This document shows positions 1 to 64,000 of a DNA stretch of 64,000 bases, in pieces. The notes beneath the pieces are model-generated. The model did not search any database, was not told the origin of the DNA, and saw only the letters and a list, made by a program, of their open reading frames with translations. The stretch spans positions 3,051,397 through 3,115,396 of the forward strand of contig NZ_DS544873.1 in assembly GCF_000154725.1 (NCBI RefSeq), in the 5' to 3' direction. How positions within the stretch are numbered: the stretch's first letter is position 1; every line of letters starts with the position of its first letter. Both the position numbers and the translations under genes were made by a program. This stretch comes from Kordia algicida OT-1 (GTDB lineage: Bacteria; Bacteroidota; Bacteroidia; Flavobacteriales; Flavobacteriaceae).

Positions 1-123
1 ATATTCGTGTAATGTGTCCGAGCAAGCTTCAATCAAATCATTCAATGTCCATTGACGATACTTATTTTGCAAACATTTATCAATCGTTTTATAACGTATC
101 AGTGCGTTTTTATTAATTGCCAT
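1..123 (-). CDS. WYL-domain transcriptional regulator (N-terminus only)
   Basis: The first 41 codons of a reverse-strand gene that runs off the left edge of the window. The protein starts MAINKNALIRYKTIDKCLQN, followed by a W-T-L-x-D-L-I-E-A-C-S segment. I recognise this as the winged-helix N-terminus of the WYL-domain regulators common in Bacteroidota. The WYL ligand-sensing domain itself lies outside the window. WYL proteins are often controllers of nucleic-acid stress and defence genes. It is transcribed away from the exonuclease gene at 377, and the intergenic region holds one copy (164-182) of a palindrome repeated before several RNA-repair promoters, so I infer that it controls that regulon and itself. 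Confidence 0.8.
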   Translation of the reverse strand, partial: MAINKNALIRYKTIDKCLQNKYRQWTLNDLIEACSDTLHEY

Positions 124-163
124 GTGTATGTATTTGATGTGAAAATATAAAAAAATTAGAAAC

Positions 164-200
164 TGCGTAAAAAGATTGCGCACATAAATCACATTCTTTG
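164..200 (+). promoter_or_regulatory. Operator copy A with -7 element
   Basis: Palindrome TGCGTAAAAAGATTGCGCA (164-182), then 10 nt, then ATTCTTTG (193-200), which fits the Bacteroidota -7 consensus TAnnTTTG. It lies between the divergent WYL gene and the exonuclease at 377, so it could serve autoregulation as well as the rightward operon. One of seven copies in the window. Confidence 0.75.
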
Positions 201-311
201 CACAAGTTCTTTACATAGTAGTTGTGCGTCGGCTTCATCTGTCAGTATCAAATATTAGATCTCGTTCTTCAATAAGATGAATTCAACTTGCAATTTTGAA
301 TGTGTCTTAGA

Positions 312-330
312 TACTGAATCAAGTTCAGTA
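312..330. repeat. REP-like palindrome
   Basis: TACTGAATCAAGTTCAGTA forms a 7-bp hairpin. It is the complement-strand version of the hairpin inserted in three tRNA T-arms (13233, 17066, 17250), which shows that those inserts belong to a dispersed REP-like family. It lies in the leader of the exonuclease gene. Confidence 0.7.
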
Positions 331-376
331 CTAGCTTTTCAAAAGTGAGTTTCATTAAATTAAAAATCATTAAAAG

Positions 377-928
377 ATGAAAACAACAAACAAAATCCTA
401 GTGGTAGATTTAGAAGCTACGTGCTGGGAACAAGATGGCGAATACCAACGAAATCACAGTGAGATTATCGAAATTGGCATTTGCGAATTGGATGTTCCTT
501 CTGGGAAAATTTCCAAACAACAAGGAATTCTCGTAATTCCTGAACATTCCGAAATCAGTCGATTTTGCACAGAACTCACTTCAATCACTCCCGAAATGGT
601 TGCGCAAGATGGCGTTTCTTTCGAAGATGCGATTGATATACTTTTTGACGAGTATGATTCGTCTGCATACACTTGGGCTAGTTATGGCGCGTATGATCGT
701 AACAAAGTCATGGAAGAATGCAGAAAAAAACAGGTCGATTTCCCGTTTGGCGATCAACACATCAATGTCAAAGAGGAGTTTAAACGTTGCAATCGCATGC
801 GACGCGGCATCGGAATGGCACGCGCATTAAAACAACTCCGTATTCCTTTAGAAGGAAGACATCACAGAGGCGTTGATGATGCCAACAACACCGCAAAAAT
901 CTTACATTGGTGTTTAAACAATCAGTAA
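377..928 (+). CDS. DEDDh 3'-5' exonuclease, ERI1-like
   Basis: 183-aa single-domain exonuclease of the RNase T/DnaQ superfamily, closest in motifs to ERI1/KapD-type enzymes. ExoI is D11-x-E13 (DLEATCW), ExoII contains D107 (SYGAYDRN), and ExoIII is H163-x4-D168 (HHRGVDDA), so the active site is complete. Such enzymes trim RNA 3' ends. The protein is an obvious paralogue of the product of 6880-7428, so the repair cluster encodes two versions. A strong terminator follows at 955, so this gene is probably transcribed alone from operator A with a leader of about 170 nt. Likely role: trimming damaged 3' ends before healing and ligation (inference). Confidence 0.88.
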   Translation: MKTTNKILVVDLEATCWEQDGEYQRNHSEIIEIGICELDVPSGKISKQQGILVIPEHSEISRFCTELTSITPEMVAQDGVSFEDAIDILFDEYDSSAYTWASYGAYDRNKVMEECRKKQVDFPFGDQHINVKEEFKRCNRMRRGIGMARALKQLRIPLEGRHHRGVDDANNTAKILHWCLNNQ

Positions 929-954
929 GATAACTTTATAAATTTTAAAATTTT

Positions 955-980
955 GATTAGCCAGTTGGCTAATTTTTTTT
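955..980 (+). terminator. Intrinsic terminator after exonuclease
   Basis: GATTAGCCA / TGGCTAATT stem with a two-base loop, followed by a run of T. It separates the exonuclease from the RNA ligase operon. Confidence 0.85.
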
Positions 981-1035
981 GCTCCAAACTCAAACTAAGC
1001 ACAAAGATTATACATTTCTTCACTTCTTTAAATTT

Positions 1036-1100
1036 TGGGCGTTCCCGCAAAACGGTCGGGCTTTCATGGCTCGCTCTCCCAACTTGATTGGGAGGAGCTC
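1036..1100. repeat. Flavobacterial intergenic repeat (GGGCGTTCCC type)
   Basis: A GC-richer stretch (GGGCGTTCCCGC ... GGTCGGGCTTTC ... CTCCCAACTTGATTGGGAG) unlike its AT-rich surroundings. It matches the style of repeats I know from flavobacterial genomes and includes a hairpin CTCCCAA / TTGGGAG. Function unknown. Confidence 0.4.
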
Positions 1101-1154
1101 AAACATACCATTCAATCCCTAACGCAAACTACCTTTTTAGAATTTTAATACTAC

Positions 1155-1190
1155 TACGCAAAATCAATGCGCAATTCCGTAAAATATTTG
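1155..1190 (+). promoter_or_regulatory. Operator copy B with -7 element (RNA ligase operon)
   Basis: TACGCAAAATCAATGCGCA (1155-1173), 9-nt spacer, AATATTTG (1183-1190). The ligase ATG is only 20 nt downstream, so the mRNA leader is very short. Confidence 0.85.
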
Positions 1191-1209
1191 TGCTATAATT
1201 AAAAAACAA

Positions 1210-2238
1210 ATGAAAAAAAGTGTAGTACATATCGAGAAATTAAAGCTAGCAATGCAAAATGGTTACATTCACAACTGTAAACATCCAACAGCAAATTTGT
1301 GGATATACAACTATACACAAGCTGCACAATACGATCAATATTGGACCGAAGAAACGTTGCAATGTAGAGGACTAATTCTAGATGAAAACTACAATATTGT
1401 AGCAAAACCAATCCGGAAATTTTTCAACATAGAAGAAATTGGATATGATAAATTACCAAACCTACCATTTCAAGTTTTTGAAAAAATGGACGGTTCACTT
1501 GGAATTTTATATTGGTTAAACGAAACTCCATACATCGCAACCAGAGGTTCATTTACTAGCAAACAAGCCATCAAAGCCACTGAAATATTGCATTCAAAAT
1601 ATACCGCTACTTTTAATAAATTAGACAAAAGCAAAACCTATATATTTGAAATCATCTATCCAGAAAATAGAATTATTGTAGATTACGGTTTGGAAGAAAA
1701 GTTGGTTTTATTAGCAATTACAGATACAAAAACTGGTAAAAATGAACCATTGCAAGACATTGGATTTCCAATACCAACACGTTACAATTTTTCGTCGTTG
1801 CATGAATTAAAAAACCTAAACTGGAAAAACCAAGAAGGTTTTGTCATTCAATATGAAAATGGTTTCCGAGTAAAAATCAAATTTGAAGATTATATTGAAT
1901 TGCACAAAATTGTGACACAAGTATCTTCCTTAACCATTTGGGAAACCCTAAAAACAGAAGGAAAACTAACAGAATGGATTGAAAACATTCCTGACGAATT
2001 TTACACTTGGGTACGCAAAGTAGAAACAGAATTACAAACGAATTTTGCAAAAGTAGAAGCCATTGCAAAAGCGGAATACAAAGAATTGGAATCCGATAAG
2101 GAAACGGCAGCATATTTTAAAACCTGCCAATATCCAGCCATATTATTTGCAATGAAAAACAACAAAAAATACGATCAAATTATTTGGAAATACATTCGCC
2201 CAACATTTGAAAAAGCGTTTTCCAACGAATTTAACTAA
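1210..2238 (+). CDS. T4 Rnl1-type RNA ligase
   Basis: 342-aa ATP-dependent RNA ligase. The adenylylation motif I is EKMDGSLG with the reactive lysine at K92. Before it comes the C-R-G-L-I-L-D block (52-58) with KPIRKFFN (66-73), typical of phage T4 RNA ligase 1 relatives. Motif IV is QEGFVIQY (about 209-215) and motif V contains K222 and K224. These enzymes seal 3'-OH/5'-phosphate breaks, classically in tRNA anticodon loops. The next gene, 32 nt downstream, is the matching end-healing kinase-phosphatase, as in phage T4. This is the first gene of a run reaching about 5867, expressed from operator B. Confidence 0.92.
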   Translation: MKKSVVHIEKLKLAMQNGYIHNCKHPTANLWIYNYTQAAQYDQYWTEETLQCRGLILDENYNIVAKPIRKFFNIEEIGYDKLPNLPFQVFEKMDGSLGILYWLNETPYIATRGSFTSKQAIKATEILHSKYTATFNKLDKSKTYIFEIIYPENRIIVDYGLEEKLVLLAITDTKTGKNEPLQDIGFPIPTRYNFSSLHELKNLNWKNQEGFVIQYENGFRVKIKFEDYIELHKIVTQVSSLTIWETLKTEGKLTEWIENIPDEFYTWVRKVETELQTNFAKVEAIAKAEYKELESDKETAAYFKTCQYPAILFAMKNNKKYDQIIWKYIRPTFEKAFSNEFN

Positions 2239-2270
2239 AATAAAGCTTCCCGCTTTCTCGGGAAAATATT

Positions 2271-3152
2271 ATGAAAAAAATAATCATACTCAAAGGAATT
2301 CCTGCCTCAGGAAAGTCAACATACGCCAAAAAACTCATTGCCGACAGTCCAGGAATGTACAAACGCATCAATCGTGATAGTTTGCGTGCGATGTTAGACA
2401 ACGGACACTTTTCTAAAGGAAATGAAAAATTCATCAAAAAAACACGTGATTTCCTCATCAAAGAAGCGTTGATTCACGGAAAACACGTCATTGTCGATGA
2501 TACAAATCTTGACAAGTCAAACTTAGAACGTATTCAACAAATTGCCGCAGATTACAGAGCAGAAACTGGTCATCAAGTAAAAGTAGAAGAAAAAATCATG
2601 GAAATTGATGTAGATGAAGCGATCTTGCGAGATTCTAAACGTGAAAATCCTGTTGGACGTGAAGTCATTCTAAAAATGCATAAAAAATTGCACGGTGAAA
2701 AAAGATTGAAAAACGAAATCAGAGAACAAGATGTTTCACTACCAAAAGCAATTATTTGCGACTTAGACGGAACGCTTTCATTAATCAACAACAGAAGTCC
2801 GTTTGAAGGTAATAAATGCGAACAAGATTTGCCAAATATTCCCGTGATGAATCTAGTCAAAAACTATAAAAACTTAGGTTTTAAAATTCTATTATTATCT
2901 GGCAGAAGTAGCGAACATCAGCCAGAAACAGAACGTTGGTTAAATAAATATGAAGTCGAATATGACGCATTGTGGATGCGAAAAGCAAAAGATAATCGTA
3001 AAGATGCAATTATCAAAGAAGAATTATTTACAGAAAACATTGAAAAAAACTATTACATCGAATTTGTATTAGATGATAGAAATCAAGTGGTCGATCTGTG
3101 GCGACAAAAGCTACAATTGCCTTGTTTGCAAGTCTTCTATGGAAATTTTTAA
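2271..3152 (+). CDS. Polynucleotide kinase/3'-phosphatase, T4 Pnkp-like
   Basis: 293 aa, close to the size of phage T4 Pnkp, with the same order of domains. The N-terminal kinase has P-loop GIPASGKST (9-17) and a VDDTNLD block (75-81). The C-terminal haloacid-dehalogenase phosphatase has ICDLDGTLS with D164 and D166, then LLLSGRSS. It would convert 2',3'-cyclic phosphate or 3'-phosphate/5'-OH ends into ligatable 3'-OH/5'-phosphate ends. It sits directly between the Rnl1-type ligase and a nucleotidyltransferase. No active-site residue appears to be missing. Confidence 0.93.
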   Translation: MKKIIILKGIPASGKSTYAKKLIADSPGMYKRINRDSLRAMLDNGHFSKGNEKFIKKTRDFLIKEALIHGKHVIVDDTNLDKSNLERIQQIAADYRAETGHQVKVEEKIMEIDVDEAILRDSKRENPVGREVILKMHKKLHGEKRLKNEIREQDVSLPKAIICDLDGTLSLINNRSPFEGNKCEQDLPNIPVMNLVKNYKNLGFKILLLSGRSSEHQPETERWLNKYEVEYDALWMRKAKDNRKDAIIKEELFTENIEKNYYIEFVLDDRNQVVDLWRQKLQLPCLQVFYGNF

Positions 3153-3156
3153 CAAC

Positions 3157-3828
3157 ATGAAACCTTCCTATCAAATATTTGGCTCAAAAAGTTCTGAAGA
3201 CTTAGATGTTTGCTTTTTTGTAAACAGTTTAGATCACATCAGAGGAAATCATGATGTCGTAAAATTGTATACGGAACAAATGGATTTTCAAACCTCAAAA
3301 CCTATAAATGGCAACTTGGCAATTCTAAAAAATGGCGTAGTTGTAGAGAATTTCAAAGGCAGTGCTGACGAACTCAACAACGCGCTATTTACAACCTATG
3401 ATTTGCACGATCAGGAATTTAAAAATCATATCAAAAAATTGGTTTCTAGAGATGTTGAATCACGAATTGTACGTTGCGCACGTTCGTTAGTTGCAAGTTT
3501 TACAAGAACCAATTTACGCAAACAATCAAAAACTGCACTACGATCTGATGTTGCAACACAACTTGATTTTTTAGCGCAAATTCAACTCAAAAACTATACA
3601 GACTTTGGCAAACACGGTTCAGTGATAGAAATTTACAAATCGATGGCATTTCAACTAGGAATGACGCTTGCTTTACTAAAGGGAATTGAAGTATATACAA
3701 AAGAAGGAATCATTGAAATCTTTCCTGAATTGGAAAACTATTTGATGCGAAAAGAAGAAAATTCAGAAGCATTACAAAAACATTTACAGTTATTTATAAT
3801 GATGACGAGAAACCAAAAGAAATCATGA
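3157..3828 (+). CDS. Predicted nucleotidyltransferase, small family A
   Basis: 223 aa from the ATG at 3157, 4 nt after the kinase stop; I prefer this start because it aligns with the start of the paralogue at 4309. The N-terminus carries FGSKSSEDLDV, the G-S-x(n)-D-x-D signature of minimal Pol-beta nucleotidyltransferases (G9-S10, D15, D17). Paralogue similarity continues through a central alpha-helical part (xxTRTxLRxQ near the middle) and a YTKEGI/IFPELENYLxRK block. The third acidic residue is not obvious. Probable role: adding nucleotides to damaged RNA 3' ends, or modifying a protein or RNA; the substrate is unknown. Its stop overlaps the next start (ATGA). Confidence 0.65.
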   Translation: MKPSYQIFGSKSSEDLDVCFFVNSLDHIRGNHDVVKLYTEQMDFQTSKPINGNLAILKNGVVVENFKGSADELNNALFTTYDLHDQEFKNHIKKLVSRDVESRIVRCARSLVASFTRTNLRKQSKTALRSDVATQLDFLAQIQLKNYTDFGKHGSVIEIYKSMAFQLGMTLALLKGIEVYTKEGIIEIFPELENYLMRKEENSEALQKHLQLFIMMTRNQKKS

Positions 3829-4295
3829 AAAAATCAAAGAATTTTGGACAAAGCTTGCTCACTGTTTTAAGTTTTATCGCATTCCTATTTGTGCTGTTTC
3901 TAATCTCGCCTTGGATCTATGTAAAAAATAAAATTTGGGGACGCAAACTGCGAAAAAAACTGAAAGCACAATTAAAAGAATACGACGGAAAAATAGTATT
4001 TCTATATGGTGAATATCACACGTTTGACTTTGTATCTTACTTTCAACAACACCATCCAGAAATCACTTGTTTTGAAGTTCCAAATCATCCGCCAATGGAT
4101 CCGTTTATCCTGTATCTTAATGCTAGAAATCCACCAAAAAGTTTACCGCAATTAGCCAAAATCATAGATAAATATCCTATAAGAAAATCACATTACAATT
4201 CCTTCAAACATTTTGTTCGAAGGAAAAAAGATCCAGACAGTTTTTATAAACTCATAGAACGTTCCATCAAAAATCTAAAACAAGCAGACATCTAA
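3825..4295 (+). CDS. Membrane-anchored protein of unknown function
   Basis: 156 aa. A hydrophobic segment at about residues 10-32 (LLTVLSFIAFLFVLFLISPW) is followed by a basic stretch KNKIWGRKLRKKLK, so the protein is anchored with a charged soluble tail. The tail has a LYGEYHTFDFVSYF segment and a FEVPNHPPMDPFI segment that I do not recognise. The start overlaps the preceding nucleotidyltransferase stop by 4 nt, so the two are translationally coupled. It lies between two paralogous nucleotidyltransferases, so it may tether them to the membrane (inference). Confidence 0.6.
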   Translation: MKKSKNFGQSLLTVLSFIAFLFVLFLISPWIYVKNKIWGRKLRKKLKAQLKEYDGKIVFLYGEYHTFDFVSYFQQHHPEITCFEVPNHPPMDPFILYLNARNPPKSLPQLAKIIDKYPIRKSHYNSFKHFVRRKKDPDSFYKLIERSIKNLKQADI

Positions 4296-4308
4296 AGAAA
4301 GTTCCATC

Positions 4309-5100
4309 ATGAAACCAAGTCTCACAAAAATTGACAACTTCCCGTATCAATATTTTCAATATGGTTCCAAAAGTTCCACAGATATTGATGTCATTATTGT
4401 GTTGCCAAAAGCCGAAATGCCTGCAACACAAGAAGAACGAAAACGAAAGCTAAAACAGCTAAAAACGGAGTTTCAACTTGATTGGAATGCAATTTTTGTA
4501 GTGATTAAAGATGGAGTTTTAACAGATACAATTTACACAAAATCTTGGGTAGATTCCTTAAATAATGCGTTTTATCACACGCACAAACATCATGAACAAT
4601 TTTTTGAAATTCCTGTCACAAAAACGGTCAAACGCAACAAAACGTTGGCAATTTACAAAGCTGTTAGAACAATTTTAACGATGCTAACGCGAACACATTT
4701 ACGATCACAAATCCGACCAATTATCCGTGGAATTCATCCGTTTCAACTAAAACTAGACGTGCTAAAAACCATTGATTTTTCAGAAATTGAAACTTTCCAT
4801 CAAAAAAATACACCTGATGCTGATGCTTGGAAAATTATTGCGTTCTATTTGGCTCAAAACGAATTGCTCATCGAAAAAAATATAGAAGTATATTCGAAAG
4901 AAAAATTACTAAAACAAGTTCCAGCTATTGCTGATTTTATTCTCAGGAAAAAAATCTCGCAAGAAGCGAAAAACACCTTAACAGAACTCAAAAATAATTG
5001 GCTACAAACCATTGAAAACTATGGAAATTTCACTTCAAACGAACACATCCTTTCATGCAACAATGAACATGTTGATATGGTAAAAGAAATTAGTTTATAA
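4309..5100 (+). CDS. Predicted nucleotidyltransferase, small family A (paralogue)
   Basis: 263 aa. YGSKSSTDIDVIIVLP gives the G-S...D-x-D signature at G19-S20 and D25/D27. It aligns along its length with the product of 3157-3828, including LTRTHLRSQ and the VYSKEKLLKQVPAIADFILRKK region, but is about 40 residues longer at the C-terminus. The pair flanks a membrane protein. No family name comes to mind beyond the nucleotidyltransferase fold. Paired paralogues suggest either a heterodimer or two substrate specificities. Confidence 0.65.
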   Translation: MKPSLTKIDNFPYQYFQYGSKSSTDIDVIIVLPKAEMPATQEERKRKLKQLKTEFQLDWNAIFVVIKDGVLTDTIYTKSWVDSLNNAFYHTHKHHEQFFEIPVTKTVKRNKTLAIYKAVRTILTMLTRTHLRSQIRPIIRGIHPFQLKLDVLKTIDFSEIETFHQKNTPDADAWKIIAFYLAQNELLIEKNIEVYSKEKLLKQVPAIADFILRKKISQEAKNTLTELKNNWLQTIENYGNFTSNEHILSCNNEHVDMVKEISL

Positions 5101-5114
5101 GTTAAAAAAACAAC

Positions 5115-5867
5115 ATGAACACACAAAAAATCATTGTATTATCGCCCAATTTCTCTGAAGATTCCATGATTATCAATCAAGCAACAATTGATACGGAATT
5201 TACAGCAATGCGTTTTGGAAGCTGGAATGTTCCTGAAGCTTACAAAAACGATGTCATAGCCGTTTACGGTGAAGATTTATTCACGACAATCATCGCAGAA
5301 CAATGCAATTTAAAATTGCTAAAACCTGCGGACGATTGGCTCGCAAATATTCCGTTAAAATATACGTTGCGAAACATTACATACGACCGTTTTAAAAACA
5401 TCAAAAACGTACAAAACAAATTTATAAAACCTGTCGATTTCAAGTTTTTCCCTGCGGGCGTATACACTTCCGTGGAAGAAATTCAGGGCTATAGCACGAT
5501 CGATCAAAACATTGAAGTCTTCGTTTCCGATGTCGTGAGTTGGGCGATTGAAGTTCGTTGTTTTGTAATTGACAACACCATTCAAACATGGTCGACATAC
5601 ATCTATAACGGAGAAATTCAGCTAAAAAATTCCATGGAGAAACACGAAGAAAATGCAATGCTGAACTTTCTAGAAGAATTCTTATCGGATGAATCCATTC
5701 ATTTGCCAGAAGCTGTCGTCATTGATGTCGGTTACATTCCCGAAAAAGGTTGGGCTCTCATTGAAGCAAATCCTGTGTGGAGTTCAGGCGTATATGCATG
5801 CGATCCTAAAAAAGTAACTCAGACAATTGTGAGAAGTTGTGAAAAAATAAAAGATAGTGGAAACTGA
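5115..5867 (+). CDS. ATP-grasp domain protein, R2K-clade-like
   Basis: 250 aa. The C-terminal half shows divergent ATP-grasp features: FIKPVDFKFFPAGV (lysine strand), WAIEVRCFV, and the metal-binding end AVVIDVGYIP...WALIEANPVWSSG. This resembles the R2K clade of ATP-grasp proteins related to CDC123, which are predicted to ligate amino acids or peptides to proteins or to modify RNA. The gene ends the run that starts with the RNA ligase. The substrate cannot be read from sequence; assignment to the clade rests on motif resemblance only. Confidence 0.65.
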   Translation: MNTQKIIVLSPNFSEDSMIINQATIDTEFTAMRFGSWNVPEAYKNDVIAVYGEDLFTTIIAEQCNLKLLKPADDWLANIPLKYTLRNITYDRFKNIKNVQNKFIKPVDFKFFPAGVYTSVEEIQGYSTIDQNIEVFVSDVVSWAIEVRCFVIDNTIQTWSTYIYNGEIQLKNSMEKHEENAMLNFLEEFLSDESIHLPEAVVIDVGYIPEKGWALIEANPVWSSGVYACDPKKVTQTIVRSCEKIKDSGN

Positions 5868-6153
5868 TAATTGTAATAAATAATTTTCAAAATGTTAATC
5901 GAAACTATTCGTCTGTGTTAAGAAATAATGAGCAAGCAAGCGGAATTGCGAAGCGTAGCTTCAAGCATGCAGCTTAGCTTGTGAATGGTGCTAAAGCAAT
6001 TTCCTATACACAGACTTGATTTTTTAGTTCATTATATCTGTCAGTTCGAGCGGAGTCGAGAACAAGAAAAAATGAACGTTACTAAAATTTGAAACCCTAA
6101 AGGCAAAAAATTTGCACAAACATTCTTAGTAAAACAAGAAATAATAAAAACTC
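5868..6153. repeat. Intergenic stretch with REP-like palindromes
   Basis: No convincing gene. It holds a palindrome-rich GC patch (about 5930-5995, with GCGAAGCGTAGCTTC) and a TCAGTTCGAGCGGAGTCGAGAAC element (about 6041-6063) of a kind common between flavobacterial genes. The next gene therefore probably has its own promoter, but I see no copy of the regulon palindrome here. Confidence 0.45.
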
Positions 6154-6876
6154 ATGACCAAAAGAAGCAGAGGAAAAGAAGGAAGTGACGATCGTTTATT
6201 TGGCGATCCCAAAATGCAGGCAAAAATGCGAGAAGCGATCAAAGATATTTCGTATTTATTGAGCAGAGGATTCTCTGAAAAATCGTCAGTTCCATTAGTA
6301 GGAAATCGCTATAAACTCAACAACCGACAACAACGCGCCGTTCAAGGAATGAGTGAAGCTTCAGACAAACTCGAAAAACGAGCGAAACATTGTTTGGAGC
6401 CAAATCAATTAGCAGGAAAAGAAGTATTTTTAGATGGTTTCAATGTACTAATCATGTTAGAAAGTGCCTTATCGGGCGCATATCTTTTCAAAGGTTTAGA
6501 TGGTTGCTATCGCGATTTATCAAGCGTACACGGAACCTACAAAAAAGTAAAACAAACACCAGAAGCCATTCAGCTTATTGCAAACTTTCTACAAGAAAAC
6601 AAGGTAAAAAAAGCAACATGGATATTTGACAAACCAGTTTCCAATAGCGGACGATTAAAAACAATCTTGAGTGAATTTGCAGAGCAACATCAGCTCCTTT
6701 GGGAAATTATGCTACACAACAATCCTGACAAACTAATCGCAGAAAGCAATCAAATAGCAATCAGTTCGGATGCTTGGGTTTTAGATAATTCTAGAGTTTG
6801 GTGTAACATGGTTCGTCACATTGTTGACAAACACATTCCGCAGAAAAATGTGGTGGAATCTGAATCAAAAAATTAA
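6154..6876 (+). CDS. DUF434/PIN-like predicted RNase
   Basis: 240 aa. The N-terminal part (about 1-85) matches my memory of DUF434: DRLFGDPKMQ...AIKDISYLLSRGFS...LVGNRYKLNNRQQRAVQ. The C-terminal part (about 86-235) begins GKEVFLDGFNVLIMLESAL, a PIN/NYN-like first strand with an acidic residue, then has TWIFDKPVSNSGRLK and a late SSDAWVLD, giving several conserved acids expected of a metal-dependent nuclease. It lies 3 nt before the second exonuclease, so the pair is likely co-translated. An RNA-cleaving or RNA-processing role is an inference from fold and context. Confidence 0.72.
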   Translation: MTKRSRGKEGSDDRLFGDPKMQAKMREAIKDISYLLSRGFSEKSSVPLVGNRYKLNNRQQRAVQGMSEASDKLEKRAKHCLEPNQLAGKEVFLDGFNVLIMLESALSGAYLFKGLDGCYRDLSSVHGTYKKVKQTPEAIQLIANFLQENKVKKATWIFDKPVSNSGRLKTILSEFAEQHQLLWEIMLHNNPDKLIAESNQIAISSDAWVLDNSRVWCNMVRHIVDKHIPQKNVVESESKN

Positions 6877-6879
6877 AAC

Positions 6880-7428
6880 ATGCATCATACAAAAAATATC
6901 ATCATCGTTGACTTAGAAGCAACTTGTTGGAATGAACCAATTCCCAACGGACAAGTCAATGAAATCATAGAAATCGGAATCTGTGTTTTAAATACAGAAA
7001 CAAGTGAAATTACACAAAACGAAGGAATTCTTATCAAGCCTGAACGTTCTGAAATCAGCGAATTCTGTACAGAACTCACAACCATTACACAAGAACTTAT
7101 TGATACAGAAGGAATTTCATTTGTCGAAGCGTGTACAAAACTTCGTGTAGAGTACAATCCGAAACAATACACGTGGGCAAGTTATGGTCAATACGATCTC
7201 AACATGCTCAAACGACAATGCAAACTCCGAAACGTAGAATATCCAATGGGACAAGAACATATCAACGTAAAAACCACATTTACAGAAGTAAAAGGTTTGC
7301 GCAAAAAAGTAGGCATGAATGGCGCATTAAACATCTTAAAAATTCCATTAGAAGGAACACATCATCGTGGTGTTGATGATGCAAAAAACATTGCTAAAAT
7401 CCTCGATTGGTGTATCAAAAACGAATAA
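6880..7428 (+). CDS. DEDDh 3'-5' exonuclease, ERI1-like (second copy)
   Basis: 182 aa, paralogue of the product of 377-928. The catalytic set is intact: D11-x-E13 (DLEATCWN), D in SYGQYDLN, and HHRGVDDA at the end. The two copies share frame-wide similarity (ERSEISEFCTELT, EHINVK), so they arose by duplication within this locus or entered it together. It follows the PIN-like gene by 3 nt, suggesting an endo-/exonuclease pair. Operator copy C starts 21 nt after its stop, marking the end of the transcription unit. Confidence 0.87.
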   Translation: MHHTKNIIIVDLEATCWNEPIPNGQVNEIIEIGICVLNTETSEITQNEGILIKPERSEISEFCTELTTITQELIDTEGISFVEACTKLRVEYNPKQYTWASYGQYDLNMLKRQCKLRNVEYPMGQEHINVKTTFTEVKGLRKKVGMNGALNILKIPLEGTHHRGVDDAKNIAKILDWCIKNE

Positions 7429-7449
7429 AATAAAATCTTAGAATTACAC

Positions 7450-7485
7450 TGCGCAAAATAATTGCGCAACCACAATTCATCTTTG
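7450..7485 (+). promoter_or_regulatory. Operator copy C with -7 element
   Basis: TGCGCAAAATAATTGCGCA (7450-7468), 9-nt spacer, CATCTTTG (7478-7485). It is placed to drive the small gene at 7575 and the nucleotidyltransferase run 7778-13165. Confidence 0.82.
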
Positions 7486-7574
7486 AACTCAGAAATGTAA
7501 AAAACATAAAAATTTTAGTCATGCAAATAAAAAAAGGTGCGCTGTTTTATTGATTAACAATAAAATAGTACACA

Positions 7575-7796
7575 ATGAAAAAGAGCAAACGTTTAAAAAG
7601 AACTTTTGGACTCAACGATCATGGATTCATAGATTTCCCAAAAAAAATCTCTGGAACACAAATATCTAGAATACAAATTGGAAACGACATGGGATGTTCA
7701 TATTGCTTTCCACACGGTTATGAAACCATCAATCGCACGATTCCTGAACGCAACTGGAAAAGTCAAAGAAAAACACAATGGAAACAAAAATCTTAG
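7575..7796 (+). CDS. Small basic protein, unknown
   Basis: 73 aa starting at the first ATG after operator C. It is rich in Lys/Arg, with a CSYCFPHGYETINRT block and a C-terminal WKSQRKTQWKQ tail. The tail style (W-K-x-Q-R-K-x-Q-W-K) is one I associate with short flavobacterial proteins, but I cannot name a family. It overlaps the next start by 19 nt in another frame. Position right behind a regulon promoter supports it being a real gene; a nucleic-acid-binding role would fit its charge. Confidence 0.55.
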   Translation: MKKSKRLKRTFGLNDHGFIDFPKKISGTQISRIQIGNDMGCSYCFPHGYETINRTIPERNWKSQRKTQWKQKS

Positions 7797-9037
7797 AAAA
7801 ACTCAACGAAATAGAACGCGATAAAAATATCGAAATCTTATTCGCTGTCGAATCAGGAAGCAGAGCTTGGGGCTTTGCCTCTCCCGATTCTGACTATGAT
7901 ATTCGCTTTGTTTACAAACACAAAACTGATTGGTATTTGAATCTTTGGGAACAAAAAGATACGATTCAATTTATGACGGAAGACGAATTGGATGGTTCAG
8001 GTTGGGATCTTCGAAAAGCACTCAAATTGCTTTCAAAATCAAATCCTGCGTTACTCGATTGGATCTTCTCTCCTATCGTATACAAAAGTTCGGAAACATT
8101 TTTAGAAGAAATAAAAATAGTTGCGCAAAACAATTTCAATCCTGTGGCAGGTTTCTTTCATTATCACAACATGAATCGAACGTTTGAAGCTACGTTGAAC
8201 ACTAAAAAAATGACTTTAAAAAGTTATTTCTACGCGATTCGAACTGCGTTATGCGCCAATTGGATTTATAAAAAAGAGACAATTCCGCCAGTAAATTTTC
8301 GGGAATTATATCCGCTTTTAGATAAAGAATCTAGCTTGCTTTTAGATGAATTAATCCTGCTAAAAAGTAAACACATTGAAAAAAGTAACGAGCCAATTGA
8401 TACACGTTTGATCGATTTAGCGAAAGGTATTATTGCTGAAAATAATGAAGTTCGAAACGATTTAAAGAACATAAAACCAAATCCTGAAGACTTTACTACC
8501 TTGTTCCGAAAACAATTTGGTGTGCTAGATTTGAAAGTAGAAGTAAAACATTTAGCACGACTAATCGAGTCAAAATCTGTAACGAATTACGATGCGCAAC
8601 TTGGTGAAGTATATTGTGATATTTTTGAACGAAATCACAAGCAAGACGATTTTAAAACAATCATTCAAAAACTATACAAAAATCCGCTCATCAACAATCA
8701 AAAAATTAACAAAGACGATTTTGATTCTGTTGATGAAAAAACTGCAAAAAACATACTAATTTCTTCCATTATAAAGGAATGCAAATACGGAGAACATTAT
8801 ATGAAATGGCATGAAGCTGCACAACTCGCAGATGTATTTCTGAACAGTTTTGAAGATATTGAAACCATATATATAAATTCATATTGGGAAAAAGCTTTAG
8901 TTAGCAAACCTTTATATCCAGACGAATTAGATTTAGGAGGTTGGACAAACATTAGTTGGAGTTATTGGTACGATTACGGCTTATTTGTCGTTTCAAAAAA
9001 CAAAATAGGAGTCATTTGGTTTGGTGATGACAGTTAA
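7778..9037 (+). CDS. RlaP/YcgL-type nucleotidyltransferase with C-terminal extension
   Basis: 419 aa. The N-terminal about 250 residues are the PF10127-type nucleotidyltransferase: ESGSRAWGFASPDSDYDIRFVY, with G27-S28 and D39/D41 as metal ligands. Members of this family accompany RNA ligases and are thought to rebuild RNA 3' ends. The last about 150 residues (from GEVYCDIFERN) form an extra domain ending in a Trp/Tyr-rich segment (WTNISWSYWYDYG) that I do not recognise. It shares its catalytic family with the product of 10043-11104, two genes downstream. The start overlaps the preceding small ORF. Confidence 0.8.
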   Translation: METKILEKLNEIERDKNIEILFAVESGSRAWGFASPDSDYDIRFVYKHKTDWYLNLWEQKDTIQFMTEDELDGSGWDLRKALKLLSKSNPALLDWIFSPIVYKSSETFLEEIKIVAQNNFNPVAGFFHYHNMNRTFEATLNTKKMTLKSYFYAIRTALCANWIYKKETIPPVNFRELYPLLDKESSLLLDELILLKSKHIEKSNEPIDTRLIDLAKGIIAENNEVRNDLKNIKPNPEDFTTLFRKQFGVLDLKVEVKHLARLIESKSVTNYDAQLGEVYCDIFERNHKQDDFKTIIQKLYKNPLINNQKINKDDFDSVDEKTAKNILISSIIKECKYGEHYMKWHEAAQLADVFLNSFEDIETIYINSYWEKALVSKPLYPDELDLGGWTNISWSYWYDYGLFVVSKNKIGVIWFGDDS

Positions 9038-9051
9038 AAAAAACATACAAA

Positions 9052-10041
9052 ATGGGCGGAAATCTATTTAAATTAGGGCGCATGCCAAAAGCGAAATATT
9101 TAGAAATTGAAACAGAAATCAGCACGTATCTTTCTCAGAAAATAGGCGCTGACAACTTTCGAATTCCGCGGTATTATGATGATAAAGCCGATTTTGGCGA
9201 TTTGGATGTGTTGGTAAATATTTCCGCTGTGGCGGATTGGGAACGTATCAAAACTCAGATTTTGAACGATTTAAACATTCAGCAACACAAATCGGTTGGA
9301 AACGTGTTTAGTACAGTTTACAAAAATTTGCAAGTAGATTATTTTACGAAAGAAGAAGCCTATTTTTTAGCGACGTATAACTTTTTAAGTTTTAACGATG
9401 TCGGAAATATCATTGGAAGAATCTTTCGTCGATTCAATCTTAAATATGGTGAAAAAGGATTACATTATGTATTTAGAAGAACGAGCGAAGAAAGCTATTC
9501 CAAAGACATACTAATTACTAACGATTTCAAAAAAATATTTGCGTTTCTTGGTTTAGATTATTCCGTTTGGGAAACAGGTTTTGCTTCCAAAAAAGAATTA
9601 TTTGATTGGGTAATTGCCAGCAAGTACTTTTCCACAAAACCGTATTTAGACGAAAACAAGGCAATCAACAAACGAAAAAAAAGACCGACAATGCAAGCGT
9701 TTATTGCTTATTTGAAAGAAAATGACATTATTCGTGAACCTAAATTTTTAGAAAAAGATCACTATCTAGAAATGATTGCTGATTATTTTCCAGAAACAAA
9801 TCTTTTTGAGCAAATTCGCATTGAAAAAGAACGAGAAAAATACATCAATACGATCAAACAAAAATACAACGGAAGAATCATCATGGAACTGTTTCCTGAA
9901 ATCAAAGGAAGAAACTTGGGGAAATTTATGAATCTATTTCAGGCTCAATTTGACCATTATGAAAAGTATTTCTATAGCGCATCCGCAGAAGAAATCATTG
10001 CACAATTAAAAACATTTCACAGCAATTACAAAAACGACTAA
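9052..10041 (+). CDS. Predicted Pol-beta-fold nucleotidyltransferase
   Basis: 329 aa. KADFGDLDVLVNI places the two metal-binding acids at D50 and D52, and a third candidate lies in LQVDYFTKEE, about residue 103. The spacing suits a Pol-beta-like nucleotidyltransferase without the G-S-R-A-Y-G loop of its neighbours. The C-terminal half is helical, with a conserved-looking IKQKYNGRIIMELFPEIKGRNLGKFM, a segment resembling a CCA-adding-enzyme-like helical body (weak inference). It sits 14 nt after one RlaP-type gene and 1 nt before another, so three different nucleotidyltransferases are co-expressed. Confidence 0.7.
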   Translation: MGGNLFKLGRMPKAKYLEIETEISTYLSQKIGADNFRIPRYYDDKADFGDLDVLVNISAVADWERIKTQILNDLNIQQHKSVGNVFSTVYKNLQVDYFTKEEAYFLATYNFLSFNDVGNIIGRIFRRFNLKYGEKGLHYVFRRTSEESYSKDILITNDFKKIFAFLGLDYSVWETGFASKKELFDWVIASKYFSTKPYLDENKAINKRKKRPTMQAFIAYLKENDIIREPKFLEKDHYLEMIADYFPETNLFEQIRIEKEREKYINTIKQKYNGRIIMELFPEIKGRNLGKFMNLFQAQFDHYEKYFYSASAEEIIAQLKTFHSNYKND

Positions 10042-10042
10042 A

Positions 10043-11104
10043 ATGACACTAGAGGAACTCAAAAAATCTGGAAATATCATTTTCGAATGTATCAGCGGAA
10101 GTCGTGCGTACGGATTAGATACGCCAACTTCCGACACAGACATTCGCGGAGTTTTTGTATTGCCAAAATCCACATACTATTCATTGGATTATATCGCACA
10201 GATAAATGACGAAACAAACGATACCGTGTATTATGAATTGCAGAAATTCATTGAATTATGCGCCAAAAACAATCCGAATATTCTAGAATTACTCAATGTT
10301 TCTGAAGATTGCATCTTACAAAAAAATCCATTATTCGACAGTATCAAACTAGCAACTTTTCTATCCAAACAATGCGAGAAATCGTTTGCAAACTACGCGT
10401 TTACACAAATCAAAAAAGCACGTGGTTTGGAAAAGAAAATCGTCAATCCGATGGAAAAAGAGCGCAAATCTGTCTTGGATTTCTGTTATATCTACGATAA
10501 TGGCACTTCCATTCCGTTGCAAACATTTTTAGTCAATAAAAATATCAAACAAGAAGATTGTGGCATTGCAAACATTCCGCATTTAAAAGATTGTTACAAT
10601 CTATATCACAACGAAAATATTCCCTACAAAGGAATCATAAAAAGTGAAAAAGCAAACGAATTGGCGCTGAGTTCCATCCCAAAAGGCGAACCAACAATCG
10701 GATTGTTATTTTACAACAAAGACTGTTACTCTAGCTATTGCAAAAAACACAAAGAATATTGGAATTGGGTAAAAAAACGAAATGACGAACGTTACAAAAC
10801 AACAGTTTCACACGGAAAAAATTACGATGCTAAAAACATGATGCATACATTTCGTTTGTTGCATATGGCAAAAGAAATCGCCACGGAAAATACCATTCAT
10901 GTCAAACGTCCAGATCGTGAGTTTTTACTTGATATCAAACACGGAAAATTTGAATATGACGAATTGGTCACTTGGGCAACCAAATTAAAAACAGAATTGG
11001 AAACATTATATGCTAATTCCAATTTGCCAGAACGTCCAAATTTGAAAACCATCAACGAATTATTAATGAACATCAGAACTGAGTTTTACAACCAAAAATC
11101 GTGA
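10043..11104 (+). CDS. RlaP/YcgL-type nucleotidyltransferase
   Basis: 353 aa. CISGSRAYGLDTPTSDTDIRGVF carries G19-S20 and D31/D33. This is the textbook PF10127 signature; the length fits the family and there is no C-terminal extension. Such proteins occur next to RNA ligases and RtcB and are predicted to add nucleotides to RNA. The stop codon overlaps the GTG start of the next gene (GTGA), so translation is coupled. Confidence 0.83.
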   Translation: MTLEELKKSGNIIFECISGSRAYGLDTPTSDTDIRGVFVLPKSTYYSLDYIAQINDETNDTVYYELQKFIELCAKNNPNILELLNVSEDCILQKNPLFDSIKLATFLSKQCEKSFANYAFTQIKKARGLEKKIVNPMEKERKSVLDFCYIYDNGTSIPLQTFLVNKNIKQEDCGIANIPHLKDCYNLYHNENIPYKGIIKSEKANELALSSIPKGEPTIGLLFYNKDCYSSYCKKHKEYWNWVKKRNDERYKTTVSHGKNYDAKNMMHTFRLLHMAKEIATENTIHVKRPDREFLLDIKHGKFEYDELVTWATKLKTELETLYANSNLPERPNLKTINELLMNIRTEFYNQKS

Positions 11105-11808
11105 ACGCTTTACTAGACATCGCTTATTCCTGCAAAAGTTTCCTTTCGGACGAATGGAAAACAAAATATGGTGCGTTTTTACAAAACGAACACTTGTCAT
11201 TATTAGCGCGGAATGTCAATGCGTTGTATCGAAATGATTACACAAAAACACAAGGAAAACCACATTTTGAAGAAGAAATCGTTCCTGATATCAAAGAAGC
11301 GTTTTCCATCTTCAAAGAACAATTTAAAGTCTTAAAAAAGTATCATTTTGAATGGAATGTGATGACACGAAACGCCTTTGCAACAGCTTTAGAAGCGACT
11401 GATTTTAAAAATATTTTGATACTTTCAGGACAGCGATTGACTTCCGCGAGCATTCAAGATGAACATGGAATTCCGCCATTGCGAAAAGAACTTTTAAAGT
11501 ACAGTTTTAAACCGCACAACGATCAAATTTCAAAAGCGGTTCGCGCTTGGGAAAAACACGCACAACGCTCTACGGAAAGTTTTTGGGGAACGGTAAAAGG
11601 AACAACGGAAGAAAAAGAACAAAATGTACAAAAACTGATAAAATACATACTGAAACACAAAACGTGGTGGAATGTTTTTACACATTACAAACACGATATT
11701 GTATACGAAGCGCGCATTCCAAGCGGACACGGAATTCGCTGGAAAAAAGCAACCTTAGAACTCATCGGATTTTTAGAACCTTTTGAAGATTTTGACCATG
11801 GAAAATAA
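11101..11808 (+). CDS. Unknown protein in RNA-repair operon
   Basis: 235 aa, GTG start overlapping the previous stop by 4 nt. I do not recognise a fold with confidence. Visible features: a Trp/Lys-rich middle (FWGTVKG, TWWNVFTHYKHD) and a distinctive end, VYEARIPSGHGIRWKK...LIGFLEPFEDFDHGK, that looks like a conserved catalytic or binding module. The next gene starts inside its last codons. It must act with the nucleotidyltransferases, given the gene overlap on both sides; the function is open. Confidence 0.6.
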   Translation: MNALLDIAYSCKSFLSDEWKTKYGAFLQNEHLSLLARNVNALYRNDYTKTQGKPHFEEEIVPDIKEAFSIFKEQFKVLKKYHFEWNVMTRNAFATALEATDFKNILILSGQRLTSASIQDEHGIPPLRKELLKYSFKPHNDQISKAVRAWEKHAQRSTESFWGTVKGTTEEKEQNVQKLIKYILKHKTWWNVFTHYKHDIVYEARIPSGHGIRWKKATLELIGFLEPFEDFDHGK

Positions 11809-13165
11809 CGAACAAACCTATAATTTTTCGCAACAAGAATGGGAAACCTGCTTGAAAGTATTGCATGCGCTCAAGGAAAATCCGTTTGAGAATCCAGACA
11901 ATAAACAGTTTGGAACACTCATCACGAAAATTTCTAAAAAAGCAAAAAAGGCAAATCGGAAAGATACTTTTTCAAGCAAAAAACAAGAAGATTTAGAAAC
12001 AATCTTAAACAGTGAAATTTCTAAAAACGCATTGCAAAACACGACTATTTATCAAGACGACAAAAAAATTTCGCAATCGTTTACAAAATTGAATGTTCCG
12101 AAGAATTGTTATTGCTGCAATACTTCCTTTTCGTTGGCGCATTCGTTCTACAATCGCTTGTGTCCTAAATGTGCAGAACTTAATTACGAGAATCGTTTTA
12201 AAAATATAGACTTGACAAATCGCAATATCATTTTAACTGGTGGTCGTGTAAAAATTGGCTATGCAACTGCGCTAAAATTATTGCGTTCTCATGCAAATGT
12301 AACCGTGACAACTCGTTTTCCGGCATGTGCTTTGGAATTATTTCGTCAAGAAAAAGATTATGAAACCTGGAAAGATAATTTAGTCGTTTACGGATTGGAT
12401 TTACGAAATCTGAAATCGGTTGAAAACTTCATTCAGTATTACAAAAACACACATGAAACGCTCGATATTCTTATCAATAACGCAGCGCAAACCATAAAAT
12501 ATACCGATCAATATTACACGCCATTGATTGCAAAAGAACAAAAATTACTCAATGATTTTTCAGAAGTGCAAAATTTAATCGCGAATGAAACTCCTGTGGC
12601 AAATGTAAAACTATTGAACAATCACGTTGAAAAAAGCTTTTTGGAACTCAATCGTTTTGGACAACCTGTAGACAAGCGAGAAAAAAATAGTTGGAATGCT
12701 ACACTCGATGAAATCTCTATGCACGAATTGATTGAAGTCAACTTAATCAATCAAATTTCGCCATACTTTCTCATCAAAGAATTGTTGCCGTTACTCAAAA
12801 AATCTAGCTTTCCGAAGAAACATATTATCAACGTGACTTCTTCTGAAGGGCAATTTAGTTACAACAACAAAACCATGTTTCATCCGCATACCAACATGAC
12901 CAAAGCGGCATTGAACATGATGACTTTAACCTCAGCAAAAACCTTTGAAGAAGATCATATTTACATGAATGCGGTTGATGTGGGTTGGGTTTCAACAGGA
13001 GCAAGCGAAACCTTGCGAAAAAAACAATTTGAAAAAGGATACATTCCGCCGCTTGATCCCGTAGATGGCGCAGCGAGAATCATACATCCAATTTATGAAA
13101 ACGAAAAAAACAATACTATATTTACAGGAAAGTTATTAAAAAACTACGTTGTTGTAGATTGGTAA
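11798..13165 (+). CDS. SDR-family protein with N-terminal zinc ribbon
   Basis: 455 aa from the ATG at 11798, which overlaps the previous gene by 11 nt; an in-frame TTG lies 15 nt upstream. Residues about 100-130 have two C-x2-C knuckles (CYCC and CPKC), a zinc ribbon. A Rossmann domain follows (ILTGGRVKIGYATA, then LINNAAQ, then VNVTSSEGQ-type strands). In the usual Y-x3-K site the sequence reads T-N-M-T-K-A-A-L, so the catalytic tyrosine is replaced by threonine. It may bind NAD(P) or an ADP-ribose-like ligand rather than act as a standard dehydrogenase. It ends the operon that starts at operator C. Confidence 0.72.
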   Translation: MENNEQTYNFSQQEWETCLKVLHALKENPFENPDNKQFGTLITKISKKAKKANRKDTFSSKKQEDLETILNSEISKNALQNTTIYQDDKKISQSFTKLNVPKNCYCCNTSFSLAHSFYNRLCPKCAELNYENRFKNIDLTNRNIILTGGRVKIGYATALKLLRSHANVTVTTRFPACALELFRQEKDYETWKDNLVVYGLDLRNLKSVENFIQYYKNTHETLDILINNAAQTIKYTDQYYTPLIAKEQKLLNDFSEVQNLIANETPVANVKLLNNHVEKSFLELNRFGQPVDKREKNSWNATLDEISMHELIEVNLINQISPYFLIKELLPLLKKSSFPKKHIINVTSSEGQFSYNNKTMFHPHTNMTKAALNMMTLTSAKTFEEDHIYMNAVDVGWVSTGASETLRKKQFEKGYIPPLDPVDGAARIIHPIYENEKNNTIFTGKLLKNYVVVDW

Positions 13166-13177
13166 AATATAAAAGAT

Positions 13178-13277
13178 GCAACAGTAGTTCAAGATAATTG
13201 GAAGAATATCGTCAACATAACGAAGGTTGCGGAGCCTGTGCTGAACTTGTTTCAGTATTCGAGTCCCGTCTGTTGCT
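13178..13277 (+). tRNA. tRNA-like gene with REP hairpin in T-arm
   Basis: Acceptor GCAACAG/CTGTTGC pairs 7/7. D-stem GTTC/GAAT and an anticodon stem TCGT/ACGA with loop CAACATA are present; the anticodon reads ACA, but position 33 is not U, so the identity is doubtful. A 25-nt REP-like hairpin (13233-13257) lies between the 5' T-stem (GCGG) and the T-loop TTCGAGT. No encoded CCA. Confidence 0.65.
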
Positions 13278-13311
13278 CCTTTAAAAAATAATAAGAAATT
13301 TTGATACGCAA

Positions 13312-13382
13312 AGATTGATAGTTTAATTGGAAGAACACTTGGCTCATAACTAGAGGTGCGAGTTCAAGTCTCGCTCAATCTT
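13312..13382 (+). tRNA. tRNA-Met-like (CAT)
   Basis: Acceptor AGATTGA/TCAATCT pairs 7/7, the T-arm GCGAG-TTCAAGT-CTCGC is perfect, anticodon loop CTCATAA. The anticodon stem has a mismatch at its base. No CCA encoded. Confidence 0.75.
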
Positions 13383-13398
13383 TGTACAAAAAAACGGC

Positions 13399-13472
13399 AG
13401 TGATAGTAGCTCAACTGGAAGAGCACTTGCCCGACACGCAAGGGGTTTTGAGTTCAAATCTCAAGTATCATA
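13399..13472 (+). tRNA. tRNA-Val-like (GAC)
   Basis: T-arm TTGAG-TTCAAAT-CTCAA is perfect; anticodon stem CTTGC/GCAAG with loop CCGACAC. Acceptor GTGATAG/GTATCAT pairs 6/7. Position 33 is C rather than U. Confidence 0.7.
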
Positions 13473-13487
13473 TAAAAATACATACGA

Positions 13488-13559
13488 GTGTTGGTAGTTT
13501 AACTGGAAGAACACCTGGCAACCACTCAGGAAGTGCGAGTTCAAACCTTGCGCAACACT
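13488..13559 (+). tRNA. tRNA-Gly-like (ACC)
   Basis: Acceptor GTGTTGG/GCAACAC pairs 6/7, T-arm GCGAG/CTTGC, anticodon loop CAACCAC. An A34 glycine anticodon and lack of U33 are unusual for bacteria. Confidence 0.65.
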
Positions 13560-13573
13560 CGTTCCATACTGCA

Positions 13574-13646
13574 ACAGTAGTAGCTCAGTTGGAAGAGCGC
13601 ATGCCTGTCACGCATGAGGTCGCGAGTTCGAACCTCGTCTACTGTT
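13574..13646 (+). tRNA. tRNA-Asp (GTC)
   Basis: Acceptor ACAGTAG/CTACTGT 7/7, anticodon CATGC-CTGTCAC-GCATG, T-arm GCGAG-TTCGAAC-CTCGT. The best-formed member of the first tRNA group. Confidence 0.85.
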
Positions 13647-13677
13647 GCTTTTTTTTAACAAATACAAACATGTAACC

Positions 13678-13902
13678 ATGAAATACGCATTAGAAAAAAC
13701 CACCAATACGCATATTTTAGAAGCGGAAAACATAAAGGTTCGCTATTCGGTTGGCAGTACACAAGTATTGCAAATTGAAGGTGAAGGAATCGTTTCACAT
13801 GGAGAACACGGAATTATAAAAACAGAAAGCAAATATGTGATTAAATATGTGCAACAAGAATTTAATCCTGTAACTCGAATTATTGAAAATGCTTTTGATT
13901 AA
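13678..13902 (+). CDS. Small protein, unknown
   Basis: 74 aa from the ATG at 13678, 32 nt after a tRNA. The sequence MKYALEKTTNTHILEAENI...VLQIEGEGIVSHGEHG...KYVIKYVQQEFNP suggests an all-beta small fold. There is no motif I know. It lies 12 nt before the large repeat protein and is probably co-transcribed with it and perhaps with the tRNAs. Confidence 0.55.
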   Translation: MKYALEKTTNTHILEAENIKVRYSVGSTQVLQIEGEGIVSHGEHGIIKTESKYVIKYVQQEFNPVTRIIENAFD

Positions 13903-13914
13903 GAGTTTAGCATC

Positions 13915-15948
13915 GTGAAAACAATAAAAATACATACGGAAGACGATATTTCTAAAATAACGGAAACAGAAAATATTCGGTTGGAAATATATCTGAAAAA
14001 TGCTGTAATTCCCATTCGTGAAATGAGTGGCGAATTGTACACGCGCGCCATTGGTTGTAAATTTCCAAACTTAACAACGGTTTTCGGATTGGCTTCTTTA
14101 GATGCACATCAAGCGGAATTGCCAAAACTCACAGAAATTCAAGGAAATTTAAACATTCATGGGAATGATATTCAACTTCCTGAATTGCGCAAAGTATTAG
14201 GTGATTTTAAACAACATTATCCTGTTGAATTGCCAAAACTCAAAATAATCACGGGAAAATCAAACGTACTTAAAAGTCGTATTCCAGAAAAATGGCAACG
14301 CGTGCTTTTTCAAAAGGATTTAGACATTTTGGAAGAAGGCGAATTATACAATCTTAGCATTGAAAATTGCAATGTTACCTTGCGTAATAAGGTAATTTAT
14401 GGAAATCTTAAAATTGTCAATGCAAAATTAGATTGCCCAAACCTAGAGACAATTTACGGAAATCTCACTATTGAAATCTCAGATCAATTCAGTCCGTATG
14501 TCGCCAAACCAAGTTTAAATTTTGAAGACATCATTCAAAAAAAAGCAGCAAGTTTATTTGAAAGTCCAAACTTAAAACTAATTCATGGAAATTGTGAAAT
14601 CAGCACAACAAAGCCTATAAATATTGATGTTGAAGAAGTTAAAAATAAAATTCTAATTGAAAAAGGGAGAACATCTTTTCGGAAACTCCAACAATCAGGT
14701 GAACTTCTTGTAAGAGAAAAAGCCAAATTGATCTGTAACACTTTAGTCGAAATAAATAAAAGACTTGTGGTAGGTAGAGATTCTAAACTCACAGCACAAT
14801 CACTCCACAAAATAGGAACGCATTGTGACATAAATTCTAAAATTGATGTTCCTGCACTTAGGTTTGTTGGTGGAGAATTTACAATTCGTGAATTGCAATA
14901 TTTAGGATATAGAAAACCAGAAAATTTATATGAATTCAGAAGCATGCAACAGATAGGGAAAGTTGATTTAAACACCTATTGTAAGTTTCCTAATTTACAA
15001 GAAGTAAAAGGTGTTTGCGGCATTAGAACTCTAGAAAACATAACTGCTGATGTTGCTCCTAAATTGACACAAGTTGGCATATTGGCAATTCGTGAAAAAA
15101 CTTCGCGTATAAAAGACAGATTGCCAAGTTTGCAATATGTTGATACTATGATGTATCAGGAAAACAGCGAGCATCTTACTATAAATCACTTTTTTCATGA
15201 AGTAGAAAACAGAAATACTGAATTTATCATTTCGAAAGAATCATTTTCAATTTGGACAAACATTCGACAAGATAAATTACCCATTCGTAAATTCATCAGC
15301 ATTCTAAAAATGCGTCATATTTCTTTTGATAATTTTTATACACGCGAATTGACTCGCGAATGGAACTACAAAAGCAATCCATCTTTTGATGAAATCATTC
15401 GTTCCATAAAAAAGAAATGGAAAAAAGTAACACCACTAACGTACGAGGAAATATTTCAACTTCATGACTTTTCTTTGCGAAGATTTGCATTCAACTATGT
15501 TGGTGTAGATACGTTTATGAAAAAACTCAAAGCAAAACGTATTGCGACAGAAGGAATTGAAGTACATCATGCTGTGTACGATGAGTTTGGAAATAAATCA
15601 ATGGTTCAAAAACACAACATCTTTGAAATTTATGAAGCTGATTTCAACAAAGTACAACACTTTAGATCATGGCGAGGTGAAAAACAATTGCGTTATGCGG
15701 TAAAATGCTGGTGTACCTCTACCAATCAAGAACACTGGATTTGGATTGAATCAGCATACAAAGATGATCCGCTTGCTGCCATTGCTTCTACCTTTCGAGT
15801 ACATGAAAATGTAATTCCATTCATTAAATGCTTAAAGCGTCAAGGAGATATTCTTTTATGTGAAATGAAACGAAATGTACGACCAGAAGGCACTATTAGA
15901 CCGTTGACCAAAGAAGAATATTTTGGTTTGCTTATTTCAGAATCCTAA
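13915..15948 (+). CDS. Leucine-rich-like repeat protein, unknown
   Basis: 677 aa, GTG start 12 nt after the previous stop. Irregular repeats of about 20-25 residues of the form F/LPxLxxVxGxLxL (CKFPNLTTVFGLAS, LPKLTEIQGNLNI, LPELRKVLGDF, CPNLETIYGNLTI, CKFPNLQEVKGVCGI) indicate a solenoid like atypical bacterial leucine-rich-repeat proteins. There is no signal peptide, so it should act in the cytoplasm. The last about 130 residues (from KKLKAKRIATEGIEVHHAVYD) form a separate domain with LRYAVKCWCTSTNQEHWIWIE that I do not recognise. It sits between two tRNA blocks, so it may bind RNA or a repair partner (inference). Confidence 0.65.
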   Translation: MKTIKIHTEDDISKITETENIRLEIYLKNAVIPIREMSGELYTRAIGCKFPNLTTVFGLASLDAHQAELPKLTEIQGNLNIHGNDIQLPELRKVLGDFKQHYPVELPKLKIITGKSNVLKSRIPEKWQRVLFQKDLDILEEGELYNLSIENCNVTLRNKVIYGNLKIVNAKLDCPNLETIYGNLTIEISDQFSPYVAKPSLNFEDIIQKKAASLFESPNLKLIHGNCEISTTKPINIDVEEVKNKILIEKGRTSFRKLQQSGELLVREKAKLICNTLVEINKRLVVGRDSKLTAQSLHKIGTHCDINSKIDVPALRFVGGEFTIRELQYLGYRKPENLYEFRSMQQIGKVDLNTYCKFPNLQEVKGVCGIRTLENITADVAPKLTQVGILAIREKTSRIKDRLPSLQYVDTMMYQENSEHLTINHFFHEVENRNTEFIISKESFSIWTNIRQDKLPIRKFISILKMRHISFDNFYTRELTREWNYKSNPSFDEIIRSIKKKWKKVTPLTYEEIFQLHDFSLRRFAFNYVGVDTFMKKLKAKRIATEGIEVHHAVYDEFGNKSMVQKHNIFEIYEADFNKVQHFRSWRGEKQLRYAVKCWCTSTNQEHWIWIESAYKDDPLAAIASTFRVHENVIPFIKCLKRQGDILLCEMKRNVRPEGTIRPLTKEEYFGLLISES

Positions 15949-16029
15949 GTGTCAATAGAATTAGAACTATTATAAATAAGGTTTTTCATTTGGAAGAAAC
16001 CTTATAAAAATTACATATTTGCCACACTA

Positions 16030-16146
16030 ATGACAAAAAATTATTTACATATAGCCTCTATTTGTCTGAGAAGTCAGGACACAAATCGCGGAATGGTTGA
16101 ACCATTTTGGCGAAATGAGACGCTTTATGTACATTTTTATCTGTGA
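16030..16146 (+). CDS. Possible 38-aa peptide
   Basis: An ORF MTKNYLHIASICLRSQDTNR and 18 more residues, ending 37 nt before an intrinsic terminator. There is no clear ribosome binding site, and it could equally be part of a small RNA. A hairpin (ATAAGGTTT/AAACCTTAT, about 15975-16006) lies upstream. Confidence 0.25.
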   Translation: MTKNYLHIASICLRSQDTNRGMVEPFWRNETLYVHFYL

Positions 16147-16183
16147 AACATCTTATGAAATAACACAAAAATTATACAAACTG

Positions 16184-16216
16184 TAAAGCGTCTAAGAAAT
16201 TAGGCGCTTTTTTTAT
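16184..16216 (+). terminator. Intrinsic terminator
   Basis: AAAGCGTCTAA / TTAGGCGCTTT stem followed by T residues. It closes the transcript that contains the 38-codon ORF. Confidence 0.85.
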
Positions 16217-16398
16217 GAAAAAAATTTAAAAAATGTTCAAAGCATAGTCAAATAGAAAATAATAGACATTGAAACAAAAAGCAATTGAGAGACAGACAGT
16301 TGGTAAAAAGTTCAATATCCGTTGTATAACGGACAGGGATTTTCATGCCCAAAAACAAATGTAAACATCTGATTATCAGTAAAATAAATCAAAAAAAG

Positions 16399-16430
16399 TT
16401 TGCGTAATCAAAAAATCGTTTTCATATTTG
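16399..16430 (+). promoter_or_regulatory. Bacteroidota-type promoter
   Basis: TTTG at 16399-16402 and CATATTTG at 16423-16430, 20 nt apart, fit the -33/-7 pattern. A TGCGTAA half-site overlaps, but the full regulon palindrome is absent and the spacing differs. Confidence 0.5.
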
Positions 16431-16470
16431 CAACGTCAAAAACAAAAAACGACAACATAAAAAAAATATT

Positions 16471-16614
16471 ATGAATTATACATTACATCACATATCCGCC
16501 TTAGCAAACATTCTCCGATTGCCGGAAAGTTGCTGGAGTCTGTTTTTAAGAGAACAGCAAGGAGATTTTATGTATAGAAAAAAACGGGAGTATTATAAAG
16601 ATACGTTGCGATGA
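16471..16614 (+). CDS. Possible 47-aa peptide
   Basis: An ORF beginning MNYTLHHISALANILRLPES, basic at its end (YRKKREYYKDTLR). It starts 41 nt after a good promoter and is followed by a strong terminator, so the transcript is well delimited; whether the peptide or the RNA is functional is unknown. Confidence 0.4.
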   Translation: MNYTLHHISALANILRLPESCWSLFLREQQGDFMYRKKREYYKDTLR

Positions 16615-16636
16615 TCGTAACTATATACAAACTTTA

Positions 16637-16672
16637 TAAAAGCATCTCCCAAAAAAGAGATGCTTTTTTTTA
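16637..16672 (+). terminator. Intrinsic terminator
   Basis: AAAAGCATCTC / GAGATGCTTTT stem with an AAAAAA-containing loop and a T tail. Confidence 0.9.
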
Positions 16673-16697
16673 TGGTTTATATTTTCTCAGCGTAAGT

Positions 16698-16794
16698 CAA
16701 TTGACAGTGACCAAGGTCTTGAAATGAGTTTACGAATTCAATGAGACAAAAAAATAAAATAAAAATGCGGAATTAAAACCGTGCAGAGTTAATA
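16698..16794 (+). repeat. Partial duplicate of the interrupted tRNA-Ser gene
   Basis: About 95 nt nearly identical to 16811-16905. It carries the D-arm side, anticodon stem, the roughly 52-nt anticodon-loop insert and the start of the variable arm, but no acceptor or T-arm. It runs straight into the complete copy at 16799. Confidence 0.75.
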
Positions 16795-16798
16795 AAAA

Positions 16799-16989
16799 GG
16801 AAGAACAAGCCAATTGGCGGTGGCCACGGTCTTGAAATGAGTTTACGAATTCAATGAGACAAAAAATAAAATAAAAATGCGGAATTAAAACCGTTCGGAG
16901 TTAATGACTCGTGTGGGTTCGAAATGCCTAGCATTCATGAGCACCTATTTATAAAATGCTTATGGCGCGAGCTACTCCCACTTCTTCCG
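16799..16989 (+). tRNA. tRNA-Ser (TGA) with two inserts
   Basis: Acceptor GGAAGAA/TTCTTCC 7/7. Anticodon stem ACGGT/ACCGT (16826-16830, 16890-16894) encloses 59 nt instead of 7; removing about 52 nt leaves CTTGAAA, anticodon TGA. A type II variable arm (GAGT/ACTC) suits serine. T-stem GTGGG/CCCAC encloses 59 nt instead of 7, again an insert of about 52 nt after TTCGAA. Both inserts begin GAAATG...ATTCA. Confidence 0.7.
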
Positions 16990-16999
16990 CAAATAATTT

Positions 17000-17110
17000 G
17001 GAGTGTAGGTAAATATTGGTTCGTTACGCTTAACTGCTAATCAAGTCCACCTAACAGTGGTGAAGAGCCTGTGCTGAACTTGATTCAGTATTCAATTCCT
17101 TTGCGCTCCG
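17000..17110 (+). tRNA. tRNA-Ser (GCT) with REP hairpin in T-arm
   Basis: Acceptor GGAGTGT/GCGCTCC pairs 7/7 with wobble, anticodon loop CTGCTAA, a type II variable arm (CCAC/GTGG) proper for serine. The 25-nt REP-like hairpin occupies 17066-17090, between the T-stem 5' strand GAAG and T-loop TTCAATT. Confidence 0.7.
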
Positions 17111-17119
17111 CAACATATT

Positions 17120-17192
17120 GGGGATATAGTTTACCAAGCAAAAACAGTGGGTTTGCATCCCGCAGCACGGAGTGCAAGTCTCCGTATCTCCA
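17120..17192 (+). tRNA. tRNA-Ala (TGC)
   Basis: Acceptor GGGGATA/TATCTCC, anticodon GTGGG-TTTGCAT-CCCGC, T-arm CGGAG-TGCAAGT-CTCCG. The T-loop starts TG rather than TT. Confidence 0.75.
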
Positions 17193-17198
17193 CAAAAT

Positions 17199-17294
17199 GA
17201 TATTGTAGCTCAATGTTAGAGCGAAGACCTGTTAAGTCTGAGGTTGAAGAGCCTGTGCTGAACTCGATTCAGTATTCGAGTCCTTCCGATATCG
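17199..17294 (+). tRNA. tRNA-Asn (GTT) with REP hairpin in T-arm
   Basis: Acceptor GATATTG/CGATATC 7/7, anticodon loop CTGTTAA. The 25-nt hairpin (17250-17274) splits the T-arm; taking it out and restoring one G gives GAAGG-TTCGAGT-CCTTC, a perfect T-arm. Confidence 0.72.
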
Positions 17295-17298
17295 CAAT

Positions 17299-17371
17299 GA
17301 CAAGGTGGCTGAATGGCAAAGGCAGCAGTCTGCAAAACTGTTTTTTATGAGTTCGAATCTCATCCTTGTCT
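17299..17371 (+). tRNA. tRNA-Cys (GCA)
   Basis: Acceptor GACAAGG/CCTTGTC 7/7, anticodon loop CTGCAAA, T-arm ATGAG-TTCGAAT-CTCAT. The last 15 nt are repeated at 17445-17459, 88 bp downstream, so an insertion or duplication has occurred at its 3' end. Confidence 0.82.
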
Positions 17372-17444
17372 CAATGATTACGTAGTGTCAAATTCATTTG
17401 AATAATATGTAATCCAATTTGTGACTTGATGAGAAAGCACAGCA

Positions 17445-17459
17445 ATCTCATCCTTGTCT
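17445..17459 (+). repeat. Duplicate of tRNA-Cys 3' end
   Basis: ATCTCATCCTTGTCT repeats 17357-17371 exactly. The 73 nt between the copies has no gene I can see. Confidence 0.7.
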
Positions 17460-17468
17460 GTATAACTT

Positions 17469-17551
17469 GGGAATTCGCCAGAGTTGGAGAGCTGGAGCAG
17501 ACTGTAAATCTGTTGTGTAATGCTGAGTAGGTTCGAATCCTACAATTCCCA
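17469..17551 (+). tRNA. tRNA-Tyr (GTA)
   Basis: Acceptor GGGAATT/AATTCCC 7/7, anticodon CAGA-CTGTAAA-TCTG, type II variable arm, T-arm GTAGG-TTCGAAT-CCTAC. Uninterrupted. Confidence 0.88.
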
Positions 17552-17557
17552 CAAAAT

Positions 17558-17629
17558 ACGCTTGTGGTGTAATTGGCAGCATGTACGTCTCCAAAACGTA
17601 CGGTTGAGGTTCAAATCCTTGCGGGCGTG
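17558..17629 (+). tRNA. tRNA-Trp (CCA)
   Basis: Acceptor ACGCTTG/CGGGCGT with wobble pairs, anticodon GTACGT-CTCCAAA-ACGTAC, T-arm TGAGG-TTCAAAT-CCTTG. Confidence 0.83.
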
Positions 17630-17642
17630 CAAAATAAATAAT

Positions 17643-17768
17643 ATAGCTATAGTGTAATGGAAAGCACCAGAGATTTAGTTCACATGTTATCTATTTTAGA
17701 TTTAAGAGTTCGTGAATGCTTAAAGCATTTCTAACCTCTTAGTCTAAGTTCGACTCTTAGTAGCTATA
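17643..17768 (+). tRNA. tRNA with about 54-nt insert in anticodon region
   Basis: Acceptor ATAGCTA/TAGCTAT 7/7 with U8-A9, D-stem GTGT/GCAC and a perfect T-arm CTAAG-TTCGACT-CTTAG. Between the D-arm and T-arm are about 54 extra nt, including a hairpin AATGC-TTAAA-GCATT like those in the T-loop inserts. A stem TAAGAG/CTCTTA around that hairpin could be a second T-arm. The anticodon cannot be assigned. Confidence 0.6.
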
Positions 17769-17773
17769 CAAAT

Positions 17774-17845
17774 AGTATCGTGACTCAATGGTAGAGTGCT
17801 CGACTGTCTCTCGAGAAGTTGCGGGTTCGAATCCCGTCGGTACTG
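17774..17845 (+). tRNA. tRNA-Asp (GTC)
   Basis: Acceptor AGTATCG/CGGTACT, anticodon CTCGA-CTGTCTC-TCGAG, T-arm GCGGG-TTCGAAT-CCCGT. Second Asp gene of the island. Confidence 0.85.
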
Positions 17846-17858
17846 CAAAAATAACAAT

Positions 17859-17930
17859 GCTCTGTTGGTCAAACGGCGAAGACGCTACACTTTCTATGTA
17901 GAATTAAGGGTTCGATTCCCTTACAGAGTG
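17859..17930 (+). tRNA. tRNA-Glu (TTC)
   Basis: Acceptor GCTCTGT/ACAGAGT, anticodon CTACA-CTTTCTA-TGTAG, T-arm AAGGG-TTCGATT-CCCTT. Confidence 0.83.
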
Positions 17931-17936
17931 CTAAAC

Positions 17937-18072
17937 ACCTGTGTGATGGAACTGGTATACAAAACAGTCTTAAACGCTGTTGTGCGAAGCACATGTGGGT
18001 TCGAAATACTTCAGTATTCATGAACTCCATTGTATACAATAGATGTTTTGTGAACTAATCCCACCGCAGGTA
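17937..18072 (+). tRNA. tRNA-Leu (TAA) with T-loop insert
   Basis: Acceptor ACCTGTG/CGCAGGT 7/7, anticodon loop with TAA, long variable arm proper for leucine. T-stem GTGGG/CCCAC (17995-17999, 18060-18064) encloses 60 nt; an insert of about 53 nt follows TTCGAA, at the same position as in tRNA-Ser (TGA). The insert starts ATACTTCAGTATTCATGAAC and ends GTGAACTAA. Confidence 0.72.
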
Positions 18073-18078
18073 CTAAAT

Positions 18079-18152
18079 GCAGAGATGATGTAATTGGTAA
18101 ACATGCCTGACTTAGACCCAGGTTTCTGAGAGTTCGAATCTCTCTCTCTGTA
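18079..18152 (+). tRNA. tRNA-like with TAG anticodon
   Basis: Acceptor GCAGAGA/TCTCTGT, T-arm GAGAG-TTCGAAT-CTCTC, anticodon loop CTTAGAC. TAG is a leucine anticodon, but the variable arm is short, so this is not a normal tRNA-Leu. Confidence 0.65.
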
Positions 18153-18180
18153 CAAATGCAATCTTAGAAAGGAGTGCAAC

Positions 18181-18252
18181 AAGTCTATGGTGTAACGGAA
18201 AGCACATTAGTTTACGAAGCTAAGAGTATAGGTTCGATTCCTATTAGACTTA
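18181..18252 (+). tRNA. tRNA-Arg (ACG)
   Basis: Acceptor AAGTCTA/TAGACTT 7/7, anticodon TTAGT-TTACGAA-GCTAA, T-arm ATAGG-TTCGATT-CCTAT. Reads CGN if A34 is deaminated by TadA. Confidence 0.8.
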
Positions 18253-18257
18253 CAAAT

Positions 18258-18328
18258 TGACCCATGTTGTAAAGGCAGCAGGCGAGACTTTGACTCTCGA
18301 GGTAAAGGTTCGAATCCTTTTGGGTCTA
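18258..18328 (+). tRNA. tRNA-Gln (TTG)
   Basis: Acceptor TGACCCA/TGGGTCT with 6 pairs, anticodon CGAGA-CTTTGAC-TCTCG, T-arm AAAGG-TTCGAAT-CCTTT. Confidence 0.8.
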
Positions 18329-18332
18329 CTAA

Positions 18333-18405
18333 AGCGATATAGCTTAATTGGTAAAGCACTGGTCTCATAAGCCAGAAGTTGAAAGTTCGATTCTTTCTAT
18401 CACTA
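18333..18405 (+). tRNA. tRNA-Met (CAT)
   Basis: Acceptor AGCGATA/TATCACT with one mismatch, anticodon CTGGT-CTCATAA-GCCAG, T-arm GAAAG-TTCGATT-CTTTC. Confidence 0.8.
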
Positions 18406-18412
18406 CAAAAAT

Positions 18413-18485
18413 GGTGACTTTAGTTTATTTGGTAAAACGCCTCACTGTGAATGAGAAGAACAGAGTTCGATCCTCGAAGTCACCC
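18413..18485 (+). tRNA. tRNA-His (GTG)
   Basis: Acceptor GGTGACT/AGTCACC 7/7, anticodon CTCA-CTGTGAA-TGAG. The T-stem is weak (three pairs). Confidence 0.75.
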
Positions 18486-18490
18486 AAATT

Positions 18491-18563
18491 GGAGTAATGG
18501 CAGAGTTGGTCAATGCGCTGGATTGAAGTCCCAGAGATATAGGTTCGAATCCTATTTATTCCA
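18491..18563 (+). tRNA. tRNA-Phe (GAA)
   Basis: Acceptor GGAGTAA/TTATTCC, anticodon loop TTGAAGT, T-arm ATAGG-TTCGAAT-CCTAT. Confidence 0.75.
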
Positions 18564-18567
18564 CTAA

Positions 18568-18638
18568 AGAAATGTAGTTTAAAGTTAAAATAGCGAGCTA
18601 GTATCTCGAAGATGCAAGTGAAAATCTTGTCATTTCTT
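18568..18638 (+). tRNA. tRNA-Thr-like (AGT)
   Basis: Acceptor AGAAATG/CATTTCT 7/7, anticodon CGAG-CTAGTAT-CTCG, T-arm GCAAG-TGAAAAT-CTTGT. The D-arm is weak and the T-loop lacks TTC, resembling the T-arm module of the Y RNAs at 25921 and 26283. Confidence 0.6.
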
Positions 18639-18665
18639 ATTCATAATTAATAAAAACAAACAGTC

Positions 18666-18983
18666 ATGAGACAAGATGTATTACAAAGGTTTTTTTACAG
18701 AACTGAAGATTCAGGGAGATTCCTCGTGACTTCAAAAAGAACAGGAGTCACCTATTTTGTGGAACCAATAGATTCAGGAAAACCTGCTAATTTATGGGGA
18801 GATCTAGATCCAGCCACAAAAAAAATGACAGGAAATTATGGAAATAAAAGACGAGGTGCCGTTTTAGCGGAAGAATCTCTGATTACAGAAGAAAATGGCT
18901 TCCAAAATATTTCCACATTTAAAGGAAGTCCTTTAGGTGAAATTGATCGCAGAGATCGATTACATGAGATGAATAAAAACTAA
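18666..18983 (+). CDS. Conserved-looking small protein, unknown
   Basis: 105 aa directly after the tRNA array and 48 nt before the Rnl2-type ligase. Features: FFYRTEDSGRFLVTSKRTGVTYFVEPID (beta-rich) and a KMTGNYGNKRRGAVLAEESLI loop. There is no catalytic motif I recognise. Placement suggests co-transcription with the ligase. I have the impression of similar proteins beside RNA ligases in Bacteroidota but cannot confirm it. Confidence 0.6.
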   Translation: MRQDVLQRFFYRTEDSGRFLVTSKRTGVTYFVEPIDSGKPANLWGDLDPATKKMTGNYGNKRRGAVLAEESLITEENGFQNISTFKGSPLGEIDRRDRLHEMNKN

Positions 18984-19031
18984 AAGCTATTCGAAAAGTC
19001 AAATTTTAGGAAAAGCTCAAAAAAAGAAATC

Positions 19032-20039
19032 ATGTTTAAAAAATATAATAGTATCGAAAATACCTACCGTGAAAAGGCTACTGCACAAGTATACCTTCAC
19101 GATTATGGAAATGAAAAATTTATTGTTCAGGAGAAAGTTCACGGAGCAAATTTTTCTTTCATTACTGATGGAACTCAAATTCAAGTTGCAAAACGTACAA
19201 GTTTGATTGCAGAAAATGAAAATTTCAACAATTATAAGTATGTGCTTCATAAATATGAAAAAGCAATCGTTGAATTGTTCAAGCTTGTAAAAAGTGATTT
19301 TCCTAAAACAGAAATGATGACTGTTTTTGGTGAAATTTTCGGAGGAAACTATCCGCATCCTACTGTAAATAAGTTTGATGGAATGGTTCGCATTCAAAAA
19401 GGTGTTTTTTACAGTCCTGAAAATGACTTTTATGCATTTGATATTTGTCTAGATCATAAACAATATCTAGATGTCACTATTGCAAATACATACTTTGAGA
19501 AAGTAGGAATGTTTTACGCAAAAACACTTTTTGAAGGAAGTTTTAGTGAATGTATGGCGTACCCAAATACATTTGAATCTAAAGTATATGAATGGCTAAA
19601 TCTTCCAAAAATTGAAGATAATATTTGTGAAGGAACCATCATCAAGCCATTAATGAGTAAACATTTTGGAAATGGACAACGTGTTATTTTTAAAAATAAA
19701 AATGAAAAATGGTCTGAAAAATCACACATAAAACGTTCAAGAATTTCAAAACCAAGTGCGACAGAAGTGCTCTCAGATACTGAAAAAGAATTGATGAACA
19801 CACTTCTAGGCTACGTAAACGAAAATCGCTTGATGAATGTACAAAGTAAACTTGGTGAATTTTCTCCAAAACAAACTGGGAAAACCATCGGATTGCTCGC
19901 CAAAGATGCTCTAGAAGATTTCGTAAAAGATCATGAAACTGATTGGGAAAATACGGAAAAGCAACATCAAAAAGTGATGACCAAAATACTAAACAAAGAA
20001 GCTGCTACTGTGGTTAAAGAAGTACTTCTTTTTAGGTAA
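19032..20039 (+). CDS. T4 Rnl2-type RNA ligase
   Basis: 335 aa, the same size as phage T4 RNA ligase 2. Motif I is QEKVHGANFSF with nucleotidyl lysine K35. Motif III is TVFGEIFGG, motif IV CEGTIIKP, motif V RVIFKNKNEKW, and a helical C-terminal domain follows, as in Rnl2. Rnl2 enzymes seal 3'-OH/5'-phosphate nicks in double-stranded RNA and in bridged structures, complementing the Rnl1-type ligase at 1210. No regulon palindrome precedes it, so it is probably read through from the tRNA array or from a promoter I cannot see. Confidence 0.92.
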   Translation: MFKKYNSIENTYREKATAQVYLHDYGNEKFIVQEKVHGANFSFITDGTQIQVAKRTSLIAENENFNNYKYVLHKYEKAIVELFKLVKSDFPKTEMMTVFGEIFGGNYPHPTVNKFDGMVRIQKGVFYSPENDFYAFDICLDHKQYLDVTIANTYFEKVGMFYAKTLFEGSFSECMAYPNTFESKVYEWLNLPKIEDNICEGTIIKPLMSKHFGNGQRVIFKNKNEKWSEKSHIKRSRISKPSATEVLSDTEKELMNTLLGYVNENRLMNVQSKLGEFSPKQTGKTIGLLAKDALEDFVKDHETDWENTEKQHQKVMTKILNKEAATVVKEVLLFR

Positions 20040-20191
20040 TGTAGATAGATTGCCTCTTGTACGTTGGAGACAAGAGGCTTTACAAGAGAATAGCTGTTTG
20101 AATTATTAAGGTTGAATCGTTTGTCATATGATATATAGTAAGTAAATTCATCCGTTGAGACAATTCCAAAGAGCATCAAAAAACTTAGAAA

Positions 20192-20926
20192 ATGACCGTA
20201 CAAATACAACACACCATACTTCCTGAAGAAAATAAAGGTTTTAGTATTAGAAGATATACTGGAGAAGCTCCTTTTGATATTTCTCAATATTATAAGAGAC
20301 CATTTATAAGTTTTTCTGCCTGTTGGAGAGGTTTTGTCGCAATATTTAAGATACAAAACAATAAGTTGTTACTGAAAGATTTGAGAGTTTTTAAAGAAAC
20401 AGAATCACCCAGAATTATCAATGGTGTTAAGCCAAAGTTTGTAGATTTTTTTGATTCAAAAATTCTATCATATGAAAATATAAACTTGGAATTAGACTAT
20501 ACAGGAAGAATGCAAATTACGAAAGGATATTTACAATTCGGGTTGCGTCCCAAGTTTAATATTGCATCAAACGAGAACATTACTGAGTTAGTATTTTCAT
20601 CAGGAGTTTTGCAAAAACAAGAGGATTTAAGTGAGTTAATAGAACAGTTTAGAGAAGCTTTATACGATCATGCAAAAGAGGAATATAAAAAAGGAAACCT
20701 ATTCAAAGGGATTGATATAGCATCACTCAATAGCAAAGAGCAAGAAGAACTTGAAACGTTAAATCAATCGTACGGGAAATCTATTTTAGAAGAAAAATTG
20801 ATAGAATTACCTAGAAATATTATTTACCCGCTTTTTGAAAATTTCAAATTAACTGATGATGACTTTAAAAAAGAATTTAACCAACGATTCTATTTAAATT
20901 ATGGATATTCTGCCTATGATTGGTAA
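20192..20926 (+). CDS. Unknown protein
   Basis: 244 aa, no recognised motif. The N-terminal half is beta-rich (ISFSACWRGFVAIFKIQNNKLLLKDL, LELDYTGRMQITKGYLQFG). The C-terminal half is helical and acidic, with a LIELPRNIIYPLFENF segment. No transmembrane or signal sequence. It stands alone, with about 150 nt before it and 200 nt after. Nothing in the sequence ties it to RNA repair except position. Confidence 0.55.
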   Translation: MTVQIQHTILPEENKGFSIRRYTGEAPFDISQYYKRPFISFSACWRGFVAIFKIQNNKLLLKDLRVFKETESPRIINGVKPKFVDFFDSKILSYENINLELDYTGRMQITKGYLQFGLRPKFNIASNENITELVFSSGVLQKQEDLSELIEQFREALYDHAKEEYKKGNLFKGIDIASLNSKEQEELETLNQSYGKSILEEKLIELPRNIIYPLFENFKLTDDDFKKEFNQRFYLNYGYSAYDW

Positions 20927-21072
20927 AGAGTAATCAAAATATTCTTCACAGAGAAAAACAGCAAGAATTCATACTAAAAAATTATATAAAAACTTTTACT
21001 CTTTTCGAGTAATACAAAGAACCTTTTGCTCAAAAATTAATATCAGAAAACAATATTTTAAAAACATTTATT

Positions 21073-21108
21073 AGCACAAAATTAATACGTAGTTATATAA
21101 AATATTTG
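21073..21108 (+). promoter_or_regulatory. Operator copy G with -7 element
   Basis: AGCACAAAATTAATACGTA (21073-21091), the most degenerate copy on its left arm, then 9 nt and AATATTTG (21101-21108). The ATG of the YkuK-like gene is 18 nt downstream. Confidence 0.72.
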
Positions 21109-21125
21109 CTTCAAAAATAATACAG

Positions 21126-21611
21126 ATGGAAATAGCAGTAAACAAATGGCGAAACTTTTCAGGGAAAGTGTTTAATGAACCCATCACTACTATTGTTGAA
21201 AATGCCATTATAAAAGAACAAAAAGCTGGTCACAGATTAAAAATCTATGTGGGTTCGGATTCACAGGCGTATAAAACACATGTCGCTTATGGTACTGTGA
21301 TCGTAATTCTTAGAGAAGGAAAAGGTGGTTTTATGTTCATCAAGAACGAAAAAGGAACTACTAAAATAGGAATAAAAGAGCGTATGCTAAGAGAAGTAGC
21401 GCTATCTGTAGAAACCGCCTACCGCATTTGTGATCTATTGGAAAAGTATAAAATTGAATTGGAAGTCCATGCAGATATTAATACTGACGCAAGATTTGAA
21501 TCGAATGTGGCACTCAAAGAAGCAATGGGATATATCCTAGGAATGGGCTTTGTATTCAAAGCAAAACCTTATGCCTTTGCTAGTTCTTCTTGTGCAGATA
21601 GTATTGTTTAA
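21126..21611 (+). CDS. YkuK/DUF458-type RNase H-like protein
   Basis: 161 aa. YVGSDSQAYKTHVAYGTVIVI is the first RNase H-like strand with D45. A second acidic site lies in LEVHADINTDARFES, and the C-terminal KAKPYAFASSSCADSIV closes the fold. This matches the YkuK family of predicted ribonucleases. It is expressed from operator G and is a candidate RNA end-trimming or hybrid-cleaving enzyme of the repair regulon (the role is inference). Confidence 0.8.
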   Translation: MEIAVNKWRNFSGKVFNEPITTIVENAIIKEQKAGHRLKIYVGSDSQAYKTHVAYGTVIVILREGKGGFMFIKNEKGTTKIGIKERMLREVALSVETAYRICDLLEKYKIELEVHADINTDARFESNVALKEAMGYILGMGFVFKAKPYAFASSSCADSIV

Positions 21612-21649
21612 ATAGGATCATATCACTTTTTCCTATTGAAAATTTCTTC

Positions 21650-21685
21650 TACGCAAAATAAATGCGCAGTACTACTAAATATTTG
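21650..21685 (+). promoter_or_regulatory. Operator copy D with -7 element, driving a noncoding RNA
   Basis: TACGCAAAATAAATGCGCA (21650-21668), 9 nt, AATATTTG (21678-21685). No coding gene follows; the transcript would run through a 10-bp hairpin (21737-21763) and a tRNA-like structure to the terminator at 22065. Confidence 0.85.
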
Positions 21686-21736
21686 TGCCAGAAAGAAAAA
21701 CAGTTGCTAATCAATATATACTGTTTGGTTAATCAT

Positions 21737-21763
21737 CCTCGCTACACGTGGATTGTAGCGAGG
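21737..21763 (+). ncRNA. 10-bp hairpin in operator-D transcript
   Basis: CCTCGCTACA / TGTAGCGAGG, perfect stem with loop CGTGGAT, about 45 nt after the predicted start site. Confidence 0.7.
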
Positions 21764-21771
21764 TTTAATAA

Positions 21772-22003
21772 ACCTCTTTAGCATAAAGGGAAGTGCTATG
21801 GTAGGACATTGCACTGCAATGAGCCAGATGGAGCGTTGGAAAACGTAACCATGGAGTGATTGGAAAATGTCGTTAGTGATACGCTCGCTAATGAATAGAG
21901 TTTGCAGAAGCACCGAAATACACAAGATGTAAAGTAGGGAAGCGCATTTACAGCCAATCTGTTCGTATACACGAAAGTATCGGTTCGAATCCGATAAGAG
22001 GTA
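21772..22003 (+). ncRNA. tRNA-like RNA with about 145-nt insert
   Basis: Acceptor ACCTCTT/AAGAGGT pairs 7/7, followed by canonical U8-A9, D-arm GCAT/GTGC, type II variable arm TCGT/ACGA and T-arm ATCGG-TTCGAAT-CCGAT. The D-arm and variable arm are separated by about 160 nt instead of about 17. The insert contains hairpin CATTG/CAATG, a GATTGG/CCAATC stem, and a TGTCGTTAGTGATAC sequence like the core of the Y-RNA domains at 25879-26739. Confidence 0.6.
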
Positions 22004-22064
22004 CAAGTCCACTATTTCAAGGTAAATCTTGAAAAGTAGTCAAAAGGAAATTATTAAAAAAAAA

Positions 22065-22089
22065 TGACGCAAACGTCAGCGTTTTTTTT
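22065..22089 (+). terminator. Intrinsic terminator of operator-D transcript
   Basis: TGACG/CGTCA stem with loop CAAA, then GCG and eight T; preceded by a long A run. A further hairpin (TTTCAAG/CTTGAAA, about 22009-22041) lies just upstream. Confidence 0.75.
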
Positions 22090-22257
22090 AAAATCTCGAT
22101 TATCGAGTAAAAATATCAAGCGAGTCTTGTTGCGTGTTTCTGTATAGCACCATTGTATAAAACGTTGCACAATTTGTATCATGCTTTTATATGCAACTCG
22201 ATTTGAAGGCTTTGGAATATTAGCCATATAATAATCCACCATAGGGAAACATGGGTC

Positions 22258-22318
22258 ATGGGTTCGATTCCCATTCTCTGAAAAGAGATAGTTCAGTCAG
22301 GTTAGAACAATGTTTATT
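22258..22318 (+). ncRNA. Candidate permuted tRNA-like unit P1
   Basis: T-arm ATGGG-TTCGATT-CCCAT is followed by TCTCT-GAAA-AGAGA (acceptor strands joined by a GAAA loop), then U8-A9 and D-arm GTTC/GAAC. The order is T-arm, acceptor 3', acceptor 5', D-arm, a circular permutation of tRNA. A hairpin (CCAT/ATGG) upstream could be a variable arm. Confidence 0.5.
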
Positions 22319-22323
22319 AAGTT

Positions 22324-22396
22324 GCCGGTTCGAGTCCGGTCTCTTGCCTGTCAGCGAGAGTAACTCAATTGGTAGAGTGCTACACAGTTAATGTAG
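22324..22396 (+). ncRNA. Candidate permuted tRNA-Asn-like unit P2 (GTT)
   Basis: T-arm GCCGG-TTCGAGT-CCGGT, acceptor 3' strand CTCTTGC, 6-nt linker, acceptor 5' strand GCGAGAG (7/7 pairing with the preceding strand), U8-A9, D-arm ACTC/GAGT, anticodon stem CTACA/TGTAG with loop CAGTTAA. Read linearly, the D/anticodon part has no pairing 3' acceptor; read as permuted, all stems pair. Confidence 0.55.
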
Positions 22397-22420
22397 ATCC
22401 AAGTTCGATCACTTGTAAAA

Positions 22421-22750
22421 AAGATCCCAGCCTTAACAGCTGTTTTTAATGAAAACGACGACGTATCAATCTGCTGAAGTTTCAAACGAAACCAACAGCA
22501 ATTTTGAAGTCACTTTGACATACTAAGTGCTTACTGATGGAAACTACAATTTCTTGACGATCAAATCAAACTAAAAATTCAATTATTCATTGTCTTTTGG
22601 TGCGATTCCATCCTCAAAAAAGAACTAGCGAAAATCTGTAAAATCTTTTATCTCCGTGAACGAGAAATGATTGATGCGCTTCGTTTTTACTCGAAAATCG
22701 AGATCAAAAAAAGTACAATCGCCAGTAATGGCATAATTAATAATAGAGAC
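22421..22750. other. Intergenic stretch, no gene supported
   Basis: Contains short open frames with gene-like codons (for example 22450-22527, MKTTTYQSAEVSN...) that look like decayed remnants. There is no regulon palindrome and no clear tRNA. Confidence 0.4.
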
Positions 22751-23851
22751 ATGAAACGAGTACGAATTAACACCGGAAATGTAGGTTTGGTTTTTAAAAA
22801 CGGAAACTACCAAAAAGTAATTACAGAAGGTACGTATTGGCTAAAATTTAGTCAGCATGTAACTGTGTACAATCTTACAGAGAAGTTTCATGCGCCAATA
22901 GCTAGTGAAATTTTATTGCAAGATGTCACCTTGGCAAACATGTTGGAAGTCATTGATGTAAGTGATACCGAAATTGTATTACGTCACGAAAAAGGAAACT
23001 TAATAGCGGTTTTGGAAGCTGGACAACACTTGTATTGGAAAGGTTTGGTTGAACGTACATTTACACGAATTGACCTCAGCAAAATTGAAATTACGGAAAT
23101 CAAAGACAAAAACTTGCTAAAAGATTACAGATTGGTTCAATATGTAAGAACCTTTGAAGTATTTGAATATGAAAAAGCAATCTTACTGATTGATGACAAG
23201 TTTGAGAAAATTTTAAACTCAGGTGTGTATCAATTTTGGAAGAATGCGACAAGTATCAAAATTTTAAAAGTAGACATGCGCCAGTTGCAACTTGAAATTG
23301 CTGGTCAAGAATTATTGACAAAAGACAAAGCGGCAATTCGAATCAACTTTTACACACAATACAAAGTGATCGATATCAAAAAAGCAATCTTAGACAATAA
23401 AGACTTTGAAAAGCAACTATATATTGCAATGCAGTTGAAACTGAGAACTTTTGTTGGAAACTACACGTTGGATGAATTACTCGATCAAAAAGAAAACATT
23501 GCCAATGCTGTTTTTGAAAATGTAAAAGATGCAGCAGAAAACTTGGGAATTCAAGTATTATATTGCGGAATTCGCGATGTGATTTTAACAGGTGAAATGA
23601 AAGAAATCATGAATCAAGTTTTAATCGCACAGAAAAAAGCGCAAGCAAACATCATTACGCGTCGTGAAGAAACAGCTTCTACCAGAAGCTTACTAAACAC
23701 CGCAAAGTTGATGGAAGAAAATGCAATGTTATATCAATTGAAAGAAATGGAATATGTTGAAAAAATTGCAGACAAAATCGGCGAAATTACTGTTGCTGGA
23801 AATGGCGGTGTCGTCAAGCAATTAAAAGATATATTTTCAGTCAATAAATAG
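22751..23851 (+). CDS. SPFH/Band-7 (slipin-like) protein
   Basis: 366 aa from the ATG at 22751 (MKRVRINTGNVGLVFKNGNY); longer in-frame starts upstream lack similarity to the family. The core has the stomatin/prohibitin pattern: FEVFEYEKAILLIDDKFEKIL, then VDMRQLQLEIAGQELLTKDKAAIRINFYTQYKVID and a long helical end with QVLIAQKKAQANIITRREETASTRSLLNTAKLM. There is no obvious N-terminal membrane span, so it is probably a soluble scaffold. Band-7 proteins recur in predicted RNA-repair systems; it could organise Ro60 or ligases into oligomers (inference). Confidence 0.8.
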   Translation: MKRVRINTGNVGLVFKNGNYQKVITEGTYWLKFSQHVTVYNLTEKFHAPIASEILLQDVTLANMLEVIDVSDTEIVLRHEKGNLIAVLEAGQHLYWKGLVERTFTRIDLSKIEITEIKDKNLLKDYRLVQYVRTFEVFEYEKAILLIDDKFEKILNSGVYQFWKNATSIKILKVDMRQLQLEIAGQELLTKDKAAIRINFYTQYKVIDIKKAILDNKDFEKQLYIAMQLKLRTFVGNYTLDELLDQKENIANAVFENVKDAAENLGIQVLYCGIRDVILTGEMKEIMNQVLIAQKKAQANIITRREETASTRSLLNTAKLMEENAMLYQLKEMEYVEKIADKIGEITVAGNGGVVKQLKDIFSVNK

Positions 23852-23887
23852 ATATTAAAAATACATAATCACTATGTTTTTATTTCT

Positions 23888-23928
23888 GTCCCGAGGTCGT
23901 TCTACCAAAACGATTTTGGGACTTTTTT
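23888..23928 (+). terminator. Intrinsic terminator after Band-7 gene
   Basis: GTCCC/GGGAC outer stem with an inner CGTT/AACG, then TTTTTT. The 332-nt gap that follows also holds a flavobacterial inverted repeat (about 23965-24040) before operator E. Confidence 0.7.
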
Positions 23929-24102
23929 GTGAAGTTCAGTTTCAAAAGAAATATTTAAATATGCCATTCTAAACTTGATTCGGAATCTCAATAAACCAAC
24001 AGCAAACTTAATAAGAAACCGAATAAGTTCAGCTTGACGAAAATCTAATTTTATGACAGCTTTTTTTATTAAAAATCAACTTTTTTAAAAAGAAAATTTA
24101 AC

Positions 24103-24138
24103 TACGCAGAATGAATGCGTAGTTATGTAAAATATTTG
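24103..24138 (+). promoter_or_regulatory. Operator copy E with -7 element (Ro60 gene)
   Basis: TACGCAGAATGAATGCGTA (24103-24121), 9 nt, AATATTTG (24131-24138). Ro60 ATG at 24184. Confidence 0.85.
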
Positions 24139-24183
24139 TACTGTCAAACAAGACAAGTAGTTATTAATTAAAAAAACAAGAAG

Positions 24184-25713
24184 ATGAAATTTAATGTATT
24201 TACAAAAAAACGTACACAAGTCATTACAAATCATCAAGGTGAAAAAGCCTATAAAATGACTCCTGAAATGGAATTGTATAGTGCCGTAGTAACTACTAGC
24301 TTAGAAAAAACTACATACGAAAACACATCCGATCGTGTAAAACGAATCCAAAAATTGGTTCGAAATTGCGATCCTGTATTTGTAGCAAAGTTAGCCGTAT
24401 ACGCACGTACAAAAATGAACTTACGATCAATTCCTGTGGTATTAGCTGTAGAATTGGGTAAAATTCACAAAGGTGATAATTTGGTTAGCAAAACTATTTA
24501 TAATATCGTACAACGTGCGGATGAAATCACAGAAGTCTTGGCATATTACCAAACAGCAAACAAACGAAATGGTGTTAAAAAATTAAATCGTTTATCGAAA
24601 CAAGTTCAAAAAGGTATTGCGAAAGCATTTACAAAATTTGACGAATATCAATTTGCAAAATACAACCGTAAAGGTGATGTAACCTTAAAAGACGCATTGT
24701 TTTTAACACATCCAAAAGCAACAAGTGAAGATCAACAATATATATTCAACAAAATTGTGAACAATAATTTGGAAACTCCATACACTTGGGAAGTTGAATT
24801 ATCGAAAGTTGGTCAGCAATATTTCGCTTCCGCAGAAGCAAAACGAGAAGCTGTCAAAGCCACTTGGGAAACTTTAATCTACAGTAAAAAGGTTGGTTAT
24901 ATGGCAATCATGCGAAACTTACGCAACATTTTACAAGCTGATGTTTCTCCAGATTGTATCAGTCAAGTAGCTAATTATTTAAGTAACGAACAAGCCGTTT
25001 TACGTTCGCGTCAATTGCCGTTCCGATTCTTGTCAGCCTATAATGAAATACAATTGATAAACTCGCCTTATACATCGTACATCTTGGAAGCATTGGAAGA
25101 TGCTATTCAAATAAGTGCGCAAAATATTCAAGGTTTTGATATTCATACACGTGTATTGATGGCGTGTGATGTTTCTGGTTCAATGTTTAGTCCGGTTTCT
25201 AAAAAAAGCAAAATACAATGTTATGATATCGGTTTGGTATTGGCAATGTTATTACAAAACCGTTCCAACAATACGATAACAGGTATTTTTGGTGATCGTT
25301 GGATGCCATACAATTTACCGAAAAAAGGTATTTTACGTAATGTAACTGCCTTAAAGAAAATTGAAGGTAAAGTTGGTTACGCAACCAATGGTTATAAAGT
25401 AATCGAGTATTTGAATCAAAATAAGAAAGTGATGGATAAAGTCTTTTTCTTTACAGATTTGCAAATGTGGAATAGCAATTATCGCAACAACAATCATATC
25501 CAAAAGGAATGGTTAAAATACAAGCGAAACGTAGCGCCACATGCAAAATTGTACTTGTTTGATTTAATGGGTCATGGTCAAGCGCCATTGCGAATTGAAC
25601 AAAACGACGTGCATTTAATTGCAGGTTGGAGTGATAAAGTTTTTGAAGTAATGCATGCTATTGAAAATGGTAACAAAGCATTATCAGAAATAAAAAAAAT
25701 AAAATTTGAATAA
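24184..25713 (+). CDS. rsr: Ro60-like TROVE domain protein (Rsr)
   Basis: 509 aa. The N-terminal about 320 residues are the helical TROVE ring (TSDRVKRIQKLVRNCDPVFVAKLAVYARTK..., PVVLAVELGKI, DALFLTHPKA, a WE-rich segment, YMAIMRNLRNIL, LPFRFLSAYNEI). The C-terminal part is a von Willebrand A domain with MIDAS D329-V-S-G-S-M and a later FFFTDLQMW. Bacterial Ro60 proteins bind Y RNAs and help 3' exonucleases degrade or mature structured RNA. Here the gene has its own copy of the regulon promoter, and a Y-RNA-like array follows it, as expected for an Rsr locus. Confidence 0.93.
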   Translation: MKFNVFTKKRTQVITNHQGEKAYKMTPEMELYSAVVTTSLEKTTYENTSDRVKRIQKLVRNCDPVFVAKLAVYARTKMNLRSIPVVLAVELGKIHKGDNLVSKTIYNIVQRADEITEVLAYYQTANKRNGVKKLNRLSKQVQKGIAKAFTKFDEYQFAKYNRKGDVTLKDALFLTHPKATSEDQQYIFNKIVNNNLETPYTWEVELSKVGQQYFASAEAKREAVKATWETLIYSKKVGYMAIMRNLRNILQADVSPDCISQVANYLSNEQAVLRSRQLPFRFLSAYNEIQLINSPYTSYILEALEDAIQISAQNIQGFDIHTRVLMACDVSGSMFSPVSKKSKIQCYDIGLVLAMLLQNRSNNTITGIFGDRWMPYNLPKKGILRNVTALKKIEGKVGYATNGYKVIEYLNQNKKVMDKVFFFTDLQMWNSNYRNNNHIQKEWLKYKRNVAPHAKLYLFDLMGHGQAPLRIEQNDVHLIAGWSDKVFEVMHAIENGNKALSEIKKIKFE

Positions 25714-25726
25714 TTAATTTAGGTAG

Positions 25727-25762
25727 TGCGCAAAATTACTGCGCACTACTTTACAACATTTG
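25727..25762 (+). promoter_or_regulatory. Operator copy F with -7 element (tRNA-Gly and Y RNA array)
   Basis: TGCGCAAAATTACTGCGCA (25727-25745), 9 nt, AACATTTG (25755-25762). It is followed by a tRNA and seven Y-RNA-like domains, no protein gene for 990 nt. Confidence 0.85.
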
Positions 25763-25781
25763 TCCCATCAAATAAAAACAA

Positions 25782-25853
25782 GCAGATAAGGTGTTTTTGG
25801 TTGCATCGTAGACTTCCACTCTATTGGAGCGAGTTCGAATCTCGCTATCTGCT
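25782..25853 (+). tRNA. tRNA-Gly (TCC)
   Basis: Acceptor GCAGATA/TATCTGC 7/7, anticodon TAGA-CTTCCAC-TCTA, T-arm GCGAG-TTCGAAT-CTCGC, D-stem GTGT/GCAT. It starts about 15 nt after the predicted start site of the Y RNA transcript, so tRNA processing (RNase P, RNase Z) could release the Y RNAs. Confidence 0.8.
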
Positions 25854-25878
25854 CAAAAGTTCATTGAAACAACAATAA

Positions 25879-26014
25879 TTATAAGTGTCGTCAAGAAGAA
25901 ATACTTCGATTCAAAGCGAACTGGTTGCAAGTGAAATTCTTGCGTTTTCGAGGAGAAAGTCGTTTAAATAGGACCCAGAAAGAACAAAATTCTTCTACTA
26001 AAATTACCTTATAA
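25879..26014 (+). ncRNA. Y-RNA-like domain a
   Basis: Outer stem TTATAAG/CTTATAA, 5' internal strand TGTCGTCA, inner stem AGAAGAA/TTCTTCT, then ATACTTCG; 3' internal strand ACTAAAATTAC. The distal part has a T-arm-like GCAAG-TGAAATT-CTTGC followed by a D-arm-like GTC...GAC. Confidence 0.78.
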
Positions 26015-26024
26015 ATTATACAAA

Positions 26025-26097
26025 AGGAAAATGCCGTCAGAATAGGAATACATCGATCCAAAAGAAAAAAGATCCTATTCGCTTCTTTGCTTTTCCT
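26025..26097 (+). ncRNA. Y-RNA-like domain b
   Basis: Outer stem AGGAAAA/TTTTCCT, 5' TGCCGTCAG, inner stem AATAGGA/TCCTATT, then ATACATCGA; 3' strand CGCTTCTTTGC. A short form without tRNA-like arms, ending in a T run so it can terminate transcription. Confidence 0.78.
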
Positions 26098-26109
26098 TTT
26101 TAAAAATAA

Positions 26110-26207
26110 AATGATAGTGTCGTATCAAAGTGTTACTTCGGCGATTTCACGCGGGTTTGAAAAAAACCTTTTTTAAAAAAAGCACTTTAACTCATTTACC
26201 TATCATT
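26110..26207 (+). ncRNA. Y-RNA-like domain c
   Basis: Outer stem AATGATAG/CTATCATT, 5' TGTCGTAT, inner stem AAAGTG/CACTTT, then TTACTTCGG; 3' strand AACTCATTTAC. The distal part has a GGTTT/AAACC hairpin. Confidence 0.78.
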
Positions 26208-26238
26208 CATTAAAAAAATATTCATTGAAATCACAACA

Positions 26239-26369
26239 TATAAGTGTCGTAAAAAAGGAATACTTCGTTTTAATCTCAGGATGCAAGTGCGAGTCTTGCC
26301 TTTCATAAAGAAAGTCGTTTAACTAGCTAAGACATGAGGAAAAGTCCCTTTTTGAATCGTAACCTTATA
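26239..26369 (+). ncRNA. Y-RNA-like domain d
   Basis: Outer stem TATAAG/CTTATA, 5' TGTCGTA, inner stem AAAAAAGGA/TCCCTTTTT (one mismatch), then ATACTTCG; 3' strand GAATCGTAAC. Distal T-arm-like GCAAG-TGCGAGT-CTTGC, CTTTC/GAAAG acceptor-like stem and D-arm-like GTC...GAC. Confidence 0.78.
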
Positions 26370-26371
26370 CT

Positions 26372-26446
26372 TGGAAAATGCCGTCTATACAGGAATACAT
26401 CGACTGTTAATCGCACTAAAATCCTGTAAAACTTATTGCTTTTCCT
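26372..26446 (+). ncRNA. Y-RNA-like domain e
   Basis: Outer stem GGAAAA/TTTTCC, 5' TGCCGTC, inner stem TACAGGA/TCCTGTA (covaries with AATAGGA/TCCTATT of domain b), then ATACATCGA; T run at the end. Confidence 0.78.
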
Positions 26447-26462
26447 CTTTTTTAAAAATATA

Positions 26463-26570
26463 AATATTAGTGTCGTACTAAAGTGTTACTTCTGGTTAGA
26501 TTAGGTTCGAATCCTAACCGTCTCAACCATTGAGATGCGTTTCACACTCTAGGCTTATTTACCTAATATT
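26463..26570 (+). ncRNA. Y-RNA-like domain f
   Basis: Outer stem AATATTAG/CTAATATT, 5' TGTCGTAC, inner stem TAAAGTG/CACTCTA (one mismatch), then TTACTTC; 3' strand GGCTTATTTAC. The distal part has a T-arm TTAGG-TTCGAAT-CCTAA. Confidence 0.78.
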
Positions 26571-26586
26571 TTCAATATCAAACATA

Positions 26587-26739
26587 AAAACAAGTGCCGT
26601 AAAAAAGTGATACTTCGCACTCGAATGCCGTGGTCGTGGGTTCGAGTCCCACCTCTCCTACTAAATCGCACTTTAAAGGAGAGTAGCTCAGTGGTTAGAG
26701 CACGTAAACTAAACACTTTTTGAACAATTGCCTTGTTTT
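26587..26739 (+). ncRNA. Y-RNA-like domain g with permuted tRNA module
   Basis: Outer stem AAAACAAG/CTTGTTTT, 5' TGCCGTAA, inner stem AAAAGTG/CACTTTT, then ATACTTCG; 3' strand TGAACAATTGC. Between the stems: T-arm GTGGG-TTCGAGT-CCCAC, CTCTCCT, 17-nt linker, AGGAGAG (7/7 pairing), U8-A9, D-arm GCTC/GAGC. This is a tRNA cut open at the acceptor end order and grafted by its anticodon side onto the Y stem. Confidence 0.78.
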
Positions 26740-26754
26740 CTAATTTATATTATA

Positions 26755-27183
26755 ATGTTACGCTTACTAAAAAAACTAATGAAACTCTTTAAAAAAGAGA
26801 AAGAAGAACCTAAAATAAAAACACTTGAAATCAGTGAAGATATCATCCTAAGTATTATGGACAAACTTTCTGAATTTGAGCGAAAGCAAGGTTTTTTAAA
26901 ACAAGTAACATTGCATTCATTAGCAAAAAAACTAGGGACGAATCCTAAATATCTTTCTAAAATTATCAACATTCACTATGAGAAAAATTTTAGTTCGTAT
27001 ATCAATGACTTACGAATTCAATATCTTCTCAGAGAATTGAAACAAGACGATTCATTAAAAACACAAACGGTAAAAGCAATTGGAAAGAAAATAGGTTTTG
27101 GAAATACGGAATCATTCACAAAAACATTTAAAAAGCATACAGGAATCAATCCTTCACAATATTTAAACTCATTAAAAGAATAA
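26755..27183 (+). CDS. AraC-type helix-turn-helix protein
   Basis: 142 aa from the ATG at 26755, just 15 nt after Y domain g. The basic N-terminus (LKKLMKLFKKEKEE) is followed by two AraC-family HTH motifs: VTLHSLAKKLGTNPKYLSKIIN and VKAIGKKIGFGNTESFTKTFKKHTGINPSQYL. No sensor domain. The HTH is very like the C-terminal domain of the TPR regulator at 58018, so it may be a truncated relative. A terminator follows at 27228. Whether it controls the RNA island or the lanthipeptide locus is not shown. Confidence 0.8.
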   Translation: MLRLLKKLMKLFKKEKEEPKIKTLEISEDIILSIMDKLSEFERKQGFLKQVTLHSLAKKLGTNPKYLSKIINIHYEKNFSSYINDLRIQYLLRELKQDDSLKTQTVKAIGKKIGFGNTESFTKTFKKHTGINPSQYLNSLKE

Positions 27184-27227
27184 AAAATACTCTTTATAAT
27201 TTGTCAATTAATTTTCTTGAACTGACG

Positions 27228-27274
27228 AGTTCCTTCATCTTTACAATGCAGATGTTGGAACTTTTCTTTTTTTT
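27228..27274 (+). terminator. Intrinsic terminator
   Basis: AGTTCC and CATCT pair with AGATG and GGAACT, followed by a long T run. The rest of 27275-27529 shows no gene. Confidence 0.85.
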
Positions 27275-27529
27275 AGATTGATGAAACACTGCAATTTCCC
27301 ATCAATTTTTACGCACAAAAAAATAATTTACAAGCTACTTCTCCAACCAAGCAATCACAACGTAATATGCTGACGTTCAAAAGATAAAAACAACAAAAAA
27401 TTATCATCACGTGTTTACAACTATTCAAAAAGTGATAATACTCAATCTTAAAACCAAGTAAAAATACGCTTCTATTTCATAGGTGTAATGTGCAACTTTG
27501 AGAACCTATAACCAACCTTATTATTTTTT

Positions 27530-29062
27530 ATGGAAGCAACTCAGGAAAATAGTTCTCAAAAAGACGTATTGGAGATCAAAGTTTATGTACCCATCAATGA
27601 AGTTACAGAACGCCAACAAGACATGATTGATGATGCCATCAAAAAACATCCAAGAGATCGTAAATACCTTTCCAACACTACACATGCTGAAATATTTGCT
27701 CCAAGCAAACACGATGCAAATGATATTATTGAACATGCCGAAGCAAATCATTGGGAAGTAAATTTTGATGAAAAAGCACGAGAAATTACCATCAAAATAA
27801 ACTCTGAAGACATTGCAAACGAAGAAAATCCCGTGACTATTGAAGCGCTAAAATTTCTGAGTACGCAAGGCGATTTACACTTAGACGTAAAAGACGATGA
27901 AGCAAAAGATAAGGCAACTGCAGAAGACATTACAGATCCGACTCAAAAAACAGGTTTTGTAAAAAGTAACAAAGAAACTAGAGTTGGACGCGGACATGCA
28001 ATTCCAATTCAGGAATCAATACACGGTTACAGTGTGCTCGAAATCGCTGAAGCATATAACTTCCCTGATGGTGATGGAGAAGGACAAACCATTGGAATCA
28101 TAGAACTTGGTGGAAAATTTGAACAAAGTGACTTAGATACCTTCTTTGCCAAATACAACATGGCAGTTCCAGAAATTCAAGTTATTGGCAAGCCTGCAAC
28201 AACTCCAGTAAATGACAACGTAGAAGTAACTGCCGATATTCAAGTAGCTGGAATTCTAGCTCCAAAAGCAAAATTAGTGGTCTATTACGGAACTTCCATT
28301 CTAAATGCGATGAAAATGGCGTTGGCAGATACCGAAAATAAACTCACAGTTATTTCTATCAGTTGGGCAGGATCAGAATTAGGATATTCACAACAGGAAA
28401 TTGTAGAACTAAACAATGTATTTCACGAAGCTTCTCTAAAAGGAATCACGGTTGTTGGTGCCTCTGGAGATAATGGCGCGCTCAACAACAAGCAATACGC
28501 AAATGTTAATGTTCCTGTAAACTCGCCATATGTATTGGCTTGCGGCGGAACGCAACTTACCATTTTTGATAATGACACTACTGTAGAAGTGGTATGGAAC
28601 GAAAGCACACCACAATCGCAAATAGGAAGTGGCGGCGGATTCAGTCAACGCATCGCAGAACAACAATATCAAATAAAAGCTTCACAACAATATATTGAAC
28701 GTTTTCCACAATTTGAACCATATCACAAAGCTGGTGGGAGAGGAATTCCAGACATCGCTGCCAATGCTGCAGATGCTTCAGGATATTCAATATACTTTGA
28801 AGGAAATTGGGTAAAAATTGGAGGAACAAGCTTGGCAACACCGCTTTGGGCAGCTTTAATTGCTCGTATGAATCAAAATCTAGGTTACCGATTAGGATTC
28901 ATCAATCCGTACTTATATCAACTAGAAAACTCAGCTGCTTTTCACCAAATCTTGGAAGGAAACAACAACCTATACGTAGCTGCTTCAGGATGGAATCCGT
29001 GCACAGGTTTAGGAACACCTAACGGAAAAGAATTAATGCAAGCAATTGACAATATAGAATAG
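27530..29062 (+). CDS. S53 family (sedolisin/kumamolisin-like) protease
   Basis: 510 aa. The N-terminal about 150 residues are a pro-kumamolisin-type activation domain (VYVPINEVTERQQDMID, ...THAEIFAPSKHDANDIIEHA). The catalytic domain starts near GYSVLEIAEAYNFPDGDGEG and has E232 and D236 (VEVTADIQVAG) and S434 (GGTSLATPLWA), the sedolisin Glu-Asp-Ser triad. No classical signal peptide, which is odd for a secreted acid protease. It is the first gene of a run with a 138-aa protein and lanthipeptide genes, so it may cleave the modified precursor (inference). Confidence 0.88.
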   Translation: MEATQENSSQKDVLEIKVYVPINEVTERQQDMIDDAIKKHPRDRKYLSNTTHAEIFAPSKHDANDIIEHAEANHWEVNFDEKAREITIKINSEDIANEENPVTIEALKFLSTQGDLHLDVKDDEAKDKATAEDITDPTQKTGFVKSNKETRVGRGHAIPIQESIHGYSVLEIAEAYNFPDGDGEGQTIGIIELGGKFEQSDLDTFFAKYNMAVPEIQVIGKPATTPVNDNVEVTADIQVAGILAPKAKLVVYYGTSILNAMKMALADTENKLTVISISWAGSELGYSQQEIVELNNVFHEASLKGITVVGASGDNGALNNKQYANVNVPVNSPYVLACGGTQLTIFDNDTTVEVVWNESTPQSQIGSGGGFSQRIAEQQYQIKASQQYIERFPQFEPYHKAGGRGIPDIAANAADASGYSIYFEGNWVKIGGTSLATPLWAALIARMNQNLGYRLGFINPYLYQLENSAAFHQILEGNNNLYVAASGWNPCTGLGTPNGKELMQAIDNIE

Positions 29063-29097
29063 TCTCACTCATCATTAATCACAGTAAAACTAAAATT

Positions 29098-29514
29098 ATG
29101 GCAAACAAATTGGCATTGGATGAACTTCCAAAACGTCTCATTGTAGATGGTAAAAAAATAGATGACGTAATGATGATATATGGTTTTGTTGCAGAAGGAA
29201 CGCAAGATGATAACATTACTTTTTACTTAGATACATTACTAAAAACTTCGGTCATTATCAAAGATGAAGACATCATTCACGATGCAAATATTACCAAAAC
29301 GCATAGTGCTATTGGCGGAACCATCATTTGGGTTAAAAATGCTTCCTCATACACACAAGGAAAAGCAACAACTTCTCAATCACAACAAGATGCGCAACAA
29401 TTTTTCCAAGGAGATATCTATCAACAATACGCAAATACTGTTCAAGGAAATACCACTCAAAAACCGCAAGGTATGCACACGCCTGTTTGTGGATGTGGTA
29501 AATGCGGACAGTAA
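29098..29514 (+). CDS. Unknown protein with Cys-rich tail, candidate RiPP partner or precursor
   Basis: 138 aa, 35 nt after the protease. The N-terminal about 85 residues look like a small beta fold (KRLIVDGKKIDDVMMIYGFVAEG, ITFYLDTLLKTSVIIKDEDIIHD). Next comes a Gln/Thr-rich linker with QDAQQFFQGDIYQQYANTVQG and a tail TPVCGCGKCGQ with three cysteines. Leader-like domain plus Thr/Cys tail suggests a second substrate of the downstream enzymes, but a structural role is equally possible. Confidence 0.6.
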   Translation: MANKLALDELPKRLIVDGKKIDDVMMIYGFVAEGTQDDNITFYLDTLLKTSVIIKDEDIIHDANITKTHSAIGGTIIWVKNASSYTQGKATTSQSQQDAQQFFQGDIYQQYANTVQGNTTQKPQGMHTPVCGCGKCGQ

Positions 29515-29604
29515 GAATAGTAGACCCAAAATTGATACAACACCATCAATTTCAAAATTGTAAGACTTTAAAAATCATATTATTAACCTTTAACTTTAAT
29601 TATT

Positions 29605-30594
29605 ATGTTTACATTTTTTCACGGATGTGGTATTCCTCCTGTGACATTAACTTGTCCACAAGGAGGTCACGCACAGGCACAAGCACAACTTGGACCCACT
29701 GGAACACGAGGTTGTACAGTTCCTCCAAATTGTTTAATTGGACCAACAGGAACGCAAGGTTGTACACAGCCAGGTCATTGCGTAGGACCAACAGGAACGT
29801 ACGGATGCACCGTTGTAGGTCCAACGGGAACACAAGGTTGTACACAACCACAAACTATTTTACCTCCAACTCTTGCATGCATTACGGTTACTACAACTGT
29901 GGCGACAACTGGAGTACATGCGCAAGCACAAAATGTAGTGCCAAATACAATTGGATGTACGGCAATTACGCCTTGCCCAACAATACCATGTGCGCCAGCA
30001 GGAAATGCACATGCGCAAACTATTGGTATTACAGGATGGCATGGTTGCACCGTAGTAGGACCAACAGGTTATCAAGGTTGTCTACAACCAACCGGAACAC
30101 CACCAGCAACTGTATGCCCAGGAGGAAACGCACAAGCGCAAACAATTGGTGTTACAGGATGGCAAGGTTGTACGGTTGTAGGTCCAACAGGTTACCAAGG
30201 ATGTGGTCAAAATGATGCTGCACACGCACAGACATTAGGACCAACTGCCTATCCAGGTTGTCACCAACAAGAAACAATCGCAACTGTTTGTACACAAATA
30301 GGATGTGATGGCGGAGAAGCACAAGCACAAACACTTGGACACACAGCATATCAAGGATGCGGAGAGCACGGAACTGCAGCAACACTTTGCACTCAACCTA
30401 GTATGTGTGGCGGACCAACACATCTTTTAGGATGTACAGGTTACGAAGGTTGTCACCAACCACAAGGAACTGCAGCGACTGTTTGTACACAAGTAGGATG
30501 CGATGGTGGAAATGCACAAGCACAAATTCATAGTATTCCTGTAGCAAACTGTATTCCTACACGTAGCTGTACAGGAGCTTGGCCAGTATGTTAA
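29605..30594 (+). CDS. Giant repetitive lanthipeptide-type precursor candidate
   Basis: 329 aa, almost free of charged residues. About a dozen repeats of G-P-T-G-T-x-G-C-T or G-x-T-G/A-Y/W-x-G-C (for example GPTGTRGCTVP, GPTGTQGCTQP, GITGWHGCTVVGPTGYQGC, GHTAYQGCGEHGT, LLGCTGYEGC) are broken by HAQAQ-type segments (GGHAQAQAQL, GNAHAQTIG, GGEAQAQTLG, GGNAQAQI). Each repeat offers Thr and Cys three to four residues apart, the geometry of (methyl)lanthionine rings. Immediately downstream are a kinase, a lyase and a LanC cyclase. There is no conventional leader and no double-Gly motif. Alternative: a structural Cys-rich surface protein. Confidence 0.7.
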   Translation: MFTFFHGCGIPPVTLTCPQGGHAQAQAQLGPTGTRGCTVPPNCLIGPTGTQGCTQPGHCVGPTGTYGCTVVGPTGTQGCTQPQTILPPTLACITVTTTVATTGVHAQAQNVVPNTIGCTAITPCPTIPCAPAGNAHAQTIGITGWHGCTVVGPTGYQGCLQPTGTPPATVCPGGNAQAQTIGVTGWQGCTVVGPTGYQGCGQNDAAHAQTLGPTAYPGCHQQETIATVCTQIGCDGGEAQAQTLGHTAYQGCGEHGTAATLCTQPSMCGGPTHLLGCTGYEGCHQPQGTAATVCTQVGCDGGNAQAQIHSIPVANCIPTRSCTGAWPVC

Positions 30595-30636
30595 TCTTAG
30601 CTTATCTACTATAGATATAGCTATTTTTTAGTTTAG

Positions 30637-30659
30637 AGCTGCCTGTAATGCAGGCAGCT
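30637..30659 (+). promoter_or_regulatory. Hairpin between precursor and modification genes
   Basis: AGCTGCCTG / CAGGCAGCT, a perfect 9-bp stem with loop TAATG, not followed by a T run. Such hairpins after RiPP precursors often protect the precursor mRNA and lower expression of the downstream enzymes. Confidence 0.6.
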
Positions 30660-30686
30660 TCTAAAAAAACTCAAAAATTTACTTTT

Positions 30687-31766
30687 ATGCGCTTAACAAA
30701 GAAAAATATTACTCATTACCTTCTAGACAAAGGTTTTTTAGAGCCAACGTCATTCATGTCGGGAGATTACATGCTTACCCAAATTCAAAGCAGAAATTCT
30801 ATTTTTAAAATTCAACAGCAACAAGAAAAAGGATTGTTTGTTAAGCAACTCATCACACAAGATGCTACCAATAGTTACTTGATGCAGAAAGACGCTACAA
30901 GTCACTATTTAATTCATCAATCAGATTTATACAAAGAAACTGCAACACACATTCCTGATTATTACGGATACGATCCGTATCATAATATCTTAGTAACAGA
31001 ATATTTTGCAAACACCAAAAATGTCCACGAAATAACTTATAAAAACAAAAAACTATCAAAATCACTTGCAGTTAAAATGGCGCATATTTTGGCTTCTTTT
31101 CATTTTGATATTACCGAAAACATCAAGGAAAACAGCTCTTTACAATTTTTCAGCAAACAAATTCCTTGGATTTTAAATACAGGACAATTATTAAACAGCA
31201 ATCCAAAAGGAATTACCAACTCAGTCATTGCGGAAATTTACAAACATCAAGATTTAGTTAAAAAAATTGAAAAAGTAGCTTCACAATGGGAAACAACAAG
31301 CTTGATTCATGGAGATATTAAGTGGATGAATTTTATTGTAATGCCAAACAATGAAGACGTAAAATTAGTCGATTGGGAAATTGCCGATTTAGGCGATCCA
31401 TTATGGGACGTTGCAGGTGTTTTTCAATCATATTTCAGTGCGTGGGTTTTAAGCTTCAACAGTCAAAATATTCAACAGCATCAACAAATGCAAGGAACAG
31501 AATTTCTAACGATAGAAGCTATTACGTCAGTCGTAAAAGTACTTTGGGACACATATGCTTCAACACAAAAATTCACAGCTTCTCAATCAAAAGAAAAACT
31601 TATAAAAACACTTTCATATATGTCTGTAAGAATGGTACAAACTGCCTTTGAAAACAATATGGCGCAAAAACAAATCAACTCCAATTCTGTACGCATATTA
31701 CAATTTTGCAATCATATTCTAGGAAATGTAGAAGGAATCGCAAAACAATGGAATTTAATAGACTAA
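30687..31766 (+). CDS. APH-like kinase, class V LanK-type
   Basis: 359 aa from the ATG at 30687; an upstream in-frame ATG lies inside the hairpin. The aminoglycoside-phosphotransferase fold shows a nucleotide-binding lysine region (GLFVKQLI), the catalytic loop LIHGDIKWMNFIV and the metal-binding VDWEIADLGDPLWDVAGVF. In class V lanthipeptide pathways such a kinase phosphorylates Ser/Thr of the precursor and acts with a HopA1-like lyase; exactly that gene follows 4 nt later. Confidence 0.85.
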   Translation: MRLTKKNITHYLLDKGFLEPTSFMSGDYMLTQIQSRNSIFKIQQQQEKGLFVKQLITQDATNSYLMQKDATSHYLIHQSDLYKETATHIPDYYGYDPYHNILVTEYFANTKNVHEITYKNKKLSKSLAVKMAHILASFHFDITENIKENSSLQFFSKQIPWILNTGQLLNSNPKGITNSVIAEIYKHQDLVKKIEKVASQWETTSLIHGDIKWMNFIVMPNNEDVKLVDWEIADLGDPLWDVAGVFQSYFSAWVLSFNSQNIQQHQQMQGTEFLTIEAITSVVKVLWDTYASTQKFTASQSKEKLIKTLSYMSVRMVQTAFENNMAQKQINSNSVRILQFCNHILGNVEGIAKQWNLID

Positions 31767-31770
31767 GAAG

Positions 31771-32826
31771 ATGAAAGACAACATATACAAACAACAAATA
31801 ATTCAAATTACGGACGCAATTGAGATCACTTCGCTTAGCACGTATAAAGTGAATGGAGAAGAAGAATATGTGCAAAACCAAATGCCTTATCAAACTTTTG
31901 CAGAAGATTTTAAATCGTTTGGAAGCAACACAACAGTCGATTCGCAACAACAACGCAACAATCTAATCAATGCGCTCACTAATACGATTTACGCTAAATT
32001 TTATTGTGGAATCAAAAATGGCGATCACACTTCAAAAATTCCACCAAAAGCAGAAAGAGAAGCGTTTATGGAACAACTTTCACAAGCAAATACTTCTGAG
32101 AACGGACTAGATTATCACTGGAATATTTACAATATAGATGCTTCTACAGGAAATGCTTTCATCCAAAAAAATGAAGAATTACGTTGGTTGCAACCTAACG
32201 GATATCAATTTGTAAATCCGCAACAAAAACAAGCTGCTATCAACACAAAAGTAAACCTAACACGCCAAAAAGAAAACAGAAACCTTCAGCCTGTATTCTA
32301 TCATGTTTTCAGCAACGAGATGTTTCCGCAAGAAGCAGAAATTGGACGTTTTTACTGGAATGTTTCTCCAGAAGGCGCGCCAAAACTCATTAATTTACTC
32401 ACAATTACACTGAACGAATACAAAATTCCGTTTCAATTCAAATGCTTAAATCATCCTGAATTATACGTTCGTTCTGATTCTGCAGTTTTATACGTTAGCA
32501 AAAAACACGTACAACTTGTTGCCATCATTTTAAATAATGTCATTCCAAATTTAGAACCGTATCTTGTAGATGAAATTCCGATGTTTACCAAACAACTTTT
32601 CAAAGGTGTTGGATACGCGGAAGATCCTGGGAAAGGGCAAAGTTTTGGAATGAGCAGATCAGCAACTATTGCAGAAGCATTAGTAGATGCATTTCAACAA
32701 GAAAAAAACAAAAAGCAAACACTCGACAATGTCATCAATTTCTTATCGAGAAAAGGAATGACACTCAACCGCTTGCACCTCAACAAACACACATCACTAA
32801 CGCCAACGTTCCCAACTTATGAATAA
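31771..32826 (+). CDS. HopA1-like lyase, class V LanY-type
   Basis: 351 aa. The C-terminal half matches the HopA1 effector-type domain: RFYWNVSPEGAPKLINLLT, FQFKCLNHPELYVRSDSAVLYV, and GVGYAEDPGKGQSFGMSRSATIAEALVDAF. In class V lanthipeptide systems this family removes phosphate to give dehydroamino acids. It overlaps the LanC gene by 8 nt. It has no secretion signal, so it is not a type III effector here. Confidence 0.85.
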   Translation: MKDNIYKQQIIQITDAIEITSLSTYKVNGEEEYVQNQMPYQTFAEDFKSFGSNTTVDSQQQRNNLINALTNTIYAKFYCGIKNGDHTSKIPPKAEREAFMEQLSQANTSENGLDYHWNIYNIDASTGNAFIQKNEELRWLQPNGYQFVNPQQKQAAINTKVNLTRQKENRNLQPVFYHVFSNEMFPQEAEIGRFYWNVSPEGAPKLINLLTITLNEYKIPFQFKCLNHPELYVRSDSAVLYVSKKHVQLVAIILNNVIPNLEPYLVDEIPMFTKQLFKGVGYAEDPGKGQSFGMSRSATIAEALVDAFQQEKNKKQTLDNVINFLSRKGMTLNRLHLNKHTSLTPTFPTYE

Positions 32827-34081
32827 TATAGCAACCACTCAAAAAACAGACGTACACATGTATGTAAAAACAGCTCACAACATTGGTAAATACTTAGCAA
32901 AAGAAGCACTTTGGTATAAAGATATGTGTAACTGGACAGGTCATGAAGTGTCTGTTTTTGATGAAAAATACCAAACCGTTGTAAAAGCGTGCAGCATTGA
33001 TTTGTACAGTGGACTTACGGGAATTGCCTTGTTCTTAACAGAATTATATACCAAAACTCAAGATCCGATCATTTTACATACGCTCAATGGTGCTCTAAAC
33101 ACTATTAATTTCAATCTTAAAAATGATAAACTAAATAATTTTGGATATTACTCTGGAAAAATTGGCGCTGGATATACCTTGTGGCGCATTGGAAAAAAAC
33201 TAGCAAACGAAGAAATTGCCGCAACAGGATTGAGGTATGTGAAATCTGTAAAAGATGAAGAAATTGCCGATTATGAAGTGGATATCATTTCTGGCGCTGC
33301 TGGATCGATCTCAGTATTGCTAAAACTTTACTACGCAGAACAAGATGAAGAATACTTAGCAATTGCGGAGAAATGTGGTGAATTCCTCCTTAAAAAAGCC
33401 ATGAAAAATGGAAACACGTATTCTTGGATGACAGTTGATGCTTCTAATGCTCTTACAGGCTACTCGCACGGAGCTTCAGGAATTGCTTCTGCCTTAATGG
33501 AAATGTATGCGACAACTAAAAAAGAGGAATATTGGCATGCAGCTATGGGCGGATACAACTATGAAAAACAATGGTATAACGAACAAGCACAAAACTGGCC
33601 AGATTTACGTCAGTACGAAGGTAAAAAACCGCTAAACTACGGAACCATGTGGTGTCACGGTGCGCCCGGAATTGCCATTGCACAACTAAAAGCGTATGAA
33701 ATGACGAAGCATGATTATTTTTTGCATGAAGCGAAAGTTGCCTTAGAAACCACAAAACGAAGCGTCATTCAAGAAACGCAAATCAACTCAAAAGCAAACT
33801 TTTCACTCTGTCATGGTTTGGCAGGAAATGCAGACATTTTATTATATGCGAGTCAACTCCTAGAAAATCCTGAATATGTGCAAATTGCACGAAATGCAGC
33901 TAACTTAGGAATTTCACAATACGATGCTACAGGAGTTATTTTTCCAAGTGGAGTAAATGATCCTAGCGGATTGACTATTGGGCAACAAGAAAACCCTGGA
34001 CTCATGCTAGGGATGTCGGGAACAGGAATGTTTTACTTGCGTTTGGCAGATATCATGATTCCTTCGGCGTTGGTTCCTTAG
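32819..34081 (+). CDS. LanC-like cyclase
   Basis: 420 aa, (alpha/alpha)6-barrel repeat pattern (DLYSGLTGIALFLTELY, SGAAGSISVLLKLY, GYSHGASGIASALMEMY). Zinc ligands are C279 (MWCHGAPGI) and C331-H332 (LCHGLAGN), complete. It would add Cys thiols to dehydrated Ser/Thr, forming lanthionine bridges. Last gene of the locus, followed by a strong terminator. No dehydratase domain is fused, consistent with separate kinase and lyase proteins upstream. Confidence 0.9.
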   Translation: MNNIATTQKTDVHMYVKTAHNIGKYLAKEALWYKDMCNWTGHEVSVFDEKYQTVVKACSIDLYSGLTGIALFLTELYTKTQDPIILHTLNGALNTINFNLKNDKLNNFGYYSGKIGAGYTLWRIGKKLANEEIAATGLRYVKSVKDEEIADYEVDIISGAAGSISVLLKLYYAEQDEEYLAIAEKCGEFLLKKAMKNGNTYSWMTVDASNALTGYSHGASGIASALMEMYATTKKEEYWHAAMGGYNYEKQWYNEQAQNWPDLRQYEGKKPLNYGTMWCHGAPGIAIAQLKAYEMTKHDYFLHEAKVALETTKRSVIQETQINSKANFSLCHGLAGNADILLYASQLLENPEYVQIARNAANLGISQYDATGVIFPSGVNDPSGLTIGQQENPGLMLGMSGTGMFYLRLADIMIPSALVP

Positions 34082-34106
34082 GAATTCGTATTCGAAAATG
34101 ATACCA

Positions 34107-34146
34107 AGCTCAATTTCTAACCAAAAGAAATTGAGCTTTTCTTTTT
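34107..34146 (+). terminator. Intrinsic terminator of lanthipeptide operon
   Basis: AAGCTCAATTTCT / AGAAATTGAGCTT stem with T-rich tail. Confidence 0.9.
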
Positions 34147-34197
34147 TATTCCTACAAACAAAACTTCATAACAAGGGTTATTTTCCCTTTTATTAAT

Positions 34198-34365
34198 ATG
34201 GTATTTCCTAATGAATTCGTTTGCAAAAATAGGTATTTTTACAGCTATAAAATTCGAAAAGAAATGCGTGTAATCTTGAATAGAGGTTGTAGTCATTCAT
34301 AGATAATTAGAGAGCTGCATTTCTTGAATTTAGAAAAATCCTGAGACTGACACTCAGGATTTTTA
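34198..34365 (+). other. Intergenic stretch: possible short transcript with terminator
   Basis: A 34-codon ORF (34198-34302, MVFPNEFVCKNRYF...) precedes a good int rinsic terminator AAATCCTGAG/CTCAGGATTT (34335-34363). The rest up to 34598 shows no gene. Confidence 0.35.
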
Positions 34366-34598
34366 CTTCAATAAAACTCACTTTTGAAAAGTTTGAAAAA
34401 CACAGTCAAAAGTGTAAGTTGAATTGATCCCTTTGTAGAACGGGATCTCATACTTTAAGCATTTCATTTGCTACAATACTAAGTCGTTTTTATTTTTTCT
34501 TCAATTTATATGTAAAGTTTCTAAAAAAATATCGTCTCAATGTAGACTGTTTGATTTTGCGTATTTTAGCAAATCTCAAATAAAAACACGAACAAAAC

Positions 34599-34934
34599 AT
34601 GGATAAATCATATTACAACCCAAGAGACTTAAAAAAATTCGGATCTATCACAGAATGGAGTGAAGAACTTGGAAACAAATTTTTTGAATACTACGGAAAA
34701 GTCTTTGAAGAAGGCGCACTAACTCCTCGCGAAAAATCATTAATTGCTTTGGCTGTTGCGCATACCGAACAATGTCCATATTGTATTGATGCATATTCAC
34801 AAGATGGTTTGCAACGCGGAATCACAAAAGAAGAAATGATGGAAGCCATTCATGTTGGTGCAGCTATAAAAAGTGGCGCAACGCTTGTTCATGGTGTACA
34901 AATGATGAACAAGGTTAATAAATTGGAAATGTGA
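34599..34934 (+). CDS. AhpD-like carboxymuconolactone decarboxylase family protein, arsenosugar-associated
   Basis: 111 aa. The alkylhydroperoxidase core has E-Q-C-P-Y-C-I-D-A-Y with the redox CxxC pair and a following helix with LVHGVQMM. Members of this type accompany arsS and arsM in arsenosugar loci, where their role is thought to be redox-related. It lies 200 nt upstream of the radical SAM gene. Confidence 0.85.
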   Translation: MDKSYYNPRDLKKFGSITEWSEELGNKFFEYYGKVFEEGALTPREKSLIALAVAHTEQCPYCIDAYSQDGLQRGITKEEMMEAIHVGAAIKSGATLVHGVQMMNKVNKLEM

Positions 34935-35136
34935 GCAGGCTGTTAATTTTGCGCTGCAAAATCATACAGATCGCTCATCCGATGGAGATCGGGATCTCAT
35001 CAATTGAAATCTAAAAGCAATTAGGTTTCGTATATATATGAAACAAATGGTGATAAATACAAATTAGTTCAACAGTAATTTTGAGGATTTTTTTTAGAAT
35101 CTCAAAATTTAGCTTCACCAAAACAAAAACGAATCA

Positions 35137-36192
35137 ATGGCGACAAAGTCCCTACAAAAAAGAGAAAGTGAATTAGCAAGTACACAACGACAAGTAGAAA
35201 TTCTGTCTAACGGAATCTTTCAAAGTGGTGAATTACCAACGTTTGCAAACAAAATAAAAGAAACAAATCAGTTTCCCCTAAAACCTAAAAAAGTTGAAAT
35301 TTTACAAATCAACGTTGGGTACATGTGTAATCAAGTATGTTCACATTGTCATGTAGATGCAGGTCCAGATCGAAAAGAAATCATGACACGCGAAACCATG
35401 CAACAATGTTTGGATGTTATTGAAAAAACAGGCGCACATACACTCGATTTAACAGGTGGCGCTCCAGAAATGAATCCGCACTTTCGTTGGTTTGTAGAAG
35501 AAGCTTCCAAAATTGGTGTAAAAGATTTCATTGTACGATCAAACTTAACGATCATTCGTGCTAACAAAAAATACTACGACTTACCTGAATTCTTTAAAAA
35601 ACACAACGTACATGTTGTTTCCTCAATGCCACATTGGACGCGTGGAAAGACAGATAAACAACGTGGTGATGGAGTTTTTGACAAATCTATCAAAGCATTG
35701 CAAGAACTCAATGCGGTTGGGTACGGAATGCCAGATAGCGACTTACGATTAGACTTGGTGTACAATCCTTCTGGAGCATTTTTACCAGGCGATCAAGCAG
35801 CAATGGAAAAAGACTTCAAAAAAGCATTGTTGGAGGATTTCAACATTCAATTTCACAACTTATTTGCCATTACAAACTTGCCAATAAGTCGTTTCTTGGA
35901 TTACTTAATTGCTTCCGAAAACTATGAAGATTATATGTATTCGTTGGTAGAAGCATTCAATCCTGGCGCCGTTGCCAATGTCATGTGTACCAATACCATT
36001 TCTGTTAGTTGGGATGGTTGGTTATATGATTGCGATTTCAATCAAATGCTCGATTTAAAAGTGGCAAGCAAAGTAAAACACATCTCAGAATACAACGAAG
36101 AACTATTAAACAACAGAAACATCATCATTTCACAACACTGTTACGGTTGCACGGCTGGCGCAGGAAGTAGTTGCCAAGGAACGGTTGCCTAG
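35137..36192 (+). CDS. arsS: Arsenosugar biosynthesis radical SAM protein ArsS
   Basis: 351 aa. The radical SAM cluster motif is C64-x3-C68-x2-C71 (YMCNQVCSHCHVDAGPD). The C-terminal extension has VMCTNTISVSWDGWLYDCDFNQML and ends CYGCTAGAGSSCQG, extra cysteines typical of ArsS. ArsS is thought to transfer the deoxyadenosyl group to methylated arsenic, giving the ribose backbone of arsenosugars. ArsM, a nucleoside phosphorylase and a glycosyltransferase follow. Confidence 0.92.
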   Translation: MATKSLQKRESELASTQRQVEILSNGIFQSGELPTFANKIKETNQFPLKPKKVEILQINVGYMCNQVCSHCHVDAGPDRKEIMTRETMQQCLDVIEKTGAHTLDLTGGAPEMNPHFRWFVEEASKIGVKDFIVRSNLTIIRANKKYYDLPEFFKKHNVHVVSSMPHWTRGKTDKQRGDGVFDKSIKALQELNAVGYGMPDSDLRLDLVYNPSGAFLPGDQAAMEKDFKKALLEDFNIQFHNLFAITNLPISRFLDYLIASENYEDYMYSLVEAFNPGAVANVMCTNTISVSWDGWLYDCDFNQMLDLKVASKVKHISEYNEELLNNRNIIISQHCYGCTAGAGSSCQGTVA

Positions 36193-36326
36193 TTAAAAAA
36201 TTCAAGATTCAAGGTTTAAAGTTCAAGGTTTGAGGTTATGTATGATTGCAAAGACGATCTTAAAAAGTAACGAATAATTATCAAAAAAAGATACTGATTT
36301 AAGCAAATATCAAATAAGAACTAAAA

Positions 36327-36848
36327 ATGAAGTATATTTTTTACATAATAACTCTTTTCACTTTCGCTTTCGCGAACGGACAAACGGCACTCGACAGTCT
36401 GTTGCAAAAAGAAAACAAAGCTTCCATTCCTTACATTACAGTTTCAGAATTGACTCAAAAAGAAAATGTATTATTGCTAGATAGTCGCGAAAAAATAGAA
36501 TACGAAACCAGTCATATTGAAAACGCCGTTTGTGTTGGTTATGACAAATTCAAACTGAAAAAACTCAAAAAAATTCTTCCAAAAGATAAAAATGAACCTA
36601 TTGTTGTGTATTGTTCGTTGGGAATTCGCTCAGAAGATGTCGCTGAAAAACTCAAAAAAGCAGGTTACACCAATGTATACAATCTCTATGGTGGAATTTT
36701 TGAATGGAAAAACAACGACAATCCTGTAGTAGACAACAAAGGAAACGTTACCGAAAATGTGCACACCTTCAATGAAGATTGGAGCATTTGGCTCAAAAAA
36801 GGCGTGAAAATCTACCAAAAGGAAACATCTAAAAAAGACAAACAATAA
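36327..36848 (+). CDS. Periplasmic rhodanese-like protein
   Basis: 173 aa. Signal peptide (YIFYIITLFTFAFANGQ, cleavage near residue 20). The rhodanese domain has LLDSREKIEYETSHIENAV and the active-site loop VVYCSLGIRSEDVAEKL with the catalytic cysteine. Co-oriented and 3 nt before the glycosyltransferase. Its link to arsenosugars is by position only. Confidence 0.85.
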   Translation: MKYIFYIITLFTFAFANGQTALDSLLQKENKASIPYITVSELTQKENVLLLDSREKIEYETSHIENAVCVGYDKFKLKKLKKILPKDKNEPIVVYCSLGIRSEDVAEKLKKAGYTNVYNLYGGIFEWKNNDNPVVDNKGNVTENVHTFNEDWSIWLKKGVKIYQKETSKKDKQ

Positions 36849-36851
36849 AAC

Positions 36852-37460
36852 ATGCGCAACTCTGCAACGCTTCTCATGACGTTTACACGAAATCCTGAAT
36901 TGGGTAAAGTAAAAACACGTTTGGCTAAAGGTATTGGCGAAAAAGCGGCTTTAGAAGTATACATTAAGCTTTTAGAACACACAGAAAACGTGCTTCAAAA
37001 AATAAATACCGACAAATGTATATGGTATTCGGTTTCTGTTCGACAGAACGACATATGGCCCGATGATTCCTATCAGAAGAAGGCTCAATTCGGAAACGAT
37101 CTAGGAGAGCGAATGCAACATGCGTTTGAAGATGCCTTTCAACATAACTACGAAAAAGTAATTATTATTGGAAGCGATTTATACGATTTGCAACCCAAAC
37201 ATATTGAAGAAGCAATTGCGGCTTTAGACACAAATGACATCGTAATTGGTCCGGCGCAAGATGGCGGATACTATCTTTTAGGAATGAAAAAGCTACACAA
37301 AAAAGCTTTTTTACAAAAAAAATGGGGAACTGAAACGGTATTAGCAGACACCTTGAAAGATTTGGACAATCAAAACATTCATCTATTAGAAACGTTGAAC
37401 GATATAGATTATGTAGAAGATTTACTACCTTACGAAATATTTAAAAAATACAGATCATAA
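36852..37460 (+). CDS. TIGR04282-type (DUF2064) arsenosugar glycosyltransferase
   Basis: 202 aa. N-terminal MTFTRNPELGKVKTRLAKGIG is the nucleotide-sugar binding start, then GNDLGERMQHAF, IIGSDLYDLQ and GPAQDGGYYLLGM. The family is found in arsenosugar clusters and is predicted to add glycerol- or sugar-type aglycones. 8 nt before the phosphorylase gene. Confidence 0.88.
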   Translation: MRNSATLLMTFTRNPELGKVKTRLAKGIGEKAALEVYIKLLEHTENVLQKINTDKCIWYSVSVRQNDIWPDDSYQKKAQFGNDLGERMQHAFEDAFQHNYEKVIIIGSDLYDLQPKHIEEAIAALDTNDIVIGPAQDGGYYLLGMKKLHKKAFLQKKWGTETVLADTLKDLDNQNIHLLETLNDIDYVEDLLPYEIFKKYRS

Positions 37461-37468
37461 TTACATTT

Positions 37469-38281
37469 ATGCAAAAACACATTACAGAAACAACCGAATA
37501 TTTAATAAGCAAAGGATTTGACAAACCAGAAATTGGAATCGTTCTCGGAACTGGTTTAGGAAAACTTATTGATGACATAGAAATCACCGCAGAAGCACAC
37601 TATAACAACATTCCGTACTTTCCATTGGCAACGGTAGAATTCCACACAGGAAAACTCATTTTTGGAACCTTAGCAGGAAAAAAAGTAGTTGTCATGCAAG
37701 GTCGTTTTCATCTATATGAAGGCTACGATTTTGTGGATATTACCTATCCAATTCGTATCATGCACCAACTAGGAATTCAAAAACTATTGGTGTCAAATGC
37801 TGCTGGAGCCATCAATCTCGATTATAAAAAAGGCGACATTATGATTATTGACGATCACATCAATTTACAAGGTGGTTCGCCATTAGCGTTCAAAGGTGTA
37901 AGTCAATTTGGAGAACGTTTTGCTGACATGAGTGCGCCGTATGACGCAAACATGATTGCAACGATTGAAAAAATTGCCGCAGATCACAATATTGACATTC
38001 AAAAAGGTGTCTATGCAAGTGTTGTTGGTCCGCAACTAGAAACACGTGCCGAATACCGAATGCTCAAAATAATTGGTGCCGATGCCGTCGGAATGAGTAC
38101 TGTTCCTGAAGTCATTGTTGCAAATCATTTAAGCTTACCATGCTTGGCAGTTTCTGTCCTTACGGATGAATGCGATCCTGATAACTTAGCGCCAGTAGAC
38201 ATTGAAGACATCATTGCCGTAGCAGGAAAAGCGGAGCCAAAAATGATTACATTGTTTAGTGAATTGATTAAAACGTTGTAA
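37469..38281 (+). CDS. Purine nucleoside phosphorylase
   Basis: 270 aa, full length for the trimeric PNP family. Phosphate-binding GTGLGKL near residue 28, RFHLYEGYDF, VSNAAGAINLDYKKGDIMIIDDHINL and the E-(x)-M region GPQLETRAEYRMLK...GADAVGMSTVPEVIVA. In the arsenosugar context it would remove adenine from the 5'-arsinoyl-deoxyadenosine intermediate. Confidence 0.92.
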   Translation: MQKHITETTEYLISKGFDKPEIGIVLGTGLGKLIDDIEITAEAHYNNIPYFPLATVEFHTGKLIFGTLAGKKVVVMQGRFHLYEGYDFVDITYPIRIMHQLGIQKLLVSNAAGAINLDYKKGDIMIIDDHINLQGGSPLAFKGVSQFGERFADMSAPYDANMIATIEKIAADHNIDIQKGVYASVVGPQLETRAEYRMLKIIGADAVGMSTVPEVIVANHLSLPCLAVSVLTDECDPDNLAPVDIEDIIAVAGKAEPKMITLFSELIKTL

Positions 38282-38394
38282 ATAGTTGTGAGGTTTTAGT
38301 ATTGAGAAGTGAGATTTTAGTATTGATAATTGAGAAGTAAAAAAAGTGTGGTCTGAGGCTCTCGTAGACCAAATCCACAAAAAATAAAAAACAC

Positions 38395-38814
38395 ATGAAC
38401 CAAAAAATCGCATTACTCACCGCCAGACTATTACTAGGTTTTATCTTTTTCTTTCAAGGATTTGGTAAAATCTTCAAATTTGGTGTAGACAATGTATATC
38501 AAAACCTTTTTGCGATAACTTACAAAGGTGTTTTACCCGATTTTCTATTGCTTGCAACTGCATATTACACATCATATGTAGAGTTCTTGGGCGGTTTGTT
38601 GTTAATAATTGGACTAAAACGCGACTACACATTGTATGCTTTGGCATCTGTGTTAATAATTGTGACTTTTGGGCATGGTTTGGTAGAACCTATTTGGGAT
38701 TTATCACATGTAATGTACAGAGCCATTTTATTGCTAACATTACTCCTATTACCAAAGGAATGGGATCATTATAGAGTAGATACATTATTGAAGAACAAAC
38801 ACAATGTATCATAA
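38395..38814 (+). CDS. DoxX family membrane protein
   Basis: 139 aa, four transmembrane segments (LTARLLLGFIFFFQGFGKIF, a TSYVEFLGGLLLIIGL segment, YALASVLIIVTFGHGL, AILLLTLLLLP). DoxX-like proteins often sit in redox or arsenic gene clusters. Function here is unknown; a quinol-linked or export-associated role is a guess. Confidence 0.8.
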   Translation: MNQKIALLTARLLLGFIFFFQGFGKIFKFGVDNVYQNLFAITYKGVLPDFLLLATAYYTSYVEFLGGLLLIIGLKRDYTLYALASVLIIVTFGHGLVEPIWDLSHVMYRAILLLTLLLLPKEWDHYRVDTLLKNKHNVS

Positions 38815-38896
38815 AAAACGAAATACAAGAAGCGAGTTGTAAGTTGAAAACAGCGAAACACGAACAACGAACAACAAAAAACGAATAACAAAACAT

Positions 38897-39865
38897 ATGA
38901 GTTACTTAGAAACTACACACGACGTATATAAAGAAGCAGCGTTAACACCAGATGTTGGACTGTGTTGCACCACAAATCCTATTTGGGAATTACCAGGTTT
39001 AAAAATTCCTAAAATCATGCAAGAAATGAACTATGGATGCGGAAGCACAGTTCATGCACGCGATTTAACCAACAATCCAACCATGTTATATGTTGGCGTT
39101 GGTGGCGGAATGGAATTATTGCAATTTGCATACTTCAATCGTCAAAAAGGTGGCGTGATTGGTCTAGACGTTGTAGATGAAATGTTAGAAGCATCTCGCA
39201 AAAACTTTGAAGAAGCCGAAGCACAAAACGACTGGTTTAAAAGCGAATTTGTCGACTTGCGAAAAGGCGATGCGTTAAACTTGCCCGTAGACGATAACTC
39301 TATTGATGTAGCAGCACAAAACTGCTTATTCAATATCTTTAAAACAGACGATTTAAAAAAGGCTATTGCCGAAATGTATCGTGTATTAAAGCCGCATGGA
39401 AAACTCGTTATGAGCGATCCGACGTGCGAACAACCAATGAACGAAACACTTCGTAACGATGAACGCTTACGTGCTTTGTGTTTAAGCGGAAGCTTGCCAA
39501 TTGCGGAATACGTAAAAATGTTGACAGATGCAGGATTTGGAACGATTGAAATTCGTGCGAGAAAGCCATACAGAATCTTAGATCCTAAAAATTATCCAAC
39601 AGAAGAATTAATCTACATAGAATCCATTGAAGTAGCCGCAATCAAAGATCCGATGCCAGCCGACGGACCGTGTATTTTCACTGGAAAAGCAGCAATTTAC
39701 TTTGGTACAGAAGATTATTTCGATGATGAAAAAGGACACATTCTCTTAAAAAATCAGCCAATTGCCATCTGTGACAAAACAGCGCAAGCGTTAGCCGATT
39801 TAGGCAGAGACGACATTTTTATTTCAGATTCAACATATCATTACGATGGCGGCGGTTGTTGCTAG
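38897..39865 (+). CDS. arsM: Arsenite methyltransferase ArsM (arsenosugar type)
   Basis: 322 aa. SAM-binding LYVGVGGGMELLQ and VIGLDVVDEMLE, a D-x-A-A-Q-N-C-L-F motif, and arsenic-binding cysteines in GLCCTT, NYGCGS and SDPTCEQPMN. It ends GGGCC, like arsenosugar-type ArsM proteins. It supplies methylated arsenic to ArsS. Confidence 0.92.
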   Translation: MSYLETTHDVYKEAALTPDVGLCCTTNPIWELPGLKIPKIMQEMNYGCGSTVHARDLTNNPTMLYVGVGGGMELLQFAYFNRQKGGVIGLDVVDEMLEASRKNFEEAEAQNDWFKSEFVDLRKGDALNLPVDDNSIDVAAQNCLFNIFKTDDLKKAIAEMYRVLKPHGKLVMSDPTCEQPMNETLRNDERLRALCLSGSLPIAEYVKMLTDAGFGTIEIRARKPYRILDPKNYPTEELIYIESIEVAAIKDPMPADGPCIFTGKAAIYFGTEDYFDDEKGHILLKNQPIAICDKTAQALADLGRDDIFISDSTYHYDGGGCC

Positions 39866-39979
39866 ATAATTTTCAATTTCAATCGTCACATTTGTCATGA
39901 GAAAAGAGTCGTTTCGGCTAAAAAGCTTCTTTTCCTGCTAAAATTAAAATATTTTTGATCGGAATTAGTTTAGTTGTAG

Positions 39980-42900
39980 ATGAAGTCACTCTTTCTATTT
40001 TTTTGTATCGGATTGTTTTTCACTGTAAATCTTCAGGGGCAAACAAAAAATCGTCGTACAAAAAAAGTGGCAGTGAAAGATTCTATCGTATTAGATTCGG
40101 TCAGCATCAATCCGTTTAAGTTTAAAGTAACAGACAAAAAAAATAAACTGATTGATTCAACCGCGTATCGAATTGATTTTACAAAAGCGATTTTATATGT
40201 AGATCGCTCCAAAATCACAACCGATTCCATTCGCATCAGCTATACGAAATATCCAAAATTTTTAACGAAGAAATATAGTGGCTTTAATAAAAATGTCATT
40301 GTTCAAAATCCGATTGATATTGACAAGATCATTTCGCTTTCGTCCAACAAAGAACCTGCCAACACACGGCTTTTTGATGGTTTAAATACTTCGGGAAGCA
40401 TTTCGCGTGGTGTCACTGTGGGAAATAATCAAAACACGGTTTTAAATTCGGAACTCGATTTACAAATCTCTGGAAAAATCTCGGAGAATATTACCTTACG
40501 CGCTTCCATTCAGGATGCAAATATTCCAATTCAAGAAAGTGGTTATTCGCAACGTTTAGACGAGTTTGACCAAGTATTTATTGAACTCGAAAGTAGAAAC
40601 TGGAAAATACGTGCAGGAGACGTAAATCTGGAAAATACAACAACCGATTTCATGCGTTTTCAGAAAAAAGTACAAGGTGTTGGCGTCACTGCGACTTTGC
40701 CTGGCGAAAACGGAAACACAACACTTTTTGCTTCTGGAGCTTTGGTGCGCGGTCGGTATACGCAAAGTAGGTTTCAAGGACAAGAAGGAAATCAGGGTCC
40801 GTATAAACTCACAGGACCAAATGAAGAATTATTCATCTTGATTATCTCTGGAAGTGAAACCGTATATGTAAACGGTTTGCCTGTTGAACGTGGAGAAAAC
40901 AACGATTATATCATTGATTACAACGCCGGAGAAATTACGTTTACTTCAAAATATCCGATTACTTCTGAGATGCGAATTACAGTTGAATATCAATTTACCG
41001 ACAATAATTATACGCGTTTTGTAGCGTACGGCGGCGCACAATATGAACATGAAAAGTTTAAAATTGCAGGTTATATTTATTCTGAAAATGATTCAAAAAA
41101 TCAGCCAATTCAGCAAAATTTATCCGAAGAACAAGTCGAAATTTTACGTGAAGCTGGAGACGACCGACAATTGATGACAGCGCCTTCTGCGGTAGAGCAA
41201 GCGTTTTCTGAAAACCGAATTTTATACAAAAAAGAAATTATTAACGGTGTGGAAGCGTTTGTATTTTCTAACGATCCTGAAGATACATTATTTGATGTTC
41301 GTTTTAGTTTAGTGGGCGAAAATCAAGGGAATTATGTATTGTCAAACACTGCTTCTAACGGACGTATTTACGAATATGTTTCGCCAATTGCGGGCATTCC
41401 GCAAGGAAATTTTGAACCAATAATTCAGTTAGTTTCTCCCACAAAAACACAAGTTGCAGTTGTAAACGGAGCATATACGCCAAGCGAAAAAACCAACGTA
41501 CAATTTGAAGTTGGTTTTAGCAATAATGATGAGAATTTATTTTCGTCTTTGGATGATGATGACAATCAAGGATTGGCAGCAAAAGTAAGCGTACAACAAC
41601 AATTAGTAGATAAAAAGTGGAAGGTAAAAAGTTTTGCAAATTTTAATCATATCGATGAAAAATTTCAAACAATTGAACGTTTGTATTCTATTGAATTTAG
41701 TCGTGATTGGAATTTAGAAAACACCTTCAACGCTGGAAATCAGCAGTTTTTGGCAACAGGTTTACATTTTTCGAATGAAAAAAATGGAACTGCGCAATAT
41801 AGTTTTGAATATTTAGATTTTAAAAACAATGCGACTGGAAATCGGCATATTGTTCGTTCCGATTTGAAATTTGGGAAACTCACTTTGCAAGCTAACGGAA
41901 GTTTGCTAACCAACGAAACCGTAAGTACAACCTCAGATTTTTTACGTTTCTACACACGCTCAGCCTATAGTTTTGCTAAAAGTTGGATTGGCGCGCAAGT
42001 AAGTTTGGAAAGCAACGAGCAGAAAGAAATTGCTACGGAAGCATTTACGCCGTTAAGTCAGCGTTTTAAAGCCTATACAGGATTTGTTGGAGTTGGTGAT
42101 AGTTTAAAAATTCATGCAGAAATTGGTTATACGTATCGTGTGAATGATAGTTTACGTAATGGAAATTTACAACGCGTAAACACGTCAAACACGTATTTTC
42201 TAAAGTCACGATTGATTCAGAATGAAAACACGCAATTGTCGTTATTTGTCAATTACAGAACACTCAATCAAGAAGATGAAAGCTTGGAAGACGAAAAATC
42301 TTTAAATTCCCGCTTGGTGTATCAACAGCGACTGTTTGATAAAATTGCCACGTTAAATACGGTGTACGAAACCAATTCTGGAACCTTACCACAACAAGAA
42401 TTTACGTATGTGCAAGTTGATCCTGGACAAGGTGTGTACACGTGGAATGATTATAATGAAAACGGCATTCAAGAATTAAACGAGTTTGAATTAGCACAAT
42501 TTCCTGACGAAGCTATTTATGTGCGGGTTTTGTTACCGAATCAAATTTTTATAAAAACACATCAAAATAAATTCAGTCAAGTGGTGACTCTAAATCCTGC
42601 CAAATGGAATAAAAGTAATGCTTCTGGTGTAAAGAAATTTTTATCGCATTTTTACAATCAAAGTTCATTTTTGATAGATAGAAAGATTCGTAGAGAGAAT
42701 GACAATTTTAACTTTAATCCTTTTGATGATGACGAAAGCGCAAATGTTTTAGGGCTGAATCAAACCTTACGAAATGCACTTTTTTTTAATCGCGGAAAGC
42801 AGAAATATACCACTTCCTACACGTATTTGAATGCCAAATCGAAAAATTTACTTTCTGTCGGTTCTCAAGAAAATATCAATACCTCACATCAACTTCAATT

Positions 42901-43399
42901 TACACATAAAATTGGCAAATTCTGGCTTACCGATTTGATTAGCAGTACAGGAAAAACGGAAAGTATTTCAGAAAATTTCCTCAATAAAAACTTTGAGATT
43001 AATCTTTTTAAAGTAGAACCAACGCTTTCCTATTTGTTCAGCAGAAACAGTCGTTTTAGTGTTTTTTATAAGTTTGAAAACAAAGAAAATTTGGTAGGCG
43101 ATGCTGAAACGTTAACGCAACAGAAAATTGGGTTGTCTTTCGCATATAGCAATCAGCAAAAAGTGGCGCTTAATGGTGAATTTAATTATTTTAAAAATGA
43201 TTTTTCTGGAAATGCCTTTTCGCCTGTTGGTTATCAAATGCTGGAAGGTTTACAACCTGGCACAAATTTTACTTGGAACGTGTTAATTCAGAAAAAATTG
43301 ACCAAGTTTTTAGATTTAAATCTTTCTTATTTTGGTAGAAAAAGTGAAACTTCTAGAACTATTCACACCGGAAATGTACAGCTAAAAGCATTTTTCTAG
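39980..43399 (+). CDS. Large outer-membrane beta-barrel protein, SprA-like N-terminus
   Basis: 1139 aa with a signal peptide (LFLFFCIGLFFTVNLQGQ). The region around residues 130-330 (LNTSGSISRGVTVGNNQNTVLNSELDLQ, RAGDVNLENTTTDFMRF, SGSETVYVNGLPVERGENNDYIIDYNAGEITF) resembles the SprA/gliding-type outer-membrane translocon family. The rest is a run of amphipathic strands ending in F, typical of an outer-membrane barrel. Monocistronic. Its exact role is not known to me. Confidence 0.75.
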   Translation: MKSLFLFFCIGLFFTVNLQGQTKNRRTKKVAVKDSIVLDSVSINPFKFKVTDKKNKLIDSTAYRIDFTKAILYVDRSKITTDSIRISYTKYPKFLTKKYSGFNKNVIVQNPIDIDKIISLSSNKEPANTRLFDGLNTSGSISRGVTVGNNQNTVLNSELDLQISGKISENITLRASIQDANIPIQESGYSQRLDEFDQVFIELESRNWKIRAGDVNLENTTTDFMRFQKKVQGVGVTATLPGENGNTTLFASGALVRGRYTQSRFQGQEGNQGPYKLTGPNEELFILIISGSETVYVNGLPVERGENNDYIIDYNAGEITFTSKYPITSEMRITVEYQFTDNNYTRFVAYGGAQYEHEKFKIAGYIYSENDSKNQPIQQNLSEEQVEILREAGDDRQLMTAPSAVEQAFSENRILYKKEIINGVEAFVFSNDPEDTLFDVRFSLVGENQGNYVLSNTASNGRIYEYVSPIAGIPQGNFEPIIQLVSPTKTQVAVVNGAYTPSEKTNVQFEVGFSNNDENLFSSLDDDDNQGLAAKVSVQQQLVDKKWKVKSFANFNHIDEKFQTIERLYSIEFSRDWNLENTFNAGNQQFLATGLHFSNEKNGTAQYSFEYLDFKNNATGNRHIVRSDLKFGKLTLQANGSLLTNETVSTTSDFLRFYTRSAYSFAKSWIGAQVSLESNEQKEIATEAFTPLSQRFKAYTGFVGVGDSLKIHAEIGYTYRVNDSLRNGNLQRVNTSNTYFLKSRLIQNENTQLSLFVNYRTLNQEDESLEDEKSLNSRLVYQQRLFDKIATLNTVYETNSGTLPQQEFTYVQVDPGQGVYTWNDYNENGIQELNEFELAQFPDEAIYVRVLLPNQIFIKTHQNKFSQVVTLNPAKWNKSNASGVKKFLSHFYNQSSFLIDRKIRRENDNFNFNPFDDDESANVLGLNQTLRNALFFNRGKQKYTTSYTYLNAKSKNLLSVGSQENINTSHQLQFTHKIGKFWLTDLISSTGKTESISENFLNKNFEINLFKVEPTLSYLFSRNSRFSVFYKFENKENLVGDAETLTQQKIGLSFAYSNQQKVALNGEFNYFKNDFSGNAFSPVGYQMLEGLQPGTNFTWNVLIQKKLTKFLDLNLSYFGRKSETSRTIHTGNVQLKAFF

Positions 43400-43712
43400 C
43401 TAAAATCTTCATGCAAAATTGCATTCCAAAAAAATATTTCAAGTTTTTTTCGCTCTAATTCTAATTTTTTTATCTCTAATTCAGCATGATAAACACTGAT
43501 ATTTTAAGATTTGTTTAAAATTATTCTAAATAATAACGCAACCTTTTTTGACTTTTTGTATCTAGTAATGGTATAATTGTTGTGTAAACATGCAACATAT
43601 ATTACAAAAACCGTTAATTATGAAATATGCCATATCCATAGGCCATGTACATATGTATAGGATATTGGCAAATTCCATCTGACAGTATTAAATCATTAAA
43701 AAATCAAAACAG
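43400..43712. other. Intergenic stretch with promoter
   Basis: No gene. A near-consensus region with a TTTTTGACTTTTTGTATC segment and CATATATTAC palindromes at about 43590-43660 probably holds the promoter of the next gene. Confidence 0.3.
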
Positions 43713-44267
43713 ATGAAAAACAACCTTACTATTACATTACTCACATTATTCCTTTTGGTAGGATTTCAATCAAACGCACAAGAAACAACCGATTCAAACG
43801 ATTTTTATGGCGTTGGAAATCGCGCCAACGAAATTCGTTTGGATGCTTTTGATGCCGCTTTCTTTTCTGCACTAGACTTTAGTTATGAACGTGTAAACGA
43901 TAATGATTTTGGTTATGGAGCTTCCTTATTTATCAATTTAAGAAGTCCGGATGAAGATGCAGCTTATTATGAAAAAGTTGCCTTCACACCATTTTTCAGA
44001 TTTTACTTTTTTAACAAAGAAGATTTTGGAGCCAAAGGACTTTTTGCAGAAGTATTTACAAAATTTGCTTCGGGCGACAATCCGGAAAAAGATTTTGACG
44101 AAGAATATTTTGATGCCGCACTCGGATTGGCAATTGGGAAAAAATGGGTCAATAAAAGAGGATTTATTTTTGAACTTTCGCTTGGTGGCGGACGAAATAT
44201 CGGATTGGACGATAATGCTCCAGAATTCACTTTTAGAGGTGGATTTTCAATAGGATATAGATTTTAA
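43713..44267 (+). CDS. Small outer-membrane beta-barrel protein
   Basis: 184 aa. Signal peptide ending SNAQ, then alternating strands (ALDFSYERVNDNDFGYGASLFINL, FTPFFRFYFFNKEDFGAKGLFAEVFTKFASG, FIFELSLGGGRNIG) and a terminal aromatic residue (GYRF). Resembles the DUF3575-type outer-membrane proteins of Bacteroidota. Confidence 0.75.
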   Translation: MKNNLTITLLTLFLLVGFQSNAQETTDSNDFYGVGNRANEIRLDAFDAAFFSALDFSYERVNDNDFGYGASLFINLRSPDEDAAYYEKVAFTPFFRFYFFNKEDFGAKGLFAEVFTKFASGDNPEKDFDEEYFDAALGLAIGKKWVNKRGFIFELSLGGGRNIGLDDNAPEFTFRGGFSIGYRF

Positions 44268-44294
44268 AAAAAGCAAACATTATATATTAAAAGC

Positions 44295-44338
44295 GGAAAA
44301 AGCCTATTGTTCTTGGTAATTTACAATAGGCTTTTTTT
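44295..44338 (+). terminator. Strong intrinsic terminator
   Basis: AAAAAGCCTATTGT / ACAATAGGCTTTTTTT stem; A- and T-rich on both sides, so it can serve both convergent genes. Confidence 0.92.
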
Positions 44339-44383
44339 TATAACGAAGTGATTTAAACTTCTAGGATTTAAGTGAATCTCCTT

Positions 44384-46747
44384 TTACAATTCTTCAAATA
44401 TTTTGTTCTTGTATTTGTTGTAGAGAAATGAAATGATTAATAATAACACACCGAGCGACACAAAAACAATCGTTTTAGAAATGGTAGATAAGTGCGCAAT
44501 ATCGTAAAAGAATAGTTTTACCAATGTGATACCAAAAAGTATAATTGCACCAATTCGCAAGTATCTTTTTTGCTTCCAAATTCCCAAACTGATTATAAAT
44601 AAAGAGTAGATTCCCCATAAAATGCTCAGTCCGAGTTTGTAGGTTCTTTCGCTTGAATTTAAATCAATATAATGAATGAGTTCGCTACTCAAAATTGCCA
44701 AGAGTACAAAATGTACAAAACATTCAAAAATAATGTTTACTTCTTGTTTGATGAATTTCTGGCGAATGTGTTTGTATGAAATTACCAAAAGTAACGCTAC
44801 AAAGGCAAACGAAATATACCTAAAGCCAATAGATCCTGAACCAACTTCAAAGTAACCATTCATATACATAGTACGCAATGATCTGAGCGTGTACAATCCT
44901 TCTACTAAAAATGCCAAAATAGTAAATAGACTTATTGCAATGACGACTTCTCCCAACAATTTATTTTTTATCTTTTTTATGTTGATAAAAGACAGTATTG
45001 CTAAAAATAGGAATGTATAATTATAATTCCAAAGTGTTTTAAATTTTAGTAATGCTTCGTTTTTCTCAATTCCATAAGCTGATTCAGAGACATCACCCGA
45101 ATTTATATAAGCCAAGTTCCAATATGCATGAATTTCTATTCTAAATGCAAAATAAGTGGCAATAATTAAAATTCCAGGCAACACAAACGATAGCATTTCT
45201 TTTACCGATTCTGAGAGCTTTAATGGTGAAGTATATTTTTTGTCAAAGAATAGTTTCGTGATAAAGCCAAATCCAGCAATGAAAAACAGCGAACTCACAA
45301 AATTCATATTGAATAGTGGTGTTATATTGAAGTCATTTGCGTGCGAATATTCGCTTGGATATAAGGTTGTCCAATCTTCAATAACACTTAAAAAAGCCAG
45401 TAACAGCAATGGATACGAAAGCTTTTCATAGATTGAAATGTTTTTGGTGCGTCCAATCCAAAAAAGTATGGCAGCTTCCAAAATCCAGAGCATTGTTACC
45501 CAATTTCCATCCAATTCTACAGGAATAGCAATGGTAATGAATGTAATTGCAAAACCAACTATTAAGTAAATTAGCTTTTTATCAATGTCTTTTTGTTTGA
45601 ATAAAAACAACGCGATGATTCCGTGTATCAATGCATTTATAACTGTGAAAAGTCCTAAATAATTTTGTCCTACTTCGTGATGATCTAGTATAAAATATCC
45701 AATTGAGTAGAAAAGAAATGTATTGAACATCAATAATAAGATATCTATGCGCGAATATGTTTCTTTTCGAAGCACTTTATATAGCAACAACATTGTATAA
45801 AATATGGCAAAAAATATGGTCAAAAACGTCAATGCGATGCCAAAATGTATTGCTATTTTATATTCAAATACGTACCAAGAAAAGTATGTTAACCACGTAA
45901 GTACAAAAGCTGAACAGTATAATAATTTCCAGTATTTTTTGTAGGATATGACTAAAATTCCGATGTTGATAATGGTAATATATGAGAATAAAACCAACAC
46001 ATTTCCTGAGTCGTTACTCAGTAAAAAAGGAATTGCATACGCACCTACCAAACCAATATGTGCAATAACTTGCCTGTTGTAATGAATTGCTGTGACGACA
46101 CCAAATACGGTAAATATTACCATCATTATAAAAGCTGGTATTTGCGGAATGATTCCGTAAAAACTATGTGCTGCATATGTAATAAAATACATGACAGCAA
46201 TAGCTCCGCTGACCAAAACGGCACTGTAATTTTCATAATCTTTTTTTAATTTGATACCAAAACCTAACAATGTTATTCCGCTTATATATCCTAAAATAAT
46301 TCGTGTTAACGGACTTATCAAATCGTTTTCAATAGAATATTTTACACCGATAGAAACACCAATAATCGTGATAAGAATTCCTATTTTATTGAGTAAATTT
46401 TCTCCGATAAATTTTTCTATATTCGACTCCTTTACTGGTTTGTTTGGAATCTCTTGCGCCACATATTGTGGTGTTTCTGCTACAACTTTTGATTCTTGAT
46501 GTATTGGAGTTGGTGTTGCAGCTTTTTCAGAAACTGTAGAAGAATCTTCAGGAATTTGTGTTGCTTCTTCTGAAACTATTGTCTGATTTTCAACAGACAT
46601 TTCTGCAATATCTTCCCATTTTTTTGCTTTGAGTTCTTCTAACTGTTTTCGCAACTCTACAATTTCTCTGGTAAACTCATACTGCTTTTGCGCCAAAATG
46701 TCAATTCGTGCCGAAAGCTGTATGATGCGTTCGTTGTGTTCTTTCAT
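44384..46747 (-). CDS. DUF2339 family multi-pass membrane protein
   Basis: 787 aa from the ATG at 46747; a longer frame exists only with a TTG start. The N-terminal coiled coil (ERIIQLSARIDILAQKQYEFTR..., REIVELRKQLEELKAKKWED) is followed by a Ser/Glu/Pro-rich linker and about 20 transmembrane helices, beginning with FIGENLLNKIGILITIIGVSIGVKYSIEN, the signature of DUF2339 proteins. Function unknown. Confidence 0.85.
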   Translation of the reverse strand: MKEHNERIIQLSARIDILAQKQYEFTREIVELRKQLEELKAKKWEDIAEMSVENQTIVSEEATQIPEDSSTVSEKAATPTPIHQESKVVAETPQYVAQEIPNKPVKESNIEKFIGENLLNKIGILITIIGVSIGVKYSIENDLISPLTRIILGYISGITLLGFGIKLKKDYENYSAVLVSGAIAVMYFITYAAHSFYGIIPQIPAFIMMVIFTVFGVVTAIHYNRQVIAHIGLVGAYAIPFLLSNDSGNVLVLFSYITIINIGILVISYKKYWKLLYCSAFVLTWLTYFSWYVFEYKIAIHFGIALTFLTIFFAIFYTMLLLYKVLRKETYSRIDILLLMFNTFLFYSIGYFILDHHEVGQNYLGLFTVINALIHGIIALFLFKQKDIDKKLIYLIVGFAITFITIAIPVELDGNWVTMLWILEAAILFWIGRTKNISIYEKLSYPLLLLAFLSVIEDWTTLYPSEYSHANDFNITPLFNMNFVSSLFFIAGFGFITKLFFDKKYTSPLKLSESVKEMLSFVLPGILIIATYFAFRIEIHAYWNLAYINSGDVSESAYGIEKNEALLKFKTLWNYNYTFLFLAILSFINIKKIKNKLLGEVVIAISLFTILAFLVEGLYTLRSLRTMYMNGYFEVGSGSIGFRYISFAFVALLLVISYKHIRQKFIKQEVNIIFECFVHFVLLAILSSELIHYIDLNSSERTYKLGLSILWGIYSLFIISLGIWKQKRYLRIGAIILFGITLVKLFFYDIAHLSTISKTIVFVSLGVLLLIISFLYNKYKNKIFEEL

Positions 46748-46967
46748 ACTTTTTGTTGATTGATTGTGTATGCTTTCACTTATTCTTTGAAGATAAGCAC
46801 TTCGTCGCAAATATGAAGAATGTCATGCAGTTTTTAAATTAATTTTTTTCGTAAAAAGGATGATATTTTTAATAAAAAATAATCTCAAAACACTAACAAT
46901 CAGTATTTAACATTAAATAAAAAAGCTGATATTATTAGTAATTATATAAAATTTAATCATAAAAAAA

Positions 46968-47044
46968 AGCTGTATTAAAAGTCAAATTTCTATCAAACTG
47001 AACCAGATTCAGCATGACGTTTGTACTAACTTTTATGACAGCTT
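46968..47044. terminator. Long inverted repeat around a REP element
   Basis: AAGCTGT-ATT-AAAAGT pairs with ACTTTT-ATG-ACAGCTT, enclosing a REP-like core with CTGAACCAGATTCAG. Probably terminates glyS and/or acts as a dispersed repeat. Confidence 0.6.
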
Positions 47045-47074
47045 CTTGTATTTTGTATGCTACTTTTTAAGAGG

Positions 47075-48616
47075 TTACATTCTCATCAACCAAGCACGCA
47101 TATCTACTTCTTTGTTGATAATTCCGCGTACATCTTCAATTTTTACGCGTTGTTGTTCCATGGTATCTCTGTGACGAATGGTTACCATATTATCTTCTAA
47201 AGTATCATGATCTACGGTAATACAAAATGGTGTTCCTGCGGCATCTTGTCTACGGTAACGACGTCCAACAGCATCTTTTTCATCATAAATAACGTTAAAA
47301 TCAAACTTTAAATCATCTACAATTTTACGTGCAATTTCTGGCAAACCATCTCTTTTTATTAATGGTAAAACCGCCGCTTTTGTTGGTGCTAATACGGCTG
47401 GCAGTCGCAATACAACACGCTCTGAACCATCTTCTAACGTTTCGTTTATTAATGAATTTGAAAATACCGCCAAAAACATACGATCTAGTCCAATAGATGT
47501 TTCTACTACGTAAGGAACGTAACTTTCTTTGCTTTCATGATCGAAGTATTGTAGTTTTTTACCTGAAAATTCTTCATGCTGACTCAAATCGAAATCTGTA
47601 CGTGAATGAATTCCTTCCAATTCTTTAAAACCAAACGGAAATTTGAATTCAATATCTGCGGCAGCGTCTGCATAATGTGCTAGTTTTTCATGATCGTGAA
47701 AACGATAATTGTCTTCGCCCATTCCTAATGACAAATGCCATTTCATGCGGTTTTCTTTCCATTGCTCATACCATTCTTGTTGCGTTCCTGGCTTTACAAA
47801 GAATTGCATTTCCATTTGTTCAAATTCTCGTTGTCTGAATATAAATTGACGTGCTACGATTTCGTTACGGAAGGCTTTTCCTGTTTGTGCGATTCCGAAA
47901 GGAATTTTCATACGTCCCGTTTTTTGCACGTTTAAGAAATTTACAAAAATTCCTTGTGCCGTTTCTGGTCGTAAATACAAGTCCATTGCCGTATCTGCGG
48001 AAGCACCCAATTTTGTACCAAACATCAAATTGAATTGCTTCACTTCTGTCCAGTTTTTAGAACCTGTCATCGGATCTGCAATTTCCAATTCTTCAATCAA
48101 TGCTTTTACATCGGCTAAGTCTTCATTTTCCAATGATTTTCCTAAGCGCGAAAGAATGGAATTTATTTTTTCTTGATAGCCTAACACACGTCCGTTTGTG
48201 GAAAGAAATTCTTCTTTATTGAATGCATCTCCAAAGCGTTTTGCTGCTTTTTTGACTTCTTTTTCAATTTTACTTTCAATTTTAGCACAATAATCTTCTA
48301 CTAAAACATCGGCGCGATACCGCTTTTTTGAATCTTTGTTATCAATTAAAGGATCATTAAACGCGTCTACGTGGCCAGAAGCTTTCCAAGTGGTTGGATG
48401 CATTAATATTGCAGCATCAATCCCTACAATATTTTCATGCATTTGCACCATTGCTTTCCACCAATAGTCGCGAATATTTTTCTTTAACTCTACTCCATTT
48501 TGAGCATAATCGTATACAGCACTTAAACCGTCATAAATTTCACTTGATTGAAATATGTATCCGTATTCTTTTGCGTGCGATACTACCTTCTTAAATTGAT
48601 CGTCTTGTTTTGCCAT
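47075..48616 (-). CDS. glyS: Glycyl-tRNA synthetase (dimeric, eukaryote-like type)
   Basis: 513 aa. Class II motifs: RPETAQGIFVNF, FRNEIVARQFIFRQREFEQMEMQFF (motif 2), and TSIGLDRMFLAVF (motif 3), with a C-terminal anticodon-binding domain (AAVLPLIKRDGLPEIARK...). The alpha2 form typical of Bacteroidota. The ATG is followed by AKQDDQFKKVV, a standard start. Housekeeping gene. Confidence 0.95.
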   Translation of the reverse strand: MAKQDDQFKKVVSHAKEYGYIFQSSEIYDGLSAVYDYAQNGVELKKNIRDYWWKAMVQMHENIVGIDAAILMHPTTWKASGHVDAFNDPLIDNKDSKKRYRADVLVEDYCAKIESKIEKEVKKAAKRFGDAFNKEEFLSTNGRVLGYQEKINSILSRLGKSLENEDLADVKALIEELEIADPMTGSKNWTEVKQFNLMFGTKLGASADTAMDLYLRPETAQGIFVNFLNVQKTGRMKIPFGIAQTGKAFRNEIVARQFIFRQREFEQMEMQFFVKPGTQQEWYEQWKENRMKWHLSLGMGEDNYRFHDHEKLAHYADAAADIEFKFPFGFKELEGIHSRTDFDLSQHEEFSGKKLQYFDHESKESYVPYVVETSIGLDRMFLAVFSNSLINETLEDGSERVVLRLPAVLAPTKAAVLPLIKRDGLPEIARKIVDDLKFDFNVIYDEKDAVGRRYRRQDAAGTPFCITVDHDTLEDNMVTIRHRDTMEQQRVKIEDVRGIINKEVDMRAWLMRM

Positions 48617-48652
48617 GGCGCAAATATAAAACGTTTGTGTATCAGCTACAAG

Positions 48653-49207
48653 CTATTTTTGCGCGATGTATACAAAAGCTGGTGGAATGTTGAATGCTTC
48701 AAACGATAATCGGACGTTATCGTTGAAAACTTCTTTGAGTTTTTTGTAGTATGTAAGACTGTATTGATATTGTACAAATAAGCTATTATCTATCATTGCA
48801 TCATACGCATTGTCTAAGATTTTATCACTTATTTCCGTTGGAATATTAGTGAGTGGTAAGCTTGAAATAATGCAATCTGCTTTGTCGTAACCATGTTTTT
48901 TTAGGACTGAAGCCACATCTTCCGCAGAAACTTTTTCTATGATGAATTGCGAATGCTTTATTTTTTCTAAAGATTGAAAAAACTTGTCATTGATTTCAAA
49001 AGCAATCAATTTTGTATGTGGTTGAATTCTTTTTAAAATCTCTTTGGTGATGATTCCATTTCCAGGACCAAATTCTACGATTACTTTTACAGAAGAAAAG
49101 TCAATATTATTCACAATTCTTCGAGATAGAAAGCGTGAACTTGGAAAAATTGTTCCTGAAGTTTTGATATCGCGTATGGCTTCTCTAAAAAATTTTAACC
49201 TATCCAA
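48653..49207 (-). CDS. Class I SAM methyltransferase, phospholipid/rRNA-methylase-like
   Basis: 184 aa. FPSSRFLSRRIVNNIDF then the SAM-binding VIVEFGPGNGIITKEILKRI and IAFEINDKFFQSLEK; the catalytic-type motif IV reads CIISSLPLTNIP. This arrangement resembles PmtA-type phospholipid N-methyltransferases and KsgA-like proteins. The substrate is uncertain. Confidence 0.75.
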   Translation of the reverse strand: MDRLKFFREAIRDIKTSGTIFPSSRFLSRRIVNNIDFSSVKVIVEFGPGNGIITKEILKRIQPHTKLIAFEINDKFFQSLEKIKHSQFIIEKVSAEDVASVLKKHGYDKADCIISSLPLTNIPTEISDKILDNAYDAMIDNSLFVQYQYSLTYYKKLKEVFNDNVRLSFEAFNIPPAFVYIAQK

Positions 49208-49346
49208 ACGAGGAGATTTTAATGCTTGATGATGAATTTTTAATATTATGCGAAGTAAAGAAAATAATCAGAATTTACGATGCTTTTTTTAAACGATTCT
49301 TTTTCTTTTTTTGGAAAGAATGTTAAAAGTGTTGCAAAACCCTTGC

Positions 49347-49745
49347 TTAGTACGTCGTATTTATAGCTCCAGCAGACATTCCTTTGTGAAATGTTTCTTG
49401 TAAACGATGATTATTTTTTCTGAGTTCAAGCATTTTTCTTCTGTACTCTATAATAGATTCGTAATCTAAAACTGTACTTTTTAAGTTATCTAGTAGTTTT
49501 TCTGCTTTTTCTTTTTCCACATTGATTTCGTCAGCATTTAGGGTATGATGATTTGCAATGTGTGAGTAACTCTTAATGATTACGGTTAATTCTTCTTCTA
49601 CCAATACTTTTTCATGTTCTAAGTAATCATTTTTCTGTCTGTTATCTTTATAATTGAAAACAGAAATGAGCACCATAGATACCGTCATTGCACCAAGTGC
49701 AATTAGCAATATTTTTTGAATGGTATCTTTTGTCGCTCGACTCAT
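49347..49745 (-). CDS. Membrane-anchored coiled-coil protein, unknown
   Basis: 132 aa, one transmembrane helix (KILLIALGAMTVSMVLISVF) then predicted helices rich in Glu/Lys (VEKEKAEKLLDNLKSTVLDYESII...RRKMLELRKNNHRL). No motif that names a function. Confidence 0.6.
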   Translation of the reverse strand: MSRATKDTIQKILLIALGAMTVSMVLISVFNYKDNRQKNDYLEHEKVLVEEELTVIIKSYSHIANHHTLNADEINVEKEKAEKLLDNLKSTVLDYESIIEYRRKMLELRKNNHRLQETFHKGMSAGAINTTY

Positions 49746-49797
49746 AAAAAAGTAGTATTTTTAAATATAATTCTGTTAAAAAAATTAACGTTTCCGA

Positions 49798-50487
49798 TTG
49801 GCAAATATATTAAATAATATTCTTTCATCCTTTTTTCCTGCAATTTGCTTGGGTTGTAATGATAAATTAATGCATCAAGAACAGCACATTTGCACTAAAT
49901 GCCATCACAATTTGCCATTTACAGATTTCCACAAATACCCTAAAAATCCTGTGATAGACACTTTTTACGGACGTGTTGCTATTAAAAATGCCACAGCACT
50001 ATTCCACTACAAAAAGAATGGAATGGTACAACAACTATTACATCAATTAAAATATAAAGGACGACAAGAAGTTGGAGATATTCTTGGAAAATTGCTCGGT
50101 CAACAGTTACAAAATGAAGCTTCATACAGTAGTGTAGATTTTATTATTCCTGTTCCTTTACACAAAAAAAGATTCCGAAAACGTGGTTATAATCAAGTAA
50201 CAACTTTTGGGCTACAACTCGCCAATCATTTAAACGCTATATATCTTGAAGACATTCTTATCAAAGTAAATAATACTAAAACGCAGGCTTTTAAAAAACG
50301 AGCTGCGCGTTGGTTGACTACACAACATTCTTTTGAAATTACAGATACCGAAAAATTAGCAAACACACATATATTATTAGTAGATGATGTTATTACTACA
50401 GGAGCTACTTTGGAAGCCTGTGCCAATGCGCTCAAAAAAATACCAAATATTACCATTAGTGTGGCAACTATGTCAATAGCAAGTTAA
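49798..50487 (+). CDS. ComF family phosphoribosyltransferase-like protein
   Basis: 229 aa, TTG start. N-terminal zinc finger CLGCNDKL...CTKCHHNLP, FHYKKNGMVQQLLHQLKYKG, VPLHKKRFRKRGYNQ, and PRPP-binding loop ILLVDDVITTGATLEAC. ComF proteins take part in DNA uptake and repair. Confidence 0.9.
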   Translation: MANILNNILSSFFPAICLGCNDKLMHQEQHICTKCHHNLPFTDFHKYPKNPVIDTFYGRVAIKNATALFHYKKNGMVQQLLHQLKYKGRQEVGDILGKLLGQQLQNEASYSSVDFIIPVPLHKKRFRKRGYNQVTTFGLQLANHLNAIYLEDILIKVNNTKTQAFKKRAARWLTTQHSFEITDTEKLANTHILLVDDVITTGATLEACANALKKIPNITISVATMSIAS

Positions 50488-50547
50488 AACCTTCGCAAGT
50501 ACCAAAAATAATTAGTTAATTTGTATCGCATTATTTTACCTCAGTTA

Positions 50548-52167
50548 ATGAAACAACGTTATATATATTTTTCTTTAGTCGCTGTATTGTTTTTGTCTTT
50601 GTGCAATTGTGCAAAACGTGGAACACCAACTGGTGGGCCACCAGATAAATCACCACCAAAAATTGTAAAGGCGCAACCAGAAGAATTCAGTACAAATTTT
50701 GATAAAAAGCGAATTCGAATTTATTTTAATGAATATATTAAGGTAAAAGATATTCAGAAACAGTTGATTATTTCGCCACCAATTAAGGAAGGTGGATACA
50801 TTATTTATCCGCAAGGAAGCGCGAGTAAGTATATTGACATTCAAATTTTAGATACATTACAGAAAAACACTACGTATTCATTTAATTTTGGACAAAGTAT
50901 TGTTGATAATAATGAAGATAATCCATACGATTATTTTAAATATGTGTTTTCTACAGGTCCGTACATTGATTCGTTAGAAGTTGGCGGAACTATTAAAGAT
51001 GCACTTAAAAGAGGGCCAGAAAAGTTTGTGTCTGTCATGTTGTATGAAGTAGATTCTACGTATACAGATTCTGCCGTTTACAAGAAAGAACCAACCTATA
51101 TTACGAATACTTTAGATAGTTTGAAGGAGTTTAAACTGTCTAATTTGCGTGCAGGAACTTATAAAATGATAGCGTTGAAAGATGTTTCTAACAATTATAA
51201 ATTTAATCCTTTGATAGATAAGATTGGATATGTGGAAGAAGAAGTGACAATTCCGACAGATTCTATGTATGAGATTACGTTGTTTAAGGAAATTCCAACA
51301 TTTAAAGCAACGCGTCCAGCACAGGTTTCTAAGAATATGATTGATTTTGGATATGAAGGTAAGGTAGATAGCATGAAAATCACAATCAACTCAGAAGTAG
51401 CAGATAATTTCCGTTTTAAAACTACACGCCATCCTGAAAAAGATACATTGCGTTATTGGTTTGAGAACTTAAAACCAGAAACTGATTCGTTATTGTTTAC
51501 CGTTTCCAAAGGTTCTTACAGCAAAGATTTTACTGTAAAGTTGAAAGATAAAATTGAGAAAGATTCCATGAAACTTTCTGTTAATTATCGCGGTGTTATT
51601 CCGCCAAACGGCGATTTTAAAGTGGCTTCAAACACACCAATTGTAGCTGTAGACGATAGCTTTATTTCAATTCAGAATAAAGATTCTATTCCTGTAGAAT
51701 TTACGTCTAAATTTAATGAAAACAACAATAGTTTGGATTTGTTTTTTGAGAAAAAGGAAAGCCAACGTTACAACATTAAAATGTTACCAAAAACGATCAC
51801 CGATTTTTACGGTCAGGTGAATGATACACTTTCATACACGCTCACAACCAAAGAGAATAAAGAATATGGAAACATCCGATTGAGCTATCTTGACAAAGAA
51901 TTTCCAGTGATTATCCAAGTTGTTAATGAGAAGCTAGAAGTGATTGCTGAAGAATACGTAACTGAGCCAAAACCGTATAGTGAATTTCCGTATATCGATC
52001 CGCAGTTTGTGTATTTCCGAGTGGTGTATGACACGAATAAAAATGGCAAATGGGACACGGGAAATTATTTGAAAAAGATTCAGCCAGAAACTATCAAATA
52101 TTTTCCTGGAAAACAGGAAGTCAGAGCCAATTGGGATGTTATTGAGGATTTGGTTAATTTGAAATAG
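50548..52167 (+). CDS. Lipoprotein with Ig-like domain
   Basis: 539 aa from the ATG at 50548. Lipoprotein signal YFSLVAVLFLSLCNC with the lipobox cysteine, followed by AKRGTPTGGPPDKSPPKIVKAQPEEFSTNFDKKRIRIYFNEY, the start of a bacterial Ig-like (Big_5) domain found in many Bacteroidota lipoproteins. The rest is beta-rich. Role unknown, cell-envelope location likely. Confidence 0.82.
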   Translation: MKQRYIYFSLVAVLFLSLCNCAKRGTPTGGPPDKSPPKIVKAQPEEFSTNFDKKRIRIYFNEYIKVKDIQKQLIISPPIKEGGYIIYPQGSASKYIDIQILDTLQKNTTYSFNFGQSIVDNNEDNPYDYFKYVFSTGPYIDSLEVGGTIKDALKRGPEKFVSVMLYEVDSTYTDSAVYKKEPTYITNTLDSLKEFKLSNLRAGTYKMIALKDVSNNYKFNPLIDKIGYVEEEVTIPTDSMYEITLFKEIPTFKATRPAQVSKNMIDFGYEGKVDSMKITINSEVADNFRFKTTRHPEKDTLRYWFENLKPETDSLLFTVSKGSYSKDFTVKLKDKIEKDSMKLSVNYRGVIPPNGDFKVASNTPIVAVDDSFISIQNKDSIPVEFTSKFNENNNSLDLFFEKKESQRYNIKMLPKTITDFYGQVNDTLSYTLTTKENKEYGNIRLSYLDKEFPVIIQVVNEKLEVIAEEYVTEPKPYSEFPYIDPQFVYFRVVYDTNKNGKWDTGNYLKKIQPETIKYFPGKQEVRANWDVIEDLVNLK

Positions 52168-52566
52168 TTTTTTTTATTAGATGTTAGACCGCTCCGCTGT
52201 TAGATGTTAGATCGCTTCACTTCGACAAGCTCAGTGTTAACGCTTTTAGATTCGCTTTGCTGAATTAAAGGACTCAAGGTTTCTTTCTTACACTTTTTAG
52301 TCGATTTGGTATGTTGGTAAAGGTTTGAAAATTTACAACATTGTGAAACGTCTTCATTGCGAGAGTTTTGAAAAACTTGTATCAATCTTCTACTTCAAAT
52401 ACTAAGATCATTTTTTAACATACAGATTACTTTACTATCGCTCGTAAAGACCTATCAATGTACAATTTTAAAGGAGTTATTTTTTGAAATGAAAAGTATT
52501 AAACACAATTCAAACTGTTTTATGAAACTTCATTAGCAAATTATCACATTTTCAAATTGAAAAAAT
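52168..52566. repeat. Intergenic stretch with short repeats
   Basis: Two copies of GTTAGATGTTAGA and a CTTCGACAAGCTCAGTG REP-type element (about 52217-52235). No gene. Confidence 0.5.
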
Positions 52567-53646
52567 CTAATTAAAGCCAATTTTTCGGTTGCTTGTTTGT
52601 CTAAAATTTTTGTTTTGATAGTTAAAAATATCCGCCAATGTCATAGCTGTGGTGATTTCTTCGTGATTTAAATCGCTTAAAAGTTTATTCGCTTTTTCTT
52701 TAGCCAATGCTTTGAATTCGTAATATGCAATCATGCGTCCTTTTCGCAATAAAGCCGTATCAATTTTGTTGATGCTTGTGTTGAACGTACAGATGATTTT
52801 GATGTTTAAATAATCACTAAACAATCCATCTGTTAGTTGTAAAATAGTAGAAACGACCGAACTTTCATTTTTCTGTTCTCGGCTCGTCAATACCTTTTCT
52901 GCGTCTTCTATAATAAGGATTGAATTTTGATGCTTTAGTAAGAACGAAATAAAATCAGGATGCAGTAATTCGTTTACAAATTCGTTCTGAATAAATATAA
53001 AGTTCTTTTTCGGATATTTGGTAATCAAACTTTTAATGTACGATGTTTTTCCTGTTCCGGGAATTCCATGTAGTAAAATAAGTCCCGCCTTTTCTACAGA
53101 TAAGGAAGCTTCTATCGTATCATTTACAACGACAAAATCGTCGTTATACATGGTTTGTATGTCACATTCAAAATCGTCAGTTCGTACATCTTCCGTAAAG
53201 AAACTATGATTATTTCTTGATAATACTTTAAACACGGGCGTTCTGTCCAATCCAAAAGTAGTTCGCAAGGTATGATTGGTATCAATTACCCACTTTTCAA
53301 GAGTCGCATCTGAATTGTCATAATAAAATTCGACATTGAGTTCATCATGCTCTAATGTCAGCCAAATGAGTAATTTTTTCTTGTTGTTTTTTAGGAAGTA
53401 TTGAAATGGAAAATCTTTAGAAAAATCAGCATTTTTAGCATCTTCCGTATTCCAGTTTTTAAAAATAACTTCTAGTTCTTGAGACTTGAAATCAATGGTT
53501 TCTATGACAGCTTCCATGTTTTCTTTCGTTTCTTCAAGTGGCGTTTTCAGGCTTAGAATTGAAGCTATTTTGTCAAAACAAATAATGTAATAGGAGTTTT
53601 TATCAAAATCGCCGTAGGAGTCAAATGAATCGATTAATTCTGCCAT
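52567..53646 (-). CDS. AAA family ATPase
   Basis: 359 aa. The N-terminal about 180 residues are unique (NSYYIICFDKIASILSLKTPLEETK...). The AAA module has Walker A GIPGTGKTSYIKSL, Walker B ILIIEDAEKVL and an arginine-finger-type LLRKGRMIAYYEF. Single AAA module of BCS1/proteasome-like style; partner unknown. Confidence 0.82.
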   Translation of the reverse strand: MAELIDSFDSYGDFDKNSYYIICFDKIASILSLKTPLEETKENMEAVIETIDFKSQELEVIFKNWNTEDAKNADFSKDFPFQYFLKNNKKKLLIWLTLEHDELNVEFYYDNSDATLEKWVIDTNHTLRTTFGLDRTPVFKVLSRNNHSFFTEDVRTDDFECDIQTMYNDDFVVVNDTIEASLSVEKAGLILLHGIPGTGKTSYIKSLITKYPKKNFIFIQNEFVNELLHPDFISFLLKHQNSILIIEDAEKVLTSREQKNESSVVSTILQLTDGLFSDYLNIKIICTFNTSINKIDTALLRKGRMIAYYEFKALAKEKANKLLSDLNHEEITTAMTLADIFNYQNKNFRQTSNRKIGFN

Positions 53647-53745
53647 GATATCTTTTAAATTAAATTTTAGTGAATGTCTTCATCCTAACTTTTCTATGTT
53701 AAAAGAAAGTCAAAATTAAGGTGAATTTTGATCGCTATAAAAGTA

Positions 53746-54531
53746 TTAAGAATTTAGGCTAAAAACATCTTTATCATCCAAAAACTTCAATTTATTTCGA
53801 TAGGTTGCAATGTGCGTTTTGGTTAAAGTTACAATTTCGGTTTCTTCTTTACTTGGCGTGATGTTGGTCAATTTTTCTCCCAAAACATCATAAGCTGCTG
53901 AATGTCCGCAGTATTCATGCGAATTTGCATCAAGTCCCACTCTATTTACACCAATACAATAACTCATATTTTCAATAGCGCGCGCTTTTAATAACGCATC
54001 CCAAGCGTTTACACGTGGTTTTGGCCAATTGGCAACGTAAATCAACACATCATAATTTTCTACATTTCGTGCCCAAACGGGAAAACGCAAATCGTAGCAA
54101 ATCAGCGGACAAATTTTCCAACCTTTGTAATGGATAATATTTTTTTCTGTTCCAGCTTTGTAAACTTTATGTTCGCCAGCAAGTGTAAATGTATGTTTCT
54201 TATCGTAGGTTTCAATTTCGCCAGAAGGCAATACAAATACAGAGCGATTGTAATAGTTTCCATTTTCGGAAATTACCAAACTTCCTGTAATGGCAGTGTT
54301 TTTAGCTTTTGCTAATTTTTTAATCCAAGAGATGGTTTCTCCTTCCATGGTTTCTGCTACATTTTCAGGATTCATGGTAAAACCAGATGTAAACATTTCG
54401 GGCAACACCATCATATCAACCATTTCTGTGATCGCATTTATTTTTTCTGCTAATTGAATTCTGTTTTGCAAAGGATCTTCCCAAATTAAATTGGTTTGAA
54501 TGAGTGCTATTTTGAGTTCTTGGTTTTGCAT
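53746..54531 (-). CDS. Nitrilase-family amidase, omega-amidase (YafV) type
   Basis: 261 aa from the ATG at 54531 (MQNQELKIALIQTNLIWEDP). Catalytic Glu in VLPEMFTSGFT, Lys in YDKKHTFTLAGE, Cys in PLICYDLRFPVWARN. These enzymes hydrolyse alpha-ketoglutaramate or alpha-ketosuccinamate in methionine salvage/transamination; a methionine-type aminotransferase (60612) is in the same window. Upstream octamer repeats keep the frame open to an earlier ATG at 54606. Confidence 0.88.
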   Translation of the reverse strand: MQNQELKIALIQTNLIWEDPLQNRIQLAEKINAITEMVDMMVLPEMFTSGFTMNPENVAETMEGETISWIKKLAKAKNTAITGSLVISENGNYYNRSVFVLPSGEIETYDKKHTFTLAGEHKVYKAGTEKNIIHYKGWKICPLICYDLRFPVWARNVENYDVLIYVANWPKPRVNAWDALLKARAIENMSYCIGVNRVGLDANSHEYCGHSAAYDVLGEKLTNITPSKEETEIVTLTKTHIATYRNKLKFLDDKDVFSLNS

Positions 54532-54532
54532 G

Positions 54533-54584
54533 TATGTTGGTATGTTGGTATGTTGGTATGTTGGTATGTTGGTATGTTGGTATG
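54533..54584. repeat. Octanucleotide tandem repeat (TATGTTGG)6
   Basis: Six perfect copies of TATGTTGG plus a half copy, directly at the 5' end of the nitrilase gene. On the coding strand it is read as repeating Y-Q-H-T-N-I-P-T. A change in copy number would switch an upstream-initiated frame in or out of register. Confidence 0.9.
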
Positions 54585-54733
54585 AAATTACGAAAAATAT
54601 ACACATTGGGTTATATATGAAAAACTACTTTTATTATTTTATTGATAGTTTATAAACCCTCAATTGCATTTCTTTTAAGAATCATCTTTTTTGCTTCTCT
54701 TTAAAAAATTATTAATCATAAAAATAAAACATT

Positions 54734-54931
54734 ATGAAGAAAAAAAATGTAAACTCATTGAAACTTAACAAAAAATCAATCTCTAATTTTGAATCAAATT
54801 TAATTGGTGGACACGGCTGGACAGCTGGAGAAGATTGCTACAAAGGTTCTCAACCACCTTGGAGCGATTGCGGACCTTGTTACTCTATAGGAATTTGTTC
54901 CTCTGGAGACACACCTCAAAATCCGTGGTAA
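54734..54931 (+). CDS. Double-glycine leader peptide, RiPP or bacteriocin precursor candidate
   Basis: 65 aa. Leader KNVNSLKLNKKSISNFESNLIGG with a G-G cleavage motif, followed by a core HGWTAGEDCYKGSQPPWSDC with four Cys in total (C36-like to C57). This fits the Bacteroidota natural-product precursor type with LKL...I...L...GG leader. No modification genes adjoin it. A terminator follows. Confidence 0.75.
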   Translation: MKKKNVNSLKLNKKSISNFESNLIGGHGWTAGEDCYKGSQPPWSDCGPCYSIGICSSGDTPQNPW

Positions 54932-54941
54932 GATTTACTTG

Positions 54942-54967
54942 AAAGCGAATTTCGATTCGCTTTTTTT
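54942..54967 (+). terminator. Intrinsic terminator
   Basis: AAAGCGAAT / ATTCGCTTT stem with T tail, after the leader-peptide gene and facing the LytTR gene. Confidence 0.88.
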
Positions 54968-54973
54968 ATACTT

Positions 54974-55672
54974 TTAAGTTATATCCAACACTTCAAAAAG
55001 CTTTGCTTTAAAAGTCCTACCTATAGGAATGCGCTTGTCGTGAATATAGACTTCATTTCCTGTAATTTTATCAACGTGATCTTTGTTAATGACAAACGAT
55101 TTGTGAATTTGAATGAATTGCTGTTCAGGAAGTTTTTCTTTCCAAGTTCGCAATGCGCCAATAAAAGATAACTTTTGTTGTTTGCTGACTAAGGTAAGAT
55201 AGTTTCGTTCAGATTCGACATAAAAAATATCCTGAAATTGAATTTTATAAAAGGTTTTGTCAACGTTTAAGAATAGTGTTTCTGGACTTAACTTTTCAAT
55301 AGGCTTCTCAACAGTTTTTGTTTGTAAACGCTGCGTTTTTTGGATGGCTTTTAGGAAACGTTCCAAAGAAAAAGGTTTTACCAAATAATCAATAATGGTT
55401 TCAAACTCAAAACTTTCAACCGCGTAATCAGGATATGCCGTTGTCATAATAATCGTTGGCGGATTTTTGAGCGTTCGCAGGAAACTCAAACCAGAAATAT
55501 CTGGCAGATTGATGTCTAGAAAAATTAAATCAATTTTTTCAGAATTTAAGATATCATACGCTTTCAACGCAGCATTAAACGTTCCGCGAAGTTCTAGATA
55601 CGACACTTTTTCAATGTAACTTTTCAGAATACGTTGCGCAGGAATTTCATCTTCTATAATGATACAGTTCAT
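54974..55672 (-). CDS. LytTR-family response regulator
   Basis: 232 aa. Receiver domain with IIEDE, phospho-acceptor D in LIFLDINLPDISG, T in MTTAYPDYA, K in LVKPFSLERF. C-terminal LytTR DNA-binding domain (FYVESERNYLTLVSKQQ, FIQIHKSFVINKDHV). Overlaps its kinase by 4 nt. Confidence 0.93.
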   Translation of the reverse strand: MNCIIIEDEIPAQRILKSYIEKVSYLELRGTFNAALKAYDILNSEKIDLIFLDINLPDISGLSFLRTLKNPPTIIMTTAYPDYAVESFEFETIIDYLVKPFSLERFLKAIQKTQRLQTKTVEKPIEKLSPETLFLNVDKTFYKIQFQDIFYVESERNYLTLVSKQQKLSFIGALRTWKEKLPEQQFIQIHKSFVINKDHVDKITGNEVYIHDKRIPIGRTFKAKLFEVLDIT

Positions 55673-56637
55673 GACAAATTTAATTTTAAAGTGACTATAT
55701 ATAGCTTTCCGTGATTAAAAGTCAGTTCGTATTTATTTTTATAAATCAACTCCAATCGCTTTTTTAAATTTTGCAAGCCAATTTGTTGGTTTTTTCTAGA
55801 TTTTGCTTCATCACATTCATTCGCGCAAATACAAGTTAAAACACCATTAGAGACTACAATATGGATATCAATAGTTGTATTCATCACGCTATGCTTAAAA
55901 GCATTTTCTATCAAGGTAATTAGTAGTAACGGTGCAATTTTGTAGTTATGATCTAGAATGTCTTTTTTATATGAAATTGTTTTGATGCCTTCCGTACGAA
56001 TTTCTTGAAATTTGATATAATTGTCTATAAATTCTAATTCTTTTTCCAGCGAAACAAAGGTTGCATTGCTTTCATACAATACGTGTTTTAGGTTGTTGGA
56101 CAACATCAAAATTAACTCTGGAACTTGTGCGGGTTTCTCTAAAGAATACGAATAAATAGTGTTTAAATTGTTGAATAACACATGCGGATTGATCTGCGAT
56201 TTTAAGAATTTCAACTCCATTTCCGTATGTTTCTGCTTGATTGCTTCAACTTCGTCCTTCTTTTCTAAATAGCGAAACAACATCCAAATAAAGGAGAAAA
56301 AAATGATTGGCACAATGGTTTGCCACACGTAATCGGACAAGCATTTTGCTACACTACAACCACATTGCGCAAAGACATTACAGTACAATTGTGTTGCTAA
56401 AAAACTAATCACTGCGATGATAAGAATGTACAACGTATACCATTTTTTCTTTTCAAAATATGGCAACATTACAAAGTCGTTTGCATACACAATGACGACT
56501 AAAATAGACAGGTATTGTAGAAACGGATTTTCTGCCCAATAATAATCTGAAAAGTAAAATAATGAGACAAAAATGAACAAACTCCAAAATAAAATATGGA
56601 TCAGGATTTTAGAAATTTTATAATTAAAAAAGTTCAT
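55669..56637 (-). CDS. LytS-like sensor histidine kinase
   Basis: 322 aa from the ATG at 56637. Several transmembrane segments (ILIHILFWSLFIFVSLFYF, YLSILVVIVYANDFVML, YTLYILIIAVISFLATQ, IVPIIFFSFIWMLF), then the His_kinase motif KSQINPHVLFNNLNTIYSYS with the phospho-histidine and an N-box LITLIENAFKHSV. Works with the LytTR regulator downstream. Confidence 0.92.
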   Translation of the reverse strand: MNFFNYKISKILIHILFWSLFIFVSLFYFSDYYWAENPFLQYLSILVVIVYANDFVMLPYFEKKKWYTLYILIIAVISFLATQLYCNVFAQCGCSVAKCLSDYVWQTIVPIIFFSFIWMLFRYLEKKDEVEAIKQKHTEMELKFLKSQINPHVLFNNLNTIYSYSLEKPAQVPELILMLSNNLKHVLYESNATFVSLEKELEFIDNYIKFQEIRTEGIKTISYKKDILDHNYKIAPLLLITLIENAFKHSVMNTTIDIHIVVSNGVLTCICANECDEAKSRKNQQIGLQNLKKRLELIYKNKYELTFNHGKLYIVTLKLNLS

Positions 56638-56861
56638 TTCGGCATTTTTACAAGCGTTTAAAGTACTAAGAAACCCAGAATTGGTCAAATATAAGCGGAT
56701 AAAATACAGGCTTTGTTATACAAACTTCCATTTATTGTATAAGAACTACATTTTTTTAAAATTTACCGTTTGTAGAGGTATTTACGCTGATTGTAAACTT
56801 ATTTAGCATGTCTTTTTTGTTTGATTGAGTTTTGAAATATCAATTTAAAATCAACCAAAAA

Positions 56862-57749
56862 ATGAACAAACTATTTATTTTCACGCTTATCATTTTGAGT
56901 GTGCAACTTGTACTTTCTCAAGAACCAAATCAAGTGACAAAAGATGCACGAGGTCGCGATATGATGTTGGGCAAAATCACCAAAGAAGGTTTTACTGAAA
57001 ATTCTTTTAATTCATGGTTTTCAACGAATTACGAAGCATATCAACCTGATGCAATCATCACAAAGAAACTTCAGCGGAAGCTTAAAAAATATAACATTAC
57101 TATTTTTATGGGCACTTGGTGTGGTGACAGCAAACGGGAAGTTCCAAGGTTTTACAAAGTGTTGGAAGCAGCTAGTTTCCCTGAAAGCAAATTACAAGTC
57201 ATCGGATTGAACAATGCGCGATCAGCATACAAACAAGGTCCAAATGGCGAAGAAAAAGGATTGAATATTCATCGTGTTCCAACTTTTATTGTGTATAATA
57301 AAAAAGGAAAAGAAATTGGTCGTATTGTAGAACATCCTGTAGAAAGTTTGGAAGCCGATTTGCTAAAGATTGTTAGACGAAAATCATACGAACACAATTA
57401 TTTAGTTGTCACAAAACTAAACGATCTGTTTGAGAAAAAAGGCACTGAATATGTTGCAAATAATACTGAAAAAGTAGTTTCAAAATTGCAGAAACATTCT
57501 GAGAGTTTAAAAGAACTAAATACGTATGGTTACGTGTTGCTTCGCGCAAAAGCGTATCAAAAAGCAATTGCAGTTTTTACGATAAACACACAATTATTCC
57601 CAGAAAGTAAAAATGGCTATGATAGTTTGGCAGAAGCCTATTTTACAGTAGAAGATTATAAGAATGCCCAAAAATATTACGCAAAAGTATTGGAATTAGA
57701 CGCCAACGACACAAACGCTAAAACCATGCTTGCAAAAATGAAAAAGTGA
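56862..57749 (+). CDS. Secreted thioredoxin-fold protein with TPR
   Basis: 295 aa from the ATG at 56862. Signal peptide (KLFIFTLIILSVQLVLSQ). Thioredoxin-like domain with FMGTWCGDSKREVPRF; the usual second active-site Cys is replaced by Ser, so it is not a standard oxidoreductase. The C-terminal TPR pair (AYQKAIAVFTINTQLFPESKNGYDSLAEAYFTVEDYKNAQ). Confidence 0.82.
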   Translation: MNKLFIFTLIILSVQLVLSQEPNQVTKDARGRDMMLGKITKEGFTENSFNSWFSTNYEAYQPDAIITKKLQRKLKKYNITIFMGTWCGDSKREVPRFYKVLEAASFPESKLQVIGLNNARSAYKQGPNGEEKGLNIHRVPTFIVYNKKGKEIGRIVEHPVESLEADLLKIVRRKSYEHNYLVVTKLNDLFEKKGTEYVANNTEKVVSKLQKHSESLKELNTYGYVLLRAKAYQKAIAVFTINTQLFPESKNGYDSLAEAYFTVEDYKNAQKYYAKVLELDANDTNAKTMLAKMKK

Positions 57750-58017
57750 TTACCTAAACGTAAAGTTTGTTTAGAAAAGCAGCGCGTCTCCTTATGAGAT
57801 TGTCGTTGCTTTTCGCTTTTTGGGCAACTATGTTTTGTCAGGAATTTGTCATACATTTAAAGTCTTAAAAAAGAATATAAAGCGATACTCTTGTATGAAT
57901 TATTAGTAATTTTAAAGTGTTGAGTGTTTCTTTTTATAAAATTTGATTGAAAATCACCTGCCATAGTTTTTCAAACACTTTTATCATTGTTGATTAAGCC
58001 AGACGTCAAATCCATTT

Positions 58018-59712
58018 ATGAAATTTTTGTTCCCTAAGTTTTTAGTATGTTTAGTAGTATGTATAAGCGCATCTTTTGCAACGGCTCAAGAAATGCCTAA
58101 AGATGCTTCTAATGAAGAAATTTTTGACTTTATCATTCAACACAAATATTCCAATCCAGAACTTTCAAAGAAATACGCTCGTATTTTAGTTGCCAAAAGT
58201 AAAAAAGAACAAGACAGTATTTACCTTTTTAATGCGTATGCTCAATGTTGTAAAATTTCTAATATTGAGGGAAATTATGAATTGGCAATCCAACATTGTG
58301 ATTCTGCCATTACCACAGCAAAAGCATTAAATAATAAGCGGTTTTTGGTAGAAGTCTACCTTACCAAAGGCAACGCAATTGTTTTTCTTGGAGATAATAA
58401 AAAAGCTCTTGAAAATTACCTTTATGCGTTAGATATAACAAAAGAACTGAATGCTATTGACTTTGAAATTGTGACCAATGCCAATATTGCCAAAATTAAA
58501 AGGCGTATGGGTTTTTATGAAGAAGCGCTTTCCATTTATAAAAAAAATACCTTACTCGCTGAGCAAAATGACTTTGAGAATAAAATGATTCTCATCAATT
58601 CTTATATGGGCGTTGGCGGTACTTTTTTACGCTTACAACAACCAGATTCCACACTTATATACTCAGAAAAAGGATTGCAAAAAAGCTTGGCAATTAACGA
58701 TTTGGAAGGTGTCAGTTATTTTTATATTGATATTGGAATTGCGCATTTTATCAAAGGAAATTTTAAAACTGCAATTGAATATTTACAGAAAGCGGAAAAA
58801 ATTACCAAAGGACTCAACAATCAAAATCGATTGACGGAAATATATTATTATATCGGGAAATCTTATTTTGAATTGGAAAAGTATGAAGAAACGATTTCTT
58901 TTCTCAAAAAGGTAGAAACAATTGTAGAGGAAAACAATGAGAAAAAAGATATCGTTTACAATCCGCCAGAATTGTTGGGAACGTATTTAACGCTTTCCAA
59001 AGTTTATGAACTTACCGATAAACGCGACTTATTTTTGGAGTATACTTCAAAGTACTTACAATTGAGAGACTCCAACGAGAATCAAGATATTAAAGTGATA
59101 AAAGAATTGTATGAAACGGTAAAAAAAGAAAATAATTCACTTTCTTCACGAGCTTCCACATTACAAAACCGACTTGTGTACGTACTCTTGTTTAGCATTT
59201 TTGTAGTTGGATTGTGCGCGTATTTCTTCTATAAATTTTTAAAAGCCAAAAAGCAGAATAAAATTATCTTTGACAAATTGGTCTCTAAAGTAAATACACA
59301 AAAAGTAGAAAAACCAAAACCTGAATTTAACATTGAAGACAAAAAAGTAGCCGCTATTTTAGAGCGTTTGGACAAACTAGAAGAATCTTTATTTTTTCTT
59401 AATAGCAATTGTACTTTGCAAACGTTGGCTAAAAAAGTAAAGACCAACACCAACTATTTATCGAAAATCATTAATAAATATAAACAAAAAAAGTTTTACG
59501 AATATTTGAACGATCTGCGTATTCAATATGTATTAAAACGATTGAATGAAGATCCTAAGTTTCGCAAATATTCTATTAAGCATATTGCAGAAGAAATAGG
59601 ATATAAAAGCACCAATTCATTTACAAAATACTTTAAAGCGTCTACCAAACTTTATCCTTCGTATTACATTAAAAATCTTGAAAGTACAGATGAAAATAAT
59701 ACATCAAATTAG
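58018..59712 (+). CDS. TPR and AraC-HTH transmembrane regulator
   Basis: 564 aa. Signal sequence, about seven TPR repeats (NYELAIQHCDSAITTAKAL, NKKALENYLYALDITKEL, ...), a transmembrane helix (LVYVLLFSIFVVGLCAYFFY) at about 385, then a cytoplasmic AraC-type HTH (CTLQTLAKKVKTNTNYLSKIINKYKQKKFYEYLNDLRIQYVL). This is the common Bacteroidota type. Its HTH is close to the stand-alone AraC protein at 26755. Located before a set of double-glycine peptides. Confidence 0.9.
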   Translation: MKFLFPKFLVCLVVCISASFATAQEMPKDASNEEIFDFIIQHKYSNPELSKKYARILVAKSKKEQDSIYLFNAYAQCCKISNIEGNYELAIQHCDSAITTAKALNNKRFLVEVYLTKGNAIVFLGDNKKALENYLYALDITKELNAIDFEIVTNANIAKIKRRMGFYEEALSIYKKNTLLAEQNDFENKMILINSYMGVGGTFLRLQQPDSTLIYSEKGLQKSLAINDLEGVSYFYIDIGIAHFIKGNFKTAIEYLQKAEKITKGLNNQNRLTEIYYYIGKSYFELEKYEETISFLKKVETIVEENNEKKDIVYNPPELLGTYLTLSKVYELTDKRDLFLEYTSKYLQLRDSNENQDIKVIKELYETVKKENNSLSSRASTLQNRLVYVLLFSIFVVGLCAYFFYKFLKAKKQNKIIFDKLVSKVNTQKVEKPKPEFNIEDKKVAAILERLDKLEESLFFLNSNCTLQTLAKKVKTNTNYLSKIINKYKQKKFYEYLNDLRIQYVLKRLNEDPKFRKYSIKHIAEEIGYKSTNSFTKYFKASTKLYPSYYIKNLESTDENNTSN

Positions 59713-59803
59713 ATAATTTGAGGTTTATCCATATTCCGATTTTAACATATTCGATTGTAAATAGACTATCTTTCATTTTAAAATCTAACTAAAAAACTTA
59801 ATT

Positions 59804-59968
59804 ATGAAAGTACAGCGTTTACAAAAGATGCAGTTGAAAAAAGCAACAATTTCTCGAATTACTAAATTGACTTCAACACTCATCAAAGGTGGAACTCGCC
59901 CTGGAGATCCAACTCATTTTCCAAATACAGGACGAGAAACGCATTGTGCAGATGTTGTCTGTTATTAG
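59804..59968 (+). CDS. Small double-glycine peptide, RiPP precursor-like
   Basis: 54 aa starting MKVQRLQKMQLKKATISRIT, GG at 29-30, core TRPGDPTHFPNTGRETHCADVVCY with two Cys. It shares the L-K-K-x-x-I leader pattern with the genes at 54734, 60178 and 60378. A terminator follows. Confidence 0.65.
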   Translation: MKVQRLQKMQLKKATISRITKLTSTLIKGGTRPGDPTHFPNTGRETHCADVVCY

Positions 59969-60000
59969 CATTCACAAAAACATGATACTCTTTTAAAAAA

Positions 60001-60030
60001 AACCGAAAGCTTACAACTTTCGGTTTTCTT
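60001..60030 (+). terminator. Intrinsic terminator
   Basis: AACCGAAAG / CTTTCGGTT stem followed by T-rich sequence. Confidence 0.88.
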
Positions 60031-60177
60031 TTAACATTTAAAATAGTCTTTTAGAGTTCTTCCTCAAATTGACCAAAATTTAATGTACTTGCGCTACCGT
60101 TGTTTTTATGTGTGGATTTCTAATGATATATTAAGATCAGAAAAAAAATATTTGTTAACCAAAAATTTAGTTTTTAC

Positions 60178-60339
60178 ATGAAAACTCAAAAATTAAAATC
60201 ATTAAAATTAGTAAAAGCGTCCATCGCAAATTTAGACAAGCAAACGCAGAAAGAAGTTGTTGGAGGACGTACACGTGCTTGGACAGATTGTAACAGCATC
60301 AATTATTCTATGTGTGCAACATCTTGCCACGCACACTAA
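60178..60339 (+). CDS. Double-glycine leader peptide, RiPP precursor-like
   Basis: 53 aa starting MKTQKLKSLKLVKASIANLD, then VVGG at about 27-30 and core RTRAWTDCNSINYSMCATSCHAH with three Cys and Ser/Thr. The leader is the TIGR04149-like Bacteroidota natural-product precursor type. Near-identical leader to the next gene. Confidence 0.78.
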   Translation: MKTQKLKSLKLVKASIANLDKQTQKEVVGGRTRAWTDCNSINYSMCATSCHAH

Positions 60340-60377
60340 TCAATACATTAAATTAGTAACCTAAAAATTAAAGAACC

Positions 60378-60533
60378 ATGAAAACTCAAAAAACAAAATC
60401 ATTAAAATTAGTAAAGGCTTCAATCGCAAATTTAGACAAGCAAACATCACAAGAAATTGTTGGTGGAGCAACTGGTATTGGAGATTGCCACAGTAGAACA
60501 TCTTTATGTATTACTTCTTGTCACGTACATTAA
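60378..60533 (+). CDS. Double-glycine leader peptide, RiPP precursor-like
   Basis: 51 aa, a leader almost identical to the previous gene (KTQKTKSLKLVKASIANLD, EIVGG), core ATGIGDCHSRTSLCITSCHVH with three Cys and a conserved S/T-x-C-x-T-S-C-H-x-H end. The pair is a tandem duplication with diverged cores. No synthetase gene is adjacent, so the enzymes would act in trans. Confidence 0.78.
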   Translation: MKTQKTKSLKLVKASIANLDKQTSQEIVGGATGIGDCHSRTSLCITSCHVH

Positions 60534-60572
60534 GAAATCCAATATGCTGAATAATTTATTTAGATAACGAAT

Positions 60573-60600
60573 AGGCTCTTGTTTTGCAAGAGTCTTTTTT
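60573..60600 (+). terminator. Intrinsic terminator
   Basis: AGGCTCTTG / CAAGAGTCT stem with TTTTTTT tail, closing the peptide genes and facing the aminotransferase. Confidence 0.88.
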
Positions 60601-60611
60601 TATGAAGTAAT

Positions 60612-61757
60612 TTAAACTTTATTGAGAATTTCCGCAGCATCAGCCAATGTTTTTTCCGTTTTAGCAAAGCAGAAACGCAACAATTTATGATCTTCTTTAT
60701 TGGTGTTGAATACCGAAAGCGGAATGGACGCAATTTTGTGTTCTCGCGTTAATCTTTTAGCAAATTCAGTATCTAATTCGTCTGTGATATGTTCATAAGA
60801 TAACACTTGAAAATACGTTCCTTGTGATGGTTTCCATGTGAAACGCGAATCTTTAATTGCATTTAAAAAGAAATCACGCTTTTCTTGAAAAAATGCAGGC
60901 AATTGCAGATAATTTTCTGGAATTTTTAAATACTTCCCAATAGCAATTTGCGTCGGATGATGCACTGAAAACACATTAAACTGATGTACTTTTTTAAACT
61001 CATTCATCAATTCTTTTGGTGCTACACAATAGCCAATGCGCCAACCTGTATTGTGAAATGTTTTCCCAAAAGAAGCTGTAATAAATGTACGTTCGGCGAG
61101 TTTTGGAAACAATGCTGCACTTTGATGTTTTTCGCCATCAAATACTATATGTTCGTATACTTCATCACTGAGTAAAATGATGTTTGTATTTTCTAAAATT
61201 GACGCTAATTCTAACATATCAGCTTTTGATAACACGGTTCCACTCGGATTGTGCGGCGTATTAATAATCATCAATTTAGTTTTACTATTGATTTTGCTTC
61301 GCACTTCATTCCAATCCATTTCAAATTCTTTTCCTTTTAGCTGAATTGGCACTACTTTTCCACCGTGAACTTCTACCGCAGGCGCATAACAATCGTACGC
61401 AGGTGTAAAAATAATCACCTCATCATTTGGTCGAACAAACGCACTTATAATCGTATAAATAGCTTCTGTAGCGCCAACTGTAACCACAACTTCCGTCTCC
61501 GGACAATACTTTTTTTGATATAAATATTCCATCTTTTCAGCGATGGCTTCCCTCAAAATCATTGCGCCTGGCATTGGCGCATATTGGTTGTAGTTTTCCC
61601 GCAACGCTTGCTGCACCATTTCAATGAGTTTTGGATCGGAAGGAAAATTTGGAAATCCTTGTGATAGATTGATCGCGTTTTCCTTTGCCGCCAATTGACT
61701 CATTACTGTAAAAATTGTGGTGCCTACGTTGGGAAGTTTGGATGTATGTTGAATCAT
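60612..61757 (-). CDS. Class I/II aminotransferase, methionine/kynurenine aminotransferase-like (YbdL type)
   Basis: 381 aa from the ATG at 61757 (MIQHTSKLPNVGTTIFTVMS). AINLSQGFPNFPSDPKLI is the typical start; INTPHNPSGTVLSK, LSDEVYEHIVFDG, and PLP lysine in TASFGKTFHNTGWRIGYCVAP. Complete catalytic set. With the omega-amidase at 53746 it could form the glutamine transaminase-amidase route. Confidence 0.92.
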   Translation of the reverse strand: MIQHTSKLPNVGTTIFTVMSQLAAKENAINLSQGFPNFPSDPKLIEMVQQALRENYNQYAPMPGAMILREAIAEKMEYLYQKKYCPETEVVVTVGATEAIYTIISAFVRPNDEVIIFTPAYDCYAPAVEVHGGKVVPIQLKGKEFEMDWNEVRSKINSKTKLMIINTPHNPSGTVLSKADMLELASILENTNIILLSDEVYEHIVFDGEKHQSAALFPKLAERTFITASFGKTFHNTGWRIGYCVAPKELMNEFKKVHQFNVFSVHHPTQIAIGKYLKIPENYLQLPAFFQEKRDFFLNAIKDSRFTWKPSQGTYFQVLSYEHITDELDTEFAKRLTREHKIASIPLSVFNTNKEDHKLLRFCFAKTEKTLADAAEILNKV

Positions 61758-61856
61758 TTTGGATGTCGGGTTTTTGGTCGCTTCGCTTTTGGTTGTTGGG
61801 CTTTCAAAATACAAACTCTTCAGTTTATAAACACATAAAATATGTCTAAAAATAGT

Positions 61857-62462
61857 TTAAAAAGTTTCTAAAATTTCTTCTAGACTTTTAATGATTGGAT
61901 CTATTTCTTTGCTATTCTTTTTTTGTTTTTTACGTACTACAATAAATCCTACCACAAATAACCAAACAAAGGTTAATCCGTATGCAATCATTTTAAACTG
62001 CAAGCTTGTTTCGTACAATACATCTTGATAATAAATCGTCATTCCTACAGCTAACAACACCAAATATACTGGCATAAAGAAGTTGGTAATCCATTTAAAA
62101 TAACGTAGCTTTTTCAACATTTTTGTTGCAAATGCTTTCATGTTTTCGGAAATATCGTTGGGCGTTCTCCAAAATAACACACGATACCACATCATTGCTA
62201 TAGTAGTGGTTAAAAGTATGAACATAAATGTCAATCCTATATAAAAATTATCTGAACGTTCTTTCAGTGGATTTTCATTCCATAACCAAATAAATACGGC
62301 AAATACCGCTGCAAATGAAAGACTCATCAAGAGATTTCCAAAAACTATTTTTTGTTGTAGTTTTTTGAGTTTTCCAAATAATGAATCGCTCACTTTTTTA
62401 CGTTCAGTGTTGTCTGTAGCAATCGATTTCCAATCGTTTACCATGTCGTTAAAATCATTCAT
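61857..62462 (-). CDS. Membrane protein, likely partner of ECF sigma factor
   Basis: 201 aa, cytoplasmic N-terminus (NDFNDMVNDWKSIATDNTERKKVSD) and four transmembrane helices. Its start overlaps the sigma-factor stop by 8 nt, so it is probably the anti-sigma or regulatory partner; it has no classical anti-sigma zinc motif. Confidence 0.72.
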   Translation of the reverse strand: MNDFNDMVNDWKSIATDNTERKKVSDSLFGKLKKLQQKIVFGNLLMSLSFAAVFAVFIWLWNENPLKERSDNFYIGLTFMFILLTTTIAMMWYRVLFWRTPNDISENMKAFATKMLKKLRYFKWITNFFMPVYLVLLAVGMTIYYQDVLYETSLQFKMIAYGLTFVWLFVVGFIVVRKKQKKNSKEIDPIIKSLEEILETF

Positions 62463-62946
62463 TATTGTATATTTTTAAAAGTCGTTTTTTGATTCTGTTA
62501 ATTCGCACACCGACATTATTGGCTTCAATTCCGATAATGTCTGCAATTTCTTTGTAACTTAATTCTTCTAAGACCAAACTGATAATTAAGCGTTCGTCTT
62601 TTTTGAGTTTTTGCACACATTTCATTAGCTTGTTTACACGATTTTCCTGCGCTTGTCGTTCTGTATTAATGGCTTCTTCAAATGTATCTGGCAATTCGCT
62701 ATTAAATAGTTTGACGTGCTTTTTGCTGTTTCGATTGAAAGTAATCGTGGTATTTAATGTGACACGATAGAGCCAAGTGGTGAGTTTTGCGTTTCCTTTG
62801 AACTTTTTAAGTCCATTCCAAACGTTTATCAATACTTCTTGATACAAATCATCTACCAATTCTTTTTCGTAGAGATACGCGAGACAAATTCGATATATTT
62901 TGTCTTTGTGATGTGTGATGATTTCCTGAAAATATTCTTCTCGCAT
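62455..62946 (-). CDS. ECF RNA polymerase sigma factor
   Basis: 163 aa. Region 2: YLYEKELVDDLYQEVLINVWNGL and FKGNAKLTTWLYRVTLNTTI; region 4 HTH: LEELSYKEIADIIGIEANNVGVRINRIKKRL. Translationally coupled to the membrane protein downstream. Confidence 0.93.
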   Translation of the reverse strand: MREEYFQEIITHHKDKIYRICLAYLYEKELVDDLYQEVLINVWNGLKKFKGNAKLTTWLYRVTLNTTITFNRNSKKHVKLFNSELPDTFEEAINTERQAQENRVNKLMKCVQKLKKDERLIISLVLEELSYKEIADIIGIEANNVGVRINRIKKRLLKIYNNE

Positions 62947-62952
62947 TGTCTA

Positions 62953-63852
62953 TTAGTTCGGTTTGATAAAGTTTGAAACTTCTCTAAAAAACACCGTCGG
63001 ATTGTCGAGCATGATAAAATGTTCTGCTTCGTCAATAATTTTTAGCGTACAAGAAGTACAATTTTTATATTGTTCTTGGTACATTTTTTCTTTTTCGGCT
63101 CGTGTAAAGTTAGGAAATTGTGGCAAAGGTTTGTTCCAGTTTGTTAATATGAGCGTTGGTGTTTTGAGTTTTGCTAAATCGTCACGCAAATCATTACTCA
63201 TCATTTCAAACATCGTATAGCCAAGTGTTTTACGATCTGATTTTGCAGCATCTTTCAAGACAAAATCGAGATTTTCTTTATTGCGCATCATTCCGCCTAA
63301 CGATTGTTTTAAGGTATTTCTGAGTGTGACACTATCCATAGGCATGTACATTTGTTTGAGTGTTCCGTAAGTAGATTTCACTACTTCTTCTGTCGCTTGC
63401 GGATTGTACGCTCCTGCAAGAAATGGCAAACTGTCTACAATGATAATTTTAGATACTAGCGTTTCATCTTCAAGTGCAATAAGCAAACTTGTAAATCCGC
63501 CAATACTGTGACCAACTAAAACGCTGTTTTTGGTTTTATGTTTCTTGATGTATGCAATCAATTTTGTTTTGACTTCTTCCAGAATCGTTTCTGAGGCAAT
63601 CGGTTTTACACCGCCAAAACCTGCCAATGTAAACACGTGAATTTCATACGTGTTTTTGTATTTTTCTACAGTTTCGTTCCACACATTTCCCGAACAGGAT
63701 AATCCAGGAATTAAAAACATCGTTTCGCCTTTTCCGTGAACGTTAACTTGAAAAGCTGGTGTTTTTGTGTCTTCTTGCGCTGTCATTTCCGCGAGAACAA
63801 AAAATAAGATAAATGTGGATAGTATTGTTTTCATCATTTTGAGTTTTTTCAT
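62953..63852 (-). CDS. Alpha/beta hydrolase, secreted
   Basis: 299 aa; signal-peptide-like start (ILSTFILFFVLAEMTAQ). Nucleophile elbow VGHSIGGF, acid in LKTPTLIL... region and His in DEAEHFIML. It ends 6 nt before the sigma gene start, so it may be the first gene of that operon. Confidence 0.85.
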   Translation of the reverse strand: MKKLKMMKTILSTFILFFVLAEMTAQEDTKTPAFQVNVHGKGETMFLIPGLSCSGNVWNETVEKYKNTYEIHVFTLAGFGGVKPIASETILEEVKTKLIAYIKKHKTKNSVLVGHSIGGFTSLLIALEDETLVSKIIIVDSLPFLAGAYNPQATEEVVKSTYGTLKQMYMPMDSVTLRNTLKQSLGGMMRNKENLDFVLKDAAKSDRKTLGYTMFEMMSNDLRDDLAKLKTPTLILTNWNKPLPQFPNFTRAEKEKMYQEQYKNCTSCTLKIIDEAEHFIMLDNPTVFFREVSNFIKPN

Positions 63853-63958
63853 TTCCCTTTTAGTACAAGCTTGCGTTATTTATTACAGTTTTACTTTGAA
63901 AAAAATTGAAATAAAACTCTTTGTTTGTACGTTTCTATTAGTAAAACAAATCTTTTCC

Positions 63959-64000
63959 ATGAAATACGAACTTCTTTTTTTTAGTGTATTGTTTTCTATT
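63959..64000 (+). CDS. Start of a secreted protein gene, truncated by the window
   Basis: ATG followed by KYELLFFSVLFSI, a hydrophobic signal-peptide start, running off the right edge. Divergent from the hydrolase. Confidence 0.5.
   Translation, partial: MKYELLFFSVLFSI

What the first reader, a model, noticed from the sequence alone, without database searches (positions are those of the whole stretch)
25879..26739. Seven tandem Y-RNA-like domains downstream of the Ro60 gene
Seven units share one architecture: outer stem of 6-8 bp, 5' internal-loop strand TGYCGTnn, inner stem of 6-9 bp followed by WTACWTCG, then a variable distal part, then a 10-11-nt 3' internal-loop strand ending in TTAC, TTGC or TAAC. 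Stem sequences differ between units but stay paired (for example AATAGGA/TCCTATT versus TACAGGA/TCCTGTA; AATGATAG/CTATCATT versus AATATTAG/CTAATATT versus AAAACAAG/CTTGTTTT). This covariation shows selection on RNA structure. Bacterial Ro60 proteins bind Y RNAs that are usually encoded nearby, often singly or as a few copies; seven in tandem, in long (tRNA-like) and short (terminator-like) forms, is unusual.
Basis: partly seen in the sequence, partly recalled or inferred. Interest (0 to 1): 0.95.

Follow-up and report, generated by a model that had tools for sequence, protein, structure and literature searches.

The report
Seven tandem Ro60-partner Y RNAs
Next to the gene for the ring-shaped RNA-binding protein Ro60, a marine bacterium carries a row of seven small RNAs that share one conserved handle (predicted to grip Ro60) but bear different heads, one of them a rearranged tRNA look-alike; such rows turn out to be common beside Ro60 in its phylum, and this one is headed by the same short signal that heads the cell's ribosomal RNA genes.

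Summary
Window 25879-26739 of a Kordia genome holds seven tandem units with paired outer and inner stems, TGYCGT and WTACWTC, just downstream of a TROVE/vWA Ro60 gene. They are bacterial Y RNAs: unit 7 carries a circularly permuted tRNA domain (Rfam YrlA 39.5 bits, below the 69-bit cut-off), and the same handle occurs beside Ro60 across Bacteroidota, in Thiofilum and in phages. A covariance model of the short units hit 16 of 395 Bacteroidota genomes, all 16 among the 32 with a Ro60-like match. 'Seven is unusual' holds only partly: 26 of 33 loci have three or more. Units 1-2-3 were duplicated to 4-5-6. New here: the array leader carries the genome's own rRNA boxA (AGTTCATTGA) between a tRNA-Gly and unit 1, with a variant before unit 4; boxA motifs precede units in other lineages too, not in most. 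Sister Kordia carry a further unit with a 28/30 match to 23S rRNA helix 69/70. Transcription, Ro60 binding and antitermination are inferred, not shown.

The parts
24184..25713 (+). Ro60 (TROVE + vWA_Ro60) gene, 509 aa
   Evidence: Pfam PF05731 1.9e-32 and PF25045 1.1e-10; the only gene matched by the TROVE search of the genome (two segments of this gene)
25723..25749 (+). hairpin after ro60, possible terminator
   Evidence: GTAGTGCGC/GCGCACTAC read; similar hairpins after ro60 in L010, L047, L048; its 9-nt loop is outside the range of the terminator scan
25782..25854 (+). tRNA-Gly(TCC), first gene of the presumed transcript
   Evidence: ARAGORN, Rfam 49.3 bits; kept in L005 and L010
25858..25869 (+). 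boxA-like motif AGTTCATTGAAA, 9 nt before U1
   Evidence: AGTTCATTGA is also in the rrn leaders and 16S-23S spacers of the same genome
25879..26014 (+). Y unit U1 (long, 136 nt)
26022..26100 (+). Y unit U2 (short, 79 nt)
   Evidence: model R1 63.6 bits (U2 is one of its training rows)
26110..26207 (+). Y unit U3 (98 nt)
26220..26230 (+). second boxA-like motif ATTCATTGAAA, 8 nt before U4
   Evidence: lies in the duplicated block
26239..26369 (+). Y unit U4 (long, T-arm-like head)
   Evidence: paralogue of U1; weakest free fold (8 of 17 expected pairs)
26373..26445 (+). Y unit U5 (short), followed by a T run
   Evidence: model R1 64.4 bits (training row); paralogue of U2
26462..26571 (+). Y unit U6 (T arm TTCGAAT and an acceptor-like hairpin)
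   Evidence: paralogue of U3
26587..26739 (+). Y unit U7 (153 nt), permuted tRNA head: T arm, closed acceptor stem, D arm
   Evidence: Rfam YrlA RF02553 39.5 bits at 26628-26707; T and D arms
25855..26572 (+). tandem duplication: block 25855-26209 (boxA-U1-U2-U3) and block 26216-26572 (boxA'-U4-U5-U6)
   Evidence: 246 of 332 aligned bases identical; score 326 against at most 171 in 200 shuffles; repeat spacing 347-363

Best explanation
A gene array for seven bacterial Y RNAs that partner the adjacent Ro60. Shown by sequence: each unit has one handle, an outer helix of 6-10 bp, one unpaired U, a G-C and a Y-R pair, a small asymmetric loop (CGU on the 5' side), an inner helix, and UACWUC at its top; the heads beyond differ. 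Inferred: the handle is the Ro60-binding site; the array is transcribed as one precursor from a promoter after the ro60 hairpin (tRNA-Gly - boxA - U1-U2-U3 - boxA' - U4-U5-U6-U7), boxA letting RNA polymerase read through a long untranslated structured RNA (with a terminator-like T run after U5) as in rRNA operons; the precursor is cut between the units, which lie 3-31 nt apart. Each Y RNA then docks on Ro60 and decides what Ro60 does: U7, the tRNA mimic, would tether an effector such as PNPase, as in the Ro60/Y RNA/PNPase complex (RYPER) of Deinococcus; the short units would occupy Ro60 without that tether. The array makes one Ro60 ring fit several adaptors. Confidence by step: Y RNAs of this Ro60 about 0.95; handle geometry about 0.9; boxA acting in antitermination about 0.6; adaptors with distinct jobs about 0.5.
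For: Ro60 domains. Seven units clustered beyond chance. Same handle beside Ro60 at 33 loci (127 units). Y-R pair, not used to find units: 107 of 127 Watson-Crick plus 14 T.G; within-locus shuffles mean 72, best 93, 0 of 20,000 reach 107; 0.80 bit with that position and at most 0.12 with the other six. Formal count on 22 short units: handle helix 100% of cells paired, 7 of 8 pairs changed on both sides, covariation score 0.656 against 0.285 (sd 0.026), 0/500 shuffles, slid controls at most 0.30; two of its five measures (pairs with a double change; further pair types) did not exceed the shuffles. Model R1 hits 16 of 395 genomes, all among the 32 with a Ro60-like match, and all 33 hits lie within about 2 kb of that gene. 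Array DNA strongly present in 3 of 11 Kordia genomes, the same 3 that have Ro60. U7 and YrlA. boxA: AGTTCATTGAMA occurs 10 times in 5.03 Mb, 5 in rRNA operons, once here; motif 5-12 nt before a unit 9 times among 28 hits in 26 loci. RYPER and tRNA mimicry from PMC4726728 and PMC8394870 (passages read).
Against: No RNA-seq, no binding data. U7 stays below Rfam's YrlA cut-off (39.5 against 69), though YrlA-like hits beside phage and Thiofilum Ro60 do too (best 50). Heads of U1 and U3 were not recognised as tRNA-like, U4 and U6 only by a T arm, and U4 and U6 have a broken inner pair; among orthologous Kordia helices 8 pair comparisons were compensatory, 2 one-sided and 10 broken in one species. 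Sister loci lack U1 (L010) or U4 (L005), so single units are dispensable. R1 missed 16 of the 32 Ro60-like genomes, scored only the best 12 candidates per genome with strict filters, and was trained on units of many of the genomes it hit. boxA-type motifs directly before a unit were found in 6 of 26 loci (plus L003, outside that set), in none of the Chitinophaga, Sporocytophaga and most other loci. One weak array hit (43 nt, E 6e-4) in a Kordia genome without Ro60.
Confidence: 0.78

Rival explanations
1. Only U7 is a working Y RNA (YrlA type); U1-U6 are decaying duplicates without function.
For: Heads of U1 and U3 not recognised, U4 and U6 partial; U1 or U4 absent in sister species; 10 broken pairs in the orthologue comparisons and 2 between paralogues.
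Against: Handle pairs of U1-U6 persist with compensatory changes between paralogues (5) and between species (8 comparisons, not independent); U2, U3, U5, U6 are present in all three Kordia loci; short units with the same handle recur in other families.
Confidence: 0.12
2. The units are cis elements (terminators, attenuators or processing hairpins) of the ro60 or downstream HTH transcript.
For: Position between ro60 and an AraC-type HTH gene; 36 of 127 units, among them U5, are followed by at least 5 T in 8 nt.
Against: In L005 the array lies about 3 kb from ro60, beyond other DNA; the handle is shared with phages and Thiofilum beside Ro60; tRNA mimicry has no use in that role.
Confidence: 0.04
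3. The array is a decoy bank for anticodon nucleases: tRNA-like heads soak up a tRNA-cleaving toxin, next to an RNA ligase and tRNA arrays.
For: RNA ligase 2 gene at 19032, 19 of the genome's 61 tRNA hits in the window; PMC7790460 (passages) suggests YrlA's tRNA-like part might inhibit an anticodon nuclease.
Against: Anticodon-like loops are not enriched: 11 of 92 units with a T arm (12%), against 10.3% in shuffles; U2 and U5 have no T or D arm.
Confidence: 0.08
4. The boxA-like motif is a chance match and each unit has its own promoter.
For: 4 of 10 copies of AGTTCATTGAMA in the genome lie outside rRNA operons and the array, without a tRNA within 1.5 kb; the promoter scan found 6 sites against 4.2 expected and does not cover Bacteroidota promoters.
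Against: Nine motifs at 5-12 nt before units in 6 loci of at least 3 lineages, while the other 19 are scattered over both strands of the 26 loci; spacers of 3-31 nt leave little room for promoters.
Confidence: 0.25

Closest known systems
Bacterial Y RNAs / YrlA (Rfam RF02553), Salmonella yrlBA, Deinococcus Y RNA
   Same: Beside Ro60/rsr; lower stem binds Ro60; tRNA-like head, permuted in the Rfam model, in U7; more than one Y RNA per locus (rsr-yrlBA, PMC7790460 passages).
   Different: Seven units, tandem triplet duplication, short heads without tRNA mimicry, boxA leader; U7 39.5 bits, under Rfam's cut-off. Whether Chen et al. 2014 (not held; recalled) already lists such arrays could not be checked.
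Vertebrate Y RNAs (Rfam RF00019)
   Same: Helix, single bulged base and a bulge opposite as Ro60 site (PMC4726728 passages).
   Different: No Rfam match; the unpaired base is U not C; heads unrelated.
rRNA operon and CRISPR-array boxA antitermination
   Same: Same motif as the genome's own rrn boxA, ahead of long untranslated RNA; boxA is reported before CRISPR arrays and raised precursor RNA about 10-fold in a synthetic one (PMC7862264 passages).
   Different: Not known to me for Y RNAs; a library search for 'Y RNA' with 'boxA' gave one unrelated paper.
tRNA arrays of bacteria and phages
   Same: tRNA-Gly and two tRNA clusters nearby; Ro60 lies inside a tRNA array in Arthrobacter phage Atuin.
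   Different: In Y units the tRNA domain is permuted and its acceptor stem closed, so there is no free acceptor end.

Membership tests
Bacterial Y RNA | encoded beside a Ro60/Rsr gene | tested here: met
   co-occurrence
Bacterial Y RNA | conserved lower-stem architecture shared with YrlA-type RNAs of other groups | tested here: met
   TGGTGTA...TTACTTC...GTTCC in Xanthomonas phage (L106) and Thiofilum (L012), TGGCGTA in phage CcrColossus (L109), same layout
Bacterial Y RNA | at least one unit per locus with a tRNA-like head (criterion recalled from Chen et al. 2014) | tested here: met
   U7; T and D arms in 48 of 127 units, in 30 of 33 loci
Rfam YrlA RF02553 | score at or above the curated cut-off of 69 bits (a curator's threshold, not a biological feature) | tested here: not met
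   39.5 bits, U7 only; taken as bacterial Y RNA on the features above, not filed under this Rfam model
Bacterial Y RNA | binds Ro60 and is stabilised by it | not testable with these tools
   needs pull-down
Bacterial Y RNA | tRNA-like head tethers PNPase; modified by DusA/TruB | not testable with these tools
   stated for YrlA in PMC8394870 (passages)
Vertebrate Y RNA RF00019 | match to the family model | tested here: not met
   not among the matches up to E 10
boxA antiterminator | sequence of the organism's own rrn boxA ahead of a structured, untranslated stretch | tested here: met
   that the rrn motif is boxA rests on its position before 16S and 23S and on recalled boxA consensus
boxA antiterminator | NusB-NusE binding and read-through | not testable with these tools
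   needs reporter assay

The most novel reading that the evidence does not exclude
Ro60 loci of Bacteroidota are swappable libraries of RNA mimicry: one fixed Ro60 handle, many heads (permuted tRNA, partial tRNA, short loop, and in sister Kordia a copy of 23S rRNA helix 69/70), made (in some lineages) as one rRNA-style, boxA-antiterminated transcript, so that one Ro60 ring is aimed at different RNA enzymes or substrates, including ribosome-directed ones.
Probability: 0.3. Interest if true: 0.85.

Novelty: new variant of a known kind. Interest (0 to 1): 0.58.

Why it matters
Bacterial Ro60 and Y RNA function has been studied in very few species. Arrays with a constant handle and variable heads show by natural covariation what the Ro60 site probably needs (helix, unpaired U, G-C and Y-R pairs), and offer ready sets to ask whether different Y RNAs send Ro60 to different partners. 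A boxA leader would add Y RNAs to the transcripts thought to use rRNA-type antitermination.

Tried and rejected
Anticodon-arm mimicry as a general feature: rejected, 11 of 92 against 10.3% in shuffles. Intrinsic terminators: scan found 0 in 25600-26850, but it allows loops of 3-8 only; the T run after U5 leaves that open. Rfam in 25700-26800 besides YrlA and tRNA: sub-threshold matches only, among them tmRNA and permuted tmRNA on U7's T arm. Sequence anchor alone as a genome-wide marker: 27 hits, control 36. The four copies of the boxA motif outside rRNA and array (1208419-, 2819443, 3593442-, 4067024): no tRNA by ARAGORN in their 3-kb loci, contexts printed, not followed further; the fifth, 1894440-, has the rrn leader sequence and lies about 4 kb from a third 23S match, although the 16S search listed two 16S genes only. 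RNA-X: no viral match to one 19-base core. 23S-like head: no viral match to an 18-base junction. Rows dropped before the covariation count: 16 places named by hand (off-array matches, one double, and probable true units in a wrong register: L012 5805, L106 2009, L062 8260, L049 5750, L050 7902) and all with score under 8.5, among them L005 U3; duplicate fetches of one locus were left out. In one search, 22 of 27 short units were aligned (near-duplicates left out); the inner helix is out of register in part of that alignment (67% paired). Papers not held: Chen 2014, Sim and Wolin 2018, Wang 2018, Stringer 2020. Correction on re-check: I had first read the array of the two sister species as much less alike than their 23S-like unit; measured, it is 88.7-92.2% against 97.9%.

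Full report
WHERE. The window is G000:C1:3051397-3115396 of a 5.03-Mb one-contig genome. Two loci found with its Ro60 protein, at 91-92% identity, come from records titled Kordia sp. (L005, L010), and the genus set contains contigs of those same lengths, so the window is a Kordia. Ro60 is at 24184-25713 with TROVE and vWA_Ro60 domains. TROVE is rare nearby: 2 of 299 genomes of the family sample; by the Ro60 protein, 3 of 11 Kordia and 32 of 395 genomes of the phylum sample (E <= 0.001, several of them distant or partial matches); each count includes this genome.

THE UNITS. Seven units, 73-153 nt long and 3-31 nt apart, run from 25879 to 26739. Chance controls: 0/200 shuffles for five units, 2/200 for U1, 4/200 for U4; of 13 anchors elsewhere in the genome the best scored 12.7, above U4. 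Free folding gives all or all but one of the expected handle pairs in 6 of 7 units, and 8 of 17 in U4. Block 25855-26209 (boxA-U1-U2-U3) and block 26216-26572 (boxA'-U4-U5-U6) share 246 of 332 aligned bases, score 326 against at most 171 in 200 shuffles: a tandem duplication. Both sister loci have U2, U3, U5, U6 and U7; L005 lacks U4, L010 lacks U1 (sequences; the L005 U3 was found by anchor only and fell below the pairing score). The simplest reading is that the seven-unit state is older than these species.

THE HANDLE. With one descriptor (TGNYGT) I counted 127 units at 33 loci (drops told under Tried and rejected; some loci are from close relatives). The third base of TGN pairs with the last but one base of the 3' strand: C-G 57, T-A 42, G-C 8, T.G 14, others 6. 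This pair took no part in finding the units. Within-locus shuffling gives 72 Watson-Crick pairs on average, 93 at most, and never the observed 107 in 20,000. With the neighbouring G-C (122 of 127), the outer helix goes on past one unpaired U. The formal count on 22 short units gives 100% paired cells in that helix, 7 of 8 pairs changed on both sides, covariation score 0.656 against 0.285 in shuffles; the counts of doubly changed pairs and of pair types were no higher than in shuffles, and the inner helix is partly out of register there. The invariance of the T, the G and the CGT is partly built into the descriptor and is no evidence. Vertebrate Y RNAs have a helix, one bulged C and a three-base bulge opposite as Ro60 site (PMC4726728, passages): a similar plan, by comparison of descriptions only.

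LINK TO RO60. A covariance model from the short units (R1) hit 16 of 395 phylum genomes, all in the list of 32 with a Ro60-like match and none of the other 363; all 33 hits lie within about 2 kb of the Ro60 match (the two samples agree in size, tallies and handles). R1 was trained on units from many of these genomes, missed the other 16 of the 32, and only the best 12 candidates per genome were scored, so absence means absence at that sensitivity. In Kordia the array DNA has strong matches in the 3 genomes with Ro60, and one weak 43-nt match in one of the 8 without.

HEADS. A T arm is found in 92 of 127 units, and a D arm after it (permuted order) in 48, by loose patterns; 30 of the 33 loci have at least one such unit (counted from that list), in line with what I recall of Chen et al. 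2014. In the window U7 has both and is hit by Rfam YrlA with 39.5 bits; U6 and U4 have T arms; U2 and U5 are short. The best YrlA-like hits beside phage and Thiofilum Ro60 score 50, 42.5, 42.3 and 39.6, also under the 69-bit cut-off.

ARRAY SIZE. Units per locus: 7 (three loci), 6 (two), 5 (seven), 4 (seven), 3 (seven), 2 (three), 1 (four).

BOXA. Between tRNA-Gly and U1 stands AGTTCATTGAAA; AGTTCATTGACA stands before 16S and again before 23S in the two rRNA operons fetched. The 12-mer AGTTCATTGAMA occurs 10 times in the genome: 5 in rRNA operon leaders or spacers (the fifth recognised by its leader sequence), one here, 4 elsewhere. Over the 26 loci a looser motif occurs 28 times, 9 of them 5-12 nt before a Y unit: window twice, L005 twice, L010 twice, L011 (Butyricimonas), L047, L048; L003, outside that set, has one too. 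It is absent before units in 20 of the 26 loci. boxA raised precursor RNA of a synthetic CRISPR array about 10-fold (PMC7862264, passages). That it works so here is inference. U5, with its T run (TCTTTTTT, kept as a T run in both sisters), is the one unit that looks like a terminator and would be a place where read-through matters.

MECHANISM. Ro60 with a Y RNA and PNPase forms RYPER, in which the Y RNA tethers the nuclease and gates RNA entry (PMC4726728 and PMC8394870, passages). I infer that the array supplies one Ro60 with several adaptors, made together from one transcript and kept under selection for the handle while the heads diverge. Against a fully functional set stand decayed heads, broken pairs and absent units.

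NOVELTY. The kind, Y RNAs beside bacterial Ro60, is known; Salmonella has two in one operon (PMC7790460, passages). New as far as I could see: the Y-R pair and unpaired U as a covarying handle, the boxA leader (library search for 'Y RNA' with 'boxA': one unrelated paper), the triplet duplication, and the 23S-like head in sister species. Key subscription papers were not held, so earlier notice of arrays or of the pair cannot be excluded.

Noticed in passing
L005 3412-3650 and L010 3553-3790: A Y unit upstream of Ro60 in two sister Kordia carries in its head a stretch with 28 of 30 bases of Kordia 23S rRNA (helix 69/70 region, name recalled), folding as a 4-bp hairpin with the same 7-nt loop. 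The unit is 233 of 238 alike in the two species (97.9%), their shared array parts 88.7-92.2%. Not found in the window.
   Followed up: partly
window 21765-22012: RNA-X: a tRNA-like outline (acceptor, D arm, T arm) with about 150 nt in place of the anticodon arm; relatives in L007, L008, L009 as first element after Ro60, in G361 about 2 kb from Ro60, and in G392 and G388, which had no Ro60 match. 6 of 395 phylum genomes matched, two of these only in the T-arm end; no Rfam gathering hit on it in window or L007-L009.
   Followed up: partly
window 22250-22420: Two permuted-tRNA modules in tandem (T arm - acceptor hairpin - D arm) followed by anticodon-like and T-arm-like parts, without a Y handle found; conserved in L005 3786-3969 and L010 3932-4110 (YrlA 37.9, 28.2 and 30.5 bits there).
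   Followed up: partly
window 13311-13648 and 17120-18639: Two tRNA clusters; 19 of the genome's 61 Rfam tRNA hits lie in the window, with odd anticodons Gly-ACC and Thr-AGT. tRNAs also lie near Ro60 in L003, L005, L010, L053, L065 and phage Atuin, but 25 of the 30 loci had none.
   Followed up: no
window 19032-20039, 21126-21611, 22667-23851: RNA ligase 2 (T4 Rnl2 type), an RNase H-like protein and a Band 7 protein precede Ro60; Rnl2 and Band 7 are kept in both sister Kordia loci, the RNase H-like one in L005 only.
   Followed up: no
L065 4263-4413: A tRNA-Lys ends at the first base of a Y unit, as if tRNA processing freed the Y RNA's 5' end.
   Followed up: no
short units, e.g. window 26048-26072, L007 7972, L046 and L053: Several short units share a TCCAA..TGAAA-like head after TACTTC; a smaller group shares CTGTCACG.
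   Followed up: no
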